This document shows, piece after piece, positions 1 to 64,000 of a DNA stretch of 64,000 nt (positions are counted from its first letter, which is position 1; every line of letters starts with the position of its first letter). The DNA comes from an uncultured Eubacteriales bacterium (GTDB lineage Bacteria; Bacillota; Clostridia; Peptostreptococcales; Anaerovoracaceae), in contig CADABZ010000010.1 of assembly GCA_902786355.1 (NCBI GenBank), forward strand, positions 115,907 through 179,906. Direction: 5' to 3'. The position numbers and the translations under genes are program-made. The notes beneath the pieces are model-generated. The model did not search any database. It saw nothing but the letters and a program-made list of their open reading frames with translations, and was not told the origin of the DNA.

Positions 1-91
1 AAATGCTTATATCCATAACGCGCAACTTAATATACGATCAGTCTTTTGTTCATGAGGATTGTATCATACTATGGGCGGGCAGGGAACTCAC

Positions 92-109
92 CGCATATCT
101 GCATATGCG
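92..109. promoter_or_regulatory. Inverted repeat upstream of the citrate operon
   Basis: A 7-bp inverted repeat, CGCATAT-CTGC-ATATGCG, lies about 135 bp before the hydratase start. It could be an operator for the citrate operon. No clear sigma-A promoter with good -35 and -10 boxes was found in positions 1-244, and I see no gene there. Confidence 0.3.
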
Positions 110-244
110 ATGGCAGGGCAAAAAAAATCACAGCTGACTAGCTCAAGAATTATAGGGATGCGCTCACAAATATGATAGAATCTGATTCAGACAAGGCTGA
201 AGAAGCCAGACGGATTCAGAATAACAACTACCGGGAGGGAGATT

Positions 245-2488
245 ATGATCAGATATTACGACCAGGGAACTGTATGGACAGGCGGAGCTCCTCAGGCTGC
301 GCCGGAGAGTACAGACAAAGCGGCAGGAAGGAACGGAACTATCGCATACCAGATCCTGAATGCACACCGCAGAGAAAGCGATGACGGGATCTTCCACATC
401 AGCTTCGATGCACTCGTTTCACACGATATCACATATGTGGGGATCATCCAGACAGCAAGAGCAAGCGGCCTTAAGGAGTTCCCGATCCCTTACGCTATGA
501 CCAACTGCCACAACAGCCTCTGCGCTGTCGGCGGCACTATCAATGAAGACGACCATGTTTTCGGGCTTTCTGCCGCTAAGAAATACGGCGGTATATATGT
601 TCCTGCCAACCAGAGCGTCATCCATTCATATGCCAGAGAAGAGCTTGCTCAGTGCGGCAATATGATCCTCGGCTCCGACAGCCACACACGGTACGGAGCT
701 CTGGGCACTATGGGCGTTGGAGAAGGCGGACCTGAGCTTGTCAAGCAGCTTCTTAAGAACACCTGGGACATCACACCTCCGGAGGTAGTTCTCTGCTACG
801 TGACAGGCAAGCCTCGCAAGGGCATAGGTCCTCACGATGTAGCCATCGCACTTGTCAAAGAGACTTTTGCAGGCGGCAAAGTCAAGAACAAGGTCCTTGA
901 ATTCGCAGGCCCTGGCCTCGAATATCTGCCGTATGACTTCAGAAGCGGCATCGATGTAATGACCACAGAGACCACTTGTCTGTCCTCGATCTGGGCTACA
1001 GATGCAGAGATAGAGAAGTACTATGAGATACACAAGCGTCCTGAATGCTACAGGGAGCTTTCACCGAAGGAAGGTGCTTACTATGATGCGATCGTAACTA
1101 TCGAGCTCGATAAGGTCGAGTCGATGATCGCTCTGCCGTTCCACCCTTCCAACGCTTACACAATACACGAATTCCTGAGCAACGCTGACGAGATCCTTGC
1201 AGGAGTAGAGGCCGAGGCCGCTAAGAAATTCCCTAAGGCTCATCTCGATCTCCGCTCGAAGATCAGCGAAAAAGGCGTTCTCGCCGATCAGGGCATCATC
1301 GCAGGCTGCTCAGGCGGTATTTTTGACAACATAGTTGAAGCTTCGGATATTCTTGCAGGCGGAAGCACCGGCAACGGATACTTCTCGCTTTCGGTATATC
1401 CTACAAGCGTTCCGACAAGCCTCGCGCTCACCCGAGCAGGCAAGACAGAGGCCCTGCTTGAAGCAGGTGCAGTGATCAAGCCATCCTTCTGCGGACCTTG
1501 CTTCGGTGCCGGAGATGTCCCTGCCAACAACGGGTTCTCTCTCCGCCACACCACAAGAAACTTCCCTAACCGCGAAGGCTCCAAGCCTGGCGAAGGTCAG
1601 ATCAGTGCTGTCGCTCTTATGGATTCCAGATCGATCGCAGCCACCGCAAGAAACGGCGGATATATCACAGCCGCGACCGATATAGATTACTCAACAGAAC
1701 ATGTGCCGTATACATTCGACAATGCAGTATACAAAAACCGCTGTTACTACGGATTCGGCAAAGCAGATCCGGACGCTGAACTCATACTCGGACCGAACAT
1801 CACAGACTGGCCGAAGATGTATCCGCTCGCAGATAACATGCTGCTCGAGCTTGCGGCAGTTATCAGAGATCCAGTCACAACGACTGACGAGCTCATCCCT
1901 TCCGGTGAGACCAGCTCGTACAGGAGCAATCCTCTGAGGCTCTCTGAATTCGCACTTTCGAGACGGGTTCCTGAGTATGTCGGCCGTTCAAAAGCTGTTG
2001 CAGCTGACGAAGCGGCTCGCCGCGCCGGAGAGAAGCCGGCTAAGATGGCCGCTGCTCTGAGTGCCGTAGGCGATGCCGATGCACTGATGCAGAACACTCA
2101 GTTCGGCTCATGTGTCTTCGCCAACAAGCCTGGCGACGGATCAGCTCGCGAGCAGGCAGCATCATGTCAGAAGGTGCTCGGCGGTTTTGCCAATATCTGC
2201 TATGAATATGCGACCAAGAGATACCGCAGCAACTGCATCAACTGGGGTATCCTGCCGTTCACACTTGCCGAGGGTGCTGACTTCCCTTATGAAGACGGCG
2301 ACTTCGTATTCGTTCCTGGGATCCGCTCCGCTGTCGAAAGCGGTCAGGAAGAGATCCCGGCAAAAGCTATCCGCAAAGACGGTTCTGTAAGCGACCTGAC
2401 TCTCTACATCAAGGGCCTTACAGAAGACGAGAAGACTATCATCCTCGAAGGATGCCTGATGAATTACTACGCCGCGCAGAACAGATAG
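245..2488 (+). CDS. Aconitase-like hydratase (YbhJ family), probable aconitate hydratase
   Basis: A 747-residue aconitase-superfamily protein close in length to E. coli YbhJ. It most likely interconverts citrate and isocitrate in the cytoplasm using a 4Fe-4S cluster. The large domain has the superfamily pattern LGSDSHTRYGALGTMGVGEGG near residues 140-160, an AGCSGG cysteine near residue 358 and a CGPC pair near residue 418, consistent with cluster ligands. The swivel domain follows, with SIAATARNGG near residue 465. The start is the ATG after a GGGAGGGAG ribosome site. It heads a plus-strand operon with citDEF, and icd follows, which favours a citrate substrate over a methylcitrate or isopropylmalate one. 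The substrate is inferred from neighbours, because the YbhJ branch itself is poorly characterised. Confidence 0.82.
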   Translation: MIRYYDQGTVWTGGAPQAAPESTDKAAGRNGTIAYQILNAHRRESDDGIFHISFDALVSHDITYVGIIQTARASGLKEFPIPYAMTNCHNSLCAVGGTINEDDHVFGLSAAKKYGGIYVPANQSVIHSYAREELAQCGNMILGSDSHTRYGALGTMGVGEGGPELVKQLLKNTWDITPPEVVLCYVTGKPRKGIGPHDVAIALVKETFAGGKVKNKVLEFAGPGLEYLPYDFRSGIDVMTTETTCLSSIWATDAEIEKYYEIHKRPECYRELSPKEGAYYDAIVTIELDKVESMIALPFHPSNAYTIHEFLSNADEILAGVEAEAAKKFPKAHLDLRSKISEKGVLADQGIIAGCSGGIFDNIVEASDILAGGSTGNGYFSLSVYPTSVPTSLALTRAGKTEALLEAGAVIKPSFCGPCFGAGDVPANNGFSLRHTTRNFPNREGSKPGEGQISAVALMDSRSIAATARNGGYITAATDIDYSTEHVPYTFDNAVYKNRCYYGFGKADPDAELILGPNITDWPKMYPLADNMLLELAAVIRDPVTTTDELIPSGETSSYRSNPLRLSEFALSRRVPEYVGRSKAVAADEAARRAGEKPAKMAAALSAVGDADALMQNTQFGSCVFANKPGDGSAREQAASCQKVLGGFANICYEYATKRYRSNCINWGILPFTLAEGADFPYEDGDFVFVPGIRSAVESGQEEIPAKAIRKDGSVSDLTLYIKGLTEDEKTIILEGCLMNYYAAQNR

Positions 2489-2504
2489 ACCAGGAGGACG
2501 TATA

Positions 2505-2804
2505 ATGGAAATCATCAAAACAGCAGTAGCGGGAACACTCGAGAGCAGTGACTGCATGGTCACCATCGAGCCTGCTCAGAAAGGTCTCGAGCTCGATCTT
2601 GAGAGCGCTGTTATCCGCCAGTACGGCAAAAGAATAATGGAGGTCGCTCTGGAGACACTGGACCGCCTGGATGTGCAGAACGCCAGAGTCAGCATAGTCG
2701 ACAAGGGCGCACTTGACTGCACGATCAAAGCGAGAGTTGAATGTGCTGCGATGAGGGCTGCAGAACACGAAGGCAGGATCAGCTGGGGAGGTGTTATAAG
2801 ATGA
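2505..2804 (+). CDS. citD: Citrate lyase acyl carrier protein (gamma subunit)
   Basis: A 99-residue acyl carrier subunit of citrate lyase. The serine of the AGTLESSDCMV segment near residue 15 matches the attachment site for the phosphoribosyl-dephospho-CoA prosthetic group. The length matches the family. The gene starts 16 bases after the hydratase stop with an AGGAGG site, and its TGA overlaps the ATG of citE, implying translational coupling. The accessory genes for making and attaching the prosthetic group (citC, citX, citG) are not in this window, so they would have to be elsewhere for the enzyme to be active. Confidence 0.93.
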   Translation: MEIIKTAVAGTLESSDCMVTIEPAQKGLELDLESAVIRQYGKRIMEVALETLDRLDVQNARVSIVDKGALDCTIKARVECAAMRAAEHEGRISWGGVIR

Positions 2805-3703
2805 ACAATCCGAACAAATACCGCTTGCGCAGGACTATGATGTTTCTCAACTGCCAGAAGCCGGGCCTGATCAAGGATCCGTACATCTACAAGCCGGATT
2901 CGATCATGCTTGACCTTGAAGACGCTGTAGCTGAGAGAGAAAAAGACGCTGCCCGCTTTTCGCTTTACCATGCTCTGCAGGAGATCGACTACAGAGGTGT
3001 AGAGCGTGTCGTCCGTATCAACGGACTGGATACTGACCTGTGGAGAGAGGATGTAAGATGTGCTGTTGCAGGAGGATGCGACTCGATCCGCATACCTAAG
3101 ACAGAGACAGCTGATGATGTCCGCACTGTCGAGTATGCAATAGCAGAGGCAGAGAGAGAATTCAGAAGACCTGTCGGAAGCGTGCTCATCATGGCCGCTC
3201 TTGAGTCTGCAAGAGGTGTTATCAACGCCATGAGCATATGCGATTCATCTGAAAGGCTTTTCGGGATCGCCCTTTCCGGAGGAGACTACTCGAGAGACCT
3301 TCAGATATCCATATCCGGTACAGGTGTTGAATTCATGGGTGCAAGGCAGCACATGATCATAGCTGCCAGAGCCGCCAAGATACAGTGTTTTGACACGGTA
3401 TGGACCAATCTTGACGACATGGAAGGCTTCAGGCGCGAAGTAGAGACTATACACTCCATGGGTTTTGACGGCAAGTCCATTATCAACCCGCGTCAGATAC
3501 CTGTAGTGCACGATATATATACTCCTAAGGAAAAGGATATAATTTTCGCAGAAAAAGTTATCAAAGAGATCGATGAGAAGAAAGCCAGAGGCATAGGAGT
3601 TTTCACCGTAGACGGAAAGATGATCGACATCGCTTTCTACGACGGCGCCAAGAGAACCATAGCCCTTGCCAAGGCTTCCGGTGTATATGAGGGGGATCTG
3701 TAA
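2801..3703 (+). CDS. citE: Citrate lyase beta subunit (citryl-CoA lyase)
   Basis: A 300-residue HpcH/HpaI-fold lyase that cleaves the citryl thioester into oxaloacetate and the acetyl-ACP form. Seen here: LDLEDAVAEREKDAAR near residue 34, VRING near residue 70, and the catalytic glutamate segment AALESARGV near residue 135. The usual GEDY or AEDY motif reads SGGDYSRD, so the common glutamate is glycine here. Whether this matters cannot be told from sequence. The start is the ATG after GGGGAGGTG, overlapping the citD stop by four bases. It sits between citD and citF in the standard order. Confidence 0.9.
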   Translation: MNNPNKYRLRRTMMFLNCQKPGLIKDPYIYKPDSIMLDLEDAVAEREKDAARFSLYHALQEIDYRGVERVVRINGLDTDLWREDVRCAVAGGCDSIRIPKTETADDVRTVEYAIAEAEREFRRPVGSVLIMAALESARGVINAMSICDSSERLFGIALSGGDYSRDLQISISGTGVEFMGARQHMIIAARAAKIQCFDTVWTNLDDMEGFRREVETIHSMGFDGKSIINPRQIPVVHDIYTPKEKDIIFAEKVIKEIDEKKARGIGVFTVDGKMIDIAFYDGAKRTIALAKASGVYEGDL

Positions 3704-3704
3704 T

Positions 3705-5336
3705 ATGATTAACGCAGTAGGAAGAGATATCCCGGAAGAAATACTGGAGATCACCGGAAAAGAACCTTTTCAGGGCAATTTCTATAAAGATGACAAGTCC
3801 ACAGTCATGAGAGGACCTACCATCCGCCCTGTAATGAACAATCAGAAATCAAAGCTCGTCGCGAACATCAGGGAAGCTCTCATAAAATGCGAGGCTCATG
3901 ACGGCATGACTGTCTCCTTCCACCATCACTTCAGAGACGGAGACCTCATCGTCAACATGGTCATGAAAGAGATCCACGATATGGGCTTCAGGAATATCAC
4001 GATATGTGCGACCTCGCTCGGCAAGGCTCATGATCCTCTCGTCCCTATGATAGAGGACGGTACGATCACCGGCATCGAATCTTCCGGCGTCCGCGGCAAG
4101 ATAGGCGAAGCCATATCACAGGGCAAGCTCAAAGGGCTTGCGGTAATGAGGTCGCACGGCGGCAGAGTCAGGGCCCTCGCTACCGGTGAAGCGCATGTAG
4201 ACATCGCTTTCATCGGTGCACCGACCGCAGATGATTACGGCAACCTTCGAGGGATCGGCGGAAAAGCCGACTGCGGCGTACTCAGCTATGCGATCGTAGA
4301 CGGTAATCATGCGGATCACTGCGTAGCCATCACTGACTGCCTGGTGCCATATCCGAACTTCCCGGCTCACATCTCGCAGACCAAGGTAGACTATGTCTGC
4401 GTCGTGGATGAGATCGGAGTTCCGTCCAAGATAGCAAGCGGAGCAGCCAAGCCTACAACAGATCAGCGCAAGCTTCTGATGGCTCAGTACTGCACCGATG
4501 TAGTCGTCAACACTCCATGGTTCAAGGATGGTTTTTCATATCAGACGGGCGTCGGCGGAGCTTCTATAGCTTCCACACAGTATCTCGCCGAGATAATGAG
4601 AGAACGCAATATCCACATGGGTTTTGGCGTAGGAGGTCTCACCAAGGCAATGTGCCAGCTTCTCGACGATGGAATGGCCCGCGTGATGCTCGACGTACAG
4701 GATTTTGACCTGGATGCCGTTCACAACCTCAAGAATGTCAACCACCACAGGATACCTGCCGGTGTATACGCCAACCCGCTCAACAAAGGAGCTGTAGTAA
4801 ACAAGCTCGACTATGTCGTTCTCGCATCCCTTGAAGTCGATGTGCACTTCAATTGCAATGTCGTCGTCGGATCGGACGGAATGATCACAGGAGCTCAGGG
4901 CGGACATCCTGATACCGCTCAGGGTGCAAAATGCGCTATCGTCATCTGTCCTCTGCTTCAGGGCAGGATACCGGCGATATGCACCGATGTAACGACAGTC
5001 ACCACGCCTGGTGAGAGCATCGATGTAGTCGTCACCGACTACGGAGTCGCTGTCAACCCTGCAAGGCAGGATATACTCCAGGCGCTGAAGGAAGCTGACT
5101 GCGTTCCTCTGAAGACCATCGAGGAGCTTCGCGATATAGCGTACTCCATCGTAGGAGAGCCTGAGAAGGTTGAATTCGAAGACCGCATTGTAGGTATAAT
5201 CGAAGCCCGCGACGGCACTATAATGGATGTCGTAAGACAAATCAAAGACATCGAGCAGCCGACAGTATACAGGCGCAAGACTGCAAAAAGAAAAGCCGGC
5301 GGCACGGCAGCATCACGTTCTTCCAGAGCAAAATAG
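3705..5336 (+). CDS. citF: Citrate lyase alpha subunit (citrate:acetyl-ACP transferase)
   Basis: A 543-residue citrate CoA-transferase subunit that swaps acetyl for citrate on CitD. It carries the family's features, including SFHHHFRDGDLIVN near residue 70, a glycine-rich GVGGAS loop near residue 284, and AQGGHPDTA near residue 405. The length is in the expected range of about 500-520, plus a basic tail rich in Lys, Arg and Ser (KRKAGGTAASRSSRAK). The ATG follows GAGGGGGA and begins two bases after the citE stop. No terminator separates it from icd, 55 bases downstream, so co-transcription is likely. Confidence 0.93.
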   Translation: MINAVGRDIPEEILEITGKEPFQGNFYKDDKSTVMRGPTIRPVMNNQKSKLVANIREALIKCEAHDGMTVSFHHHFRDGDLIVNMVMKEIHDMGFRNITICATSLGKAHDPLVPMIEDGTITGIESSGVRGKIGEAISQGKLKGLAVMRSHGGRVRALATGEAHVDIAFIGAPTADDYGNLRGIGGKADCGVLSYAIVDGNHADHCVAITDCLVPYPNFPAHISQTKVDYVCVVDEIGVPSKIASGAAKPTTDQRKLLMAQYCTDVVVNTPWFKDGFSYQTGVGGASIASTQYLAEIMRERNIHMGFGVGGLTKAMCQLLDDGMARVMLDVQDFDLDAVHNLKNVNHHRIPAGVYANPLNKGAVVNKLDYVVLASLEVDVHFNCNVVVGSDGMITGAQGGHPDTAQGAKCAIVICPLLQGRIPAICTDVTTVTTPGESIDVVVTDYGVAVNPARQDILQALKEADCVPLKTIEELRDIAYSIVGEPEKVEFEDRIVGIIEARDGTIMDVVRQIKDIEQPTVYRRKTAKRKAGGTAASRSSRAK

Positions 5337-5391
5337 CCCCTGCAGCAGCAGGATCACCTATAAGACATACAGTTAAACATAAGGAGAATAC

Positions 5392-6606
5392 ATGGAAAAA
5401 ATCAGAATGACCACTCCTCTCGTCGAAATGGACGGAGATGAAATGACCAGGATACTGTGGAAGATGATCAAGGATGAACTCATCCTTCCTTTCGTCGACC
5501 TCAGGACAGAATACTACGATCTCGGGCTTCCTGTCCGCGACGAGACAGGCGACAAGATCACTACTGATGCCGGAAATGCCATCAAGAAATACGGCGTAGG
5601 TGTCAAGTGCGCAACTATCACACCTAACGCTCAGCGCATGACAGAATACAATCTCCACGAGATGTGGAAGAGCCCTAACGGCACCATCCGTGCAATCCTC
5701 GACGGCACTGTTTTCCGCGCACCTATCACCATCGACAGCATCAAGCCTGTCGTCCGCAACTGGAAAAAGCCTATCACTGTCGCCCGTCACGCTTACGGCG
5801 ACCTGTACAAAGGCACAGAGTACCGTGTACCTGAGACCGGCAAGGCAGAGCTTGTTTTCACAGGTGACAACGGCGCAGAATTCCGCGAGACCGTATATGA
5901 TTTTGAATGCCCTGGCATCATTCAGAGCATCTACAACAAGGACAGCTCCATCGAGTCCTTCGCTCATTCATGCTTCAAGTATGCTATAGATACAAAGCAG
6001 GATCTGTGGTTCTCCGCCAAGGACACCATTTCCAAGAAGTATGACATGCGCTTTAGGGATGTTTTCCAGAGCGTATATGATGAATGCTATAAGGAGAAGT
6101 TCGAAGAGCTCGGTCTCACATATTTCTACACTCTGATTGATGATGCCATCGCGCGCGTTATCCGCAGCGAAGGCGGCTTCATCTGGGCTCTCAAGAATTA
6201 TGACGGAGATGTCATGAGCGATATGGTCTCCACAGCTTTCGGCTCACTTGCAATGATGACCTCTGTTCTCTGTAGCCCGGACGGCAAATTCGAATATGAG
6301 GCAGCCCACGGAACCGTGACCCGCCACTATTACAAATATCTGAACGGCGAAGAGACTTCGACCAACCCTATGGCAACCATCTTCGCATGGAGCGGCGCAC
6401 TCAGAAAGCGCGGCGAGATGGACGGTCTTGCTGACCTTCAGGCTTTCGGAGACAAGCTTGAAGAAGCCTGCATAGATACTCTGAACGACGGCATCATGAC
6501 AAAAGACCTTGTCGGCCTCGTAGACGGAATGGAAGTAAAGTCAGTCAACACCAAAGACTTCATCGCTGCGATCCGCGAGCGCCTCGAGAAAAAGCTCGAA
6601 GCATAG
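5392..6606 (+). CDS. icd: NADP-dependent isocitrate dehydrogenase, eukaryote-like subfamily
   Basis: A 404-residue homodimeric-type isocitrate dehydrogenase converting isocitrate to 2-oxoglutarate with NADP+. It resembles the IDH1/IDH2-like subfamily rather than E. coli Icd. Visible signatures are the SPNGTIR phosphorylation-loop segment near residue 94, GTVFRAPI with the substrate arginine near residue 109, and [12 protein letters not shown] near residue 268 with metal-binding aspartates. [10 protein letters not shown] near residue 302 is the cofactor site. It follows citF with an AAGGAG site and ends just before a strong bidirectional terminator. With aconitase and Re-citrate synthase it completes the oxidative arm to glutamate. 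Confidence 0.95.
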
Positions 6607-6625
6607 GCAGAATTTTGAAAACACT

Positions 6626-6667
6626 CAAAAAGCGTGAACCACAGATATGTGTGTTCACGCTTTTTTA
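6626..6667. terminator. Bidirectional terminator between icd and Re-citrate synthase
   Basis: AAAAAGCGTGAAC and GTTCACGCTTTTTT form a near-perfect stem around a short loop containing ACAGATATGTGT. A-rich and T-rich flanks allow it to work for both converging genes. Confidence 0.9.
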
Positions 6668-6674
6668 ACGCATC

Positions 6675-8138
6675 TTACTGCTGGGTGTACTCGTTGACCT
6701 TGCTGTAGATCTCGGACGCTCCTATCTCAGCGACACGCCCGCTCGCATATTCACTGTCGATCCAGTCTTTGATGTATTTTACGACAGGGCTGTGCTTGTC
6801 TACCTGCTTGTCTCCCTTCAGGCCGTAGCTTGCATTGAGCCAGTGAGCGACTCCTGCAGCTCCGGAGTTCTGGTTGATGTTGACCAGCGGCGGTCTGTTA
6901 AGGAATTTTCCGGTATCGAAGATGTTATAGATCTCTTCGTTCTTGAGAAGACCATCTGCATGGATACCAGCTCTGGTAACATTGAAGTTCGCGCCGGCAA
7001 AAGGTGTCTGTGCCGGAAGAGTGTATCCGATCTGGGTCTCATAGTATCTCGCAAGATCCGTGATGGCAGTTGTGTCCATCCCGTCGAGGGTTCCCTTGAG
7101 CTGTGCATACTCAAACACCATAGCCTCAACAGGGATATTTCCCGTTCTCTCTCCTATTCCGAAGAGTGTGCAGTTGACAGCGCCGCAGCCATAGAGCCAT
7201 GCTGTAGCAGCGTTGGTAACAGCTTTGTAGAAGTCATTATGTCCGTGCCACTCGAGATCTTCACTCGGCACCTCAGCATACTGCTTGAGTCCGTAGATGA
7301 TTCCGGCTACCGATCTAGGCATTGTGGCGCCCGGATACGGAACACCGAAGCCCATAGTATCGCAGACTCTGATTTTTGCCGACATTCCTGCCTGACGGGC
7401 CATGTCCTGTACGGCTCTTACGAACGGAACGACGAAACCATAGAAGTCCGCTCTGGTAACATCCTCCAGATGGCATCTAGGCTTGATCCCGGCTTCGAAA
7501 GCGTCATATACGACGGAGATATAATGATCGAGGGCCTGCTGGCGGGTCATACCGAGCTTGTAGAAAATATGATAGTCCGAGCAGCTTGTGAGGATCCCTG
7601 TTTCCTTGACGCCCATTTCCTTGACTATCTTAAAGTCCTCTTTCTTGGCTCTGATCCATGTGGTGATCTGCGGGAACTCAAGGCCGAGATCCTGGCAGGC
7701 TCTTATGGCAGCCTTGTCCCTGTCACTGTAGGTGAAAAACTCTGTCTGCCTGATGATACCGTTAGGACCGGACAGTCTTGACAGGAGCTTGAAGATCTCT
7801 GTGATCTGCTTGGTCGTATAAGGTTCCCTCGACTGCTGTCCGTCACGGAAAGTCGAGTCAGTGATCAGTATCTGATCCGGCATATCGTACGGACTCGTTC
7901 TGAAGTTGAATCCGATCTTAGGTACTTCTGTATATTCGAAGAATTCTCTGAACAGATTAGGCTTAGGTACATCCTGCACCTCGTAGTGAACAGCTTCCAT
8001 CTCCAGCAGATTGGTCCTGCGGCTCAGCTTAGTCCTCTGCGGACCATTTCCCGCACTGTCGACATCTCTGCTTATAGTATCCGGATCACTGTTGATGTTC
8101 ACTGCACCGTCTTTGATAAGTCTGTCTTTGGTATCCAT
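6675..8138 (-). CDS. Re-type citrate synthase (homocitrate/isopropylmalate synthase family)
   Basis: A 487-residue DRE-TIM metallolyase. LITDSTFRDGQQ near residue 92 is the diagnostic metal and substrate motif, and LEWHGHNDF near residue 293 carries the family histidines. The length and the RTSPYDMPDQI region resemble the clostridial Re-citrate synthase described from Clostridium kluyveri, with about 30 extra N-terminal residues. I favour citrate synthesis over homocitrate or isopropylmalate because aconitase, icd and citrate lyase are adjacent and no lysine or leucine genes are near. The start follows AGGGGTAAAGAG. A strong promoter lies about 100 bases upstream, with a TGTATACA palindrome just after its -10. 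Confidence 0.85.
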   Translation of the reverse strand: MDTKDRLIKDGAVNINSDPDTISRDVDSAGNGPQRTKLSRRTNLLEMEAVHYEVQDVPKPNLFREFFEYTEVPKIGFNFRTSPYDMPDQILITDSTFRDGQQSREPYTTKQITEIFKLLSRLSGPNGIIRQTEFFTYSDRDKAAIRACQDLGLEFPQITTWIRAKKEDFKIVKEMGVKETGILTSCSDYHIFYKLGMTRQQALDHYISVVYDAFEAGIKPRCHLEDVTRADFYGFVVPFVRAVQDMARQAGMSAKIRVCDTMGFGVPYPGATMPRSVAGIIYGLKQYAEVPSEDLEWHGHNDFYKAVTNAATAWLYGCGAVNCTLFGIGERTGNIPVEAMVFEYAQLKGTLDGMDTTAITDLARYYETQIGYTLPAQTPFAGANFNVTRAGIHADGLLKNEEIYNIFDTGKFLNRPPLVNINQNSGAAGVAHWLNASYGLKGDKQVDKHSPVVKYIKDWIDSEYASGRVAEIGASEIYSKVNEYTQQ

Positions 8139-8225
8139 CTCTTTACCCCTTACTATTCCAGCCCGAAGCTATTATCGCCCGAATAAATGCATATCTGTAA
8201 TTGAGCAATTAATTAATCGAGTAAA

Positions 8226-8235
8226 ATGTATACAT
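8226..8235. promoter_or_regulatory. Candidate GntR-type operator 1 before Re-citrate synthase
   Basis: ATGTATACAT is a perfect 10-bp palindrome just downstream of the -10 box, so a bound repressor would block initiation. Its TGTATACA core fits the TNGTNNACNA pattern used by FadR-subgroup GntR regulators. A second copy of the core is at 8402-8409. Confidence 0.45.
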
Positions 8236-8237
8236 GT

Positions 8238-8266
8238 ATTCTACTTTACGATGCGCCAGATGTCAA
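8238..8266 (-). promoter_or_regulatory. Sigma-A promoter for Re-citrate synthase
   Basis: Reading on the minus strand, TTGACA (8266-8261) and TAGAAT (8243-8238) are 17 bases apart, a near-consensus vegetative promoter. The leader to the start codon is about 95 bases. Confidence 0.8.
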
Positions 8267-8400
8267 CTGCAGTCTTGCGCAGAACGTAAGATTTCGGCAT
8301 ATTCTTCTGTTTTTCTTTGCATTTCTTCTTAACTTCGCATTTTCTGCGGCTGAAGCACCAATGGCGGAAGCTGAGAAGACACGACGTTTTTCGTCCTATA

Positions 8401-8410
8401 TTGTATACAA
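8401..8410. promoter_or_regulatory. Candidate GntR-type operator 2
   Basis: TTGTATACAA is a perfect palindrome sharing the TGTATACA core with the site at 8226-8235, about 175 bp away. The pair could support looping around the Re-citrate synthase promoter. The rest of 8267-8484 holds no gene I can support. Confidence 0.35.
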
Positions 8411-8486
8411 TTTTGACGATTGTCGACAGTCCAGTCCTTTTCCTTCGCCCTGTCCGAAAGACTGCGGGATCTCTTTTTTCACAATG

Positions 8487-8523
8487 AAAAACACATGGCA
8501 CCTCCTGACTGATGTACCATGTG
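8487..8523 (-). terminator. Terminator downstream of the flavodoxin-like gene
   Basis: On the minus strand CACATGGTAC pairs with GTGCCATGTG (one G-U) around a 12-base loop and is followed by TTTTT. An AGGAG in the loop is not taken as a ribosome site. Confidence 0.7.
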
Positions 8524-8590
8524 CATTATTACTGAATCGTCATGACTGCCTTCTGTCTGATATCTCTAGGTCATCCGGCAGATATAGTTA

Positions 8591-9247
8591 TCAGAGGAAC
8601 CACTCTGATGCTCTGCGTCTTACTGCCAGCCTCTCGAGTATCCCCTGGGCAGCTGCTGCAGCTTTCGGAGAGATCCTGCTGATCCTGTGGATCGGCAGAC
8701 GGCCTGCGACTTCAAGCGGTGCCGGCTTGACCCTGAGACTCTTGATCTCGCTGCCGCCAAGTCTGGCGATCTTGGCTGCTGCTGCTTTGCCGAACTGCTC
8801 AAGTGATTCGCGGTCTCCTGTGTACTGATACCCCGAAGATCCTGCTCCGTGACGCCTGTATCTTGCCGTAAACGCCCCTGCCCCGATTATCCTGAAGCCC
8901 AGCTCCTCTGCATAGTGCTGAAGCTCATACAGAGCATTGCCGTATGTTCTGGCGCCATATGAAACCACAACAACAGCCATGGTCCCGTTCGCCCGGATAT
9001 TCTCCAGAGCACTGATAGCAGGAAGCGGAACTTTTCCCACATAAACAGGCATACCTATAACAGCAACGGCTTCGTCGTCAAGAACGACAGACTCATCGTT
9101 CAGTTCCAGCAGCTCATATGTTTCAGTTGTGACCGTTTCAGCACTGCAGCTGTTCAGGATCTCAGACAGCTGCTTTGCCAGCCTGTCTGTCATTCCTGCC
9201 GCAACACCTGCCGGGCTGAAATGTATACCTACTACTTTTCTGATCAT
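8591..9247 (-). CDS. Flavodoxin-like protein without ferredoxin domain
   Basis: A 218-residue protein that starts with a flavodoxin-like segment, IRKVVGIHFSPAG, the region that would bind FMN phosphate. MPVYVGKVPLPA near residue 75 and SYGARTYGNAL near residue 100 are typical of the flavodoxin half of EFR1-like proteins. Those proteins usually end with a two-cluster ferredoxin domain. This one has no CxxCxxC motifs and ends with a basic, Ala/Arg-rich tail. I chose the ATG at 9247, which follows GCGGGGT, over an upstream GTG. It stands alone between two terminators. The electron partner is unknown. Confidence 0.72.
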   Translation of the reverse strand: MIRKVVGIHFSPAGVAAGMTDRLAKQLSEILNSCSAETVTTETYELLELNDESVVLDDEAVAVIGMPVYVGKVPLPAISALENIRANGTMAVVVVSYGARTYGNALYELQHYAEELGFRIIGAGAFTARYRRHGAGSSGYQYTGDRESLEQFGKAAAAKIARLGGSEIKSLRVKPAPLEVAGRLPIHRISRISPKAAAAAQGILERLAVRRRASEWFL

Positions 9248-9330
9248 TTTTATACCCCGCTCAGCAACCTGCACAGTCTGTGCGATGTTGCTGTAGAGAT
9301 AGAAACATCATCACATATGACACATAAATG

Positions 9331-9339
9331 ATTGTAGCA
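9331..9339 (-). promoter_or_regulatory. Extended -10 promoter for the flavodoxin-like gene
   Basis: The minus strand reads TGCTACAAT, an extended -10 element without a good -35, about 85 bases before the start. The identical nonamer precedes the DUF5662-like gene. Confidence 0.4.
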
Positions 9340-9381
9340 TCTGTCCGCTCAGCATATTCGTTGATATTGTGAAGAATCTGC

Positions 9382-9416
9382 AAAAAAACGGCCAGAAGCA
9401 TTTCTGCCTCCGGCCG
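9382..9416 (-). terminator. Terminator after trpS
   Basis: On the minus strand CGGCCGGAGGCA pairs with TGCTTCTGGCCG through a 12-bp stem with two G-U pairs and a GAAA tetraloop, followed by seven T residues. Confidence 0.92.
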
Positions 9417-9426
9417 CCTTATGTGC

Positions 9427-10530
<1,104 letters not shown>

Positions 10531-10613
10531 TCAGCGGTATTATCAGGCACATAAACCGCCTGCATTAGTCTGTACCTGTATATTGTAATACTTGCGGTCT
10601 GAATTGTCATGTT

Positions 10614-12041
10614 TTATCTTGGCGTCATTTTGCTGAGTATGTCTCTGCGTATGCGCTTTGTGTACATTATCGACATGCTCATGCCCGCTATTTCTGCGAC
10701 CGGGAATGCCCACCATACCATATTGACGCCGCCGATCCTGGCAAAGATATACGCGCAAGGTATGATGATCACCAGCTGTCTGACGAGAGATATGTTCATG
10801 CTGTACACGCTTTTGCCCAGAGCCTGGAAAGCAGCGCCTCTCATGATAGCATAGCCGGCAAAAGGAAAATTCAGCGACATGATGTGCAGCGCCACTACGC
10901 CCATCGATACCATCTCAGGCGGTGCACTGAACAGAGCCATAAGCTGCTCCGGGAAAAGCCAGAATATCAGTGTTCCAAGAGACATGATCCCGATTCCGTA
11001 CCTGACGCCGATGCTCATCGTCTGTTCAAGTCTGTCTTTTCTGTCAGCCCCGTAGTTGTAAGCTATGATCGGGACTGAAGCGTTGTTCATACCGAAGAGC
11101 GGCATGAACACAAAGCTCTGGAGCTTGAAATATACGCCGAATGTCGTTACGGCGATATCCGAGAACATAGCAAGCGTCTTGTTGATGCTGAAGTTCATCA
11201 CGGCGCCTACAGACTGGAGAACGATCGATGGGATACCGATGCGGTAGATCTCTTTCATCGTCTGCAGATGAGGACGCAGCTTCTTTATGGACAGGGATAC
11301 TTCTTTGTTGTACTTCCTGTTAAAGATAAAGCCAAGTATGCATCCGAGGATCTGGCCGAAGACAGTGGCAAGCGCTGCGCCTTTTGCGCCCATGGCAGGA
11401 AGCCCGAGCAGTCCGAATATGAGTATCGGGTCTACGATCGCATTGAAGACCGTGCCGGATATCTGCATATAGAATATGAAGTTAGTCTTGCCGGTTCCCT
11501 GGAGCAGTCTCTCGAACATCGACTGGATCATCGGGGCGATCGAGAGCCACTGGGTTATCCTGAGATAGATCGTGGCATCCGAAATTATCTGAGCGTTGGT
11601 GCTCTCAGAAGTCATGAGGCCTATTATAGGCTCCGCGAAGCAGCCGATTATGAAGAATATGGTGTAATTGATGCACGCAAGGATGAATCCGTTGTGTGCG
11701 ACCTTATCCGCCTTGTCATACTCCTTTGCTCCGAGATATCTCGACAGCAGAGCGCTCATTCCTACCGCGGTTCCTACACCGAAGGCTACATTGAGATTCT
11801 GGAACGGGAAGCAGTAGGACACTGCAGTCAGCGCATCTGTGCTGTAGTGCCCCAGATAAATGGAATCGACCACGTTATACAGTGCCATGACGAACATCGA
11901 CACTGCAAGCGGCGCAGACATCTTCAGAAGCAGCTGATGTACAGGCTCTGTACCAAGGCGGTCAGAGTCCCTCTTCATCGCAGCACCTTCAGTCTGGTCT
12001 TTTTCTCTTTCTGTAATTTCCCTGTTCTCTGTATCTTTCAC
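10614..12041 (-). CDS. MATE family cation-coupled efflux transporter
   Basis: An integral membrane exporter of the multidrug and toxin extrusion family, with 12 predicted membrane spans in two six-helix halves. The first half begins HQLLLKMSAPLAVSMFVMALYN, and the second begins near residue 250 with IYRIGIPSIVLQSVG. The start is uncertain. A GTG at 12041 follows AAGAGG, and an ATG at 11978 follows AAGGTG and gives a more typical N-terminus. The P-type ATPase gene ends 38 bases upstream on the same strand, so the two are probably co-transcribed. The transported compound cannot be predicted. Confidence 0.9.
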   Translation of the reverse strand: MKDTENREITEREKDQTEGAAMKRDSDRLGTEPVHQLLLKMSAPLAVSMFVMALYNVVDSIYLGHYSTDALTAVSYCFPFQNLNVAFGVGTAVGMSALLSRYLGAKEYDKADKVAHNGFILACINYTIFFIIGCFAEPIIGLMTSESTNAQIISDATIYLRITQWLSIAPMIQSMFERLLQGTGKTNFIFYMQISGTVFNAIVDPILIFGLLGLPAMGAKGAALATVFGQILGCILGFIFNRKYNKEVSLSIKKLRPHLQTMKEIYRIGIPSIVLQSVGAVMNFSINKTLAMFSDIAVTTFGVYFKLQSFVFMPLFGMNNASVPIIAYNYGADRKDRLEQTMSIGVRYGIGIMSLGTLIFWLFPEQLMALFSAPPEMVSMGVVALHIMSLNFPFAGYAIMRGAAFQALGKSVYSMNISLVRQLVIIIPCAYIFARIGGVNMVWWAFPVAEIAGMSMSIMYTKRIRRDILSKMTPR

Positions 12042-12079
12042 AATAACCTCTTAAGTTGTCTTGTCCGTCCGTTCAGAAC

Positions 12080-14812
12080 TCAGTTTCTGAGCTCCTCGCC
12101 TTTGTTCCTTGCGCTTCTGCGCTGGAAGAATTTAACTGTTTCCACAATAGGTATGATGAGGAATGCGAGTCCCATTGCAACAGCATACTCTTTGAAGCTG
12201 ATAGTCGCAAACTCGAAGAGCGAGGCAAGCCATGGTACTTCTATGACGACCGAAGTCAGCAGAAGTGCTGCAACAGCCGAACCCCAAAGCCATTTGTTCT
12301 GTCTCGGGAGAGTGAATATGGACTGTCTTCTGGATCTCATGTTGAACGAGTGGAAGATCTCGCACATCGACATCGTCAGGAATGCCATCGTGATGCCGTC
12401 ATTGCTTGCAACGATGTGCCACTGTCCTGTCTCCATGAATTCACCGATGAAATATGCAGCCAGAACGAGCATTGTTGTAACAGCTCCCTGGTAGATAATG
12501 TCTCTGTCCATTCCTCCGGCGAAAACGCCTTCACGTGCGCTTCTAGGCTTCTGCTTCATCGAGTCGCCTTCAGCATCCTCGAGTCCGAGAGCAAGCGCCG
12601 GAAGCGAATCTGTGATCAGATTGATCCACAGCAGATGTGCCGGCTTGAGAATGGTAAAGCTCAGCATAGTAGCGATAAGGATAGACATTACCTCGCTGAC
12701 ATTAGTAGCAAGGAGGAACTGTATAGCTTTCCTGATATTTGAATAGATCCTGCGGCCTTCCTCAACAGCGGATACGATCGTGGCAAAATTGTCGTCCGCC
12801 AGTATCATGTCGGCTACATTCTTGGTAACGTCTGTACCGGTGATGCCCATGCCGACACCGATGTCTGCTGCTTTGATAGCCGGAGCATCGTTGACTCCGT
12901 CTCCGGTCATCGCTGTGACCATGTTGTGCGCACGCCATGCTTTTACGATCCTTACTTTGTGCTCAGGCTGTACTCTCGCATATACGGAGTATGTGCTGAC
13001 TGAGTTGAGCAGCTCTTCATCAGACATGTCGTCGAGAGCTGCGCCGAGGATAGCGTCATCAGCGCTTTCGATGATGCCGAGATCCTTTCCGATCGCTACA
13101 GCTGTATCCAGCTGGTCGCCTGTGATCATGATAGGTCTGATTCCGGCCTGGCGGCATTCTGCAACAGCAGCCTTGACCTCAGGTCTGATCGGGTCGATCA
13201 TGCCTACAAGACCTACGAATATGAGTTCCTGCTCAAGTGCCCCGGCAGAGAAATCATCCGGTCTTACGTGGTGTGCTCTGACTGCAAGCGAGAGGACTCT
13301 GAGTGCCTTGCCCGCCATTCTGGCATTTTCTCTTCTTACCCTTGCGGAAAGCTCATCTGTGAGCGGGACAATGCCTGAGTCTGTCAGTATGAATTCGCAG
13401 TGTCTGAGGACAACATCCGGCGCACCTTTTGTGAACTGGATGTATTCAGACTTGGCAAAAAGCTCATCAAGCTCTGTTGTCATGTCTCCAGGTGTATCCA
13501 TCTCGGTATTCCTGTGGACAGTGGACATCATCTTACGGCCTGAGTCGAACGGTGCTTCTCCGACACGCGGGAAGAGTTTTACAAGGCCAGGCTTAGGCAG
13601 GTTCTGTACTGATGAATATGCAACGAGAGCTGCCTCAGTAGGCTCGCCCACGACTTCCTCGCCGAACTCTGTGACCTTGAGCTCTGCATCTGAGCAAAGA
13701 GCCATTCCTGCAGCCAAGACATCCTGATCCTGCGAGTAATAGTCGACGACGGTCATCTTGTTCTGGGTAAGAGTTCCTGTCTTGTCAGAGCAGATGATCT
13801 GCGCGCAGCCGAGAGTTTCAACAGCAGTGAGCCTCCTGATGACTGCATTTCTGTGCGACATTCTCGTAACGCCGATAGAAAGCACGATAGTAACTACCGC
13901 AACAAGTCCCTCAGGAATAGCGGCAACCGCCAGTGAGATCGCGAGCATGAATGTATCGATCATAACATCCATACTGAGGTGTCCTGCTCTTATGACTCCG
14001 AGAGCGAATATGAATATGCAGATCCCGATAACCATCTTGGTGAGGATCTTGGAGAGCTGTGCCAGCTTGATCTGGAGCGGAGTAAGCTCTTCCTCTGCCT
14101 GAGAGATAGCATCAGCGATCTTGCCCATCTCTGTGGACATGCCTGTGCCTGTTATTACAGCGCGGCCTCTTCCGTATACGACAGTACTTCCCATGTAGAC
14201 CATGTTCTTCCTGTCGCCGAGAGGAACGTCCTTAGCGCCTTTTTCGATCTCTATCGCCTCTGACTGTTTGTCGACAGGAACTGACTCCCCTGTCAGAGCA
14301 GCTTCCTCAACTTTCATTGAAGCTGTCTCTATGAGTCTGCCGTCTGCCGGAATGCTGTCTCCGGCCTCGAGAAGGATCACATCACCTACGACCAGCTCAT
14401 CGGACTGGACAGTGACTATCTGCCCGTCTCTCAGCACCTTGGATTTTGCGGCTGTCATCTTCTTGAGGGCTTCGATAGCCTCTTCGGCTTTGCTCTCCTG
14501 AATCACTCCGAGCATCGAATTGAGGATTACGACGAACAGAATGATGAATACATCCGCCGGGCTCTCATGCTGATAGATCGATGTGAAAAACGAAAGTGCT
14601 GCGGCTACGAGCAGTATGATGATCATAGGATCCTTCATCTGATCGAAGAATCTGAGGATATTGCTTCTCTTCTTAGCTTCGATCAGCTTGTTAGGTCCAT
14701 TCTGCTCAAGTCTCAGAGAAGCTTCAGATGAACTGATGCCATTCTCTGTCGAAGCAGTCTGCTCAAGAACTGCGGCAGACTGTTCCAGATACGGTCTTTG
14801 GATTTCTTTCAT
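12080..14812 (-). CDS. Ca2+-transporting P-type ATPase (P2A-like)
   Basis: A 910-residue cation pump. In order: N-terminal cation-ATPase domain, actuator loop with LTGESVPVDKQ near residue 175, the M4 segment IPEGLVAVV, and the phosphorylation site ICSDKTGTLTQNKM near residue 343. A nucleotide domain follows, then the hinge MTAMTGDGVNDAPA near residue 635. Calcium-site residues of the SERCA type are present: Asn and Glu in M5 (TNVSEVMS) and Asn and Asp in M6 (INLITDSLPALALG). This favours Ca2+, though Mn2+ is possible in this subgroup. The ATG follows GGGAGG. A long structured leader lies upstream. Confidence 0.93.
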   Translation of the reverse strand: MKEIQRPYLEQSAAVLEQTASTENGISSSEASLRLEQNGPNKLIEAKKRSNILRFFDQMKDPMIIILLVAAALSFFTSIYQHESPADVFIILFVVILNSMLGVIQESKAEEAIEALKKMTAAKSKVLRDGQIVTVQSDELVVGDVILLEAGDSIPADGRLIETASMKVEEAALTGESVPVDKQSEAIEIEKGAKDVPLGDRKNMVYMGSTVVYGRGRAVITGTGMSTEMGKIADAISQAEEELTPLQIKLAQLSKILTKMVIGICIFIFALGVIRAGHLSMDVMIDTFMLAISLAVAAIPEGLVAVVTIVLSIGVTRMSHRNAVIRRLTAVETLGCAQIICSDKTGTLTQNKMTVVDYYSQDQDVLAAGMALCSDAELKVTEFGEEVVGEPTEAALVAYSSVQNLPKPGLVKLFPRVGEAPFDSGRKMMSTVHRNTEMDTPGDMTTELDELFAKSEYIQFTKGAPDVVLRHCEFILTDSGIVPLTDELSARVRRENARMAGKALRVLSLAVRAHHVRPDDFSAGALEQELIFVGLVGMIDPIRPEVKAAVAECRQAGIRPIMITGDQLDTAVAIGKDLGIIESADDAILGAALDDMSDEELLNSVSTYSVYARVQPEHKVRIVKAWRAHNMVTAMTGDGVNDAPAIKAADIGVGMGITGTDVTKNVADMILADDNFATIVSAVEEGRRIYSNIRKAIQFLLATNVSEVMSILIATMLSFTILKPAHLLWINLITDSLPALALGLEDAEGDSMKQKPRSAREGVFAGGMDRDIIYQGAVTTMLVLAAYFIGEFMETGQWHIVASNDGITMAFLTMSMCEIFHSFNMRSRRQSIFTLPRQNKWLWGSAVAALLLTSVVIEVPWLASLFEFATISFKEYAVAMGLAFLIIPIVETVKFFQRRSARNKGEELRN

Positions 14813-15010
14813 TAATAAAAACCTCCCACGTTAATCCTGTTCAGCGCCCGGCTTCTGTGGTCAGTGGCAGACTGTTATTTGCTGCTGACTGAAAACATAG
14901 TCAGGGCACCTTCTGAGATCCTGCGTGGGATCAGGTCCGGACACAACTCGTTATGTCCCAGCCTGATCCCGCACATCAGCGATATCGCTGAAACCTTTAA
15001 TTATTAAAGC
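14813..15010 (-). promoter_or_regulatory. Structured 5' leader of the P-type ATPase gene
   Basis: The roughly 200 bases before the ATPase contain several dyads. GGGATCAGG (14927-14935) pairs with CCTGATCCC (14962-14970). There is a perfect 16-bp palindrome TCAGCGATATCGCTGA (14976-14991) and a CTGACT/AGTCAG hairpin (14885-14904). No conserved core of the yybP-ykoY, M-box or NiCo riboswitches was recognised by eye, and there is no terminator T-run. The rest of this intergenic space, up to 15266, shows no gene. Confidence 0.45.
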
Positions 15011-15266
15011 CTGTTTTTGTACACAGGCCATTGTATTCTATCATTATCAGATTCTGTTTTCTACATAATATATGAAGTAATTGTACTAATTGCTGAACTT
15101 ATTATCATGCTGAAACAGACCGCTTCCCGATGCCCTGAATCCCTGAAATCAGCAGGTTCCGGCCTTGTTATATTTGTATCACATTGTATTTTTTCCAATC
15201 CGCTTGGGTGTAAATGATTATTAAACCATTGAAAATTCAACCGTTTGTGACGGTTTGGTGAATTCT

Positions 15267-15309
15267 GACATTTTCTTGACAATTTTTCTGTTTGACAAGA
15301 CAAAATGTC
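15267..15309. promoter_or_regulatory. Inverted repeat around the symporter -35 box
   Basis: GACATTTTCTTG (15267-15278) is repeated in inverted form as CAAGACAAAATGTC (15296-15309) with a two-base insertion. The right arm overlaps the -35 box, so it is a plausible repressor or activator site for the alanine symporter gene. Confidence 0.45.
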
Positions 15310-15320
15310 CGTTCTAATAT
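15292..15320 (+). promoter_or_regulatory. Sigma-A promoter for the Na+/alanine symporter
   Basis: TTGACA (15292-15297) and TAATAT (15315-15320) are separated by exactly 17 bases. The leader to the ATG is about 98 bases. Confidence 0.85.
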
Positions 15321-15424
15321 TTTATTGTATAGATCTAGACTTGCGCGCTTTTTAAGCGTCCGCATTCTGGACCAGTACACAGTTCTATTTGACCAGTATT
15401 GGTGAATTTGTAAGGAGGTTTTTT

Positions 15425-16888
15425 ATGAGCATTGGTGAATTAATCAGCTACTTAGACGGTCTCGTATGGGGTACCGTAATGATGGTTCTCATCATAGTAG
15501 TCGGTATTCTTCTGTCAGTTCGTACAAAATTCCATCCTCAGAAAAGACTCGGTCTCTCACTCAGATACGCTGTTACCAACGAGGAAGGCGCTGAGGGAGA
15601 CGTATCAAGCTTCGGAGCTCTGACAACAGCTCTGGCTGCTACAGTAGGTACAGGTAACATCGTAGGTGTATCTACAGCTATTATGGCAGGCGGACCTGGA
15701 GCTCTCTTCTGGATGGAGTTCGCTGCATTCTTCGGAATCGCAACAAAGTACGCAGAAGGCGTTCTCGCCGTCAAGTACAGACACGTTAAAGAAGATGGCT
15801 CGATTCTCGGCGGACCTTTCTACTACATTGAAAAAGGTATGGGTCCAAGCTGGAAATGGCTTGCTAAGATGTTCGCTCTGTTCGGGGCACTGGCTGGAGC
15901 TCTCGGTATCGGTACATCCACTCAGGTTAACGGTATCGTAAATGCTATCACTAAGGTAGCTGATACTATTGGTGCTGATAAGGTTGCTTTCACAGCATTC
16001 GGACAGGATGCTACATGGGTAAAGGTCATCGCTACAATCATCATCACAGCCGGCACGATCGCTGTAATCGTAGGCGGCATCGAGAGAATCGCTCAGGTTA
16101 CAGAGAAGATCGTACCTGCAATGATGGTACTGTACGTAGTATCTGCCCTCCTGGTATTCTTCTATAACATCGGCAACCTGCCACATGCTATCGTTGAGGT
16201 AGTTGCAGGCGCATTCGGACTCAGAGCTGCTGCAGGCGGCGCAATGGGCGCATTCCTGCTGGCACTGCAGAAGGGTGTTGCAAGAGGTATCTTCTCGAAC
16301 GAGGCTGGTCTTGGTTCCGCTCCTATCGCTGCTGCTGCTGCACAGACTAAGGAGTGTGTACGTCAGGGCATGGTTTCCTCAACAGGTACATTCCTCGACA
16401 CTATCGTTATCTGCACAATGACAGGTCTCTGCGTAGTAATGACTGGTGCTAATGAGCAGGGTCTTGAAGGTGTAGAAGTTACAATGTGGGCATTCGGTAA
16501 CGGCTTCGTATGGCCTGAGATCGTAGGATTCATCATCCTCGCTACATGCCTCGCACTCTTCGCATTCTCCACCATCCTCGGTTGGGACTACTACGCTGAG
16601 AGATGCTTCGACTACCTGACAAACGGCAACAAGGGCGCTCTGAAGGCTTACAGATGGCTGTATGTAGCTGCTGTAGCAATCGGACCTTTCCTGCCGCTCG
16701 CAGTTGTATGGGACTTCGCAGACCTGATGAATGGTCTGATGGCATTCCCGAACCTCGTTGCTCTCTTCGCTCTCTCCGGTGTTGTTGCTAAGGAAACATT
16801 CGAATTCTGGAGAAGAAAGACTTCCGGCGAATACGACGACGGACTCGAAGCTGCAAAGGCTGCAAAGGCTGCTGCAAAGGGTAAGTAA
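15425..16888 (+). CDS. Sodium:alanine/glycine symporter (AGCS family)
   Basis: A 487-residue secondary transporter that imports alanine or glycine with Na+ or H+. It has about 11 membrane spans. Family signatures are LTTALAATVGTGNIVGVSTAI near residue 60, NEAGLGSAPIAAAAA near residue 298 and a FSTILGWDYYAERC segment near residue 395. The start is the ATG after TAAGGAGGT. An in-frame upstream codon would add residues that mimic the true N-terminus (SIGEF against SIGEL), caused by a short direct repeat of ATTGGTGAATT before and after the ribosome site. It is a single gene with its own promoter and terminator. Confidence 0.95.
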   Translation: MSIGELISYLDGLVWGTVMMVLIIVVGILLSVRTKFHPQKRLGLSLRYAVTNEEGAEGDVSSFGALTTALAATVGTGNIVGVSTAIMAGGPGALFWMEFAAFFGIATKYAEGVLAVKYRHVKEDGSILGGPFYYIEKGMGPSWKWLAKMFALFGALAGALGIGTSTQVNGIVNAITKVADTIGADKVAFTAFGQDATWVKVIATIIITAGTIAVIVGGIERIAQVTEKIVPAMMVLYVVSALLVFFYNIGNLPHAIVEVVAGAFGLRAAAGGAMGAFLLALQKGVARGIFSNEAGLGSAPIAAAAAQTKECVRQGMVSSTGTFLDTIVICTMTGLCVVMTGANEQGLEGVEVTMWAFGNGFVWPEIVGFIILATCLALFAFSTILGWDYYAERCFDYLTNGNKGALKAYRWLYVAAVAIGPFLPLAVVWDFADLMNGLMAFPNLVALFALSGVVAKETFEFWRRKTSGEYDDGLEAAKAAKAAAKGK

Positions 16889-16931
16889 TCAACCCTCTGA
16901 CAGTCAGCAAATGCTATCAAGCAAAACAAAG

Positions 16932-16960
16932 ATCCCGCATCGCAAGATGCGGGATTTTTA
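16932..16960. terminator. Terminator between symporter gene and his operon
   Basis: ATCCCGCATC-GCAA-GATGCGGGAT is a perfect 10-bp stem with a tetraloop, followed by TTTTTATG on the plus strand and by CTTTGTTTT on the minus strand. It can serve both converging transcripts. Confidence 0.92.
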
Positions 16961-17017
16961 TGTGTCTGTGTCAGTTTCGCAGCAGGCGTCTGTTCAACCA
17001 GGAGCGAGCGGCGTCTG

Positions 17018-17763
17018 CTACATTTCTATGCTGTCAAACGCATAGCATATCTTATCTGTGCTATGGCTGTCTGAGCTGAGGATGAGTATGCCGCCCTTGT
17101 TCTTAATATACTTCATCTGGTCTGCTGCAGGATACGGCGTTGTCCTGTATCCCTTGGCCATAGCCCCTGTATTGACCTCGAAGACCGGCTTGTCTCCTGC
17201 TTCAATGAGCCCGAGGGTTTCGAGGCGGTTAGGCTTTCCGCTCTTTCTGAGCTCTGCAGTATCTTCGAAGATCCTGTCGACTGCATCCATCCACGCTGTC
17301 ATGTAGCGCGGATCAGCTGTTCCCACTATCTGTACCGGCAGTGTCTCATTGAATTTTGTTACGAGGTCAAAATGCCCTATGATATCGCATTCTGTCTTCT
17401 TGACGATATTCCCCACCTGCTTATAGTAGTCCGCAGCCATGGCGGCCATGTCGCCGCCGTAGTACTTATTGGCCTCGTCCATCAGCATTTCCGCTGCATA
17501 GCTATATCGGCCCAGTAGTCAAGCTCGGTCCCCAGAAGGACGCGGATCCTGTCAGCGTATTTGACCTTAAGCGCGTTGACTTCTTCAATATATACAGCTG
17601 TGGTCTTCTCGCTCATGCAGTAGCTGGTATCGAACCGCGTAAACGCATGGCCGGACAGACCGACCGTTCTGAGGCCTTTATCGATGGCGGCGAGAACCAT
17701 CTCTTCCGCAGAGTTCTTCCCGTCGCAGTATGTCGTATGCATGTGCAGATCAAAATCCTGCAT
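17018..17763 (-). pseudogene. hisK: Histidinol-phosphatase (PHP type), broken by internal deletion and frameshift
   Basis: The last gene of the his operon is split. The 5' part (17763-17482) encodes the PHP start FDLHMHTTYCDGKN and runs to GTELDYWADI, then shifts frame and stops. The 3' part, open from about 17500 down to 17018, resumes with AAEMLMDEANKYYGGD, IIGHFDLVTKFNE and the metal-site end ILSSDSH. Intact clostridial relatives carry about 30-35 residues between these points, including a DYVIGSVHY-like segment with a metal-binding histidine. That segment is absent, so a deletion of roughly 100 bases, not a multiple of three, best explains the break. The product would be inactive. An assembly error is possible but would have to remove a whole segment. 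Confidence 0.82.
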
Positions 17764-17766
17764 AGT

Positions 17767-18426
17767 CTACACCATCTTTTCCTGTTTTACCTTCTTGTCT
17801 ATAACATGTCTCGAAGCGAGCTCTCTGTGGATGTCCTCAAGAGAGATGCCGGCTTCTATCATCATGACCATCGTATGATAAGCCAGGTCAGCTATCTCAT
17901 ATATGGTCTCCGCATTATCGCCGGACTGCTCTGCAGACTTTGCAGCGATGATGACCTCAGTGCACTCCTCGCCTATCTTCTTGAGGATCTTATCGAGCCC
18001 CTTGTCGAAGAGATATGTAGTATATGATCCTTCCTTAGGATCTGTCTTGCGTCCTTTGATCAGGTCCATCAGTCCCTCATACGAGAACTCCCTGAGTTCA
18101 TCCGACTCCCATACAGGATATTCGAAGCAGGACTCAGTGCCGAGATGGCATGCCGGGCCGTCAGGCTCGACCATCACGACCAGAGCATCTCTGTCGCAGT
18201 CTGCTGTGATGCTCACTATATGCTGATAATTGCCGCTGGTCTCACCCTTAAGCCAGAGTTCCTGTCTTGATCTGCTCCAGAAGCAGGTCAGGCCCTTCTC
18301 CATAGAGATCCTGAGACTCTCTTCGTTCATATATGCCAGCGTCAGCACCTTCTTGCTGACTGCGTCGACTACGACTGCCGGTATGAGACCTTTCTCGTCA
18401 AATTTCAGTTCACTGATATCTACCAT
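17767..18426 (-). CDS. hisI: Bifunctional phosphoribosyl-AMP cyclohydrolase / phosphoribosyl-ATP pyrophosphatase
   Basis: A 219-residue fusion catalysing the second and third steps of histidine synthesis. Residues 1 to about 110 are the HisI cyclohydrolase, with YMNEESLRISMEKG, FWSRSRQELWLKGETSGN and the metal ligands in ADCDRDALV and CHLGTESCF. Residues from about 120 are the HisE pyrophosphohydrolase, with KKIGEECTEVIIAAK and an EIADLAYHTMVMM helix. It lies three bases upstream of the broken phosphatase and 40 bases after hisF. Also written hisIE. Confidence 0.96.
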   Translation of the reverse strand: MVDISELKFDEKGLIPAVVVDAVSKKVLTLAYMNEESLRISMEKGLTCFWSRSRQELWLKGETSGNYQHIVSITADCDRDALVVMVEPDGPACHLGTESCFEYPVWESDELREFSYEGLMDLIKGRKTDPKEGSYTTYLFDKGLDKILKKIGEECTEVIIAAKSAEQSGDNAETIYEIADLAYHTMVMMIEAGISLEDIHRELASRHVIDKKVKQEKMV

Positions 18427-18466
18427 GTCTTTTCCCCTCAGTTTTATTATCTGTCCGGTGCGCCTT

Positions 18467-19225
18467 CTATCTGCGTACAGGGATGCCTTCTTCTGCCATG
18501 CGGGCCTTGAGATCCGCTATGCTGACCTCGCCAAAATGGAATATGGATGCTGCAAGACCAGCGTCGATCGTCGGTACCTTATGGAAGAGCTCGATGAAGT
18601 CATCGATGCTGCCGGCGCCTCCGCTTGCGATAACAGGCACTGAAACAGCTTTGCATACAGCATCGAGCATCTCTATATCGAAGCCGCCCTTAACTCCGTC
18701 TGTATCGATCGAGTTTACAACGACCTCTCCTGCGCCCATTCCCACGCAGCGCTTTATCCATTCGATGGCTTCCATGCCGGTATCGTCTCGTCCGCCGCGG
18801 GCAAAAACTCTGAATTCACCGCCGACACGCTTAATATCGCACGAAAGGACCACGCACTGATCTCCGTACAGCTTGGCCGCCTCAGTGATTATTCCAGGAT
18901 TCCTGATCGCTCCGGAATTGACACTGACCTTGTCAGCTCCGCACTTCAGCACGCGGTCAAAATCAGCGATGCTGTTGATCCCGCCGCCGACAGTCAGAGG
19001 TATGAATACATTGGAAGCCGTCTCGGTAAGGATCTCTGTGAAGAGCTTCCGTCCCTCAGCGCTTGCTGTGATGTCGTAGAATACCAGCTCATCGGCACCG
19101 GAATTTGTATATATTTTGGCCATGTCGACCGGCGAAGCCACATCGCCGAGATTTTCGAAATTTACGCCTTTGACGACTCTGCCGTCCTTGACGTCCAGAC
19201 ACGGGATGATTCTCTTGGTTATCAT
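18467..19225 (-). CDS. hisF: Imidazole glycerol phosphate synthase subunit HisF
   Basis: A 252-residue TIM-barrel cyclase subunit that uses HisH-derived ammonia to make IGP and AICAR. Seen: MITKRIIPCLDVKDGRVVKG at the start with the catalytic aspartate near residue 11, DKVSVNSGAI near residue 98, and the second catalytic aspartate in NSIDTDG near residue 130. The length matches the family. Its ATG overlaps the hisA stop by four bases. Confidence 0.97.
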   Translation of the reverse strand: MITKRIIPCLDVKDGRVVKGVNFENLGDVASPVDMAKIYTNSGADELVFYDITASAEGRKLFTEILTETASNVFIPLTVGGGINSIADFDRVLKCGADKVSVNSGAIRNPGIITEAAKLYGDQCVVLSCDIKRVGGEFRVFARGGRDDTGMEAIEWIKRCVGMGAGEVVVNSIDTDGVKGGFDIEMLDAVCKAVSVPVIASGGAGSIDDFIELFHKVPTIDAGLAASIFHFGEVSIADLKARMAEEGIPVRR

Positions 19226-19989
19226 TTTGTCTCTCCTATGCGCACCGCCTCTGCGAGGTCGATAGCGCCTGTGTAATATGCTTTGCCTATTATAGCTCCA
19301 TGTATGCCGAGCCCTGCCAGGGCTTCAACATCCTCTGTTGTCGATACGCCTCCGGATGCAACTATATCTATATCCAGGGACTCTGACAGCTCGCGGTAGA
19401 GTTCCCGGTTGGTCCCCTTCATGGCGCCGTCCTTCGAGATATCTGTGCAGATTATAGTTCTGACGCCTGCATCCTGCATCATGGAGGCAAATCCTCCGAG
19501 TCTGTAGGCAGACAGTTCTGTCCAGCCGCTGATCGCTACATATCCGTCACGTACATCGATACCGACCGCGATGCGTTCGCCGTATTTCGCTACTGTACGC
19601 TTCAGAAAATCAGGATCCTTCACTGCTGCCGTTCCGAGTATGACACGGTCTATTCCGGCATCGAGATATCTCGATACAGCTTCATCGTTTCTTATGCCGC
19701 CACCGATCTCGACAAAAGCGTCCTGCAGCGGTCTGCCGTCTTCCAGGCATTTTGCCCTGACTGCCTCATCCGCAGCCTGCTTTATGGCGATAACAGTGTC
19801 AAAATTAGGCATAGATGCGTCTTTGGCTCCCTCGAGATCGACCACGTGTATCCGGGTCGCTCCCGCAGCCGCAAAGTCTCGCGCTATCCCCGGAGGGTCA
19901 TCGCTGTATACAGTCATATCAGCGTAGCTGCCTTTATACAGGCGTACTGCTTTTCCTTCGTACAGATCTATTGCAGGATATATCAGCAT
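19222..19989 (-). CDS. hisA: Phosphoribosylformimino-AICAR ribotide isomerase
   Basis: A 255-residue TIM-barrel isomerase for the fourth histidine step. It shows MLIYPAIDLYEGKAVRLYKG with the catalytic aspartate near residue 8, the phosphate loop GGGIRND near residue 98, and ICTDISKDGAMKG near residue 170 with the second aspartate. Slightly longer than the usual 240 residues owing to an insert around residues 75-90. It lies between hisH and hisF. Confidence 0.96.
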   Translation of the reverse strand: MLIYPAIDLYEGKAVRLYKGSYADMTVYSDDPPGIARDFAAAGATRIHVVDLEGAKDASMPNFDTVIAIKQAADEAVRAKCLEDGRPLQDAFVEIGGGIRNDEAVSRYLDAGIDRVILGTAAVKDPDFLKRTVAKYGERIAVGIDVRDGYVAISGWTELSAYRLGGFASMMQDAGVRTIICTDISKDGAMKGTNRELYRELSESLDIDIVASGGVSTTEDVEALAGLGIHGAIIGKAYYTGAIDLAEAVRIGETK

Positions 19990-20011
19990 TGGTCCGGCCT
20001 TTCCTGGTTTA

Positions 20012-20620
20012 TCAGAGTTCCACGAACGCTTTGAGTATCTTCATTCCTACTGCTCCGCTTTTCTCCGGATGGAACTGACAGCCGTATACATTGCCGTTTG
20101 CGGCAGCAGCCGTCAGTTCAGCGCCGTATTCTGTAACAGCAAGCACGGACTCATCACAGTCTGCTGCGTAGTAAGAATGTACGAAATATACGTAATCGCC
20201 CTCTTCGATGTATTTGAAGAGCGGGGATTCCTTCCTGAATCTGAGCAGATTCCATCCGATGTGCGGGATCTTGTATCCCTCAGGGATGACATCAGATATC
20301 GGTCTGACATTGCCATGGATCAGGCCGAGGCCTTCGTGCTCGCCATATTCGAAGCCTTTATCGAACATCAGCTGCATCCCGAGACATATTCCCATGATCG
20401 GTTTGCCGGCAGCTGCTTCTTTCTTGACTACATCTGCCATGCCGGATTCTCTGAGCTTTCTGGCAGCATCTTCAAAAGCGCCTACGCCCGGCAGGATGAT
20501 CCTGTCGCAGTCAGCTATCACTTTCTCGTCTGCGGTCACAACGGCTTCAGCGCCGATCTCTTTCAGTGAACTTTTGAGCGAGAAGAGATTTCCCACTCCG
20601 TAATCAATTATCGCGATCAT
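20012..20620 (-). CDS. hisH: Imidazole glycerol phosphate synthase glutaminase subunit HisH
   Basis: A 202-residue class I glutamine amidotransferase that supplies ammonia to HisF. The nucleophile cysteine is in MGICLGMQLMFD near residue 80, and the histidine and glutamate are in GCQFHPEKSG near residue 186. IIDYGVGNLFSLKSS at the start is typical. The start follows AGGAGG, ten bases after hisB. Confidence 0.97.
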   Translation of the reverse strand: MIAIIDYGVGNLFSLKSSLKEIGAEAVVTADEKVIADCDRIILPGVGAFEDAARKLRESGMADVVKKEAAAGKPIMGICLGMQLMFDKGFEYGEHEGLGLIHGNVRPISDVIPEGYKIPHIGWNLLRFRKESPLFKYIEEGDYVYFVHSYYAADCDESVLAVTEYGAELTAAAANGNVYGCQFHPEKSGAVGMKILKAFVEL

Positions 20621-20629
20621 CTGTTCCTC

Positions 20630-21217
20630 CTATAGAAGCCCTTTTGTAGACGGGATCTCACCGGCAAAATCGCGGTCGACAGACACAGCCTGCCTCAGCG
20701 AGCGGGCAGCGGATTTGAATGTTCCTTCTATGATGTGGTGCGAGTTGGTGCCGGCAAGCTGCCTGATGTGCAGTGTGACCCGGGCATTTCTGACGAATCC
20801 GAGCCAGAACTCTTCGACCAGCTCAGTGTCAAAGGTCCCGACTTTTTCTGTCGGTATCTCCAGTCCGTAAGCCAGATAATCTCTTCCGGAAATATCGATG
20901 GCCGTCATGATAAGCGCCTCATCCATCGGAAGTATGCAGTCACCATATCTGCGGATCCCCCTCTTGTCGCCGATCGCTTCAGCAAAAGCCTGTCCAAGCG
21001 CGATGCCGACATCCTCCACGGTGTGGTGGTCATCCACATAGTTGTCGCCTTTTGCATTGACAGAGAGGTCAAACCTTGCGTGCTTCGCAAGCAGCGTCAG
21101 CATATGATCAAGAAATCCTACTCCTGTATCTATGTCGCTTGCGCCCCTCCCGTCCAGATCGAGGGTCAGGGTGATGTCAGTTTCTGCAGTTATTCTGCTG
21201 ATCTCAGAAGTTCTCAT
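20630..21217 (-). CDS. hisB: Imidazoleglycerol-phosphate dehydratase
   Basis: A 195-residue monofunctional dehydratase for the sixth step. Manganese-site motifs are visible: GFLDHMLTLLAKHA near residue 33, DDHHTVEDVGIALGQA near residue 60 and TNSHHIIEGTFKS near residue 155. There is no fused phosphatase domain, so the pathway needs a separate histidinol-phosphatase. The one in this operon is broken. The stop overlaps the hisB-hisC junction by four bases. Confidence 0.97.
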   Translation of the reverse strand: MRTSEISRITAETDITLTLDLDGRGASDIDTGVGFLDHMLTLLAKHARFDLSVNAKGDNYVDDHHTVEDVGIALGQAFAEAIGDKRGIRRYGDCILPMDEALIMTAIDISGRDYLAYGLEIPTEKVGTFDTELVEEFWLGFVRNARVTLHIRQLAGTNSHHIIEGTFKSAARSLRQAVSVDRDFAGEIPSTKGLL

Positions 21218-22290
21218 AACGTCTCCTCCAGTTCTTCTCTCAGGACTTCTCTGACCTCCCTGAGAAGTATATCCATCTGTTCTCTTGAGCCTATCGTTAT
21301 CCTGTTGTAATCGGCTATGAGAGGCTTGTCCCAGTGGCGTATGATGACGCCTCTTTCTCTGAGCTTGCGGAATATCGTCTCTCCGCTCAGCTTTGGGTGC
21401 CTTACGAAGATGAAGTTGGCCGTAGAATCTGTCATCTCAAAACCGAGTTCTCTGAGTGCTCCGACCGTATACTCCCTGTTCTCCATGACTGTCCTGCAGT
21501 GCGCACGGTTGATCTCATCATGCTCAAGAGATGCTATTCCCGCTGCCATGGCAAGCCTGTCTATATTGTACGGATTGGTCGAGTACCTGATCGCGTTGAG
21601 ATCTGCGATGATATCTCTGCAGGCGATGCCGTAACCGAGCCTCATACCTGCCATTGACCTTGACTTGGAGAAGGTCTGGACAACAAGCAGGTTGTCATAT
21701 TTCTCCACAAGGGGTACAGCAGACTCTGTTCCGAAATCCACGTATGCTTCATCTATTACAACGACGTTGTCCGGATTGTGCTTAAGTATATCCTCGATCT
21801 GCGCCCTGCTGAGAGGAACACCCGTCGGGGCATTAGGATTAGCTATGAATACAGTGCCTTCCGCGTCATAGTAATCCGCAGGATCGATGCTGAAGTCTTC
21901 CCTGAGAGGTATCTCTCTGAAGCCGATACCGGTTATATCCGCAAAAACCGGATAAAAACCATATGTCAGCTGCGGGAACACTGCAGGTTTTTGGCCGTCG
22001 CAGTATGCCATAAATGCAAAATACAGAGTTTCATCCGATCCGTTGTTGCAGATGACTTCGTCAGGATCCACTCCCATCACGCGGGCGATCTGTTTCCGGA
22101 GCTCCGTGCTGTCCGGATCAGGATACAGCTGCAGCGACTCAGCCGCTGCCCTGACAGCCTCTGCGACCTCAGGTATAGGCGGGAAAGGAGACTCATTGGT
22201 ATTGAGCTTGGTCAGGATCTGAGTCTTAGGCTGCTCTCCCGGAGTATATGGTTCAAGATTATCGAATTTACTGCTTAGAAATCTGCTCAT
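21214..22290 (-). CDS. hisC: Histidinol-phosphate aminotransferase
   Basis: A 358-residue fold-type I PLP aminotransferase that converts imidazole-acetol phosphate to histidinol phosphate. NPNAPTGVPLSR near residue 150, VIDEAYVDFG near residue 174 and the PLP lysine in VVQTFSKSRSMAGMRLGYG near residue 209 are present. The length matches the family. It lies between hisD and hisB in the operon. Confidence 0.96.
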   Translation of the reverse strand: MSRFLSSKFDNLEPYTPGEQPKTQILTKLNTNESPFPPIPEVAEAVRAAAESLQLYPDPDSTELRKQIARVMGVDPDEVICNNGSDETLYFAFMAYCDGQKPAVFPQLTYGFYPVFADITGIGFREIPLREDFSIDPADYYDAEGTVFIANPNAPTGVPLSRAQIEDILKHNPDNVVVIDEAYVDFGTESAVPLVEKYDNLLVVQTFSKSRSMAGMRLGYGIACRDIIADLNAIRYSTNPYNIDRLAMAAGIASLEHDEINRAHCRTVMENREYTVGALRELGFEMTDSTANFIFVRHPKLSGETIFRKLRERGVIIRHWDKPLIADYNRITIGSREQMDILLREVREVLREELEETL

Positions 22291-22313
22291 AGTCCGCTTT
22301 CCTTTTTTCGGTT

Positions 22314-23627
22314 TCAGTTCTTCTCGCCACGGATCAGCACGCTTCTTGCGTGTCCCGTGAGTCCTTCCTTGCGGGCAAATGCCGCGATATCTGCACTGAC
22401 TCCGGCAAGCGCCTTGCCAGTGTAATAAGTATACTGCATCTTTTTGACGAAATCGTCGACCGACAGAGGATTAGAGAATCTTGCCGTTCCGCTTGTCGGA
22501 AGTGTGTGGTTAGGTCCTGCAAAATAATCTCCGAGTGCTTCCGGGCAGTTTCTGCCGAGGAAGATCGATCCTGCATGCTTAACACTGTCGAGTATATCGA
22601 ACGGATCATCGACACAGAGCTCCAGGTGCTCAGGTGCTATCTCGTTGGATATTTCGATCGCCTGCTGTATATCCTCAGCGATGATGATCTTGCCGTTCTT
22701 CTCTATGGACGCTCTTGCGATCTTCTCTCTCTCCAGCTTTCCAAGCTGTGTCTCTATCGAGGCAGCGACCGCCTTCGCCAGCTCTGCAGAGTCAGTGACA
22801 AGTACGGCACTGGCGTTTTTGTCATGTTCAGCCTGAGAGAGCATGTCTGCCGCAACTACATCCGGATCGCTTTTGCCGTCGGATATAACGAGGATCTCGC
22901 TTGGTCCTGCGATCATGTCGATGGACACCTTGCCGTATACCTGATGCTTTGCCTCTGCGACAAAAGCATTTCCCGGTCCGACGATCTTATCTACAGCCGG
23001 GATAGATTCTGTGCCGTAAGCCAGAGCGGCTATCGCCTGGGCTCCGCCCGTCTTGAAGATGCGGATGCATCCGCTGCCATGCACTTCTTCCTGTGCTACC
23101 GAAGCAGCAGCGATTATTGCCGGATTGATGGTGCCGTCAGCATCAGGCGGAGTGACCATTATGATCTCGCGGCATCCTGCGATCAGAGCCGGTATGGAGT
23201 CCATGAGGACTGTTGACGGATAAGCGGCTGTGCCGCCGGGTACATACAGCCCCGCTCTCTCAAGAGGCACGACCTTCTGCCCGATGACGACGCCCGGCGT
23301 GTCGTTGATGATAAAGCTGTTTCTGACCTGCCTGCTGTGGAATTTCACGATATTCGCAGCCGATCTTCTGAGCACCGCCGTAAACCCCGGATCTGTCTCC
23401 CTGAGTTTCCTCAGGGCTGCTTCCTTCTCATCTTCTCCGAGCTCAAGCACGAAGCCTTCAGGATCGATCCCGTCAAACTTCGCGGCATAGCGGATTATGG
23501 CTTCATCTCCATTAGCTCTCACGTCTTCTATTATCTCTCTGACGATATCCGACACATCAGCCGTCGGCTCCGATCTTGCAAAGATCTCGTCAGCACTCAT
23601 TTCCGAGTAATCCATTATTCTTATCAT
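22314..23627 (-). CDS. hisD: Histidinol dehydrogenase
   Basis: A 437-residue NAD+-dependent dehydrogenase that performs the last two oxidations to histidine. Zinc and substrate residues are seen in KIVGPGNAFVAEAKHQVYG near residue 213, DMIAGPSEILVI near residue 237, SQAEHDKNA near residue 264 and GPNHTLPTSG near residue 365. Its length fits the family. It starts after a GGGGTGA-like site and is 38 bases from hisG. Confidence 0.97.
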   Translation of the reverse strand: MIRIMDYSEMSADEIFARSEPTADVSDIVREIIEDVRANGDEAIIRYAAKFDGIDPEGFVLELGEDEKEAALRKLRETDPGFTAVLRRSAANIVKFHSRQVRNSFIINDTPGVVIGQKVVPLERAGLYVPGGTAAYPSTVLMDSIPALIAGCREIIMVTPPDADGTINPAIIAAASVAQEEVHGSGCIRIFKTGGAQAIAALAYGTESIPAVDKIVGPGNAFVAEAKHQVYGKVSIDMIAGPSEILVISDGKSDPDVVAADMLSQAEHDKNASAVLVTDSAELAKAVAASIETQLGKLEREKIARASIEKNGKIIIAEDIQQAIEISNEIAPEHLELCVDDPFDILDSVKHAGSIFLGRNCPEALGDYFAGPNHTLPTSGTARFSNPLSVDDFVKKMQYTYYTGKALAGVSADIAAFARKEGLTGHARSVLIRGEKN

Positions 23628-23665
23628 TTCCAGTCACCCCTGTCTTATACCTGCTGTCTGAGTTT

Positions 23666-24289
23666 TCACTGCGCTTCCTGCAGTCTTCCGAGCAGCTCAC
23701 TGACAGCAGCGCTCTTGAAGTTGTAGCCTGATCTGTTGGCTATCAGCCTCGCGCTTATATCCATTATCTCCTCGTACACTACGAGGTTGTTCTCTTTGAG
23801 TGTGGTCCCCGTCTCGACTATGTCCACGATCACATCTGACAGTCCCAGTATAGGTGCGATCTCTATAGAGCCGTTCAGCTTGATGATATCTATATCCCTG
23901 CCGACAGATGCGTAATAGTCCTGCGCGATATTGACGAATTTTGTCGCTACCCTGAGAGGATACTCAGAGTCATCCGAGAAGCCCTTCGGTGCGGCGACCA
24001 CCATGCGGCATTTTCCTATGCCGAGGTCCTTCAGTTCATATACATTAGGATCGTATTCGAGCAGTATGTCCTTGCCGCAGGCGCCTATATCCGCTGCGCC
24101 GCGTTCGACATAGATCGGCACGTCAGACGGTTTTACCCAGAAATATCTGACGCACGCGTCTTTGCTCTCGAAGATAAGCTTGCGGCCTTCGAATATATCC
24201 GGACACCCGTAGCCTGCAGCTTCAAACATTTTATATACTTTTTCTCCCAGTCTGCCCTTAGGGAGTGCGACGTTGATCATAGTTCCCAA
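23666..24289 (-). CDS. hisG: ATP phosphoribosyltransferase, short catalytic form
   Basis: A 207-residue short-form HisG that begins histidine synthesis and depends on HisZ for regulation. The core INVALPKGRLGEKVYKMFE at the N-terminus and DVIVDIVETGTTLKENNL near residue 150, which binds PRPP, are present. The C-terminal regulatory domain of long HisG is absent. A TTG at 24289 has the better-placed AGAGGA site, while the ATG at 24280 gives the common MINVALPKG start, so the start is uncertain by three codons. Confidence 0.95.
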   Translation of the reverse strand: MGTMINVALPKGRLGEKVYKMFEAAGYGCPDIFEGRKLIFESKDACVRYFWVKPSDVPIYVERGAADIGACGKDILLEYDPNVYELKDLGIGKCRMVVAAPKGFSDDSEYPLRVATKFVNIAQDYYASVGRDIDIIKLNGSIEIAPILGLSDVIVDIVETGTTLKENNLVVYEEIMDISARLIANRSGYNFKSAAVSELLGRLQEAQ

Positions 24290-24304
24290 TTTACTGTCCT
24301 CTGT

Positions 24305-25294
24305 TTACCTGCTGAAGAATGATTCTATTGCCTGGTCGCCGGCTGTCCTGCCGAGGAGTCCCAGAGTATCCAGATACACCGCGAATCCTATAGCGCGCGA
24401 TTTCTTCTTCATCCTGCGCATCAGCCTGTCATATCTGCCTCCGACCAGAACGCACTCAGGTATACCGTCGATATATCCTTCAAAAGCCATTCCGTTGTAA
24501 TAGCTGGTATCGCCTATTATGGAGAAGTCCAGTATGATCCTGCCTTCTCTGCCGGCGTCTGAGCCTTCACAGAATATGTGGTCAAGCACATCCTGGAGTT
24601 CGGAGACTTCATCCTCTGCAGCAGTGCCTCTGCATATCTCTCTGAGCTGGCTCATGACCTGCTCCGGCTCGCCGTAGAGTCCGAGAAGGGCTGTCAGGGT
24701 CCTGCACTTTCCGGCAGGAATATCGCTCTGTCCGCACAGCCTTTCGATCTCGTGGATGTTCTTCTCGCCCGCAAGTTTCAGAAGCTCGCTCCGGGTGGCT
24801 TTGCTGTCGGTCATGTCTTCAACTATGAAAGTCAGAACGTCTATGTCTGAAATGCGCAGAACATAGTCATGCTCCTCGGCTACTATAGCGAGGCTCTGCT
24901 CCGCAAGCCTTATGACCTCTGCAGCTGCTTCATTGTCGGCAGCTCCTATGCACTCAAGCCCCATCTGCATGATCTCGCGGAAGGAATTGGTCCTCTCCGA
25001 AACTCTGTATACATTCTCATCATAGAAGAGCTTGACCAGTTCGTCCGGCCTGTCTTTGTAGTTTCTGACTATCGAAAGTGTGACGTCCGGCTTGAGGGCT
25101 TTAAGTTTTCCGTTAGTATCTGTAAAAGTGATGACTCTGTCCGACAGCAGAAAGTCCTTATTCCTGCTGTACAGATCGTAGTCTTCGAATTTCCTCATTC
25201 TGTAGGATCTGTATCCCGCTCTGCTGTACAGAGTCCTGAGTGCAAACACCCTGCGTTCAGTACTCGTCAGCACACTCTGATCATATTGCATCAT
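24305..25294 (-). CDS. hisZ: ATP phosphoribosyltransferase regulatory subunit
   Basis: A 329-residue histidyl-tRNA synthetase-like protein without tRNA charging function, forming the octameric HisG-HisZ enzyme and sensing histidine. Class II synthetase-like segments are seen: FEDYDLYSRNK near residue 37, LKPDVTLSIVRNY near residue 69 and YYNGMAFEGYIDGIPE near residue 268, followed by LVGGRYDRL. Its place as first gene of the operon before short hisG supports HisZ over HisS. A promoter lies about 80 bases upstream. Confidence 0.94.
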   Translation of the reverse strand: MMQYDQSVLTSTERRVFALRTLYSRAGYRSYRMRKFEDYDLYSRNKDFLLSDRVITFTDTNGKLKALKPDVTLSIVRNYKDRPDELVKLFYDENVYRVSERTNSFREIMQMGLECIGAADNEAAAEVIRLAEQSLAIVAEEHDYVLRISDIDVLTFIVEDMTDSKATRSELLKLAGEKNIHEIERLCGQSDIPAGKCRTLTALLGLYGEPEQVMSQLREICRGTAAEDEVSELQDVLDHIFCEGSDAGREGRIILDFSIIGDTSYYNGMAFEGYIDGIPECVLVGGRYDRLMRRMKKKSRAIGFAVYLDTLGLLGRTAGDQAIESFFSR

Positions 25295-25374
25295 CGTCCC
25301 CGTTCTCTGTCTTTTGTATATATTCCGGTCCTGTCAGAAGAGCCTGAAACGGCTCATTCTGTATTGTCTCCGTC

Positions 25375-25403
25375 ACTTTACCACGCTAAATCGCTAAAGT
25401 CAA
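25375..25403 (-). promoter_or_regulatory. Sigma-A promoter of the his operon
   Basis: On the minus strand TTGACT (25403-25398) and TAAAGT (25380-25375) are 17 bases apart. The leader of about 75 bases contains a small GAGCC-loop-GGCTC hairpin. No T-box or histidine-rich leader peptide was seen. Confidence 0.7.
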
Positions 25404-25443
25404 CAACTGGCTTGTATTTCTGAAGATGCCAGAGTGCGGACCA

Positions 25444-26868
25444 TCATTTGCGGCTTCCGCCGTCCTGATTTCTGCGGGGTTTTCTGCCCATCTTCCTCGC
25501 ATATCCCAGGACCTGCTTAAGCGCTGACTCCTTGTCTGTTCCTGCAAGTCTCAGCTTGTGAGCGTACTCCAGAAGCTCGCCGAAATACTCTCCGGGCTCA
25601 AGCCCTGCTTCGATCAGATCCCTGCCCATCACATAAGGCTTCGCCATAGTCTCTCTGTATGCTTCAAGCCTCTCTCTGAGAAACTCACTGTCGCCGGAGA
25701 ATCTGTCTGTCCCTGAGAATACCGGGCGGTCCGCCTGTGCAAAATATATAAGATCCTCCGGAGCCGCCGCTGCATCGTACATCCGGTTGGTCGATTTCAG
25801 TGACGGTTTCGTATACGCTGCAACATTAGGTCTCATGTGAAGAGGGACCATGTTGAGCACATACTCAGCTGCAGCCTTTTCCCCCGTGAGACGGCCCAGA
25901 AACGCCTCTACAAGCGGTATGCCTTTTATCTCATGCTCATACGCATGTATCCGCCCTTTGATGAACTCAGTCGTCACGATCTTGCCCATATCATGAGTGA
26001 GCGCCAGCAGCATAAAAGCGTAAGGATCTGACACGCGGTCTCTGAAAACTGCTGCGCGGTCGATGACCTCCATAGTGTGGATCCACACATCACCTTCCGG
26101 ATGGAATACAGGATCCTGCTCGAGTCCGATCATCGCCTTCAGCTCAGGAAACCACACGTCAAGCTGATCCATGACGCGAAGCGACTCGAAGAACACCGAA
26201 GGCTTCGGAGCTTTGAGCAGAGCCTTCTTCATCTCTTCCTCGACTCTCTCCCTGCTCAGGCCGGACAGGTCTATCGTGCGGCAAAGCCTGACAGTCTCCG
26301 GGGCGATCTCAAAACCGAATCTTGCCGCAAACTGCGCAGCTCTGAGGACTCTCAGCGGATCTTCTCCGAAAGTCCTGTCATCTATATGTCTTATCACTCC
26401 TTTGAGGTCTTCGATCCCTCCGAAGTGATCTGTTATCTCTCCTGTGAGCACATCCTGCATCAGCGCATTGATCGTAAAGTCCCTCCTGCGGGCTGCTTCA
26501 TATGTCCCGATAAAAGGATCGACTTCCACCTCAAAGTCTCTGTGCCCCCGCGCTTTACCCTGCAGCTCTGCGTCTGTCACTACAGGCCTTTCCCTGCGCG
26601 GCATAGCTATATCTATATCCTCTCCGCGCAGTGAATATATGCCGAAGCTCTGGCCGAAAGATATAGGATCTCCGATGTCACCGAGGATCTGCAGAAGGTG
26701 CTCCGGCGTTATCCCGTGGATCTCGACATCCACGTCCTTGTTGTCGATCCCGAGGAGTCTGTCGCGCACAAAACCGCCGACGTAGTATGCTCTTCCGCCG
26801 GCTTCTGCTGCCTTCTCCGCGATACGCGCCGCTATATTTTCTACACGTGACGTTCTATTACTATCCAT
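25444..26868 (-). CDS. cca: CCA tRNA nucleotidyltransferase / poly(A) polymerase family, with HD domain
   Basis: A 474-residue class II nucleotidyltransferase that most likely adds or repairs the tRNA 3' CCA end. RAYYVGGFVRDRLLGIDNKDVDVE near residue 26 holds the GG and DxD catalytic motifs. RRRDFTINAL near residue 127 and GEDPLRVLRAAQFAARF near residue 167 follow. An HD phosphohydrolase domain is centred on LALTHDMGKIV near residue 290, as in the HD-containing bacterial enzymes. It overlaps the ylmH stop by 28 bases, so translation is coupled. Confidence 0.93.
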   Translation of the reverse strand: MDSNRTSRVENIAARIAEKAAEAGGRAYYVGGFVRDRLLGIDNKDVDVEIHGITPEHLLQILGDIGDPISFGQSFGIYSLRGEDIDIAMPRRERPVVTDAELQGKARGHRDFEVEVDPFIGTYEAARRRDFTINALMQDVLTGEITDHFGGIEDLKGVIRHIDDRTFGEDPLRVLRAAQFAARFGFEIAPETVRLCRTIDLSGLSRERVEEEMKKALLKAPKPSVFFESLRVMDQLDVWFPELKAMIGLEQDPVFHPEGDVWIHTMEVIDRAAVFRDRVSDPYAFMLLALTHDMGKIVTTEFIKGRIHAYEHEIKGIPLVEAFLGRLTGEKAAAEYVLNMVPLHMRPNVAAYTKPSLKSTNRMYDAAAAPEDLIYFAQADRPVFSGTDRFSGDSEFLRERLEAYRETMAKPYVMGRDLIEAGLEPGEYFGELLEYAHKLRLAGTDKESALKQVLGYARKMGRKPRRNQDGGSRK

Positions 26869-27602
26869 ATGCGGCCTTTCTTCGACTCTCCTCCTACCTC
26901 CCGCAGCACCGCCTTGCCTTTGCCTCTGAGAACGAGCGACGAGCCTTCCTCCACGCGTGCGTCAGGCTTCAGGCACTCAATGTGATCAACGCTGACGATA
27001 CCTCCGCGGATGGCTTCCGCTGCTTTTGCCCGTGACAGTCTGAATGCCGAGGATATGACTGTGTCAAGGCGGCAGGACGGTACGGTATCTCTGATGATCT
27101 CGGTGCGGATCTCAGGCACTTTCAGTTCAGTGAGCGGCACGACTTTTGCCGTGATGTGAGTCCTTCCCGCCTGGGTATACTCGCTGAGGAGAAAATCTGC
27201 GATCTCAGGCACGATGATGACATCAGCGCCGTCAGGTCTGACGAGTATGTCGCCGGTGACGCTGCGGTCTATGCCGAGTCCGAGGAGCGAACCGAGATAG
27301 TCGCGGTGGGTAAGCTCCCGTGATATAGAAGGCTTGCTGATCCTGAGGACTTCAAGAAGGCCCTCTGCGGCTTCATCCTGCGTCATCGGAAGGTCGGCGG
27401 GAACGCATATGAGCATCCTCCGCTCAGCCCCGTCATATCCTCCGTAGAGAAACGTCTTCACATCGGAGGCCTTCCTCATCACAGACTTCGCGAGAGCCTG
27501 CTCATGCGAATCGAGCAGTCCCGTTGAGGTCACATAGTAACCGTCACGGCACTGCCTGATCTTGTCTTCTATTCTCGAGATCACCAGTTCATCGTGCGTC
27601 AT
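26841..27602 (-). CDS. ylmH: YlmH-like S4-domain RNA-binding protein
   Basis: A 253-residue homologue of the Bacillus YlmH family, known for a role in rescue of stalled ribosomes. The N-terminal part has the YlmH YGGYDGAERRMLICVP pattern near residue 53 and GLGIDRSVTGDIL near residue 108. The C-terminal S4 domain starts near residue 180 with SCRLDTVISSAFRLSRAKAAE. In most Bacillota ylmH sits beside division genes. Here it lies between a tiny membrane gene, whose stop it overlaps, and cca. Confidence 0.9.
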   Translation of the reverse strand: MTHDELVISRIEDKIRQCRDGYYVTSTGLLDSHEQALAKSVMRKASDVKTFLYGGYDGAERRMLICVPADLPMTQDEAAEGLLEVLRISKPSISRELTHRDYLGSLLGLGIDRSVTGDILVRPDGADVIIVPEIADFLLSEYTQAGRTHITAKVVPLTELKVPEIRTEIIRDTVPSCRLDTVISSAFRLSRAKAAEAIRGGIVSVDHIECLKPDARVEEGSSLVLRGKGKAVLREVGGESKKGRIWIVIERHV

Positions 27603-27676
27603 TTCCTCTCAAGGAATTTGTTCACGACGTATGCGACCAGCAGTCCTATCATTGCTGCTATAAGTGCTCTGCTCAT
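27599..27676 (-). CDS. 25-residue single-span membrane peptide
   Basis: A small open frame encodes MSRALIAAMIGLLVAYVVNK followed by FLERK. It has a GGGAGG site five bases before the ATG, and its TGA overlaps the ylmH ATG by four bases. The peptide is one hydrophobic helix with basic ends, so it should sit in the membrane with a short cytoplasmic tail. The strong ribosome site and tight coupling on both sides support real translation. No family is recognised, and the function is unknown. It may simply couple translation into ylmH. Confidence 0.6.
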   Translation of the reverse strand: MSRALIAAMIGLLVAYVVNKFLERK

Positions 27677-27712
27677 TGTATCCCTCCCTGTTTGCTCTGA
27701 TACCTGACTTCT

Positions 27713-28951
27713 CTAAAATGCGAAGTTGCCGTCTCTGAATACCGGAACTTCTTCTCCGTCATGCGTTACTCCCGTAATCTCAAGATCCGGCGAGCCGATC
27801 ATGAAGTCTACATGTGTCATCGAGAAATTGACGCCTCTTGCCTTCAGCTCCTCTTCTGTCATGTTATCTGCGCCTTTTATAAGCGGATATGCCTCTCCGA
27901 AAGCGAAGTGGCAGGATGCATTCTCGTCGAAAAGCGTGTTAAGGAAGAGTATCCCCGATCTGCTTATAGGCGAATCATACGGAACAAGTGCGACTTCGCC
28001 AAAATACGACGCACCCTCATCGACACTTATGGCGTCTTTCAGCACTTCTTCGAATTTATCCGCATGAGCCTCTGTGATCTTTCCGTCCCTGACTTCAAAG
28101 ACGATGCCTTCTATCAGGTGCCCGTTGTGACTCAGCGGCTTTGTTGCAACAAGTCTGCCGTTGATCCCGTCTCTCTTAGGAAGAGTGAAGACTTCCTCTG
28201 TAGGTATATTGGCCGAAAACATCGTCCCGTCAGCGCCTTTTTCCTCACCGCCGGCCCAGTAGTGGCCTTCAGGCAGCTCCACTGTTATATCTGTTCCCGC
28301 GGAATTCTTATATATCAGCTTAGCGAAATCATAGCGGTTAAGTATCTCCACATGCCTCTGAAGCTCATCAGAATGCGCTTTCCAGGCTTCAACAGCATCA
28401 TCGCCGTCTACTCTGCAGGCACTCAGGATCTCTTCCCAGAGTTTTTCCTGTGCCTCCTGCTCATCCATTTCCGGGAAGACTGCTTTTGCCCATGCAGCAG
28501 TCGGCACAGAGCAGACGCACCACGGAAATTCGCTCTTCATCTCGCGCTCGCGGAATGCTTTGAGCTCTCTTCCCGATGCTATCTGAGCCCTCCTGATACG
28601 GTCCGGATCCACGCCTTTTAGGCTCTCCGGATCCTCTGCATAGATGCTGAGCCAGCCGGCTCCTTCCTCCGAGAGTATATCGCAGAAGTCTTTTTCCCAT
28701 GGGTTCACTCTGTCAAATACTTCGTCGGCAGCGCACAGATATTTCATGCGGGTGAGGCCGTCGTCTCTCCATCTCAGCAGGACTTCCGCGCAGCCGGCCT
28801 CATAGGCTTCAGTCGCGCAGAGCCTTGCAAAATCAGCGCACTCCACCGGGCATGTGATGGCGAGTCTCTGCCCTTTTTTCAGGTTTATTCCTGATCTGAC
28901 AAGGAGCTTTGCATATTCTTTCTTAAGCGATTCAAGTCTGTTTCTGTCCAT
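27713..28951 (-). CDS. M29 family aminopeptidase
   Basis: A 412-residue metal-dependent aminopeptidase of the AmpS/PepS type, a cytoplasmic enzyme releasing N-terminal residues. Metal ligands of the family are visible: glutamates in NIPTEEVFTLP near residue 246, a histidine in GHLIEG, CHFAFGEAY near residue 347, and the terminal STHVD-like segment SMTHVDFMIGSPDLEITG near residue 380. The ATG at 28951 follows TTGGAGAAC and is preferred over an upstream TTG. It is probably the first gene of an operon with the membrane peptide, ylmH and cca. Confidence 0.92.
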   Translation of the reverse strand: MDRNRLESLKKEYAKLLVRSGINLKKGQRLAITCPVECADFARLCATEAYEAGCAEVLLRWRDDGLTRMKYLCAADEVFDRVNPWEKDFCDILSEEGAGWLSIYAEDPESLKGVDPDRIRRAQIASGRELKAFREREMKSEFPWCVCSVPTAAWAKAVFPEMDEQEAQEKLWEEILSACRVDGDDAVEAWKAHSDELQRHVEILNRYDFAKLIYKNSAGTDITVELPEGHYWAGGEEKGADGTMFSANIPTEEVFTLPKRDGINGRLVATKPLSHNGHLIEGIVFEVRDGKITEAHADKFEEVLKDAISVDEGASYFGEVALVPYDSPISRSGILFLNTLFDENASCHFAFGEAYPLIKGADNMTEEELKARGVNFSMTHVDFMIGSPDLEITGVTHDGEEVPVFRDGNFAF

Positions 28952-29055
28952 TATGTTCTCCAAATCTTCCAAGGCCGGTCACATACTTCAGTTTCTTCCG
29001 GAACACCTTTTATTTTTCTATAATAATACCTTGTTTCATTCCTGATAGCCAGTCA

Positions 29056-29064
29056 TGCTATAAT
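29056..29064 (+). promoter_or_regulatory. Extended -10 promoter for the serine dehydratase operon
   Basis: TGCTATAAT is a full extended -10 box, 42 bases before the sdaAB ATG. The -35 region is weak (TTCATT with 18-base spacing), as is common for extended -10 promoters. Confidence 0.65.
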
Positions 29065-29105
29065 GATTACAATTGTTTGAAAAACTATCACAGGAGGAGT
29101 ATTTG

Positions 29106-29780
29106 ATGAGAAAGAATTACATCAGCCTGTTCGATGTCATCGGGCCTGTAATGGTCGGGCCTTCGAGCTCGCACACTTCAGGTGCGGCAACTATAGCGTG
29201 GATGGCCAGGCAGATTTTTCCGGGAGTCCCTACAAAAGTAACCTTTACGTTATACGGGTCCTTTGCCGACACATATCTCGGACACGGTACTGACCGCGCG
29301 CTGATCGGCGGAGCACTCGGCTATCGTTCAGATGATACACGAATCAGACATGCTTACGAACACGCCCGCGAAGCCGGCATGGAGGTAGTATGTATTCCTG
29401 ATCACGAGACAGAAGTCAACCATCCCAACACAGTGGATATACTCATGGAAGATGACGACGGACACAGCCTTCTGATCAGAGGAGAGTCGATCGGAGGAGG
29501 CAGGGTCCGCATCGTCCGCATGAACAACATCGATGTAGAGTTCACCGGCGAGTACAGCACCCTGATAGTCGGACACCTTGACGAAACCGGGACGGTCGCT
29601 TTTATCACAAGCCGTCTTGCCAACCATCAGGTCAACATCGCTTTCATGAAGCTTTTCCGCGAAGACAAGGGCAAGAAAGCTTTTACGGTCATCGAGTCGG
29701 ATGAGTTCATCCCGGAAGAGTTATCGGAAGAGCTTCTTGAGTACCCGAGTATCACCAGTGTAGATGTTATTGAATTCTGA
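29106..29780 (+). CDS. sdaAB: L-serine dehydratase, Fe-S dependent, beta subunit
   Basis: A 224-residue beta subunit of the anaerobic-type serine dehydratase, which deaminates L-serine to pyruvate and ammonia. The N-terminus has GPVMVGPSSSHTSGA near residue 12, characteristic of the family, and a C-terminal ACT domain from about residue 150 (NIAFMKLFREDKGKKA). The ATG at 29106 follows AGGAGGAG, giving the usual length. sdaAA follows after 24 bases. Confidence 0.95.
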   Translation: MRKNYISLFDVIGPVMVGPSSSHTSGAATIAWMARQIFPGVPTKVTFTLYGSFADTYLGHGTDRALIGGALGYRSDDTRIRHAYEHAREAGMEVVCIPDHETEVNHPNTVDILMEDDDGHSLLIRGESIGGGRVRIVRMNNIDVEFTGEYSTLIVGHLDETGTVAFITSRLANHQVNIAFMKLFREDKGKKAFTVIESDEFIPEELSEELLEYPSITSVDVIEF

Positions 29781-29804
29781 TCCGGAAGAGAGGCTTTAAA
29801 CACA

Positions 29805-30683
29805 ATGACTGATTTTAATTTCAGAAACACCGCGGAACTGCTCTCTCTGTGCAAAGAGCATAATATGAAGATATCCGAGGTGATGCTAAGCAGAGAGATC
29901 CTGCTTGGCGGAGTAACACGCGCCGCTATCATGGATCAGATAGATGAATGTCTGCGAGTGATGGACGGCTCCACTAACAGAGCATCTGAGGCGCCGATAA
30001 GATCCATGGGCGGCCTCATCGGCGGAGAGGCTCACATGCTTCATGAACTTCCCCGCTCTCAGACGATATGCGGTTCTACTATGCACAAAGCTATCATGTT
30101 CTCTCTTGCCGTCGCTGAGACGAATGCGAGTATGGGAGTGATAGTAGCCGCACCTACAGCAGGATCTGCCGGGGTTGTGCCGGCATGTATCCTCGCGCTT
30201 CATGAGGACTATGATATAAGTGTCGATGTTCTCCGCCTTGGGCTTATCAACGCGGGTGCTATCGGATATATAGTTACGAGAAATGGTTCTGTGGCTGGCG
30301 CAGAGGCCGGCTGTCAGGCAGAGGTCGGATCGGCGTCGGCGATGGCCGCCAGCGCGCTGGTGGAGATGCTCGGCGGAACGCCGGAGCAATGCTGCCACGC
30401 AGCATCCATCGCCCTTTCGAGCCTTCTGGGCTTAGTCTGCGACCCTGTTCGCGGCCTTGTAGAGGTCCCTTGCCAGACCAGGAACACTATAGGTGCGTCC
30501 GGCGCTTTCACAGCCGCCGAGCTCGCCCTTGCCGGGATCACATCACCGGTCCCGCTCGATGAAATGATACAGATAGTCAGTGATGTAGGCCACGCCCTTC
30601 CTATTTCACTCAGAGAAACAGGCAAAGGCGGCTGTGCTGCAGCGCCATCTGTATGCGCTATGTGTGATGGATGCAGGGAGTAG
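29805..30683 (+). CDS. sdaAA: L-serine dehydratase, Fe-S dependent, alpha subunit
   Basis: A 292-residue catalytic alpha subunit carrying the 4Fe-4S cluster. It contains TAGSAGVVPACILAL near residue 122, EAGCQAEVGSASAMAASAL near residue 168 and VCDPVRGLVEVPCQTRN near residue 209. The final cysteines lie in GKGGCAAAPSVCAMC near residue 275. These match the cluster and substrate regions of the family. It is followed four bases later by the dehydratase alpha gene, so the four genes form one operon. Confidence 0.95.
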   Translation: MTDFNFRNTAELLSLCKEHNMKISEVMLSREILLGGVTRAAIMDQIDECLRVMDGSTNRASEAPIRSMGGLIGGEAHMLHELPRSQTICGSTMHKAIMFSLAVAETNASMGVIVAAPTAGSAGVVPACILALHEDYDISVDVLRLGLINAGAIGYIVTRNGSVAGAEAGCQAEVGSASAMAASALVEMLGGTPEQCCHAASIALSSLLGLVCDPVRGLVEVPCQTRNTIGASGAFTAAELALAGITSPVPLDEMIQIVSDVGHALPISLRETGKGGCAAAPSVCAMCDGCRE

Positions 30684-30687
30684 AGAT

Positions 30688-31656
30688 ATGACAGTTAGTT
30701 CAGATGTTCGCAGGATCACAGATACCATGGCCGCATTTATCGGTCACGGCGCGAAGAATCTGCCGGATGATGTGCTGAAAGCACTTGAAACTCTCCGGTC
30801 AAAAGAAGACGATCCTCTCGCGCTTGAGATCTATGATCTTATGTTCCGCAACCTTAAGCTCGCCAGAGAGCTTGACCGGCCGACCTGCCAGGATACAGGT
30901 TTTCTGCAGTTCTGGATCAGGTGCGGATCGGGTTTTCCTTTTATCGCAGACCTCGAGGAGGCTCTCACCCAGGCGGTTATCGAAGCGACCGCCAGCACAC
31001 CGCTTCGTTCCAACGTGGTGGAAACCTTTGACGAAAACAATACCGGTAACAATACCGGCACAGGTGCACCGACTTTCTGGTGGGACATCGTTCCGGGCTG
31101 GGACGGCTGCGAGATCTATACCTATATGGCAGGCGGCGGCTGCTCTCTGCCGGGGCACGCGATGGTCCTGATGCCGGGCCAGGGCTACGAAGCCGCAGTC
31201 CGTTTTGTCCTTGACCGCATGACATCCTATGGTCTCAATGCCTGCCCTCCGCTCTTCGTCGGAGTGGGCATAGGGAATTCTGCAGAGACCGCTGCCCTCA
31301 ATGCCAAAAAAGCTCTTATGCGCCCGATAGGTTCGCACAATGAAAACGAAAAAGCTGCGGCAATGGAGAAGCTTCTTGAAGACGGCATAAACGCCATCGG
31401 CTTCGGACCGCAGGGAATGGGCGGCAGATACTCTGTCACCGGAGTCAACGTAGTCAGCACGGCACGCCATCCTGCATGCATGGGCATCGCAGTCACCGTC
31501 GGCTGCTGGAGCCACAGGAGAGGCTGCATCGTTTTTGACCGCGATCTGAACTATGAAGTCAGGACGCATTCCGGCTTCAGTGCAGAATACAGCAGTCATG
31601 ACTCCGGATCTGATCAAAGCAGCTCTTTCGGAAAGGCAGGTGCAGCCAATGATTGA
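30688..31656 (+). CDS. Class I fumarate hydratase / L(+)-tartrate dehydratase, alpha subunit
   Basis: A 322-residue subunit of a two-component 4Fe-4S hydratase. Cluster cysteines are in RPTCQDTGFLQFW near residue 64, AGGGCSLPGHA near residue 152 and a later cysteine in the GCWSHRRG region. Sequence alone does not separate fumarase from tartrate dehydratase. Fumarase is favoured because the arg genes nearby release fumarate and no tartrate uptake gene is seen. The tail after DLNYEVRTHSGF is about 25 residues longer than most relatives and overlaps the beta-subunit gene. The ATG follows GGGAGTAGAG. Confidence 0.87.
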   Translation: MTVSSDVRRITDTMAAFIGHGAKNLPDDVLKALETLRSKEDDPLALEIYDLMFRNLKLARELDRPTCQDTGFLQFWIRCGSGFPFIADLEEALTQAVIEATASTPLRSNVVETFDENNTGNNTGTGAPTFWWDIVPGWDGCEIYTYMAGGGCSLPGHAMVLMPGQGYEAAVRFVLDRMTSYGLNACPPLFVGVGIGNSAETAALNAKKALMRPIGSHNENEKAAAMEKLLEDGINAIGFGPQGMGGRYSVTGVNVVSTARHPACMGIAVTVGCWSHRRGCIVFDRDLNYEVRTHSGFSAEYSSHDSGSDQSSSFGKAGAAND

Positions 31657-32311
31657 TAAGATAAACGGCAAAACTGTTATTACGACTCCTGTCTCGGCGG
31701 AGGAAATCGCTTCACTTCACGTAGGCGACGTCTTCTATCTTGACGGAGAGATGGTCACGGGCCGCGACTCAGTCCACGCCCGCGTCGTTACCGAAGGGCA
31801 GCAGCTCCCGGTCGACATCAAAGACAAGGTCATTATGCACGCCGGCCCTATCGTCAGGATACACAATGATGCAGGCAGCAGCTCAGCGGAAGGATCCGCC
31901 GGCTCGCCATCATACGAAATGATATCCATCGGGCCAACTACATCCATGCGAATGGAGAACTTCGAGTACGAATTCCTTCAGGAAACAGGTGCCAGAATAA
32001 TAATCGGCAAGGGCGGCATGAAGGATAAGACGGCTGCAGCGTGCAGAGATCTCGGTGCTGTTCACTGCGTATTCCCGGCCGGAAATGCAGTCATAGGTGC
32101 AGAATGCGTAGAAGAGATCACCAATGTCCACTGGCTGGATCTTGGCATGCCCGAAGCAGTCTGGTGCTGCCGTGTCAGAGATTTCGGTCCTCTCATCGTA
32201 ACGATCGACAGCGAAGGCCGCAACTACTTCGAAGAGAAGAAAGTCGAATACGAGCAGCGCAAAGAAGAGCAGATAGCTGAGATCAGCAAACAGGTCCATT
32301 TTATGAAGTAG
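31649..32311 (+). CDS. Class I fumarate hydratase / L(+)-tartrate dehydratase, beta subunit
   Basis: A 220-residue beta subunit forming the swivel domain of the class I hydratase. Seen: TPVSAEEIASLHVGDVFYLDG near the start, HAGPIVR near residue 70, SIGPTTSMRME near residue 95 and the ARIIIGKGGMKDKT loop near residue 113. The start at 31649 overlaps the alpha gene by eight bases and has an AGGTG site. An in-frame ATG at 31598 is possible but lacks a ribosome site. A short terminator follows about 35 bases after the stop. Confidence 0.88.
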   Translation: MIDKINGKTVITTPVSAEEIASLHVGDVFYLDGEMVTGRDSVHARVVTEGQQLPVDIKDKVIMHAGPIVRIHNDAGSSSAEGSAGSPSYEMISIGPTTSMRMENFEYEFLQETGARIIIGKGGMKDKTAAACRDLGAVHCVFPAGNAVIGAECVEEITNVHWLDLGMPEAVWCCRVRDFGPLIVTIDSEGRNYFEEKKVEYEQRKEEQIAEISKQVHFMK

Positions 32312-32347
32312 AAGCTGATCCGTGATCACTTCCCCTTCTGTCCGGGG

Positions 32348-32366
32348 GTCCTCAGGAGGACTTTTT
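32348..32366 (+). terminator. Short terminator after the serine dehydratase/fumarase operon
   Basis: GTCCT-CAGG-AGGAC followed by TTTTT forms a short but well-placed intrinsic terminator. Confidence 0.6.
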
Positions 32367-32374
32367 CCGGCAGC

Positions 32375-32606
32375 TGCACATTTTTCAGGAAAAATCATGA
32401 TATATGTGCAATGATCGGGACGAGAACCGTGAGCCATTCCAAATGACACGCTGCAATGTCGAAGCGTGTCCGTGTACAGAAAACAAAAGAGTGCGAAGAG
32501 GGGACTATTCCCTCATTTCGCACTCGTTTACTTTTTATGTTGATTTATAATCGATTCGTTACTCATTTTTTGCACATAATTCCTGCTTTTGCCATAATTA
32601 TGTGCA
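32375..32606. other. Dyad-rich intergenic region with two TGCACAT inverted repeats
   Basis: This convergent intergenic region (32312-32705) has no gene. It contains two dyads with the same half-site. TGCACAT (32375-32381) faces ATGTGCA (32404-32410), and TGCACATAATT (32571-32581) faces AATTATGTGCA (32596-32606). Both span exactly 36 bp. A third hairpin, GACACGCT/AGCGTGTC, lies at 32445-32470. Confidence 0.5.
32489..32525. terminator. Bidirectional terminator between fumarase and dimethylargininase genes
   Basis: GAGTGCGAA pairs with TTCGCACTC, and inside it GAGGG pairs with CCCTC. The plus strand continues GTTTACTTTTT, and the minus strand continues TTTTGTTTTC, so it is best suited to the minus-strand transcript. 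Confidence 0.8.
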
Positions 32607-32705
32607 CAATTTCCGGAAACTCCTCTCAGCAGCCGGCCCGCAGCCCATTCTCAGTATCTGACGTCAGAATCTGAGCGGGAAGCGCCGGACGCTGCCACAA
32701 ATCTG

Positions 32706-33476
32706 TCAGAATCTGAGCGACAGGCAGCTGAGGCCTCCGTCGATCTTTCTGAATTCGGATGTATCTACAAGGATGACAGGATATCCGGCATCCTCCACAG
32801 CCTTCTTAACAGCGTCATATCCCTCAGGAACGATGACAGTTCCGTTCATCCAGATGCAGTTTGCGCCATATGCTTCCTCTTCAGGAACTATGATCTTCTC
32901 ATAGGATGCAAAGTCAGGCTTGTCGATGAATTCGCCGGAAACGAGCATCTTGTTGTTCTCGATGTAGTTGACTCCGGTCTTGAGGTGCAGCACTTCTGTC
33001 AGAGGAACTGCCTTGACCGTGTAACCATATGATCCGAAGAAGTCAGCGAACTGCTTTATGCCCTCTTCATTGGTCCTTGCCGATACTCCTACATAGAAAG
33101 TATCTCCGACCTTCATAACGTCTCCGCCCTCGAGTGTTCCCGGAGCCTTGATGTATCCGATCTGATCGTCACTGTAGAACTTTTTGATAGCGTCGATGAT
33201 GTATTCGGTCTCGCCGTTTCTTGTGCCTGCTCCCGGATTGGTTATGATAGCGCACTTCTCGGAAAGTACAGCAACGTCCTCAACGAAGCATGAATCCGGA
33301 TACTCTTCAAGTGCAGGCAGAACCAGTACATCAACGCCTGTCGACTTCAGTGCCTCGATGTATTTTGCGTGCTGCTCGAGAGCCTTCTCGTAAATCGGCT
33401 GTCCGAGCTCAGGTGCAGAAGTGATACCGTCACAGATCTTGGAACACGGGGTCCTTACAATTGTATGCTTAAACAT
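32706..33476 (-). CDS. Dimethylargininase (DDAH) family amidinohydrolase
   Basis: A 256-residue hydrolase of the guanidino-group modifying family, probably converting methylated arginine, or another arginine derivative, to citrulline. Family residues are visible: DSCFVEDVAV near residue 60, the substrate loop APGTLEGGDVMKVG near residue 108, the catalytic histidine in VLHLKTGVNYI near residue 160, and the catalytic cysteine in GGLSCLSLRF at the C-terminus. The ATG follows AAGGAGA. It is the last gene downstream of argG, argH and an amino-acid ABC transporter. Arginine deiminase is less likely because of the short length. Exact substrate unknown. Confidence 0.85.
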   Translation of the reverse strand: MFKHTIVRTPCSKICDGITSAPELGQPIYEKALEQHAKYIEALKSTGVDVLVLPALEEYPDSCFVEDVAVLSEKCAIITNPGAGTRNGETEYIIDAIKKFYSDDQIGYIKAPGTLEGGDVMKVGDTFYVGVSARTNEEGIKQFADFFGSYGYTVKAVPLTEVLHLKTGVNYIENNKMLVSGEFIDKPDFASYEKIIVPEEEAYGANCIWMNGTVIVPEGYDAVKKAVEDAGYPVILVDTSEFRKIDGGLSCLSLRF

Positions 33477-33513
33477 TTTATAACTAATCTCCTTCAAATT
33501 ATTATTGATTCGG

Positions 33514-33543
33514 GAAGGCACAGATGCTTCTGTCCCGGCCTTC
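33514..33543 (-). promoter_or_regulatory. Tandem hairpin copy 2, before the dimethylargininase gene
   Basis: On the minus strand GAAGGC-cggg-ACAG-AAGCAT-CTGT-GCCTTC folds with a bulged stem. Its 3' arm, CCTTC, is complementary to the GAAGG of the dimethylargininase ribosome site, so alternative pairing could control translation. It is paired with a similar hairpin at 33560-33589. Confidence 0.5.
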
Positions 33544-33559
33544 TAATATTATGTTTCGG

Positions 33560-33589
33560 GAAGGCGCGGATGCTTTCGCCGCAGCCTTC
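33560..33589 (-). promoter_or_regulatory. Tandem hairpin copy 1, after the ABC ATPase gene
   Basis: On the minus strand GAAGGC-t-GCGG-loop-CCGC-GCCTTC. The outer stem and the following CCCGAA match copy 2. The inner stem differs in a compensatory way (GCGG/CCGC against ACAG/CTGT), suggesting selected RNA structure. No T-run follows either copy. Confidence 0.5.
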
Positions 33590-33599
33590 TTCTATATGT

Positions 33600-34322
33600 C
33601 TATAAAACCTTCGACAGGAAATCCTGAAGTCTCGGGTTCTGAGGATTCTCGAAGAATTCCTTAGGTTCGTTCTCTTCAGCGATCACGCCCTCATCCATGA
33701 AGATGACTCTTGTGCCTACTTCCTTGGCAAAACCCATCTCATGAGTTACGATCGCCATGGTCATTCCGGTTTTGGCAAGCTCTCTTATGAGCTCAAGAAC
33801 CTCGCCGACCATCTCAGGGTCGAGGGCTGATGTAGGCTCATCGAAGAGCATCACGTCAGGGTCCATAGCCAGAGCACGGACGATAGCGACACGCTGTTTC
33901 TGTCCGCCGGAAAGAGTCGATGGATATACATCGGCTTTGTCAGCAAGGCCTATCCTCGTCAGCAGATCCATCGCTTTCGCCTTGGCATCCGCCTCGCTCA
34001 TCATCTTATGGTAGAGCGGAGCGAGAGTCATGTTCTCAAGGATAGTCTTGTGAGGGAAGAGGTTGAACTGTTGGAATACCATTCCCATCTTGCAGCGCAC
34101 CGAATCCAGATCAGTCTTCTTGTCTGTGAGGTCCGTTCCCTCAAAAATGATCTTGCCGCCTGTCGGCACCTCCAGCATATTCATGCATCTGAGCAGCGTA
34201 CTTTTGCCCGAGCCCGATGGTCCGATGATAACGACACGCTCGCCCTTATCGATGTGGAGGTCAATGCCCTTAAGTACCTGCAGATTGCCGAAGTCCTTCT
34301 TCAGATCTTTAATGTCTATCAC
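33600..34322 (-). CDS. Polar amino-acid ABC transporter, ATP-binding protein
   Basis: A 240-residue ABC ATPase of the GlnQ/ArtP type that powers amino-acid import. Walker A is [13 protein letters not shown] near residue 34, the signature is [15 protein letters not shown] near residue 137, and Walker B is [12 protein letters not shown] near residue 159, followed by the switch histidine in VTHEMGFA. It overlaps the permease gene by 14 bases. Its place behind argG and argH suggests arginine, citrulline or a methylated arginine as substrate. Confidence 0.94.
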
Positions 34323-35031
34323 TTTGAGCCAGCCTCCTTTCCAGTCTTCCTACAGCCTTGGTGAGGCCGAATACAAGAACGAAATAAACTATCGCTACGG
34401 AAATGAGCGTAAAGTACGGTGACATCGTTCTGCTTCTGACAAGGTCACCGGCACGTGTCAGGTCGACAACAGCTACCATACCTACGATCGATGTCTCCTT
34501 CAGAACTGCGATAGCCTCATTGCAGAGTGCCGGCAGGATGTTCTTGATGGCCTGCGGGAGCACGATCAGACGGAGTGTTCCGATCTGGGAAAGTCCGAGT
34601 GAACGTCCTGCTTCAGTCTGACCATAGTCGACCGAGCCGATTCCGCCTCTGATGACCTCGGATACATATGCGCCGGAGTTGATACCGAACGCGATGCAGC
34701 ATACGAGCACCTTGTTAGGGAAGCCGCTCATGACTATGAATGTCATGATCATCAGCTGGATGGCAAGAGGTGTACCTCTGACCACCGCTACATATGCACT
34801 GCAAAGTTTATCCAGAGCCATCAGACATTTTGCGCCAAACGAATCCTGATGCTTGTCCCTCGCGTTTTCGGCAAGGGAGTGAACGAATGAAACGATGACG
34901 CCAAGCACTACGCCTATGAGGGCGGCCACTATCGTGATTATCATCGTATTCTTGAAACCTTCGAGGAATACCTTATAACGGTTGTCCCTGATGAAAGTCT
35001 TTATGAATCCTTGTTTTAAGCTTTCAAACAA
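34309..35031 (-). CDS. Polar amino-acid ABC transporter, permease
   Basis: A 240-residue membrane permease of the His/Glu/Gln/Arg/opine family. It has about five spans, and the EAA loop that contacts the ATPase reads [20 protein letters not shown] near residue 137. The N-terminus is typical ([19 protein letters not shown]). It lies 95 bases after the binding-protein gene, with a stable hairpin in between, and overlaps the ATPase gene. Confidence 0.94.
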
Positions 35032-35056
35032 TTTGTTACCCCGCTATACCCGCATA

Positions 35057-35077
35057 GGCTGCGCCATTGACGCAGCC
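35057..35077 (-). promoter_or_regulatory. Intercistronic hairpin after the binding-protein gene
   Basis: GGCTGCG-loop-CGCAGCC is a perfect 7-bp stem between the binding-protein and permease genes with no T-run. Such stems often protect upstream mRNA and raise binding-protein levels. That role is inferred. Confidence 0.45.
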
Positions 35078-35126
35078 CATGCACGGCATTTCATTTTTTC
35101 TATGTTGCTTGCTAAAGTATCACGCC

Positions 35127-35987
35127 TTAGAGCTTGGAAGCCTCTTCACTGTGCTGAACGAACCACTCGTCGATCTTTCCGTCATCCTTGAGCTTCTGAA
35201 CGATCTCGTTGACCTTAGCTGTGAATTCATCATCACCCTTAGCCATAGCAGCTCCGATTTCCTCAGTGTCTGCCTCATGTCCGTCAGCATAAGCTACAGG
35301 GAAGCACTTGAATGCATCGCCATTAGCTTTAACAAGGTTCTCAGCGAGTACGGAATCGCATACGATAGCCTGGAGCTCGCCGCTCTTCATTGCAAGTGCT
35401 GCGTCCGGAAGAGCCTTATACTGCTTATTCTCTACATTGTTGTCCTTAAGAACACCTGTCGAGTTCTCATCGCTCATGAGGAAGTCACCTGTTGTTCCGA
35501 GGTGTGTTCCAACTGCCTTGCCGCCGAGTTCTTCCATTGTCTTGATTTCGCTGTCTGCAGGCACTACCATGTACTGCTGTACAGTTGTGTAAGGATCAGT
35601 GAAAGCCATCTCTTCTTTACGCTCATCTGTGATAGTGATGCATGCGAGTGCGAGATCAGCATCGCCGCCGCTAAGTGCTGCAGGGATAGTATCGAATGCG
35701 ATATTCTTGACCTCGAGTTCTACTCCGAGTTCATCTGCGATCGCCTGTGCGATCTCGATGTCGATTCCTGTAGGCTCTCCGCCTTCACCGATATATTCGA
35801 ATGGTGCCCATGCTGCATCTGTGCAGACTACGATCTTTCCGGCATCCTGGATAGCTGCGAGCTTGCCGCCGCCTTCTTCAGCATCTCCGCTGCCGCTGCT
35901 GCTTCCGCCGCCGCATGCTGTGAGAGCCAGTACTGTCATTACTGCAAGGATCATTGCGATCGCTTTCTTAAGGTTCTTGCTTTTCAT
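35127..35987 (-). CDS. Amino-acid ABC transporter substrate-binding lipoprotein
   Basis: A 286-residue family 3 solute-binding protein. The signal peptide ends in a lipobox, VLALTACGGGSS, so it should be lipid-anchored on the outer face. The mature domain begins after a Gly/Ser/Glu-rich linker with GKIVVCTDAAWAPFEYIGEGG and GIDIEIAQAIADELG. The ATG at 35987 follows AAGGAGG. It belongs with the permease and ATPase downstream and with argH upstream. The ligand is probably arginine-like, inferred from context only. Confidence 0.93.
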   Translation of the reverse strand: MKSKNLKKAIAMILAVMTVLALTACGGGSSSGSGDAEEGGGKLAAIQDAGKIVVCTDAAWAPFEYIGEGGEPTGIDIEIAQAIADELGVELEVKNIAFDTIPAALSGGDADLALACITITDERKEEMAFTDPYTTVQQYMVVPADSEIKTMEELGGKAVGTHLGTTGDFLMSDENSTGVLKDNNVENKQYKALPDAALAMKSGELQAIVCDSVLAENLVKANGDAFKCFPVAYADGHEADTEEIGAAMAKGDDEFTAKVNEIVQKLKDDGKIDEWFVQHSEEASKL

Positions 35988-36019
35988 TTTATTATCCTCC
36001 TTAAAAGTCCCATATCTTA

Positions 36020-37408
36020 TCAGAGTGTCGGGCATCCCGAAACGTTTCTTATATATGCGATCTGCGATCTTACAGATGCCGGGCTTGTGCCTCCGGCTGA
36101 GTTCCTCCTCTCGACACATGTCCTCAGTTGAAGTCTCTGATGGACATCTTCCTCTATAAGATCTGAAAACTGCTTGTACTCTTCGAGCGGAAGTTCCTCG
36201 AGTATCACGCCTCTGCCGAGACAGTAGGAGACGATCCTGCCGGATACGTTGTACGCATCTCGGAAAGGCATCCCCTTGACGACCAGATAGTCCGCAAGGT
36301 CTGTCGCATTGACATAACCCTGTTTTGCAGAGTCGAACATGTTCTGCTCATTGATTTCCATTACATCGACCATCTCTATGAATGCCTCGATACTGAGCTT
36401 GACAGTCTCGACTGAATCGAAGAGCGGCTCTTTGTCTTCCTGCATATCCTTGTTGTATGCAAGCGGCAGTCCTTTGAGCATCGTCAGTATCGACATCAGG
36501 TTGCCGTAGACTCTTCCGGTCTTGCCTCTGCACAGCTCGGCTACATCCGGATTCTTCTTCTGCGGCATGATCGATGATCCTGTGGTGTACTCATCAGGGA
36601 GCTGGATAAAACCGAATTCCGATGTGGCCCACATGATGATCTCTTCGGAAAGCCTCGAGGTGTGCATCATGATGATCGACATTGCCGAGATGAATTCCAC
36701 CATGTGATCTCTGTCGGATACAGCATCCATGCTGTTCATCGCGATCCCGGTAAAACCGAGCAGATTCGCTTCGTACACTCTGTCGATATTGAAGGTCGTT
36801 CCCGCGAGAGCACACGCTCCTATAGGCGATCTTTCGAGCATCCTCTTCTTGCAGTCGTCGAGTCTGCTTTTGTCCCTCTCGAACATCATCGCGTATGCCA
36901 TGAGATGCTGTGCGAAGGACACCGGCTGTGCATGCTGCATGTGAGTGTACCCGGGCATGATCACGTCGATGTTGGCCTCAGCCTTGTCTGCGAGGACTCT
37001 CATCAGTTCGCAGATGAGGAAGTTGATGCTGTCGATCTCTTCGATGCAGTACATCTTGGTATCGAGCGCTACCTGATCGTTACGGCTCCTTGCTGTGTGG
37101 AGCTTCTTGCCGACATCTCCGATGCGGTCAGTCAGGATCTTCTCAACGAACATATGGATGTCCTCTGCTGTCGGATCTATCGCAAGAGCACCCGATTCGA
37201 TGTCTTTGCAGATGCCGTCAAGGCCATCGATGATCAGCTTCGCTTCATCCTGAGGGATGATCCCCTGCTTGGCCATCATCATTGCATGCGCCTTGCTGCC
37301 CGCGATGTCTCTTTTGTACAGTCTCCTGTCTACAGCTATTGAAGAATTGATTTCATCTACCAGGTCCGCCGTCGTTCCGACAGTCCTGCCTGCCCACATT
37401 TTATCCAT
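36020..37408 (-). CDS. argH: Argininosuccinate lyase
   Basis: A 462-residue lyase that splits argininosuccinate into arginine and fumarate. The fumarase-superfamily signature GSSIMPQKKNPDVAELCRG is near residue 277, with HTARSRNDQVALDTKMY near residue 103 and PGYTHMQHAQPVSFAQHLMAY near residue 150. The length matches the family. It starts nine bases after argG, and its fumarate product could be used by the two-subunit hydratase encoded nearby. Confidence 0.96.
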   Translation of the reverse strand: MDKMWAGRTVGTTADLVDEINSSIAVDRRLYKRDIAGSKAHAMMMAKQGIIPQDEAKLIIDGLDGICKDIESGALAIDPTAEDIHMFVEKILTDRIGDVGKKLHTARSRNDQVALDTKMYCIEEIDSINFLICELMRVLADKAEANIDVIMPGYTHMQHAQPVSFAQHLMAYAMMFERDKSRLDDCKKRMLERSPIGACALAGTTFNIDRVYEANLLGFTGIAMNSMDAVSDRDHMVEFISAMSIIMMHTSRLSEEIIMWATSEFGFIQLPDEYTTGSSIMPQKKNPDVAELCRGKTGRVYGNLMSILTMLKGLPLAYNKDMQEDKEPLFDSVETVKLSIEAFIEMVDVMEINEQNMFDSAKQGYVNATDLADYLVVKGMPFRDAYNVSGRIVSYCLGRGVILEELPLEEYKQFSDLIEEDVHQRLQLRTCVERRNSAGGTSPASVRSQIAYIRNVSGCPTL

Positions 37409-37416
37409 TGTTTCTC

Positions 37417-38637
37417 CTATTTGTTCTTCTGTTCGAGCACTGCCTGTACGAGTGTCGGCAGTCCCCAGATGTTGATGAAGCCCTCTGCCTGAGAGTGATC
37501 GTAGTCAGATTCTCCGAACGATACCAGCTCTTCATCGTAGAGCGAGAATGGTGAAGTCGTTCCTGCCGGGATGATGTTGCCCTTGTAGAGTTTGAGCTTG
37601 ACCTCTCCTGTTGTGTTCTTGTCTGCTTCGTTAGCAAAAGCAGTGAGTGCTTCCTGCAGCGGTGAGAACCACTTGCCGTTGTATATCATGTCTGCATAGT
37701 CAACAGCGAGCTTCTGCTTGAGGTGGAGTGTCTCCTTGTCCACGGTCAGCATCTCGAGCTGTTCGTGTGCAAAATACAGGATCGTTCCGCCCGGTGTCTC
37801 GTATACGCCGCGGTCCTTCATTCCGATCAGTCTGTTCTCTACGATGTCGATGATGCCGATTCCGTTGGCTCCGCCGACCTCGTTGAGCTTCTCGATGATC
37901 TTGCTGGCTTTCATCTTCTCGCCGTTGAATGAAACAGGTGCGCCAGCCTCGAATCCGAGTGTGATGTATGTAGGTTCGTCAGGAGCCTGCATCGGGGAAA
38001 CTCCCATTTCCAGGAAGCCTTCCTTCTCATACTGAGGTTCGTTTGAAGGATCTTCGAGGTCAAGACCTTCGTGGCTCAGGTGCCAGAGGTTCTTGTCCTT
38101 GGAGTAATTGGTCTCTCTGGATATCTTCAGAGGTACGTTGTGAGCCTCTGCATAATCGATCTCCTCATCTCTGGATCTGATATCCCACTCTCTCCATGGA
38201 GCGATGATCTTCATTCCAGGCGCCCATCTCTTGATGGCGAGCTCGAATCTTACCTGATCGTTGCCCTTTCCTGTAGCTCCGTGGCAGATAGCGTCAGCTC
38301 CTTCTTCAAGGGCGACCTGCGCAAGCTTTTTTCCGATGATCGGACGGGCAAAAGCAGTTCCGAGAAGGTATTTCTCATACTTTGCTCCCATCTTGAGTGA
38401 AGGGATGATTACCTCGTCTACCATTTCATCTGTGAGGTCTGCTACGACCAGCTTGCTTGCTCCGGTCTTGATTGCTTTCTCTTCAAGTCCCTCGATCTCA
38501 TCTGCCTGACCTACATTGCCGCAGACTGCTATGATCTCAGGATCATTGTAGTTCTCCTTGAGCCAAGGAATGATGATCGAAGTATCAAGTCCTCCAGAAT
38601 AAGCCAGTACGATTTTTTTGATATCCTTGTTTTCCAT
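37417..38637 (-). CDS. argG: Argininosuccinate synthase
   Basis: A 406-residue ligase that joins citrulline and aspartate using ATP. The PP-loop reads [17 protein letters not shown] near residue 12, and [13 protein letters not shown] near residue 119 is a second family signature. The length fits. It is the first gene of the arginine operon, behind a consensus promoter that overlaps a 13-bp dyad. No ornithine carbamoyltransferase or carbamate kinase gene is in the window, so citrulline must come from elsewhere or from the dimethylargininase-like enzyme. Confidence 0.97.
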
Positions 38638-38682
38638 TTCTGTATACCCCTTTGAAGAATGTATATTGTTTATTTATGTTTT

Positions 38683-38714
38683 GCATATTTATAATGTCGT
38701 TATTATAAATATGC
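38683..38714. promoter_or_regulatory. Operator dyad overlapping the argG -10 box
   Basis: GCATATTTATAAT and ATTATAAATATGC form a perfect 13-bp inverted repeat with a 6-base spacer (GTCGTT). It covers the -10 box and start point, as expected for a repressor site. ArgR/AhrC is the likely protein, but the half-sites are not exact ARG-box matches. Confidence 0.65.
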
Positions 38715-38730
38715 ACAAGAGCTATGTCAA
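38702..38730 (-). promoter_or_regulatory. Consensus sigma-A promoter of argG
   Basis: On the minus strand TTGACA (38730-38725) and TATAAT (38707-38702) match the consensus exactly with 17-base spacing. The leader is about 58 bases. Confidence 0.9.
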
Positions 38731-38875
38731 CACCTTTTCTGATAAAAAATTCATTGTTTTGTATAAAATTCCAAGCCATCCTTTCGCATCCCTCAGCCCC
38801 TGTTATTTCAGTCCTTTAAGCCCGCTTTTCATCACCTCTTCCTGAGGCAAAACACTATGCCAGAATGCATATTTA

Positions 38876-38889
38876 TGAATTTTTATTCA
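38876..38889. promoter_or_regulatory. ARG-box-like palindrome upstream of argG
   Basis: TGAATTTTTATTCA is a perfect match to the TGAAT-WWWW-ATTCA core bound by ArgR/AhrC. It lies about 150 bp upstream of the argG promoter. A half-like site, TGAATTTTTTATCA, lies nearer at about 38740-38753. The rest of 38731-38956 shows no gene. Confidence 0.55.
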
Positions 38890-38956
38890 CTATAGCGCCC
38901 TCTTTCCGGTTAGTCATGCATAAATCAGCGTCCGGGGATCATGAATTTTTCTGCAA

Positions 38957-39004
38957 TGAAAAACCGGATCCTTCCGCGTGATGTTCTCACTGAAAAAATC
39001 CGGT
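38957..39004 (-). terminator. Terminator after the small membrane protein gene
   Basis: On the minus strand ACCGGAT pairs with ATCCGGT around an inner GTGA/TCAC pair and is followed by TTTTTC. Confidence 0.6.
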
Positions 39005-39049
39005 CATCGTCATGCCGATTCGGCTCAGGTTCTCAGGCTTAGTGCGCCG

Positions 39050-39502
39050 TTATTTTTTTCTGGAATTGGTCGTCACAACAGGATCGACTTTGACCTTGCG
39101 CCATGCCTTGCGCATCGCTTCGATCTGTTTCCTGTCGGTGCCCCTCTTTTTGAGTTCGCCGATGTACATCTCTTCTGTCATGCCGATCTTCTTATAATAT
39201 GTGATCATTTCCTTCTGCTTGGACTGCAGGAAGAGATACATGCCGCCCACGCAGGCAGTACCTACCAGCAGGCATATAAACAGTCCGACCCATTTGAATT
39301 TGATAGTAACGAGGATCGTAATGACCAGCCATACGACTGCAGCAGCGATGCCATAGATCCTGAACTTCTTAGGATCCATGGCCTTAGGCGCCTTGATGTT
39401 CTCTGCGTTGAGTTTCTGTCTGTACAGATTCTTCTGATATCCGCCGGATGGTCTGTTGTAGTTCATATTGCCCGGCATTCTTGAATTTCTGTTCTTGCTC
39501 AT
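39050..39502 (-). CDS. Small two-span membrane protein of unknown function
   Basis: A 150-residue protein with a polar, Asn/Arg-rich N-terminus (about 45 residues), two hydrophobic spans near residues 48-66 and 70-90, and a basic cytoplasmic tail. The tail has GMTEEMYIGELKKRGTDRKQ and ends in SRKK. I do not recognise a family with certainty. The arrangement resembles small YidC-independent hairpin membrane proteins common in Clostridia. It stands alone between the argG upstream region and a divergent chromate transporter pair, with its own terminator. Confidence 0.7.
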   Translation of the reverse strand: MSKNRNSRMPGNMNYNRPSGGYQKNLYRQKLNAENIKAPKAMDPKKFRIYGIAAAVVWLVITILVTIKFKWVGLFICLLVGTACVGGMYLFLQSKQKEMITYYKKIGMTEEMYIGELKKRGTDRKQIEAMRKAWRKVKVDPVVTTNSRKK

Positions 39503-39692
39503 TTATCTTACCCTTTCAATGGCCTTGTACACTGATCCGGCCGAATAATCATATTTCCGCTCAATATTACCATATTTCTTACATATATACACGCATATTT
39601 TGAATATCTGTTAAAATTCCGGACTCACATTATGCTAATATTAGTCCGTAAATCTTATCAGTGCATTCACTTATGCATGTAATGGAGTAATT

Positions 39693-40301
39693 ATGACAGA
39701 AAGAAAACCAATTCCTCTCCTGGCCGATCTGTACCTGACGTTCGCACGGATCGGAGTGATGATGTTCGGCGGCGGCTACGCCATGCTGCCTATCCTTCAG
39801 AGAGAGGTCGTAGAGAAAAAAGGCTGGGCGACTGAAGATCAGCTTGCCGACTATTATGCTGTCGGCCAGTGCACGCCCGGAATAATCGCAGTGAACACTG
39901 CCACCTTTGTCGGCTCTTCCACGAGAGGCGCTGCCGGTGCCGTGATAGCTACGCTTGGCGTTATAACAGGCCCGGTCATAATAATCCTCATAATCGCTGC
40001 TTTTCTCAGCGGGTTCATGGATCTTCCGGTTATCGCTCATGCGTTCAACGGTGTCCGAGCCTGCGTCACAGCTCTCATCCTGTCCAGCGTGATCAAGCTC
40101 TTCAGGGGCTCTGTCACAGACTGGCCGACGAGGATAATATATCTGGCCGTGCTCGCACTTGCAGCGGCAGGCACTTTTGCCACTTTCTCAGGGGCCGCTG
40201 GCAGGATCATGGATCTCATGACATCTCCGGTCTTCCTCGTCCTCGCAGCCGGCTTTGCCGGACTTGCGGTCCGCGCTTCGAAAGGAGGTCTCAGGAAATG
40301 A
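39693..40301 (+). CDS. Chromate transporter, N-terminal-half type
   Basis: A 202-residue CHR-family membrane protein with about six spans. FARIGVMMFGGGYAMLPILQREVV near residue 16 and QCTPGIIAVNTATFVG near residue 60 are the family signatures. In larger homologues both halves are fused. Here they are two genes that probably form a heterodimer. It may export chromate or another oxyanion, but the true substrate is not known. An extended -10 (TGCTAATAT) lies about 45 bases upstream. Confidence 0.9.
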   Translation: MTERKPIPLLADLYLTFARIGVMMFGGGYAMLPILQREVVEKKGWATEDQLADYYAVGQCTPGIIAVNTATFVGSSTRGAAGAVIATLGVITGPVIIILIIAAFLSGFMDLPVIAHAFNGVRACVTALILSSVIKLFRGSVTDWPTRIIYLAVLALAAAGTFATFSGAAGRIMDLMTSPVFLVLAAGFAGLAVRASKGGLRK

Positions 40302-40861
40302 TCTATCTGCGACTCTTCTTCGAATTCTGCAAAGTCGGGCTCTTCTCCATAGGCGGAGGACTGGCAACTATACCGTTCCTTACAGATATGGGACACCGCA
40401 CCGGATGGTTCACTCCGGGCCAGCTTGCAGACATGATCGCTATATCCGAGTCGACTCCGGGACCTCTGGGTGTCAACATGGCGACATATGCAGGCTACAC
40501 CACAGCCGGCATCATGGGAGGCATAATAGCTACACTGGGCCTCATATTCCCGTCTCTGGTCGTGACTATGATCATTGCAGGCTTCCTGCAGAAATTCAGA
40601 GATTCCGCCATCGTAGACGCTTTGTTCTACGGACTCAGAGCAGCCTCCGTTGCCCTGATCACATGCGCCCTGCTTCAGGTAGCAAAGATCGCGCTTCTTG
40701 ATCACGCGATGCCTGACGGCACAGTTCAGACCTTCTACTGGCCTGCCATCATACTTGCGGCAATTGTATTCATCTGCATCAGGTACACACCTCTTAAGAA
40801 GCTTCATCCGATCATCTTCATAGCTGTCTCAGCCGCTGCCGGGATAGCGTTAGGTATGTAA
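40298..40861 (+). CDS. Chromate transporter, C-terminal-half type
   Basis: A 187-residue partner of the preceding protein. It carries the matching repeat, FCKVGLFSIGGGLATIPFLTDM near residue 10 and SESTPGPLGVNMATYAGY near residue 51. The start is the ATG after AAAGGAGG, overlapping the upstream stop by four bases, so the pair is translationally coupled. A strong terminator follows immediately. Confidence 0.9.
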   Translation: MIYLRLFFEFCKVGLFSIGGGLATIPFLTDMGHRTGWFTPGQLADMIAISESTPGPLGVNMATYAGYTTAGIMGGIIATLGLIFPSLVVTMIIAGFLQKFRDSAIVDALFYGLRAASVALITCALLQVAKIALLDHAMPDGTVQTFYWPAIILAAIVFICIRYTPLKKLHPIIFIAVSAAAGIALGM

Positions 40862-40866
40862 AACAC

Positions 40867-40910
40867 AAAGAGCTGATCCACGCTTAACAACGAGTCATCA
40901 GCTCTTTTAT
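40867..40910. terminator. Terminator between chromate transporter and PFL genes
   Basis: AAAGAGCTGAT and ATCAGCTCTTT form an 11-bp stem followed by T-rich sequence on the plus strand. The minus strand continues GTGTTTT, so it may act both ways. Confidence 0.85.
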
Positions 40911-40929
40911 ATTGCTTTTTTCTCCTGTA

Positions 40930-42288
40930 TCAGTTCTTGAGGCTCTGGAGTGGCGCAGGTATGCGTCCGCCCCTGTTGATCATTTTGGCAGGCGACTGAC
41001 TTCTGAGGTTCATGACCGGTCCGTAGCCGAGAAGTCCGCCGAAGTTCAGTTCTTCGCCGCTCTTAAGTCCGATAGCAGGGATCACTCTTACTGCCGTTGT
41101 CTTGGAATTGACCATTCCGATCGCGGCTTCATCTGCGATGATCGCGGAAATGACTTCAGCAGTTGTGTCGCCAGGGATCACTATCATATCGAGTCCTACC
41201 GAGCAGACAGCTGTCATAGCCTCGAGCTTTTCTATCGAAAGAGTGCCGGCTCTGGCTGCGCTTATCATGCCGTCATCTTCGCTGACAGGAATGAATGCTC
41301 CGGACAGGCCTCCGACACTTGAAGATGCCATCACGCCGCCCTTCTTGACTGCGTCATTGAGCATTGCCAGCGCGGCTGTCGTTCCGTGTGCTCCGCATTG
41401 CTCAAGTCCGATCTCCTCGAGAATATGCGCTACCGAATCACCTATAGCAGGTGTCGGCGCAAGTGACAGATCGACTATACCGAACTGTGTATCGAGCATC
41501 GCAGCAGCTTCACTTCCTACAAGCTGACCGACTCTTGTGATCTTGAAAGCTGTCTTCTTGATCGTCTCTGCGACCTCGTTAAGAGGTGCATCATCCGGCA
41601 TTCCGGCAAGCACATTTCTGACTACTCCCGGACCGGATACGCCTACGCTGAGCACGTGATCGGCTTCCCCTACACCATGGAAAGCTCCTGCCATGAACGG
41701 GTTGTCTTCTACTGCATTGCAGAATACGACAAGCTTGGCAGCTCCTATGCACTGTCTGTCAGCTGTGATCTCGGCCGTCTCTCTTACCTTCTGTCCCATG
41801 AGCTTTACAGCATCCATGTTGATTCCTGCCTTAGTCGAGCCGATGTTGACAGATGAGCATACAAGCTCTGTTTCGGAGAGCGCTCTCGGGATCGACTCTA
41901 TCAGCTCACGGTCGCCGGCGCTGAAGCCCTTCTGGACCAGCGCAGAGTAGCCTCCTATAAAATCGACTCCTATCTCATGCGCTGCCTTATCAAGGGCCAG
42001 TGCGTATTTTACAGGGTCCCCGCCGGAGATCCCTGCCAGCATCGCGATCGGTGTGACACTTACTCTCTTGTTGACGATAGGTATACCATATTTCTCGCCT
42101 ATCGAATCTGCAGTGCTGACCAGATTGCCTGCCAGACGGCAGATCTTGTCGTAGATCTTGACGCAGGCTCTGTCTATGTCAGAATCAGCACAGTCGAGCA
42201 GCGAGATTCCCATCGTTGTCGTTCTTATATCCAGATTGTTATCTCTTATCATGGAAATGGTTTCCATGACATCATTCATATTGTACAT
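40930..42288 (-). CDS. PFL family protein (UPF0210/DUF711)
   Basis: A 452-residue member of the conserved UPF0210 family, related in fold to glycyl-radical enzymes but without the radical loop. Its biochemical role is not established. The glycine-rich segment [17 protein letters not shown] near residue 89 and [16 protein letters not shown] near residue 213 are family hallmarks. It lies 21 bases after the ACT-domain gene. This ACT-PFL pairing is conserved in many Bacillota, suggesting that the ACT protein senses a ligand for it. Confidence 0.9.
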
Positions 42289-42309
42289 TTCAGGCTTTCC
42301 TTTCAGAGA

Positions 42310-42585
42310 TCAGATACTGTGCATAGCTGAGAAAATGTTGTCATGCATGAGGTGCACCTCAGTTTCAGGAAGTTTCTCCTTAATGCTGCCTTCGAGCTGA
42401 TGAATGGTGCACGCCAGATCAGTTACGTCTATGAGCATGTTCATAGTGAAGAAATCATCCATGACTATCTGCGAAACCTGTACAACATTTCCTTTTGCCT
42501 CCGCTACTGACGTGGCAACAGTGGCAAGAATGCCGATATCATTTTTGCCGACAACAGTCAGCACAGCATTTTCTTTTTTATCCAT
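42310..42585 (-). CDS. ACT domain protein (UPF0237)
   Basis: A 91-residue single- or double-ACT-like protein that starts with AVLTVVGKNDIGILATVATSVAE, the glycine-aspartate ligand loop of ACT domains. It ends with a second short strand segment. The ATG at 42585 follows AAGGAGG. Such proteins bind small effectors, usually amino acids, and here it is paired with the downstream PFL gene. A TATAAT box lies about 35 bases upstream. Confidence 0.9.
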   Translation of the reverse strand: MDKKENAVLTVVGKNDIGILATVATSVAEAKGNVVQVSQIVMDDFFTMNMLIDVTDLACTIHQLEGSIKEKLPETEVHLMHDNIFSAMHSI

Positions 42586-42689
42586 AACGCGGTCCTCCTT
42601 GGGTTCGATTGACAAAATTATAACGCCGCTGCTCCTTTATTTCCATACCCCGGGCAGAATGATTTTTTCCAAAACTGCCCGCAGCCGCT

Positions 42690-43283
42690 CTATGGCTGTC
42701 GTGTCTTTACCGCGAACACGTTGAGCCATCTCACGCCGGGTCTTCCGGAAGCGTCTTCAGTGACTTTAGTCTCCCAGATCTCGCAGCCCGCCTTAGCAAG
42801 ATATGATTTAAGTTCCTCCTCTGTGCAGTTGCTCCAGTACCGGCCTTCCTCATCCACTCCGGTCTCGATTCCCTCTTTGACAGATATATAGATGACTCCG
42901 CCTACCTTAAGATTGCTCCTGAGGTTTTTGAAGAACCGCTTCTTCTCTTCGTCATTGAGGTGTATGAGAGAAGCGCAGCACCATATGCCGTCATAAGGCT
43001 CGGAAGATGTCCATGTGGACATATCACCGACAACAGCCTTGATCTCAAGTCTTTCCTTCGCCAGCTTCACCAGCTCGGCTGAGGCGTCAAGGCCGATCGC
43101 CCTGTGCCCCATGTCTGTGAAAGCCAGCGTATCTCTGCCGCTTCCGCATCCCATATCTATGACAGATGCTTCTGCGGGAAGGTATGATGCGAATCTCTTC
43201 CTCATCGCATCCATATCAACTGCCACTGTAGTCCAGTAATACCAGTCAGCATTCCTGTTGTAATAGTCTGTTGTCCCCTTCAT
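42690..43283 (-). CDS. Class I SAM-dependent methyltransferase
   Basis: A 197-residue methyltransferase. The SAM site reads SVIDMGCGSGRDTLAFTDMG near residue 40, followed by AIGLDASAELVKLAKE and VVGDMSTW. The LIHLNDEEKKRFFKNL segment resembles small Tam/UbiE-like enzymes. The ATG follows GGAGG. It starts 25 bases after the lipoprotein gene on the same strand. The substrate is unknown. Confidence 0.9.
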   Translation of the reverse strand: MKGTTDYYNRNADWYYWTTVAVDMDAMRKRFASYLPAEASVIDMGCGSGRDTLAFTDMGHRAIGLDASAELVKLAKERLEIKAVVGDMSTWTSSEPYDGIWCCASLIHLNDEEKKRFFKNLRSNLKVGGVIYISVKEGIETGVDEEGRYWSNCTEEELKSYLAKAGCEIWETKVTEDASGRPGVRWLNVFAVKTRQP

Positions 43284-43308
43284 GGTGCCTCCGTTCTTCT
43301 GATCCGGA

Positions 43309-44793
43309 TCAGTTGCTGCCAGGCTTGCCTCCTTCAGGTTTTTCAGGAGGCTGTCCGCCATTACCGCCGGAAGGTGCCTGTCCTCCAGGTCCGCCATTGC
43401 CGCCGTCAGGAGGTGCCTGTCCGTCGCCAGGCATTCCGCTGCTCTGACCGTCTGATGACGCTATCTCGAAAGCTTCGCCTGTCGAAGCAGATCCTTCAGT
43501 GTATTCTTTGCCGTCAACATACAGCTTATGTCCGTTAAGATCGATCGCAGCTCCTTCGCTGACAGTGAGACCGGAAACATATGAATCCGCAGTAATCTTC
43601 CATGTGCTGCCGTCCTCGATCTCTACATATACATCACCGTTCTGCCCGTCACTGTTGATATATCCGTTAAAAGCAGAGCTGTCTTTGAGATACATATTGA
43701 GAGTCGATACTTCATCTACCGTAATGCCTCCGTCGATAGTCTGCTTTGAGGCTGTCAGATTGACCTTGCCGCCGTTTGACCCTTCATTGCCCCAGCCTGC
43801 AGCTGCAGCTCTGAGGAAGAGGCCCTCTGCATCTTCATTTGTGATAGCTGTATCTGTAAGCGATATCTCTGTCGCAGTGTTGTTTACAAAGAAAACATCG
43901 CCGTTTTTGTTGGTTATCGTGCTGCCGTTTGCAGTGAATGAGGATGTTCCCTCAGCTGCGTCGCCGGACATGGACTGGTAGATCATTACCGCCTGATACC
44001 AGTCGGACTTGTCACTGTTCTTGGAATTGTTATCCGCAACGAGAGTGTCGTTGTTCAGGGTTACTGAATTCTTGCCTTCTACCACTACTCCCTGTGCTGA
44101 TGTGGATTCCATGTATGAATCATTGACAGTTATATCTGCTGTCGAATAGATGACAGGTGAACCCTTGCCGGATGTTGTGTACTTTCCGCCGTCTACAGTG
44201 ACCGTCCCGCCGCCTCTGTCAGATCTGATAGCCGCTGAAGAATTACCGGAAGTGCTGATCGTAAGATTCTGTGCATTCATCGTGCCGCCGCCCGTGGTCA
44301 TAAGACCGCCTGAGCAGTTGCCTGATGTCTCGATCACTGAATCAGCAATATTCACTACTGTACCCTCGCCATATGAGAAAACCGCGTTGGCGTGTGTTCC
44401 GTCAGTCTCGATGAGAGAGTCTTTGATCGTCAGTGTTCCCTTTTCCAGAGCATAGACTGCCGAGTTCTCTCCGTAGAAATCTGCCTCATCGCCGTCAGCC
44501 TCTCCGGTCTTGGTGACGCCGATATTGCTGTACTCTTTCTCTTCTCCGTTTACTTCGATCGCATGCTCTCCGTCGCCGTCATTGGTTATCTCTTCATTGA
44601 CGGTGATATCTTCTTTTGTCAGATATGTTGCTTCCTTCTGCTCTTCCTGCGAAGTCTGCTCCGTCGTCTGATCTGCTGCCTCGGCTGCATTCTGAGTGCT
44701 GCATGCACACATAGAGCCCATCAGCATCATCGCTGCGAACACGGACAATGCCTTTTTGATGTTTTTACTGTTCTTTTTATTCGTTCCGTTCAT
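43309..44793 (-). CDS. Lipoprotein with a predicted right-handed beta-helix
   Basis: A 494-residue exported lipoprotein. The signal peptide ends with the lipobox LMGSMCAC near residue 29, followed by a Glu/Gln/Thr-rich linker. Residues about 85-400 contain short repeating strands rich in Gly, Asn, Ser and Thr (for example SVIETSGNCSGGLMTTGGG), as in pectate-lyase-like or adhesin helices. Residues from about 450 are Gly/Pro-rich and disordered. No catalytic site is recognised. Adhesion or glycan binding is possible. Its promoter has direct repeats typical of OmpR-family regulators. Confidence 0.82.
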   Translation of the reverse strand: MNGTNKKNSKNIKKALSVFAAMMLMGSMCACSTQNAAEAADQTTEQTSQEEQKEATYLTKEDITVNEEITNDGDGEHAIEVNGEEKEYSNIGVTKTGEADGDEADFYGENSAVYALEKGTLTIKDSLIETDGTHANAVFSYGEGTVVNIADSVIETSGNCSGGLMTTGGGTMNAQNLTISTSGNSSAAIRSDRGGGTVTVDGGKYTTSGKGSPVIYSTADITVNDSYMESTSAQGVVVEGKNSVTLNNDTLVADNNSKNSDKSDWYQAVMIYQSMSGDAAEGTSSFTANGSTITNKNGDVFFVNNTATEISLTDTAITNEDAEGLFLRAAAAGWGNEGSNGGKVNLTASKQTIDGGITVDEVSTLNMYLKDSSAFNGYINSDGQNGDVYVEIEDGSTWKITADSYVSGLTVSEGAAIDLNGHKLYVDGKEYTEGSASTGEAFEIASSDGQSSGMPGDGQAPPDGGNGGPGGQAPSGGNGGQPPEKPEGGKPGSN

Positions 44794-44827
44794 ATGCCGT
44801 GTTATCCTCCTTGTTTCTGATACATGG

Positions 44828-44861
44828 AGTATAAAGACCTGACCTAAAACGAAACTAAAAC
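44828..44861 (-). promoter_or_regulatory. Promoter with OmpR-type direct repeats for the lipoprotein gene
   Basis: On the minus strand two GTTTTAG copies (44861-44855 and 44850-44844) are 11 bases apart, the usual spacing for OmpR/PhoB-family response regulators. They overlap the -35 region of a TATACT -10 box (44833-44828). The rest of 44862-45020 shows no gene. Confidence 0.5.
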
Positions 44862-45020
44862 TATGGGTCAGTTTTGATGCTGTGAAAATATGTTTTCTTT
44901 CTTGCTCTGATTATACCATGCTCCGTCCATCACATGCCCGCGAAAAGGAGCAGACTTAAGCTCATCAGCCGAGATATATCTTCTCTGTGCTGAAGCCTCT
45001 GCCTCTGTCCGGCTGGCTAT

Positions 45021-45067
45021 AAAAAAGATCCACGCTGCCCGGGGGTTTTCCCTGTCAAACGTGGATC
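45021..45067 (-). terminator. Terminator after the MocR fusion gene
   Basis: On the minus strand GATCCACG pairs with CGTGGATC around an inner GGG/CCC stem and is followed by TTTTTT. Confidence 0.85.
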
Positions 45068-45130
45068 GAAGCTTCTGCGGTCAAGGATTGTTTCAGGAAT
45101 CACAATCCCGGTGCATCCGGCCGCTTTCTT

Positions 45131-47326
45131 CTACTGTTCACAATGCCCGTACATGTACATTATCTTTCGGAGCAGCGGATCTTTCACATCAAAATCTGTG
45201 TCGCCGATCTTCGCTATCGGCAGGACCTCAGGCGAAGTTCCGCTGATAAAAGCTGCTTCGAAGCCTCCAAGCTCTTCCGGTCTCACGTTCTGATAATGCA
45301 GAGTGATCCCGGCCTTTTCGATAAGCTCAATGATCTTGGTCCGGGTCACACCCAGAAGCACCTGCTCAGAAGGACATGTATATACCTCTCCGTCACGGAT
45401 GAAGAAGACATTGGAGCGGCTTCCTTCGGTTATACCGCCGTCTCTGTTGACGAGAAGCACCTCGTACAGTTCCCCTTCTCTGATGGCTCTGTCGGTCGCA
45501 TCACGGAGTTCCTGATCCATCGCTTTGATGTTCGGGTTTTTCCTCTCTCCGTAGAAAAGTCCCACCCTGACACCGTTATCGTACATTTCCTGCGACGGAT
45601 AGTGCGTAGGATTGAGATGCATGACAGAATGCCCTGTTATATCCACTTCGATGCGGATATTATGATCCATTATGCCGCTTTCCTCAGTGAGATCAGCAAT
45701 GCACGCATGCAGCTTCTGGCATGTAAAAGGCACTTCCATCCCAAGACTTGCAAGGGATCTCTCAAGCCGCTCGTAGTGCTCTGCGAGGAACACCGGTCTG
45801 CCTCCGCGAAGTCTTATCACCTCATACACCGACGGAAGGCTCAGACTTCCTTTTGTAACCGCGGACTGGAAGCCTTTTGTCATATCCCTGACTGCTTCTC
45901 TGATCCTCTCCATCGGAATCTGGTTGTAGGAGAAGACCAGATACATCTGCCCGTCTGAGCCAAGCTGCTCTATGTCTCTGACCTTGACCCCTGCTTCTGA
46001 AGCTGTCCTGACGAGCCTCTCTGCCATCTCGCGCCTGATCTCAGCTGTTCTCTCAGCTCCTCTCTGCCCCTCGGTGATGACTCTGGTATGAGTGTTCAGT
46101 CTTAATATGATGTTGATGCCGGACTGGGTGTTCTCGGCAGTCATGAAATTGCCTTCGCCGCCGTATTCTCTGATAGCCGCAAGGGCTTCCTGGAGCTTGG
46201 CGGAGTACAGCTTGCGTACGCGCTTGAGGTTGATCTGATAGTATCCTCTCTTCATGAACTCGGCGAGTGTCAGCTGCTCTGTCTTCGAGCAGGTCTGATC
46301 GTAGAAGCTGCGTATGCCGTCATACAGCTTCACCATCGACTCAGGCAGGACCATGTAGCTGATCCTTACAGCCGGGAAAAGTGTGGATGTGAACGACCCG
46401 AGATACACGACTCTCCCGCTGTGATCAATGCCCTGAAGTGCAGGCACCGGCATTCCTGTATATCTCAGTTCACTGTTGTAGTCGTCTTCGATGATTATGC
46501 TGTCATTGGCCTCCGCCCACTCGAGCAGACGCCGTCTGCGGCTGATCGGCATCAGAGCGCCTGTCGGGAACTGATTCTGCGGGCATACATACACTGCCGT
46601 CCTGATATTCTGCGGAAGCTTTTCTATCTGGATGCCGTCTTCTTTTACCGGGATGCAGCTCATGCTGAAGCCCCAGTCGCGGAATATGCTTCTGACAGGC
46701 ATATAGCCCGGATCCTCGACGGATACGTGAACGATATCCATCATTTTGAGCAGCCTTGCCATATGGCTGACGAGCTGCTGTGTTCCCGCACTGATCACCA
46801 CCTGATCACGGGTGCATATGACACCTCTGGCTTTATACAGGTATTTTGCGATCTCCTCTCTCAGAGCCGGCTCCCCCTGTCTGTCTCCTTCAGTCAGAAG
46901 AAGCTCAGGCGTCTCATTGAGCACTGCCGACATGCACTTCTTCCATTTTATGAAGTCAAAAGATTCCGGATCGCAGCTGTAAGGACGGCTGGCACCTGAC
47001 GATGCGTCTGCGTTGTCTGCATGATCCTCCGGCTGCTTTGGCCTGGCCGCGCTTCCGTTCTCCTGTCTCTTATCTCCTATCACCGCGCCCTGAGCTGCAT
47101 AGAAGCCTGACTGTGGCTTGCTGATCATGTAGCCCTCTACTATCAGCTGATCGTATGCAGCCTTGACTGTAGTAACGCTTATGCCCAGATCCTGAGCCAT
47201 CTTCCGAAGTGACGGGAGTCTCTCTCCTGTGCCTATCCTGCCCTCTGTTATCCCTTCCTTGAGGTAACTGTACAGCTGTACATACAGGCTCTTGCCTGAA
47301 TTGTAATCAAATTCCAATGAAATCAT
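45131..47326 (-). CDS. MocR-type GntR regulator fused to a class IV aminotransferase
   Basis: A 731-residue three-part protein. Residues 10-75 are a GntR winged helix (RLPSLRKMAQDLGISVTTVKAAYD). Residues about 110-470 are a fold-type I aminotransferase-like domain of the MocR type, with IIIEDDYNSELRY and YLGSFTSTLFPAVR. At the position of the PLP lysine (usually SK) it has Ser, near residue 314. Residues about 480-731 are a class IV aminotransferase (branched-chain/D-amino-acid type), with the PLP lysine kept in NIKAMDQELRD near residue 601 and GGITEGSRSNVFF following. It is divergent from an ECF S-component, which suggests control of vitamin B6 or amino-acid uptake. There are no in-frame stops, so the fusion is real in this sequence. 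Confidence 0.88.
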   Translation of the reverse strand: MISLEFDYNSGKSLYVQLYSYLKEGITEGRIGTGERLPSLRKMAQDLGISVTTVKAAYDQLIVEGYMISKPQSGFYAAQGAVIGDKRQENGSAARPKQPEDHADNADASSGASRPYSCDPESFDFIKWKKCMSAVLNETPELLLTEGDRQGEPALREEIAKYLYKARGVICTRDQVVISAGTQQLVSHMARLLKMMDIVHVSVEDPGYMPVRSIFRDWGFSMSCIPVKEDGIQIEKLPQNIRTAVYVCPQNQFPTGALMPISRRRRLLEWAEANDSIIIEDDYNSELRYTGMPVPALQGIDHSGRVVYLGSFTSTLFPAVRISYMVLPESMVKLYDGIRSFYDQTCSKTEQLTLAEFMKRGYYQINLKRVRKLYSAKLQEALAAIREYGGEGNFMTAENTQSGINIILRLNTHTRVITEGQRGAERTAEIRREMAERLVRTASEAGVKVRDIEQLGSDGQMYLVFSYNQIPMERIREAVRDMTKGFQSAVTKGSLSLPSVYEVIRLRGGRPVFLAEHYERLERSLASLGMEVPFTCQKLHACIADLTEESGIMDHNIRIEVDITGHSVMHLNPTHYPSQEMYDNGVRVGLFYGERKNPNIKAMDQELRDATDRAIREGELYEVLLVNRDGGITEGSRSNVFFIRDGEVYTCPSEQVLLGVTRTKIIELIEKAGITLHYQNVRPEELGGFEAAFISGTSPEVLPIAKIGDTDFDVKDPLLRKIMYMYGHCEQ

Positions 47327-47351
47327 TCTCTTTATCTCTATTCCGTAGTAA

Positions 47352-47410
47352 TTGTTATTTTTAAAAACTCATAAAATGTATATTTCTCTAATAACAGATT
47401 GTTGTTATTA
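47352..47410. promoter_or_regulatory. Candidate operator region between the MocR fusion and ECF genes
   Basis: TTGTTATT occurs twice, at 47352-47359 and 47402-47409, exactly 50 bp apart. The second copy lies in a perfect dyad, TAATAACA-GATTGT-TGTTATTA (47389-47410). Direct plus inverted repeats of this kind are used by MocR regulators such as PdxR, so this is probably the fusion protein's own binding region. Confidence 0.55.
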
Positions 47411-47483
47411 TAGTTCATATACAGCAGCAGGTCAACCTGAGCACCCATCAAAATCGAAACATTACCGGAAGGAGGGACAAATC

Positions 47484-48029
47484 ATGGAAGCAGGAAACAA
47501 TAAGCTAAGCACATATCGTCTGGTATACACATCCCTTACGATATGTCTTGTTCTGCTCGGCACTGTGCTTTTCAGGATCCCGGTTCCGATGACTCAGGGA
47601 TATGTGCACCTCGGCGATGCTATGATCTACATCGGCATCCTGCTGCTCGGAAGAAGATCCGCAGCAGCTGCTGCCGGTCTCGGCTCAGCCCTCGCGGACA
47701 TCCTCGGCGGATACGCCTTCTGGGCACCATGGAGCCTGATCATCAAATTCGCAATGGCATATATCTGTGGTCTTCTTATAGACCGGACACACCAGGCCCA
47801 TACGCAGACTGAGGGTCACTCAGGCAGAAGAGAAACAGCTCTGCTGGTCCTTTCGATGACGGCCGGCGGCGCAGTGATGTGCGCGGGCTATTTTATCGCT
47901 GAGAGCATCATGTACAGCAGCATGGCTCTTGCTGCAGTCTCTGTTCCATGGAATATCGCCCAGTTCATGACAGGCATAGTCATTGCACTGGCTGCCCGTC
48001 CACTTTGCAGGCACATCAGCCTTTCATGA
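47484..48029 (+). CDS. ECF transporter S component (vitamin uptake)
   Basis: A 181-residue membrane substrate-binding component with about five or six spans, which works with a shared EcfAAT module encoded elsewhere. It shows the family pattern FRIPVPMTQGYVHLGDAMIYIG near residue 30 and GSALADILGGYAFWAPWSLIIK near residue 70. The ATG follows GGAAGGAGG. The S-component's vitamin cannot be read from sequence alone. The PLP-type regulator next to it makes a vitamin B6 form the leading guess. It ends before a perfect 15-bp terminator. Confidence 0.87.
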   Translation: MEAGNNKLSTYRLVYTSLTICLVLLGTVLFRIPVPMTQGYVHLGDAMIYIGILLLGRRSAAAAAGLGSALADILGGYAFWAPWSLIIKFAMAYICGLLIDRTHQAHTQTEGHSGRRETALLVLSMTAGGAVMCAGYFIAESIMYSSMALAAVSVPWNIAQFMTGIVIALAARPLCRHISLS

Positions 48030-48051
48030 TGCGTCAGAGCATTTCTTCATA

Positions 48052-48090
48052 TAACAAAAGCGTAAGCCCTCAGGACTTACGCTTTTGTTA
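48052..48090. terminator. Bidirectional terminator between ECF and Na/Pi genes
   Basis: TAACAAAAGCGTAAG and CTTACGCTTTTGTTA pair perfectly over 15 bp with a 9-base loop, and the arms themselves carry the A and T runs for both directions. Confidence 0.93.
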
Positions 48091-48113
48091 CGTTATCTGG
48101 CACTTACAGCAGC

Positions 48114-49892
48114 CTATGCTGCTTCGTTTACCGGAAGTTCATATTTCTGCTTGTAGTCGTTGAAATGTTTCTTGAACACTTCGTTTTCTCTGTAGTTGAA
48201 GCTCTGATGATATTCATGAGCCTGAATATCTGTACCGCCCTTTTCAAATACGTCGACTGCTATGTTACTGCAGTGATCGGCGATTCTCTCATAGTCAGTA
48301 AGCAGATCGTTGAATACGAATCCGTTCTCAAGAGTACATTCACGCCTGCTGACTCTGTCGATGTGATTGGACTTGATAGCATCACAGAGATCGTCAACAA
48401 CTTCCTCAAGCGGATCGATGCGGAAAGCTCTCTCTTTGTCACCATTGATAAATGCGTCTATCGTCAGCTGAGTGATCTCTGCTACAGCATTCTCCAGGAT
48501 CTCGATCTCGCGGGCTGCGCTTTCCGAGAAGACGATCTTCTTCTCGTTGATCTCCTGCACTGCCTCTCCGACGTTCCTCGCATGGTCAGAGATTCTCTCG
48601 AAGTCCGAAAGAACTCTCAGGTACTTGCTTACATCCTCTGACTGCTCCTTGGTGATATCTTCTGCTGTTATCTTGAACAGATATGATCCGAGCTTGTCCT
48701 CATATCTGTCCAGTACGCCTTCAAGGTCGAATACCTTCTTGATTCCGGCCTTGCTGTACTCTCTTCTTACAGCAATCGCACTCTGGACACTTTCAAGCGC
48801 TTTCTCTGCCATAGAATCGATGACTTCTTTGCTCTGGTTGATAGCAAGAGTAGGGTGAGAAAGGAATCTCGGCTCGAGTCTGTCCATGTCTGCCTGCTCT
48901 GCAGCGGCTTCCTCTCCTTCAGGGAAAATCGTGCATACGATCTTCTCAAGGAGCCCTATGGATGGTGAAAGCACGATCACGACCGCCAGTCTGTACAGAG
49001 TGTTGACGAGCGCCACAGTAACCATATCCATCTGCATGTTCATGAAACCGAAATGGACAAATGCATTGATTATGTAGAACAGTCCTCCGACGATGATCGC
49101 TCCGAGTACATCTATGATGAGGTAGACAAAAGCGGTTCTCTTTCCGTTTGTGGTGGCACCGAGTGCGCTAAGCATGACCGGAACAGATGCACCGATTCCG
49201 ATACCCATGATGATAGGGAATGCCATATCGAACTCAATGGCTCCCGTTCCTGCCAGAGCCTGAAGGATACCTACAGCTGCGCTGGCACTCTGGATAACTG
49301 CTGTTATGAGAACACCCGCAAGCACACCGAGGATAGGATTAGTAAAGCTCGTCAGGAGATGTATGAATCTTTCGTCTTCTCTGAGCGGTGCTATCGATCC
49401 TGACATCATGCTCATTCCGTACATCAGTACAGCGAATCCGAGCATGATACCTCCGATATTCTTATGGGTATTATTTTTGGAAAACATCCACAGGATTATT
49501 CCGAAAAGAGCAACGACTCCGGTAAGTATCTCGGTACTGAAGACTGAAGCAACGCTTGCCCCCGAGCCTCCGAGGCTGTTAAGACAGAGGATCCATCCGG
49601 TGATACTCGTTCCGAGGATCGCTCCGAGAACTATACCTATCGCCTGCTTGACTTTCATCATGCCGGAGTTTACAAAACCGACTACCATTACTGATGTCGC
49701 CGACGATGACTGTATCGCTGCTGTGACTCCTGTTCCGAGAAGTATGCCCTTGACCGGGTTGCTGGCAAGTTTATACAGGATCATCTCCATCTTGCTTCCG
49801 GCAACCTTCTTGAGCGAGTCGCCCATGACTGACATTCCGAAGAGGAACATCGCCACGCCGCCAAGCAGTGATATTATATTACTGGCTTCCAT
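48114..49892 (-). CDS. Na+/phosphate cotransporter family protein with PhoU-like C-terminus
   Basis: A 592-residue protein. Residues 1 to about 320 form two inverted membrane repeats of the NptA type, with GTGVTAAIQSSSATSVMVVG near residue 53 and a second QSASAAVGILQALAG near residue 201. From about residue 350 it has PhoU-like helical bundles (LEGVLDRYEDKLGSYLF, FERISDHARNVGEAV). The family moves phosphate with Na+, often as an exporter or low-affinity importer. The gene follows a promoter, a yybP-ykoY-like riboswitch and a terminator, so metal, probably Mn2+, likely controls it. Confidence 0.92.
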   Translation of the reverse strand: MEASNIISLLGGVAMFLFGMSVMGDSLKKVAGSKMEMILYKLASNPVKGILLGTGVTAAIQSSSATSVMVVGFVNSGMMKVKQAIGIVLGAILGTSITGWILCLNSLGGSGASVASVFSTEILTGVVALFGIILWMFSKNNTHKNIGGIMLGFAVLMYGMSMMSGSIAPLREDERFIHLLTSFTNPILGVLAGVLITAVIQSASAAVGILQALAGTGAIEFDMAFPIIMGIGIGASVPVMLSALGATTNGKRTAFVYLIIDVLGAIIVGGLFYIINAFVHFGFMNMQMDMVTVALVNTLYRLAVVIVLSPSIGLLEKIVCTIFPEGEEAAAEQADMDRLEPRFLSHPTLAINQSKEVIDSMAEKALESVQSAIAVRREYSKAGIKKVFDLEGVLDRYEDKLGSYLFKITAEDITKEQSEDVSKYLRVLSDFERISDHARNVGEAVQEINEKKIVFSESAAREIEILENAVAEITQLTIDAFINGDKERAFRIDPLEEVVDDLCDAIKSNHIDRVSRRECTLENGFVFNDLLTDYERIADHCSNIAVDVFEKGGTDIQAHEYHQSFNYRENEVFKKHFNDYKQKYELPVNEAA

Positions 49893-49913
49893 ATAATAAC
49901 TTCCCCCTTATCT

Positions 49914-49952
49914 AAAAGAGACTTTCACCACAAGAGATGTGGTAAAAGTCTC
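49914..49952 (-). terminator. Riboswitch-controlled terminator before the Na/Pi gene
   Basis: On the minus strand GAGACTTTTACCACA pairs with TGTGGTGAAAGTCTC around TCTCT and is followed by TTTT. Its 5' arm contains the GCGAGAC end of the aptamer, so aptamer and terminator are mutually exclusive. Confidence 0.88.
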
Positions 49953-50036
49953 GCTTCTTCGAACATATTCCGGGGCTATTCTGTCCCGTACTGACGAAAT
50001 ATGTCACGCAATTATGCGCAAGCTACTCCCTTGTCG
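49944..50036 (-). ncRNA. Probable yybP-ykoY (Mn2+) riboswitch aptamer
   Basis: The transcript contains the two conserved strands of this class, AAGGGAGUAGC at the 5' side and AGCGAGACUUUU at the 3' side. A GCGCA/UGCGU helix and a GACAUAUU/AAUAUGU helix lie between them, the latter beginning with the conserved GACAUA. The promoter's start site falls just before the aptamer, and a terminator follows that shares the 3' strand, as expected for a transcriptional ON switch. Identified by eye only. Confidence 0.68.
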
Positions 50037-50046
50037 AACCGTGTTT

Positions 50047-50075
50047 ACTAAACCACAAACACATGCCCCTGTCAA
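50047..50075 (-). promoter_or_regulatory. Sigma-A promoter of the riboswitch/Na-Pi transcript
   Basis: On the minus strand TTGACA (50075-50070) and TTTAGT (50052-50047) are 17 bases apart, placing the start at about 50040, a few bases before the aptamer. Confidence 0.75.
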
Positions 50076-50164
50076 CCGTTTTACACGCATTTTTGCGAGT
50101 ACTAAGCAGTACGGAAGACAATCATTGTCTGCAGGATTCATAGCAGGAGAAATTTCACCAGATA

Positions 50165-51529
50165 TCAGTAAATTACTACCGGATAGCCTGCTGTTACAGT
50201 GTCTGCTATCGTGCGTGCTGCCGCATCAGGGCAATTGACACATCCATGCGAGCCGTTCGTCTTGTATATCTCGCCGCCCCATCTGCTGCGCCATCCATTC
50301 GATCCGTGGATACCCTGACCGCCATAGAAAGGCATGAAGCAGTTAACAGGGCTTTCATATCTGCTGCCATCGCCGTTGTCGCCTCTGAGCACGGTAGGAC
50401 CGGTCACATAATTGACCACGAATACGCCCCTTGCTGTATCGTGTCCCGGCGCACCGGTCACGCAGTCGCAGTCTACGACCAATTCTCCGTCTTTGTAGCA
50501 CCAGACGTGCTGGTCCTCAATGGAGATCTCTACGAAGCTGTTGCCGATACCGGCTCCGCTGTTGTATTTTGCCTGAGCCCATTTTACTTCCAGAGTCCCG
50601 GACTCCTGCGCCTCAAGTGCTTCCTTGAGATCAGCAGTCATCTCCTCCTGATTGACGTATTTGCCGAATGTGACACTCTGAACCGGGATAGTGCTGCCGC
50701 CTGAAGTAGTGAAATTGTATGTTTCACCGTACTCATTGAAGCGGCCGGCCAGGTCTTTGACAAAAGCTTCGATCCTCTTGTCGTCGAACTGCGCACCCTT
50801 ATCTGTATATTTGACCATCTCATCGAGGATATCCGGCGTGATGACCACATCCTCGCCGTCAGCATCGTAATTAATCCTGTATGAAAGATTATCCTTGCAG
50901 TATTTCAGTCTATCAGCAAACTCTTCGGAATCCGCAGTCATCTCAGGCTGCCTGACGATCTCCGCTTCGGTAAGCTCAGCTGACAGCAGTCCTGCAGCGA
51001 TCTTCGAGCGTGCAATGTTCAGTATAATATACGGATCCACTTCAGTTCCGATCTTCTCTCTGACCGTTCTGAATTCAAAATCCGTAAGATCAACATAGGC
51101 ATCTGTAGTCGGCTCTTTGTCGGTATTGTCGCAGAACGGCAGAGCAGCTATCTCATCGCGGAACCCGTCTGATTTATCCGGCCACATCTGGATCTTATGA
51201 TCATTTCCAAGTCTGAGCAGGATACGTATCTTCTGATACAGGTCAGGCGACTTCATTACAGGACCGAGATCCATATCGAATTTCAGAGGGGACATCGGCA
51301 CCTTGTATTCTTTGCCCTGCCAGATAAAAGTAAACTCTTTGCCGCGCCACTCTTTCGTCAGCTTCTCTTCGGCCTGTTTGACAGAAAGGCCGGAAACATC
51401 TACGCCGTTGATAATGGTCTTTGCAGGAAACTTATTCTGCGGCGGGGTGTACAGAAAGTATACCGCGGACAGAACCGCGGTAACTGCAACTATTATTATA
51501 AGAATGATTCTCCTGATACGCTTCAGCAT
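50165..51529 (-). CDS. L,D-transpeptidase with N-terminal membrane anchor
   Basis: A 454-residue cell-wall enzyme. A single membrane helix lies at residues 7-27. A peptidoglycan-binding YoaR-like region (TIINGVDVSGLSVKQAEEKL) starts near residue 39. The C-terminal YkuD domain ends with the catalytic HGSNGWRSRWGG and SHGCVNCP motifs, with the nucleophile Cys430. It would form 3-3 peptide crosslinks outside the membrane. It follows the rhodanese gene by four bases. Confidence 0.93.
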   Translation of the reverse strand: MLKRIRRIILIIIVAVTAVLSAVYFLYTPPQNKFPAKTIINGVDVSGLSVKQAEEKLTKEWRGKEFTFIWQGKEYKVPMSPLKFDMDLGPVMKSPDLYQKIRILLRLGNDHKIQMWPDKSDGFRDEIAALPFCDNTDKEPTTDAYVDLTDFEFRTVREKIGTEVDPYIILNIARSKIAAGLLSAELTEAEIVRQPEMTADSEEFADRLKYCKDNLSYRINYDADGEDVVITPDILDEMVKYTDKGAQFDDKRIEAFVKDLAGRFNEYGETYNFTTSGGSTIPVQSVTFGKYVNQEEMTADLKEALEAQESGTLEVKWAQAKYNSGAGIGNSFVEISIEDQHVWCYKDGELVVDCDCVTGAPGHDTARGVFVVNYVTGPTVLRGDNGDGSRYESPVNCFMPFYGGQGIHGSNGWRSRWGGEIYKTNGSHGCVNCPDAAARTIADTVTAGYPVVIY

Positions 51530-51533
51530 CTCT

Positions 51534-51875
51534 CTATAACTGTCTCTCTACAGGACCTTCGTAATTCCCGAAACCCCCTATGTTCTCTGCTCTGTCATAA
51601 CCCATCTGCCGCAGAAATGCCGCTGCCATACCGCTTCTGGCGCCGCTGAAGCAGTAGGTGTATATGTGAGCTGTCTTATCTGTCAGTATACTCTCAACAT
51701 AGGCACGGTTTTTTCTCCCGCAGAGATCGGCCTCTATATTGATCGCACCAGGCACATGCCCTTCTCTGTATTCTTCCGGCGTCCGCACATCGACGATCAC
51801 CGAATTCCTTACAAGCTTTATCTCCTCGAGGCTTTCATTGATATCGAGCTCAGGGAGATCTTCATAATAACCCAT
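51534..51875 (-). CDS. Rhodanese-like domain protein
   Basis: A 113-residue single rhodanese domain. It has the CH2A motif VIVDVRTPEEYREGHVPGAINI near residue 28 and the active-site loop YCFSGARSGMAA with a cysteine near residue 75, so it could transfer sulfane sulfur. It begins at an ATG near an extended -10 (TGCTATAAT) about 40 bases upstream and leads into the L,D-transpeptidase gene, with which it shares a transcript. Confidence 0.92.
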   Translation of the reverse strand: MGYYEDLPELDINESLEEIKLVRNSVIVDVRTPEEYREGHVPGAINIEADLCGRKNRAYVESILTDKTAHIYTYCFSGARSGMAAAFLRQMGYDRAENIGGFGNYEGPVERQL

Positions 51876-51908
51876 GATCTGTTATTCTCCGTTGATTTTT
51901 TCCAGTGT

Positions 51909-51917
51909 ATTATAGCA
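51909..51917 (-). promoter_or_regulatory. Extended -10 promoter for the rhodanese/L,D-transpeptidase pair
   Basis: The minus strand reads TGCTATAAT, a full extended -10 box about 35 bases before the rhodanese ATG. The -35 region is weak. Confidence 0.6.
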
Positions 51918-51981
51918 CGCGCCGATCTCCTGTGCATTGAATTCTCTCGCTGCATCTCATACGCGCGGGCAATCCGTAATG

Positions 51982-52275
51982 TCACCTGAAGAATCTGCCG
52001 GTTTCATCTTTATATACAAAGCCTGTCGAACCTCCGCATGCTCTGCATTTGTACAGGCTGTAGCCAAAACCTTCTCCGAATCCGCCGAACCCGGTCTGAA
52101 GGTCCTCCGACCCGCAGAACGCGCAGCGCCTCGGAGCTTTCCCGTCACGGTCATCAGCATATTCAGTCCGTCCATAGTTAGGAAGTTCTCTTATATTCTT
52201 TCTGTCAGAGGCCCGGAAAGTCAGATCGACTCTCTTCTCATCATCCTCTGTCATTACCCATTTCCCGTCAGCCAT
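51982..52275 (-). CDS. Small zinc-ribbon protein of unknown function
   Basis: A 97-residue protein with CAFCGSEDLQTG and CRACGGSTGF, two CxxC pairs 24 residues apart that should bind one zinc ion. Between them is a Gly/Phe-rich loop. The N-terminal half is polar. No catalytic motif is seen. It follows the K+ channel gene by about 50 bases on the same strand and may be co-transcribed. Confidence 0.7.
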   Translation of the reverse strand: MADGKWVMTEDDEKRVDLTFRASDRKNIRELPNYGRTEYADDRDGKAPRRCAFCGSEDLQTGFGGFGEGFGYSLYKCRACGGSTGFVYKDETGRFFR

Positions 52276-52323
52276 TATTCTTTCACTCCTTATGCTGCAG
52301 GGAGCCAGTTCCGGTCTGCAGCC

Positions 52324-53898
52324 TTACCTGAGCAGCTTTGCTATCTCGCCAATCAGTTCCCACGCCCTGTCGTGGTATTCTTTCTGTGCATCACTCAGGG
52401 AATCATAGTCCTGTATCATCGGGCTTTCCCGGCGGTCGTCGCTGCGCTTTTCTCCGTATGTCCAGTTGTTATAGACATAGAAGCGTACCCATCTGGCGTG
52501 TTCGATCCTCCTCAGGATGTCAAGCCACAGCGGATCCAGCCTAAGCCTGCGGTATGCATCGTAGGCCTCCTGACAGTTTTCCAAGTCGATGGATGACACT
52601 CTCTTTCCGTTCAGGAGGATACGCACCTTCATAAATAGATGATCGGCAACAGCGATCTTGGACTGTCTGAGCTGATCAGGCAGCTCCTCCCAGTCAAGGC
52701 TGTCCTCTACGCTCTTCCTGTACAGATCGTTCATAATTCTGGCCGCATCATTGAGCCTTGTGCGGATGATCTGATTGACGGTGTAGATCTCTTCATCGGT
52801 CCCGAAGTACGAAACACCCGGAGCGACCCGGCTGCTCCTCAGATCTATTCTGCCGCCGCAGTTATAATAGCGCTTCAGCTGCCACATAATATCCCAGCAT
52901 TCCTGGCCATCATCTTCGCAGATTATTATCCTGTTCGCCGAATCCATGATATCCCGTGCTGCAGCCCAGCTTTCTTCATGGAAAAACAGACTGTCGCGGC
53001 CCTCATCTTTCTCATTGATCCCGAAAGCAAGGTGAAGGTGGTCATGTATCTCCAGAAATCGCTTCGCATCCCCGAACACGTGATATGTCACATCAAAATC
53101 CGAGTCGTTGATATTGGTAAGTATAGCCCTTTCAAGTATGGCCTGCCCGAAATTGCCGAATCCGATTATGGCTATATTGTCTTCCTTTGAATCCAGCGGA
53201 TGCTCCCTCCAGTAGCTCCTGGCGCAGCAGTCATAAGTGTGGAAGAAATGTATGTTTCCGGACATCTTTTCCTGACCGCTCGCAGTCGCAGCATATACGT
53301 CAGCGTCCAGAGCATGGACATCCACAGCCTTGAGGCTGAAGCCGATTTCATTCTCCTTCAGGAAAAACAGTTTGCACCTGTTCCCTCTGCCTTTCTTATG
53401 AGCTACAAGTCTCGCCGGCGACACATTGATGAAAAAGCACTGATAATCCGGATGCTCTATCTCATCATCTTTTCTTATCCCGTAGATTATGACCGCGTCC
53501 TCATCTTTTCTGAGTATGTCACGGGCAAGTGTGTCTGATTCTGCTGAGAAATCCGCAAAATAGTACCAGTCCCGTCTCCTCCTGAGGCAGAGCCTGAACA
53601 TAGGAAAGCCCTCGCTTGTGAGAAAGGACATTACCGAGCCGATCAAAGCCAGCAGCAATCCCATTGACATAATGAGGAAGAGTGTTCCGATGACATAACC
53701 CAGCGGGCTTACCGGCGTCACATCGCCGTATCCGACGGTCGACAGTGTGACAAGAGAATACCACAGGGCGTCTCCCAGCGTATGGATGCGCGATCCGGGA
53801 TAATTTCTTTCTGCAGCGACCAGGATCACCAGCAGCACAAAATATGTCATCAATGTCAGAAATACTATTGTCAGATACCTGATATTATTCTTTTTCAC
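52324..53898 (-). CDS. Two-span K+ channel with RCK-like region and RyR-like C-terminal domain
   Basis: A 524-residue channel. It has TM1 at about residues 8-28, a pore helix with the filter TVGYGD at 54-59, and TM2 at about 66-92. A cytoplasmic region follows, with a nucleotide-binding-like strand NIAIIGFGNFGQAILERA near residue 243. The last 60 residues, with IEHARWVRFYVYNNWTYG and a DYDSLSDAQKEYHDRAWELI tail, resemble the RyR domain found in some bacterial channels. K+ flux gated by a cytoplasmic ligand is the likely role. The ligand is unknown. Confidence 0.85.
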   Translation of the reverse strand: MKKNNIRYLTIVFLTLMTYFVLLVILVAAERNYPGSRIHTLGDALWYSLVTLSTVGYGDVTPVSPLGYVIGTLFLIMSMGLLLALIGSVMSFLTSEGFPMFRLCLRRRRDWYYFADFSAESDTLARDILRKDEDAVIIYGIRKDDEIEHPDYQCFFINVSPARLVAHKKGRGNRCKLFFLKENEIGFSLKAVDVHALDADVYAATASGQEKMSGNIHFFHTYDCCARSYWREHPLDSKEDNIAIIGFGNFGQAILERAILTNINDSDFDVTYHVFGDAKRFLEIHDHLHLAFGINEKDEGRDSLFFHEESWAAARDIMDSANRIIICEDDGQECWDIMWQLKRYYNCGGRIDLRSSRVAPGVSYFGTDEEIYTVNQIIRTRLNDAARIMNDLYRKSVEDSLDWEELPDQLRQSKIAVADHLFMKVRILLNGKRVSSIDLENCQEAYDAYRRLRLDPLWLDILRRIEHARWVRFYVYNNWTYGEKRSDDRRESPMIQDYDSLSDAQKEYHDRAWELIGEIAKLLR

Positions 53899-53975
53899 TG
53901 TCCCGCACCTCCCCCGGATAAGGGATAGTTCTCCGTCACTCTCTTATAACCCAATGCAGCCAGGATGTCTGATGA

Positions 53976-54524
53976 TCATTTCCGGTCTTCAAGGATCTGC
54001 TCCAGCTCATTATCAGGATTGTCGTTGACATAGCGGAGCACTTCTTCGAGTATCATCTCTTCTGTGATCTCGCCTATACTGTCGATATAAGCCTTCCCTT
54101 CATCATCAGAGGCCACCGATTCGGAATTCGCAATGCCGAGCTCCTCCATTATTCCGATCAGCCTGTTTCCTGTTTCTTCATCAAGGACCTGCCAGTTCAT
54201 CAGCAGCTGAGTGAAATCATAGGCATTGAGAGGCTTATCCTTCTTGGTATAAGGCGCGCATTCATAATCTATGACAGTCTCGACATAGTCCTCATAAGTC
54301 CTCGGCAGGCTGTTCTCAAGATGATGCGCCTTGGTCATCACATGCTTCTGCTGAGCTTCTTTCTGATCCATGAACAGGTACATGATCATTTTGTCCATAT
54401 CGTGCACCTTAGCGCGCCTGAGCATCTCTTCTCTCAGCTCCGGCTCGTGTATCAGTCTGCGGACGCAGTATTCAAAAGCACGTCTGTGCAGATAAGTATA
54501 TCTGCACCATTCAAGGTTTCTCAT
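53976..54524 (-). CDS. DUF5662-like protein
   Basis: A 182-residue protein, mostly helical, with an HD-like RAKVHDMDKMIMYLFMD segment near residue 37 and a KAHHLENSL segment near residue 65. These resemble the His/Asp pattern of DUF5662 proteins, which are common in Clostridia and phages. Function is unknown. A metal-dependent phosphohydrolase is possible. The gene follows an extended -10 TGCTACAAT promoter and precedes the channel gene on the same strand. Confidence 0.7.
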   Translation of the reverse strand: MRNLEWCRYTYLHRRAFEYCVRRLIHEPELREEMLRRAKVHDMDKMIMYLFMDQKEAQQKHVMTKAHHLENSLPRTYEDYVETVIDYECAPYTKKDKPLNAYDFTQLLMNWQVLDEETGNRLIGIMEELGIANSESVASDDEGKAYIDSIGEITEEMILEEVLRYVNDNPDNELEQILEDRK

Positions 54525-54566
54525 GATAGCCCTCGTTGTCTGTATCGCTGTTAGTTCTTCCTTTCT

Positions 54567-54597
54567 ATTGTAGCATGATGCACTAAGTCAGTTGCAA
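54567..54597 (-). promoter_or_regulatory. Promoter of the DUF5662-like gene
   Basis: On the minus strand TTGCAA (54597-54592) and TACAAT (54572-54567) are 19 bases apart, with a TGC before the -10 making it an extended type. Confidence 0.5.
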
Positions 54598-54606
54598 TTA
54601 TTTTAA

Positions 54607-54810
54607 GCCTTCTGCCGCGCAGACACCGTATACGCCAACGGCTCAAAGAATGTGCAGTTCATCGGCATTCGCTCTGCTCTTACGGGGAATTGTCGTAATC
54701 GCACCCGCGGTGCTAAGACTCCAATTCCAGCCGTTCGAGCTGCCTCTCATTTGTGAACTGCATCATTCTTCTCGCGAGTTTGCTTACCCGGTGCCTGCAC
54801 GGCAGAAGGC
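54607..54810 (-). other. 204-bp palindromic element, structured RNA or MITE-like
   Basis: Terminal arms at 54607-54628 and 54789-54810 pair over 22 bp. The two differences from perfect complementarity become G-U pairs on the minus-strand RNA but C-A mismatches on the plus strand. An inner stem pairs 54646-54661 with 54754-54770. Further hairpins lie in the middle (GGAATTG/CAATTCC and GCACC/GGTGC). No protein-coding frame was accepted here. No known RNA family was recognised. Confidence 0.6.
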
Positions 54811-54813
54811 ATC

Positions 54814-54845
54814 AAAAAAGAGAGACAGAGGAATCCCTGTCTCTC
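54814..54845 (-). terminator. Terminator after the five-gene redox/MoxR operon
   Basis: On the minus strand GAGAGACAG pairs with CTGTCTCTC around GGATTCCT and is followed by TTTTTT, about 40 bases after the reductase stop. Confidence 0.9.
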
Positions 54846-54885
54846 ACTGTGATCAGTCTCACAAGTTGTGACCCTGCAACATATC

Positions 54886-56094
54886 CTAATAATACTCGCC
54901 CGGAACAACGATCGTGAGGTCAGATGTCGCAAAGCTTGCGCATGGATGAATCTCGCCGCACTGCTTGTCAGCCCATCTTCTGCCGTCAGTCTCTTCAGGA
55001 ATGAACACATCGCCTGAAATGACTCTTGAACGGCACCAGCCGCATTCACCGGAGCGGCATTTTGACGGAGCCTTGATGCCTGCTCTTTCAACTGCAACGA
55101 GGATCGGCTCATTAGCTGAACAGTCACAGACTGTCTCATTCGGTCCCTGTTTAACAGTCAGCTTAAATACCTTGTCCTTAGCTGCCTGAGGATATCCCGG
55201 CTGCTCCCATACCTTTTTGGTAGCGCCGAGGAGCTCCTGGCGGACGAATTTCTTCTCAAGTCCGAGCTTGTCGACTTCCTTTGCGACGAATCTGTACATT
55301 GCCTCAGGTCCGCAGATCAGGACGCTGTATGGATCTTTGCCTGCATACTTCTTAATGAGGTCTGCAGTGATGAATCCATGCTCATATCCTTCCTTCTCCT
55401 CATCCGAGAGGACATGGACGACCCTGACCTTGTCTGTAGCAGCCATGATCTTGTCAAACTCATCCCTGAACAGGATGCTTTCTTCATTTCTGCTGCCGAA
55501 GAGGATGGTCAGATCGAAGTCCTCGATACCATCTCTTATAGCATATGCCATCGAGAGGAATGGTGTGATCCCGGAACCTCCGGCAAGAGCGACTACATGC
55601 TTAGCATCTCTGTACTGTTCATAGTAGAACGAGCCCAGCCCCTCTGATCCAATCACTTCATCTCCGACCTTGAAATTGGACAACATCCAGTCAGCAGCGA
55701 AGCCGGAAGGATTAGTCTTGACTGTAACAGCAACCTTGCCCTCGAGCGCCCACTTAGGCGATGAGGAGATAGAGTACGGACGGCTTACATAGCTGTCACC
55801 GATGTGGAGCTTGAGCGAGATATACTGACCCGCCCTGAAGAATGACGCCGGCTTGCCGTCAGCTCTCTTCAGGACAAAAGTCTTAGCTCCGGCTGCAGCG
55901 TGATCTATGATCTCATCGATCACGAATTTCTGGTAGTCAGGATGCTGAGCTTTGGCAAAATTGTTTATAGGAAAGTCGGCAGTGATCTCCTTGGCAGGAG
56001 CTGCTTCGATGACCTTTTCTCTGTCTTTCGCAAGATTAGCGAATTTGAGCATATCGAGAAGTCCGATTTTGCTTACTTTGATCTTAAGTGCCAT
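54886..56094 (-). CDS. FAD/NAD(P)-binding oxidoreductase with C-terminal 2Fe-2S domain
   Basis: A 402-residue electron-transfer reductase. Residues about 50-160 form an FAD-binding barrel (SRPYSISSSPKW). Residues about 160-300 form the NAD(P) domain (VVALAGGSGITPFLSMAYA, ILFGSRNEES). The C-terminal 90 residues are a plant-type ferredoxin with CRSGECGWC plus a later Cys in HPCASF. It would pass electrons from NAD(P)H to a partner, likely the flavoprotein encoded just upstream, since their genes overlap by one base. Confidence 0.9.
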   Translation of the reverse strand: MALKIKVSKIGLLDMLKFANLAKDREKVIEAAPAKEITADFPINNFAKAQHPDYQKFVIDEIIDHAAAGAKTFVLKRADGKPASFFRAGQYISLKLHIGDSYVSRPYSISSSPKWALEGKVAVTVKTNPSGFAADWMLSNFKVGDEVIGSEGLGSFYYEQYRDAKHVVALAGGSGITPFLSMAYAIRDGIEDFDLTILFGSRNEESILFRDEFDKIMAATDKVRVVHVLSDEEKEGYEHGFITADLIKKYAGKDPYSVLICGPEAMYRFVAKEVDKLGLEKKFVRQELLGATKKVWEQPGYPQAAKDKVFKLTVKQGPNETVCDCSANEPILVAVERAGIKAPSKCRSGECGWCRSRVISGDVFIPEETDGRRWADKQCGEIHPCASFATSDLTIVVPGEYY

Positions 56095-57632
56095 TACTTG
56101 TTACCTCCTTCCTCGAGATCCCTGCACGCTAATGCCGCGCACATATCGCCATTGAGCCATGTCGATGAGTAACCATCGCCGCGGAATGACGCTGCTCCTA
56201 TATGGCGGAGTCCTTTGATCGGGAAGTCCTTATCCATTTCCATCATTCTTGCCATCATGCCGTCCCAGTCAGACAGTTCATACCCGTAAGGGGTTCCGTC
56301 CGGGGTTCCAAGGTATCTGGCAAAAGTCATCGGTGTTGCGACCTCGACCTCTTCGATATACGGAGTGAGGTCGATACCGAGTCTCTTCTGAACATCGTCG
56401 ATGCACTTGGCGATCATCTTGTCCTTGACCTTGTAGTACTCTTCCGGAGTCAGCTTTTCCCAGTCCTGAGATTTGCTGAACAGCTTTGTAAAGCTGATGA
56501 CGCTCGTTCCTTCCGGTGAGAAGTCAGGGATCATTGTATTGTAGCTGATGAGAATGTTGTAATCATTGTCTATGCTCTTCATATTCTCATACTCTCTGCG
56601 TGAATCCGCTGAGCCCTGGAAGAATATGCAGTAATCCTTGATTCCGATCTCCTCTATCGGCTTGTTGAGTGCCATATATACGAGGCAGAACTTTGTGCTG
56701 TAGTTCTTGTTTCTGGCAGCCGAAAGCTTCTTCTCGCGCTCAGGGACAAGCTCCTTAGGCATCATCTTCGCGTAGATGATATCAGGATTGATGTTGGCCA
56801 GCACCTGCTCGCACTCAACATCTCCGAGGCTTGTTCTGACGCCGCAGATCCTGTCGCCGTCGAAAAGGAACTCCTCAGCTCTGCAGTTGAACCATGCTTC
56901 GCCGCCGAGCTCGTAGAATCTGTTCATGAAAGCCATGGATATCTCGTGTGATGTGTGATGAGGAATTACTGCCTGACGGACTACATACAGATAGATCATG
57001 ACTGCGAAGTGCAGGAAGTTGATCTGATCCAGAGGCATTCCGAGATAAGGCCAGTATACGCTCAGTATTTCGATAGCCTTGGTTGGCATCTTCATAGCCT
57101 TGAGCACCTTCAGTGCATTGTATCCGCAGGTTCTCAGAACATTAGGGAAATGCTTCTGCATATACTTGGAGTCATTAGGCGTTCCGTCCATCATATATGC
57201 CAGAGCAGCATTTATTTCATCCGTCAGTTCGAAGAACTCCTCCATAGGTTTTCTCGATCCAGGTACGTATTTCTCCATTGCATCAATGTATGCATCCTTG
57301 CCGCAAGGCATCGTTACGTCCATCGGAGTTCCGTCCGAATATGTAGCTATGCATCTGTAGCAGTCAGGGATCGTGATCCAGTCAACATTGACACCGTTTC
57401 TCTCAAGCATCTTTCTGACGCTTCCCTTGTTATCCTCCGGACCGAAATCAGCGATCTCATGCACGCTCGGATCGAATTCGAACCGGCCTCTGACAAAGCT
57501 AGACGCGCAGCCGCCCGGAAGGTTGTGCTGATCTATCAGCAGTACTTTCTTTCCTCTTACGGCGCACGATACAGCCGCGCTGATCCCGGCATTTCCGGCT
57601 CCAACAACTACGATATCGTATTTTGCTGCCAT
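56094..57632 (-). CDS. FAD-dependent oxidoreductase, phytoene desaturase/carotene isomerase-like
   Basis: A 512-residue flavoprotein. It starts with YDIVVVGAGNAGISAAVSCA and the ribose-binding LLIDQHNLPGG. The C-terminus has the flavin segment GLRHIGAASFRGDGYSSTWLNG near residue 470. It resembles carotenoid isomerase/desaturase-type enzymes, but no carotenoid genes are near, so the substrate is unknown. Its ATG follows GGAGAG and lies inside the end of the MoxR gene (25-base overlap), and its stop overlaps the reductase start, so the genes are translationally coupled. Confidence 0.87.
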   Translation of the reverse strand: MAAKYDIVVVGAGNAGISAAVSCAVRGKKVLLIDQHNLPGGCASSFVRGRFEFDPSVHEIADFGPEDNKGSVRKMLERNGVNVDWITIPDCYRCIATYSDGTPMDVTMPCGKDAYIDAMEKYVPGSRKPMEEFFELTDEINAALAYMMDGTPNDSKYMQKHFPNVLRTCGYNALKVLKAMKMPTKAIEILSVYWPYLGMPLDQINFLHFAVMIYLYVVRQAVIPHHTSHEISMAFMNRFYELGGEAWFNCRAEEFLFDGDRICGVRTSLGDVECEQVLANINPDIIYAKMMPKELVPEREKKLSAARNKNYSTKFCLVYMALNKPIEEIGIKDYCIFFQGSADSRREYENMKSIDNDYNILISYNTMIPDFSPEGTSVISFTKLFSKSQDWEKLTPEEYYKVKDKMIAKCIDDVQKRLGIDLTPYIEEVEVATPMTFARYLGTPDGTPYGYELSDWDGMMARMMEMDKDFPIKGLRHIGAASFRGDGYSSTWLNGDMCAALACRDLEEGGNK

Positions 57633-59074
57633 AATGACTCTCCTTTTCTCTTGATTTCGAGATTTCTCTCATACAGCTTTAACGTATTATTGTTTCTGTA
57701 ATATTCGTCGCATCCATATCTTGCTATGAATCTCGAGGAATAGATACCGATGGTAAGCTCGGTGACGAGTATCACCATCTCCTGTCCCGCGCCCCATACC
57801 TTTTCTGCAAAGGCAAACAGATTGTCCAGCCTGGTGCGGGCCTCTGCAGCTGATAACTTCATATCCGAAACGATCCTGTCAAAATCCCCCTTTATCGCGG
57901 CAAAATCCGTTTCTTCATGTTTTCTCAGGAATTCAAGCACTCTCTCATATTTGTTCCTTGCTTCTGCCGACAGGACGCCCATCCTGCGGAAGCGTGAGAA
58001 GACAGCCTCTTCATCAGCGATGATACTACTTATATCTTCTCCTTCTTTGACGCGTCTCAGCAGCTTTACAAGTTCAGATGCAGTATCCTCGGTCCTGATG
58101 ACTTCCGCTATGTCTGTCAGCACATTGTCCAGAAGCAGTCCGAGCAGTGAAAGCCTCTCATCGAAAGGTGCTTTCCCGGCGCGCACTTCGATTTCTTCAT
58201 CCTGGGTTCCGGCCAGTATATCCTGAAGCTTATAGTCTGAGCGGTACTTGTCGTACAGGTCATAGTATGCCGCAAAATCATCTGCGATCTCAGCATCCTG
58301 TATGTACTGTCCGACGAGCTTCCTGTCCACGGCGATTCCGAGAGTTTCGTATACTCTGATGATGCTGCTCAGATCAGTCCAGCTTCTCGGTGTCGCAAAA
58401 CGCTTGCCGTCTACAGTCGCATCGACCCTGCAGAAACTGCCTTTTCTCGCCTCGAGGTATGTCATCACACTCGCGTGGACCTCTGTGCTGTAGGCATATG
58501 CCTTCCAGGCGTCGAAGTCAGGTTCTATATCGACTCTCTTGAGTCTGTCCCATGTGACTATGTCGAATTCCCGGGCATTGCGGTTGAACTCGACAGGATT
58601 CCCTGCCGTAACGATGATCCAGCCGTCCGGCACTCTGTGTTTTCCGAAGGTCTTGAACTGCAGGAACTGAAGCATCGAAGGAGTCAGTGTCTCGGATACA
58701 CAGTTGACCTCATCGAGGAACAGGATCCCTTCCATGAGGCCTGTATCATTCATCACATCATAGACCGAAGATATGATCTCGCTCATAGTGTATTCGGACA
58801 CATCATATTCCTGATCGCCAAAAGTCTTGTGAACGATCTCCGGAAGACCGAGGGCCGATTGCCTGGTGTGATGTGTGATCGAATAGCTGACGAGACCTAT
58901 CCCCAGTTCCTCGGCTGTCTGCCTGACGATGGCTGTCTTGCCTATCCCAGGAGGGCCCATAAGGAACAGCGGTCTCTGCTCTTCCGGCGGAAGAAGATAG
59001 TTACCGTATCTGTCTCTTGCCGAATATGCTTTCACAGTATTGATAAGCTGAGTTTTGGCGTCTGCTATATTCAC
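57608..59074 (-). CDS. MoxR-type AAA+ ATPase
   Basis: A 488-residue AAA+ protein. Walker A is GPPGIGKTAIVRQ near residue 39. Walker B is ILFLDEVN near residue 117. Sensor 1 is VTAGNP near residue 156. TPRSWTDLSSII near residue 228 supplies the sensor 2 region. The long C-terminal helical domain is larger than in common MoxR proteins. With VWA proteins such ATPases form chaperones or metal-insertion machines. Its start overlaps the leucine-rich repeat gene, and its end overlaps the flavoprotein gene. Confidence 0.9.
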   Translation of the reverse strand: MNIADAKTQLINTVKAYSARDRYGNYLLPPEEQRPLFLMGPPGIGKTAIVRQTAEELGIGLVSYSITHHTRQSALGLPEIVHKTFGDQEYDVSEYTMSEIISSVYDVMNDTGLMEGILFLDEVNCVSETLTPSMLQFLQFKTFGKHRVPDGWIIVTAGNPVEFNRNAREFDIVTWDRLKRVDIEPDFDAWKAYAYSTEVHASVMTYLEARKGSFCRVDATVDGKRFATPRSWTDLSSIIRVYETLGIAVDRKLVGQYIQDAEIADDFAAYYDLYDKYRSDYKLQDILAGTQDEEIEVRAGKAPFDERLSLLGLLLDNVLTDIAEVIRTEDTASELVKLLRRVKEGEDISSIIADEEAVFSRFRRMGVLSAEARNKYERVLEFLRKHEETDFAAIKGDFDRIVSDMKLSAAEARTRLDNLFAFAEKVWGAGQEMVILVTELTIGIYSSRFIARYGCDEYYRNNNTLKLYERNLEIKRKGESLWQQNTIS

Positions 59075-59757
59075 AATTCAAACTCTCCTTCTTCAAAATG
59101 GCGCGGCGCTGACATGAGCAGTGCCATTATCTCACTTCTTCCGGCTTCGCCTGCCTGTGTTATGTACTTTCCTGTGTCTCCCCGCAGCAGGCTCAGCTTC
59201 GAGATCCCGCTCATTGCAGGGATATTGTTGTGCCTGATGATCCATTCCATAATGAGTTCTTCATTATCTCTGACGAACTCTTCTGCCAGTGCCGAGGTCT
59301 CAGATGAGTGCCTCTCAGGGCACGAGCACCACAGCAGTGTGTACTGAAGTCTCTCATGATGCCGTATATTCTCCGGATATCCGCAGGCAATGTAGCCTTC
59401 CGTCAGACTGTCGCAGCAGGCGAATGCATCACTGCCGATGACGGTATCTCTGCCGGGCACCTCGATTTTTCTCAGGCTGTCACACATGAAGAAAGCTTTT
59501 TCTTCTATGAGCTCCAGTCCCTCCGGAAGGATGACAGATTCCACTGCGCTCTCCCCGAATGCCTCTTCCCTGATGTATCTGAGTGTTGACGGGAAGCTGA
59601 CATGTCTGAGATTCGGGCAGCCGTAGAAAGAGACCTCCCCGATATCCGTCACTCCCTCAGGGATGATTATCGAGGTAAGGCTTTCGTCCTCTGCGTAAGC
59701 CCCTTCGGTAATGCGCCCGTTTATTATCCTGTCGCTGCTTATTTCCTGCATTTTCAT
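59071..59757 (-). CDS. BspA-type leucine-rich repeat protein
   Basis: A 228-residue cytoplasmic protein with no signal peptide. Residues about 27-125 contain four to five BspA-like repeats of the form LTSIIIPEGVTDIGEVSFYGC. The remaining part is helical and includes SCPERHSSETSALAEEFVRD. Most BspA proteins are surface proteins. This one is coupled to VWA and MoxR genes by four-base overlaps on each side, so an adaptor or client-recognition role is plausible. The ATG at 59757 is chosen because it overlaps the VWA stop. Confidence 0.8.
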   Translation of the reverse strand: MKMQEISSDRIINGRITEGAYAEDESLTSIIIPEGVTDIGEVSFYGCPNLRHVSFPSTLRYIREEAFGESAVESVILPEGLELIEEKAFFMCDSLRKIEVPGRDTVIGSDAFACCDSLTEGYIACGYPENIRHHERLQYTLLWCSCPERHSSETSALAEEFVRDNEELIMEWIIRHNNIPAMSGISKLSLLRGDTGKYITQAGEAGRSEIMALLMSAPRHFEEGEFEL

Positions 59758-61055
59758 AGGTTCATTATCTCCTCTGCAGGCATCTCGATCTTCATCGCCC
59801 AGTCCGGGACCCACGTATCCGTGAGGCTGTCATTGTGTATTATGAATGCTACGTCGTATTCCGGGGCCCTGGCAGGGAATCTTCCTTTGCCGTCTGTAAA
59901 ATACAGGACGCCTCTGAGGTCATGCAGCTTGCCTTCTGCGATCAGCCCGTCGACATATTCGAACACCGGTCTGAAGTCTGTCTGCCCGAGTCCGTTGATC
60001 TTCTTCTCACGGAGATATCTTTCAAAATCTTCCTGTGAGGTTATGTGCTCTGCATCCCGGACAGCATCGTCGCACTGCAGTATGTACATATTGAGATCTG
60101 AATCCAGTCTGCTCTGCCCCGCAAGCACATCGTGAGTATGCTGGATGAACTTCTGCACGACTTCTCCCTGCACGCTGCCGGATGTGTCTATCGCTATGAC
60201 AAAATCTCTTATATTCCTGTTGTCCTTATATTCCAGCGGCTCGATAAGCGGAATGTTCCCGTACAGATCGAGTCCGTATGTGTAATAATTGTTGTCGAAT
60301 TCCTCCTCGGAAAGCTTCATCGTCTCCCTGTGGATGCCGAATTTCCTGAGGAACTCCGTGTAGTTGTATCTGACGCGGTTGATCTCTCTGAGATTCTGTG
60401 TGAGCGCGCCTTCTTCCTTGCTGAAGACTTCAAGCTCGGTCTGCATCCTCCTGGAGATGTCTTTCCACAGCTCCTCCAGGTCGATATCTGCCGGGATCAG
60501 ATAGTCTGCGCCGCTGTCTCCGTACCACAGATCATGCTCATCACCGGCAAAATACTCCGCCCATTCAAGGCTGTGGATTATCGAGAAGGTATCCCGGCAG
60601 ATGAAGCTGTATATTCTCTCGGCCGTGAGGTAACCTACTTTATCCGTCAGATACTCTATAACTTCTTTCTGTTCTGCGGCTCTCCCAGCTCTGAGAAAAT
60701 CTCTGTCCAGTCCGTTTATCGCATTTTCTACTGCAATATCGCATGCCAGGTTCCATTTTGCCTTGTCAATGCCTTCGCCGACAAAACTGTGCCTGAATAC
60801 ATTGTGCAGAATGCAGTGAAGGAGATTGCGCGTGACTGCGTTCTCCTCTTCCATGTATGTCCTGATCACGGTCCACGGGCTGTACAGTATCATCGCACTG
60901 CTGCCCGCAAAACCGAAGTTCATATCCGGCATGATCCTCAGATTGCCCGCAGCCCTGTCAATAAAGCGCAGGTTAACAAGCAGTGTATTTCGCGCCAGCG
61001 TTATTATTTCCTGCGACAGTTCTTTAGCCTGCCGGTCGCGGTCTGTCAGACTCAT
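59754..61055 (-). CDS. VWA-like protein with metallopeptidase-like N-terminus (DUF2201 type)
   Basis: A 433-residue partner of MoxR ATPases. The N-terminal part has a zinc-peptidase-like pattern (LLHCILHNVFRHSF near residue 80), with a possibly inactive HxxxH. The C-terminal VWA domain contains the MIDAS motif AIDTSGSVQGE near residue 290, followed by the later metal-site threonine in GLGQTDFRPVFEY near residue 353. Metal-dependent client binding is the expected role. It is the first of five overlapping genes. Confidence 0.88.
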   Translation of the reverse strand: MSLTDRDRQAKELSQEIITLARNTLLVNLRFIDRAAGNLRIMPDMNFGFAGSSAMILYSPWTVIRTYMEEENAVTRNLLHCILHNVFRHSFVGEGIDKAKWNLACDIAVENAINGLDRDFLRAGRAAEQKEVIEYLTDKVGYLTAERIYSFICRDTFSIIHSLEWAEYFAGDEHDLWYGDSGADYLIPADIDLEELWKDISRRMQTELEVFSKEEGALTQNLREINRVRYNYTEFLRKFGIHRETMKLSEEEFDNNYYTYGLDLYGNIPLIEPLEYKDNRNIRDFVIAIDTSGSVQGEVVQKFIQHTHDVLAGQSRLDSDLNMYILQCDDAVRDAEHITSQEDFERYLREKKINGLGQTDFRPVFEYVDGLIAEGKLHDLRGVLYFTDGKGRFPARAPEYDVAFIIHNDSLTDTWVPDWAMKIEMPAEEIMNL

Positions 61056-61110
61056 GCTAATAGTTCTCCTGATTTTTTACCTATGTTAATTGTATCCCCG
61101 GATCACCGCA

Positions 61111-62238
61111 TCAGCTTAGGGATATGATCTCCGCTATAAGCCTGCTTCCAATCTCCAGATCTCTGATCTCTATATGTTCTGTCACCGAATGCGTATCCAT
61201 CATCCCGCTTGAAAGCACTATGCCGGATATGCCATGCTCGGCAAAAACATTGTTGTCGCTTCCGCTTCTTGTGGATATAAGTTTCCCTTCCAGTCCCAGA
61301 TTCTCACAGGCCTTCAGGAAGGTCCTGCAGGTTATGTCATCTTCCGGCGTGCAGTATGCTCTGATCCTGACCTCGCTTCCGAACGTGTACTCTGCTCCCG
61401 TCCTGCTGCACACAGACTCGATGCGTTTCTCCAGCTCTCCGAGGACTCTGACAGCCTCTTCATGATCACTGCCTCTGACCTCACCTGTGCATCTGCAGCT
61501 GTCGGATACTATATTCGATGCTTTTCCGCCTTCGATCGTTCCTATATTAAGAGTAAGTCCTGTCCCGATGAGCCCCTGCTCAGTCTGAGATATTATCTCA
61601 GCGGCTGCGGCGATAGCATTTATCCCTGCGCCCGGATCAAAACCTGCGTGCGCCGGTTTCCCGTGTATCGTGAACTCGAAGGATATTATAGAAGGGGCAG
61701 ACACCGCAGCATTACCGACACTGCCGCTCATATCCGCTATATATGCAGTCTTCGATCTGACTCTGCTGAAATCGAATTTCACAGCGCCCTTGCAGTACGA
61801 CTCTTCGGCAACCGTGAACAATATCTCAATATCTCCATATCCGGCAGGATCTGCTTTTGCGAGCCGGATACCTTCGAGGATCTCTGCGACCCCGGACAGA
61901 TCATCCGCTCCGAGCACCGTGTCTCCTGCGGAAGTGATCATACCTCTGCTCCGGTCCACGATGGCTTTTTTGCCAAGTCCGGGCTCTACAGTATCCATAT
62001 GCGCCGAAAGCAGGACCGGCTCTCTGCCGGGATCGGTTCCTTTCAGAAGGCCATACAGATTGCCTGTATCCGATCCGTAGTATGCGCCCGCATCATCCTC
62101 AGTTACTTCAAATCCCAGACTTTCAAGCTCCGCCTTAAGTATGTCTGCCATCCGCCTCTCTCCAAGGCTGACAGAGTCTACTGATACAAGCTCTGTGAAC
62201 TGGTCAAGGACTCTTTCAAGATCCACTTTGCGATCCAT
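61111..62238 (-). CDS. M20/PepT-like metallopeptidase
   Basis: A 375-residue peptidase of the M20 family (PepT-like or related). Metal ligands are LLSAHMDTVEPG near residue 76, GADDLSGVAEIL near residue 111, the catalytic glutamates in TVAEESYCKGA near residue 143 and a C-terminal histidine in MMDTHSVTEHIEI near residue 350. The dimerisation lid is between. It is probably a cytoplasmic tripeptidase or carboxypeptidase. It lies between the pyruvate kinase gene and the VWA operon, all on one strand. Confidence 0.9.
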   Translation of the reverse strand: MDRKVDLERVLDQFTELVSVDSVSLGERRMADILKAELESLGFEVTEDDAGAYYGSDTGNLYGLLKGTDPGREPVLLSAHMDTVEPGLGKKAIVDRSRGMITSAGDTVLGADDLSGVAEILEGIRLAKADPAGYGDIEILFTVAEESYCKGAVKFDFSRVRSKTAYIADMSGSVGNAAVSAPSIISFEFTIHGKPAHAGFDPGAGINAIAAAAEIISQTEQGLIGTGLTLNIGTIEGGKASNIVSDSCRCTGEVRGSDHEEAVRVLGELEKRIESVCSRTGAEYTFGSEVRIRAYCTPEDDITCRTFLKACENLGLEGKLISTRSGSDNNVFAEHGISGIVLSSGMMDTHSVTEHIEIRDLEIGSRLIAEIISLS

Positions 62239-62347
62239 TCCCTCCCCCTTTTTGAATCAGTTTCTATTCTCAGGTGTTCAACCAGAAGCAAAGCTCCGGC
62301 AACCTCTCCTGATTTGAGCGAGCGATGCCGTCAACAGACGTCTCGCT

Positions 62348-63493
62348 TCATTTCGTCAGGTATTTTTCTGCCTCGCGCACGGTATGCGACATATACCGGA
62401 TGACGAGATCAGGATATTCTCCCTCAGCAGTCTCTCCAGTCACCATCACAGACGCGGCGCCGTCAAGTATAGCATTGAAGATATCGCTGACCTCCGCTCT
62501 CGTCGGAACCTTCCGGCGGGTCATTGACTCAAGCATCTGAGTGACCACCATAAAATCCCGTCCTTCTTTTCGGCAGACTTCGGATATCTGTTTCTGTGCT
62601 GCAGGCAGCTCCCACAGCTCCATCGAGTTGCCGAGGTCTCCTCTGGCTATGACGATCTCATCGCAATACGGTATGAGTTCCCCTATTCTGTCCATTCCTT
62701 CCCGGTTTTCGATTTTTGCGAGAAGCCGTATATCTTCTCCGCCGGCTTCATCGAGCGCGTTCCTGACTTTGATCAGTTCCTCCTTGCAGCGGACAAAAGG
62801 CTGCATGACGGCTGTCACTCCAAAGCGTTTTGCCTCACGTATATTCTCAAGGTCTTCCTGAGTCATTGCCGGTGTGTCGATACTGCATCCCGGAAGGGCT
62901 ATGCTTTTGCAGTCGCCCAGAATACCGCCGCGGAGCACGCGGAGTCTGATCTCGCCGGCTCCTTCGGTCTCTGCATCCTTCACGCGCTCAGTCCTGAGAA
63001 GTATCTTTCCGTCATCGAGAAGGATCTCCTGCCCCTCGGATCCTGCCAGCGCTTCTCTGACCTCTTCCGGCATAGGGATACTGCCGACATCCAGGAGCTC
63101 TCTCTCCGAAAGTCTGAGTGCTGCATCCAGTCTTCCTGTACGAAGCTCCGGTCCATGCATATCTATCAGCAGCTCCGCTCTGACGCCGCATGCTGCCGCA
63201 GCCTTTTGATAATTCTCGATATCCCCAGCGGATTCCTCAAGCGATGTATGGGAAAGGTTGAGTCTGATGCCATCCATTCCCTCAGAAACCATCTTCTTCA
63301 GCATTTCCTGGTCACTGCATGCCGGGCCGAGCGTCCCGTATATCTTCACGCGCCTTCCGGATCCGCTGATAACCGTTCCGGAGATTGTGCCGTTCTGTCC
63401 GGCATCCGCCCGTCCCTGTCTTCTTTTTTCAGCATCAGCCAGGCTCGCGATGCGGTCTCTTCTCTTCTTAAGGCGTCTCTCCCGTCCTAACAT
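62348..63493 (-). CDS. Short pyruvate kinase-like protein
   Basis: A 381-residue pyruvate kinase family protein that keeps the catalytic barrel. Visible are GTLGPACSDQEML near residue 55, RLNLSHTSLEE near residue 80, DMHGPELRTG near residue 109 (DTKGPEIRTG in the classical enzyme), AKIENREGMDRI near residue 262, IARGDLG near residue 286 and MLESMTRRKVPTRAEV near residue 320. The regulatory C-domain of about 110 residues is absent and the N-terminus is 50 residues longer and basic. It may be active but unregulated, or have another role. The ATG follows GGGAGGACC. Confidence 0.8.
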   Translation of the reverse strand: MLGRERRLKKRRDRIASLADAEKRRQGRADAGQNGTISGTVISGSGRRVKIYGTLGPACSDQEMLKKMVSEGMDGIRLNLSHTSLEESAGDIENYQKAAAACGVRAELLIDMHGPELRTGRLDAALRLSERELLDVGSIPMPEEVREALAGSEGQEILLDDGKILLRTERVKDAETEGAGEIRLRVLRGGILGDCKSIALPGCSIDTPAMTQEDLENIREAKRFGVTAVMQPFVRCKEELIKVRNALDEAGGEDIRLLAKIENREGMDRIGELIPYCDEIVIARGDLGNSMELWELPAAQKQISEVCRKEGRDFMVVTQMLESMTRRKVPTRAEVSDIFNAILDGAASVMVTGETAEGEYPDLVIRYMSHTVREAEKYLTK

Positions 63494-63690
63494 CAGTAGG
63501 TCCTCCCTGTTATTTAATCCCGGTCGAATCTCCGGGGCTCTTTTCGCGCCCGCATGTATGAGTATTCGTGACAGAATCATACACTTTCTAATTATACACC
63601 ATTTGAATCCACGATAGACTGCTTTGCAGGAAAGACGCGAGAGTATGACAAGGGCGTGTAATGATGGGCACATGACGGAGATATAATGCA

Positions 63691-63725
63691 AAAGCCCATC
63701 TCAGTGTTTCTCTGAAACGGGCTTT
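63691..63725 (-). terminator. Hairpin after the edge gene
   Basis: On the minus strand AAAGCCCGTTTCAG pairs over 14 bp with CTGAGATGGGCTTT, including two G-U pairs, around AGAAACA. The T-run after it is short (TTTT with the arm), so termination strength is uncertain. Confidence 0.5.
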
Positions 63726-63752
63726 CGGTATTTTATTGGGGTATTGTTTTTA

Positions 63753-63773
63753 GTGTTTTGTGTTTTGTGTTTT
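63753..63773. repeat. GTGTTTT tandem repeat, three copies
   Basis: Three exact 7-bp copies of GTGTTTT in a T/G-rich stretch between the edge gene and its hairpin. Simple-sequence repeat without recognised function. Confidence 0.7.
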
Positions 63774-63836
63774 GCGCTTCATCTTTCGCGGTTTGCGTTT
63801 TGGCTTTTGCCTTTGTTCTTCAGCTGTCTTCTATGA

Positions 63837-64000
63837 CTAGCGCTGGATTGCTGTAACTGTCATGTTAGTTGTGTTGTATGTGATAGTTACGTGCTCTCCT
63901 ACCTGGAGGTTGCTTCCGAGGAGTACGTTGGTGAGGTTGAGTACTGTTCCGTTGTCAGCCTTGACCTGGACTGCGTTGCCCTCTACCTTGACTACTTCGC
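63837..64000 (-). CDS. Partial gene, C-terminal 53 residues of an unknown beta-rich protein
   Basis: The right edge cuts a minus-strand gene. The visible frame ends in HVTITYNTTNMTVTAIQR and then TAG. The upstream part reads EVVKVEGNAVQVKADNGTVL, a short beta-strand pattern like the repeat domains of small secreted or OB-fold-like proteins. The frame has no stop from 63998 to 63840 and uses codons like its neighbours. No family is assigned. The start lies beyond the window. Confidence 0.6.
   Translation of the reverse strand, partial: EVVKVEGNAVQVKADNGTVLNLTNVLLGSNLQVGEHVTITYNTTNMTVTAIQR

What the first reader, a model, noticed from the sequence alone, without database searches (positions are those of the whole stretch)
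54886..61055. Five overlapping genes: VWA, LRR, MoxR ATPase, flavoprotein and 2Fe-2S reductase
Every junction is an overlap: VWA/LRR 4 bases, LRR/MoxR 4 bases, MoxR/flavoprotein 25 bases, flavoprotein/reductase 1 base. The only terminator found is after the last gene. MoxR-VWA pairs are known chaperone or metallo-insertion machines, for example with CO dehydrogenase or methanol dehydrogenase. A cytoplasmic BspA-type leucine-rich repeat protein between the two, and a redox pair translated from the same message, are not part of any arrangement I know. It may be a dedicated maturation machine for this redox pair, with the repeat protein recognising the client.
Basis: partly seen in the sequence, partly recalled or inferred. 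Interest (0 to 1): 0.82.

Follow-up and report, generated by a model that had tools for sequence, protein, structure and literature searches.

The report
AAA+ chaperone trio with LRR adaptor
Gut-type Clostridia carry a three-part protein-remodelling machine (an ATPase, a metal-site VWA partner and a tailed leucine-rich-repeat adaptor) that here is wired in one operon to a flavin and iron-sulphur redox pair, its likely client.

Summary
The five overlapping genes are real and as described. Relatives show that the unit is a conserved machine. In this genus and one MAG labelled Solobacterium, all 13 fetched full loci of this MoxR clade keep LRR-MoxR-flavoprotein-2Fe-2S reductase in order; 11 also keep VWA in front, in 2 VWA is divergent. 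The LRR protein is an obligate partner: its C-terminal helical domain occurs in exactly the 23 of 60 relatives that carry this MoxR. Of 42 Clostridia loci picked by MoxR alone, 36 have an LRR- or adaptor-like neighbour. The domain ends in a disordered tail that is subtype specific: EF(E/D)L here, DPFx in a second paralogue, (D/E)(D/E)L in a third. The second paralogue, in the same genome, sits in a corrinoid-methyltransferase and tetrapyrrole operon. I read this as a MoxR-like/VWA remodelling motor with an exchangeable LRR adaptor; here the client is most likely the co-transcribed redox pair. Complex formation, client and chemistry are inferred. Against a strict requirement, four genomes carry a related redox pair without this subtype. 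It resembles RavA-ViaA/fumarate reductase and MoxR-vWA ternary systems, but fails the tested defining features of the latter. New variant of a known kind.

The parts
59754..61055 (-). VWA protein (433 aa): DUF2201_N pseudo-metallopeptidase domain plus DUF2201 VWA domain
   Evidence: Pfam DUF2201 4.6e-12, DUF2201_N 4.6e-5; 29 of 29 aligned relatives match DUF2201, 26 of 29 DUF2201_N; model pLDDT 81.8
60174..60188 (-). MIDAS motif D290-T-S-G-S294 (with T359 at 59981-59979 and D388 at 59894-59892)
   Evidence: D290, S292, S294, T359 and D388 100% in the 59-row alignment; invariant in alignment A3, 29 rows
60789..60818 (-). His triad H80-x3-H84-x4-H89; the Glu of HExxH is absent
   Evidence: H80, H84, H89 94-96% conserved in 59 rows; no row that shows the motif has E after the first H; invariant in A3
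59071..59757 (-). LRR adaptor (228 aa)
   Evidence: LRR_5 5.4e-25; AlphaFold model pLDDT 92.8
59110..59361 (-). C-terminal helical (ankyrin-like) domain of the adaptor, residues 133-216
   Evidence: six helices in the model; profile A1 of the C-terminal 80 residues found in exactly the 23 of 60 relatives with this ATPase
59074..59085 (-). C-terminal tail E-F-E-L-COOH of the adaptor
   Evidence: EF(E/D)L in 12 of 13 type-1 adaptors; residues 221-228 pLDDT below 50
57608..59074 (-). MoxR-like AAA+ ATPase (488 aa)
   Evidence: AAA 1.8e-7, AAA_5 8.9e-6; 28 of 28 aligned relatives match both at E 1e-3
58934..58957 (-). Walker A GPPGIGKT (residues 40-47); Walker B D121-E122 at 58714-58709
   Evidence: G40, P42, G43, G45, K46, T47, D121, E122 invariant in 28 rows
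56094..57632 (-). FAD flavoprotein (512 aa), CrtISO/CrtI-like, GAGNAG at residues 11-16
   Evidence: TIGR02730 2.2e-28, far below its cutoff; NAD_binding_8 1.2e-10; motif
54886..56094 (-). FAD/NAD reductase with C-terminal plant-type 2Fe-2S domain (402 aa)
   Evidence: NAD_binding_1 4.9e-20, Fer2 1.7e-8, FAD_binding_6 1.1e-6; CX4CX2CXnC from residue 346, present in 29 of 29 homologues checked
54820..54845 (-). terminator-like hairpin with T-run after the last gene
   Evidence: 11-pair stem; chance not excluded

Best explanation
The operon encodes an ATP-driven protein-remodelling machine and its most likely client. The MoxR-like ATPase is the motor. The VWA protein is its co-chaperone, with an intact MIDAS metal site. 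The LRR protein is the exchangeable client adaptor: the LRR face would hold the client, and the helical domain with its free C-terminal tail would plug the adaptor into the VWA-ATPase assembly. In this subtype the client is the co-translated flavoprotein and 2Fe-2S reductase, which the machine would mature, re-activate or keep in a reducible state. Shown: operon structure, intact motifs, co-occurrence of adaptor and motor, subtype-specific tails, and long-lasting linkage of this subtype to the redox pair. Inferred: physical complex, tail docking, client identity, and the nature of the remodelling.
For: Adaptor domain in 23 of 23 ATPase-positive and 0 of 37 ATPase-negative relatives (12 of the 23 genomes gave no sequence to the search profile); copy numbers equal in 20 of 23 genomes. 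In 42 loci chosen by ATPase similarity alone, 36 have an LRR, adaptor-domain or homologous (cluster c24) neighbour within 1.5 kb; density within 1.5 kb is 38-fold (adaptor domain) and 19-fold (LRR) that further away. Tails differ by subtype: 12/13 EF(E/D)L, 11/11 DPFx, 9/10 (D/E)(D/E)L. Type-1 ATPases form one clade (100/98), and 13 of 13 loci carry the redox pair directly downstream, although ATPase-adjacent flavoproteins are not one clade (3 changes forced) and VWA is inverted in two. In 4 genomes a second complete flavoprotein-reductase pair lies divergently beside VWA, in a fifth (G010) it is cut by the contig end. ATPase and MIDAS residues invariant. Precedent: ViaA binds the flavoprotein FrdA through its VWA domain (PMC10585395, passages); NorD needs its MIDAS for active client (PMC9976466, passages).
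Against: FlavP2 pairs occur without a type-1 machine in G018, G024, G027 and G037 (genomes 82-97% complete), and FlavP1 pairs sit away from the machine in G011 and G046. No interaction was tested; complexes could not be modelled. In 6 of 42 loci no adaptor was found (5 at contig ends, L057 truly lacking), and in the class sample L116 and L120 also show none. Of the 36, L045 and L047 are doubtful (domain hit, no LRR, no such tail), and L036, L042, L048, L055, L058 have LRR neighbours without the tail. In type 2 the adaptor gene is about 5 kb from the ATPase gene. The MoxR name is weak: a profile of 28 relatives finds in the PDB only P-loop matches to VCP-type ATPases and RuvB among the 60 shown, not RavA or NorQ. 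Co-transcription alone does not prove a client.
Confidence: 0.6

Rival explanations
1. The machine does not mature the redox pair but regulates it: it binds the finished enzyme and lowers or switches its electron flow, as proposed for RavA-ViaA on fumarate reductase.
For: Same linkage evidence. RavA-ViaA is reported to reduce Frd activity by ViaA binding FrdA (PMC10585395, passages). FlavP2 pairs exist without the machine, which fits modulation better than strict maturation.
Against: Co-translation in fixed order with overlapping genes fits assembly at least as well; NorQD is needed for active enzyme (PMC9976466, passages). The RavA-ViaA effect on Frd is itself disputed (passage).
Confidence: 0.27
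2. The machine and the redox pair are only operon neighbours that share expression; the machine's client is another protein.
For: The trio occurs in most other lineages without this pair: 76 of 89 loci with MoxR or VWA have no pair in the fetched stretch, and the scanned neighbours of type 3 look unrelated.
Against: 13 of 13 type-1 loci keep the pair, through VWA inversion and across two flavoprotein lineages, and in several different flanking contexts.
Confidence: 0.2
3. It is a conflict (anti-phage) ternary system of the MoxR-vWA type in which the LRR senses invaders and the redox pair is the effector.
For: Third components and repeats around a MoxR-vWA core are described in such systems (PMC7159879 and PMC8195603, passages); the trio is patchy within the genus.
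Against: VWA has no C-terminal effector (VWA match ends at residue 424 of 433); no VMAP, iSTAND or propeller domain was reported for the third protein; PADLOC gave only IetA and PD-T7-1 (ATPase) and a desaturase model on the Rossmann part of the flavoprotein; type 2 lies in a biosynthetic operon.
Confidence: 0.06
4. The ATPase-VWA pair is a metal chelatase of the CobST/ChlID kind acting in tetrapyrrole chemistry; type 1 is a derived version.
For: Type 2 sits beside precorrin-2 dehydrogenase-like, CobI, CobA/HemD and HemC genes and corrinoid methyltransferases.
Against: No large CobN/ChlH-like subunit among the type-2 genes scanned; no tetrapyrrole gene among the scanned genes of types 1 and 3.
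Confidence: 0.07

Closest known systems
RavA-ViaA with fumarate reductase (E. coli)
   Same: MoxR-type ATPase plus VWA partner tied to a flavoprotein and an iron-sulphur partner; ViaA VWA binds FrdA (PMC10585395, passages)
   Different: No LRR adaptor and, to my recollection, no shared operon with frd; here the flavoprotein is CrtISO-like with an NAD/FAD/2Fe-2S reductase, and the VWA protein is of the DUF2201 family
NorQ-NorD and CbbQ-CbbO
   Same: MoxR ATPase and VWA protein that serve an enzyme; the NorD MIDAS is needed for active client (PMC9976466, passages)
   Different: Two components (third component not mentioned in the passages seen); client contact is proposed for the VWA protein itself; no separate repeat adaptor with a C-terminal tail
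MoxR-vWA ternary systems (VMAP, iSTAND, FtsH, beta-propeller, TERNS3)
   Same: MoxR + vWA core with a defining third protein (PMC7159879, PMC8195603, passages); bpMoxR is the nearest MoxR-named Pfam model, below its cutoff for the window protein
   Different: Third component is an LRR/ankyrin-like adaptor; no effector fused to vWA; found in Clostridia next to metabolic genes
CoxD/CoxE and MoxR of CO and methanol dehydrogenase
   Same: MoxR-VWA genes in a redox enzyme operon (recalled)
   Different: No molybdenum or PQQ enzyme domain among the five proteins; extra LRR gene
BspA-type LRR_5 surface proteins
   Same: LRR_5 fold; nearest solved structure TpLRR 6mlx, TM about 0.46
   Different: Small, no signal peptide seen by eye, helical C-terminal domain with a conserved free tail, tied to the ATPase

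Membership tests
MoxR-type AAA+ ATPases | AAA+ core with Walker A, Walker B, sensor residues | tested here: met
   AAA and AAA_5 above cutoffs for the window protein; Walker A, D121/E122, N159 invariant in 28 rows
MoxR-type AAA+ ATPases | match to a Pfam MoxR-named model (AAA_3, bpMoxR) above cutoff, or to a solved MoxR structure | tested here: not met
   AAA_3 14.2 bits against 27, bpMoxR 23.4 against 27; bpMoxR matches 26 of 28 relatives at E 1e-3, cutoffs not shown there; PDB matches of P0003 and of profile A4 are P-loop stretches of midasin, VCP-like and RuvB proteins, none named MoxR, RavA or NorQ among those shown. I therefore write MoxR-like.
MoxR-type AAA+ ATPases | helix-2 insert and MoxR clade structure | not tested
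   no model of the ATPase was made
MoxR-VWA pairs | adjacent VWA protein with intact MIDAS DxSxS...T...D | tested here: met
   VWA fold hits in PDB
RavA-ViaA | ViaA-type N-terminal domain and RavA LARA domain | not tested
   no ViaA or RavA model appeared among the Pfam/NCBIfam matches shown, but their sequences were not compared directly
RavA-ViaA | physical contact of VWA with a flavoprotein | not testable with these tools
   genetic linkage only
MoxR-vWA ternary conflict systems | third component VMAP, iSTAND, FtsH, beta-propeller or TERNS3 | tested here: not met
   only LRR_5 found by Pfam in the third protein; I did not check which of the named domains have models in the library
MoxR-vWA ternary conflict systems | variable effector domains on the vWA protein or a linked gene | tested here: not met
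   VWA protein ends 9 residues after the domain match; the 29 members of A3 match only DUF2201, DUF2201_N and VWA_2
Known anti-phage defence systems | match to defence models over most of the protein | tested here: not met
   PADLOC: IetA 6e-4 and PD-T7-1 9e-3 on the ATPase, C3a186 (desaturase) 8e-7 on residues 7-51 of the flavoprotein, nothing for VWA, LRR or reductase
Cobalt/magnesium chelatase (CobNST, ChlHID) | large CobN/ChlH subunit nearby | tested here: not met
   none in the window operon or among the type-2 genes scanned
BspA-type LRR proteins | LRR_5 repeats | tested here: met
   5.4e-25
BspA-type LRR proteins | secreted or surface location | tested here: inconclusive
   no signal peptide seen by eye in the translation; no predictor was available

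The most novel reading that the evidence does not exclude
Clostridia use a general plug-in chaperone platform: one MoxR-like/VWA motor type that docks exchangeable LRR adaptors through a short hydrophobic C-terminal tail. Co-resident copies (G023 and G030 carry types 1, 2 and 3) stay insulated because each subtype has its own tail code (EFEL, DPFx, EEL), and each serves a different low-potential enzyme system, such as a flavin/2Fe-2S reductase or a corrinoid methyltransferase with its RACo activator.
Probability: 0.38. Interest if true: 0.85.

Novelty: new variant of a known kind. Interest (0 to 1): 0.72.

Why it matters
How MoxR-VWA machines choose clients is largely open (my judgement), and the effect of RavA-ViaA on its flavoprotein client is disputed. 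Here nature supplies paralogous machines in one cell, each with its own adaptor, its own tail sequence and, for two of three, its own linked enzyme system. That makes adaptor logic, tail docking and client choice testable by swapping four residues or one repeat protein. The type-2 copy would also name a missing helper for corrinoid methyltransferase systems in gut anaerobes.

Tried and rejected
Defence system: considered because MoxR-vWA trios are known in conflict systems; rejected as leading idea on PADLOC, absence of effectors and the metabolic setting of type 2. Chelatase: considered because of type 2; no large subunit among the genes scanned. Active metalloprotease: DUF2201_N keeps the His triad but the HExxH glutamate is missing in every row that shows the motif. 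Proteome-wide tail tag: the EF(E/D)L-stop DNA pattern in 60 genomes gives 110 sites against 201 for the reversed control (my sum of the table); the window genome has two matches, one the LRR gene, the other ending in TGG, which is no stop. So the tail is not a general tag. Tail as by-product of the 4-base overlap: rejected, since ATGA/GTGA fixes only the third base of the last codon, and adaptors without an overlap (L084-L086) keep EFEL.

Substrate of the flavoprotein: scanned neighbours of FlavP copies include transporters, esterase-like and alpha/beta hydrolases, a GDPD, a homocysteine methyltransferase, an acyltransferase and a LysR regulator; no substrate can be named. A literature query on CrtISO/RetSat-like reductases gave nothing useful. 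Solved-structure searches with P0001 (E 0.01) and profile A3 (E 0.1) found no relative; P0004 found carotenoid desaturases at best 1e-8.

Weak points of my own tests: the tail pattern was defined after seeing the tails. The adaptor profile A1 was trained on partners, so its hits in 11 of the 23 positive genomes are not independent; the other 12 are. In one search the partner list includes near-copies (46 of 62 end in Leu against 78 of 855 background genes; 30 of 62 against 10 of 855 for the F-x-L pattern), 46 of 73 against 76 of 827 for hydrophobic-x-hydrophobic ends and 59 of 73 against 91 of 827 for a last Leu. The 36 of 42 are 33 by profile and 3 (L064, L070, L072) by sequence cluster c24. 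In one search all hits were labelled VWA because one file held all five proteins; one search replaces it. In one search L122 and L123 were put in the corrinoid group by gene position alone; one search shows no such genes there, and they lie apart from the other nine rows. G010 contig C67 (L010), cut at a contig end, holds another copy of the VWA gene with a FlavP2 pair and was dropped from the locus counts. In one search I entered the VWA fragment G012:C80 by hand among the ATPase places.

Full report
What is there. The VWA protein carries an N-terminal DUF2201_N domain and a DUF2201 VWA domain; the LRR protein is LRR_5; the ATPase matches AAA and AAA_5; the flavoprotein is nearest to carotenoid isomerase/CrtI models, far below their cutoffs; the last gene has FAD, NAD and 2Fe-2S domains. 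Motifs look functional: Walker A and B invariant in 28 ATPases; MIDAS invariant in VWA relatives; the four-cysteine 2Fe-2S motif in 29 of 29 reductases. The DUF2201_N domain keeps three histidines but lacks the catalytic glutamate of HExxH, so it is probably a structural or metal site and not a protease. The name MoxR is only approximate: no MoxR-named Pfam model reaches its cutoff, and sequence searches of solved structures find only P-loop stretches of other AAA+ proteins. I use MoxR below as shorthand.

Conservation of the five-gene order. In 99 genomes (G000 included), nine hold a VWA at 65% identity or more (G000, G004, G009, G010, G012, G022, G030, G040, G042), and all nine have the five genes in this order. 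A public contig labelled Solobacterium has them too (L034). Three more loci of the same MoxR clade, G023, G011 and G046, keep LRR-MoxR-flavoprotein-reductase; VWA is in front in G023 and divergent in the other two. So 13 of 13 loci keep the four-gene run, and 11 of 13 the five. Junctions are tight in the ten loci of the main branch. Flanks are shared by G004, G012 and G042, where the block lies beside a second flavoprotein-reductase pair; I saw no shared immediate neighbour among the other six genus loci. These 13 ATPases form one clade with 100/98 support. The flavoproteins next to them do not: one group is FlavP1, the other is sister to FlavP2, with three changes forced by well-supported branches. 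Either the whole operon was duplicated and co-diverged, or the machine re-associated with a paralogue. Both favour a functional tie.

Counter-evidence on the pair. FlavP1 pairs lie away from the machine in G011 and G046. FlavP2 pairs stand alone in several genomes, and G018, G024, G027 and G037 have no type-1 machine among their hits, only another subtype. None of the other 76 of the 89 loci with MoxR or VWA has the pair in the fetched stretch at phmmer E 1e-40; some of these stretches are short. The pair is thus the partner of one subtype, not of the machine in general.

The LRR protein is the constant third part. Its C-terminal 80 residues are a helical, ankyrin-like domain followed by a short free tail. 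A profile of that region (A1) was searched in 60 relatives: 23 genomes match, exactly the 23 with the ATPase (Fisher 4e-17; species are related, so the p-value overstates). Twelve of these gave no sequence to the profile. Of 41 hits, 34 are on a contig with MoxR or VWA, at most 9.2 kb start to start; the other 7 are on other contigs. Three of those 7 places were fetched (L131-L133) and are the right half of the type-2 operon; four were not looked at. In a class-wide sample of 291 genomes, 16 have the ATPase, 11 the domain, 10 both; the eleventh, G319, shows a run of adaptor-profile hits in successive ORFs and no ATPase, which I read as a false positive on ankyrin-like repeats. Of the six ATPase genomes without a profile hit in that search, L117, L118 and L119 show an LRR or domain neighbour on inspection; L116, L120 and L121 do not, L121 being near a contig end. 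In 42 loci chosen by ATPase similarity alone, 36 have an LRR, adaptor-domain or c24-cluster neighbour within 1.5 kb, two of them doubtful (L045, L047); of the other six, five are at contig ends and L057 truly lacks one. Density is 38-fold (domain) and 19-fold (LRR) above the rest of the same loci. Some adaptors keep the domain and tail but have no recognisable LRR (L037, L046), which points to exchangeable front ends.

The tail. The model of the window LRR protein is confident (pLDDT 92.8), but residues 221-228 are disordered. Tails are subtype specific: EF(E/D)L in 12 of 13 type-1 adaptors (GIEL in L034), DPFx in 11 of 11 type-2, (D/E)(D/E)L in 9 of 10 type-3. G023 and G030 hold all three types. 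A short, free, conserved C-terminus on a variable linker is what a docking peptide would look like. VWA MIDAS sites bind acidic ligands (PMC9976466, passages), and a C-terminal carboxylate docking in a MIDAS is known for C3b and factor B (recalled), so the VWA MIDAS is my first guess for the receptor; a pocket of the ATPase ring is the second.

Other members of the machine. The window genome has a second copy (G000 contig 1; L096). The type-2 operon, read from L096 with its left end from L098 and L100 (HemC lies beyond the L096 stretch), holds HemC, a CobA-HemD fusion, a CobI-type methylase, an ABC transporter, a protein of unknown family, a CysG-like dehydrogenase, then VWA and MoxR, a MtaA/CmuA-like protein, a corrinoid protein, a RACo-type activator with a 2Fe-2S domain, a second MtaA-like protein, the LRR adaptor, a third URO-D-family protein and DUF1638. 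The arrangement recurs in L097-L102, and parts of it in L061 and L131-L134. A third subtype (LRR-VWA-MoxR) has neighbours of other kinds where scanned (L106, L109). In type 2 the adaptor gene lies among the enzyme genes and not beside the motor, which fits a client-side role.

How it most likely works (inference). ATPase hexamers, with the VWA protein as coupling factor, act on a client brought by the LRR adaptor, which docks through its tail. In type 1 the client is the flavoprotein-reductase pair, where NAD(P)H would reduce FAD, then 2Fe-2S, then the flavoprotein. The remodelling could load or re-activate a cofactor, or adjust activity. I put maturation or re-activation ahead of regulation, but not by much, because related pairs live without the machine.

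Known or new. A MoxR-VWA pair serving an enzyme is known (NorQD; RavA-ViaA with Frd; passages). MoxR-vWA systems with a third protein are known as conflict systems (passages), but the defining features that I could test are not met here. Searches for MoxR with vWA and leucine-rich repeat, with VMAP/ternary system, with leucine rich repeat/AAA ATPase/operon, with corrinoid and with BspA, and for DUF2201, returned no paper describing this trio among the titles, abstract openings and passages that I saw; the library lacks most subscription journals. I class it as a new variant of a known kind.

Noticed in passing
L096 (G000 contig 1, 136001-156000): A second MoxR-VWA-LRR set of the same genome lies in a tetrapyrrole and corrinoid-methyltransferase operon with a RACo-type activator; conserved in L097-L102, parts in L061 and L131-L134.
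   Followed up: partly
L103-L107, L109, L110, L113: A third subtype with gene order LRR-VWA-MoxR; in L106, L107 and L109 a DNA_alkylation protein and a YjbR/DNA-methyltransferase fusion follow, elsewhere other genes; no shared client is obvious.
   Followed up: partly
L080, L082, L079 beside the type-1 block: A second flavoprotein-reductase pair lies divergently next to VWA; in G018 and G027 (L091, L092) the same flanking genes hold that pair without the block, so the five-gene block looks inserted.
   Followed up: partly
H1-H5 (MT835935.1 and others): Six records of the phage collection cover at least 80% of the ATPase; the five listed, named Bacteriophage sp. from human faeces, are 41-47% identical. 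They may be bacterial contigs or phage-borne copies.
   Followed up: no
L122, L123 (G123, G273): A MoxR-VWA-LRR variant with a 1110-aa DUF5107-TPR protein and a lipase-like (Mbeg1-like) protein (scanned in L122) between VWA and the adaptor.
   Followed up: partly
L105, L111, L049, L060: Two adaptor-like genes per machine, each with its own tail, including a 978-aa LRR protein in L105.
   Followed up: no
G019 contig 55, 9722-10846: A FlavP1-like gene matched in two pieces (73% and 77% identity) with no matching reductase, ATPase or VWA hit in that genome at the cutoffs used.
   Followed up: no
window 61111-62238 (-): An ORF that looks like an M20-type peptidase (by eye) ends 55 bp upstream of the VWA gene on the same strand with no promoter-like site between; the transcript may include it.
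   Followed up: no
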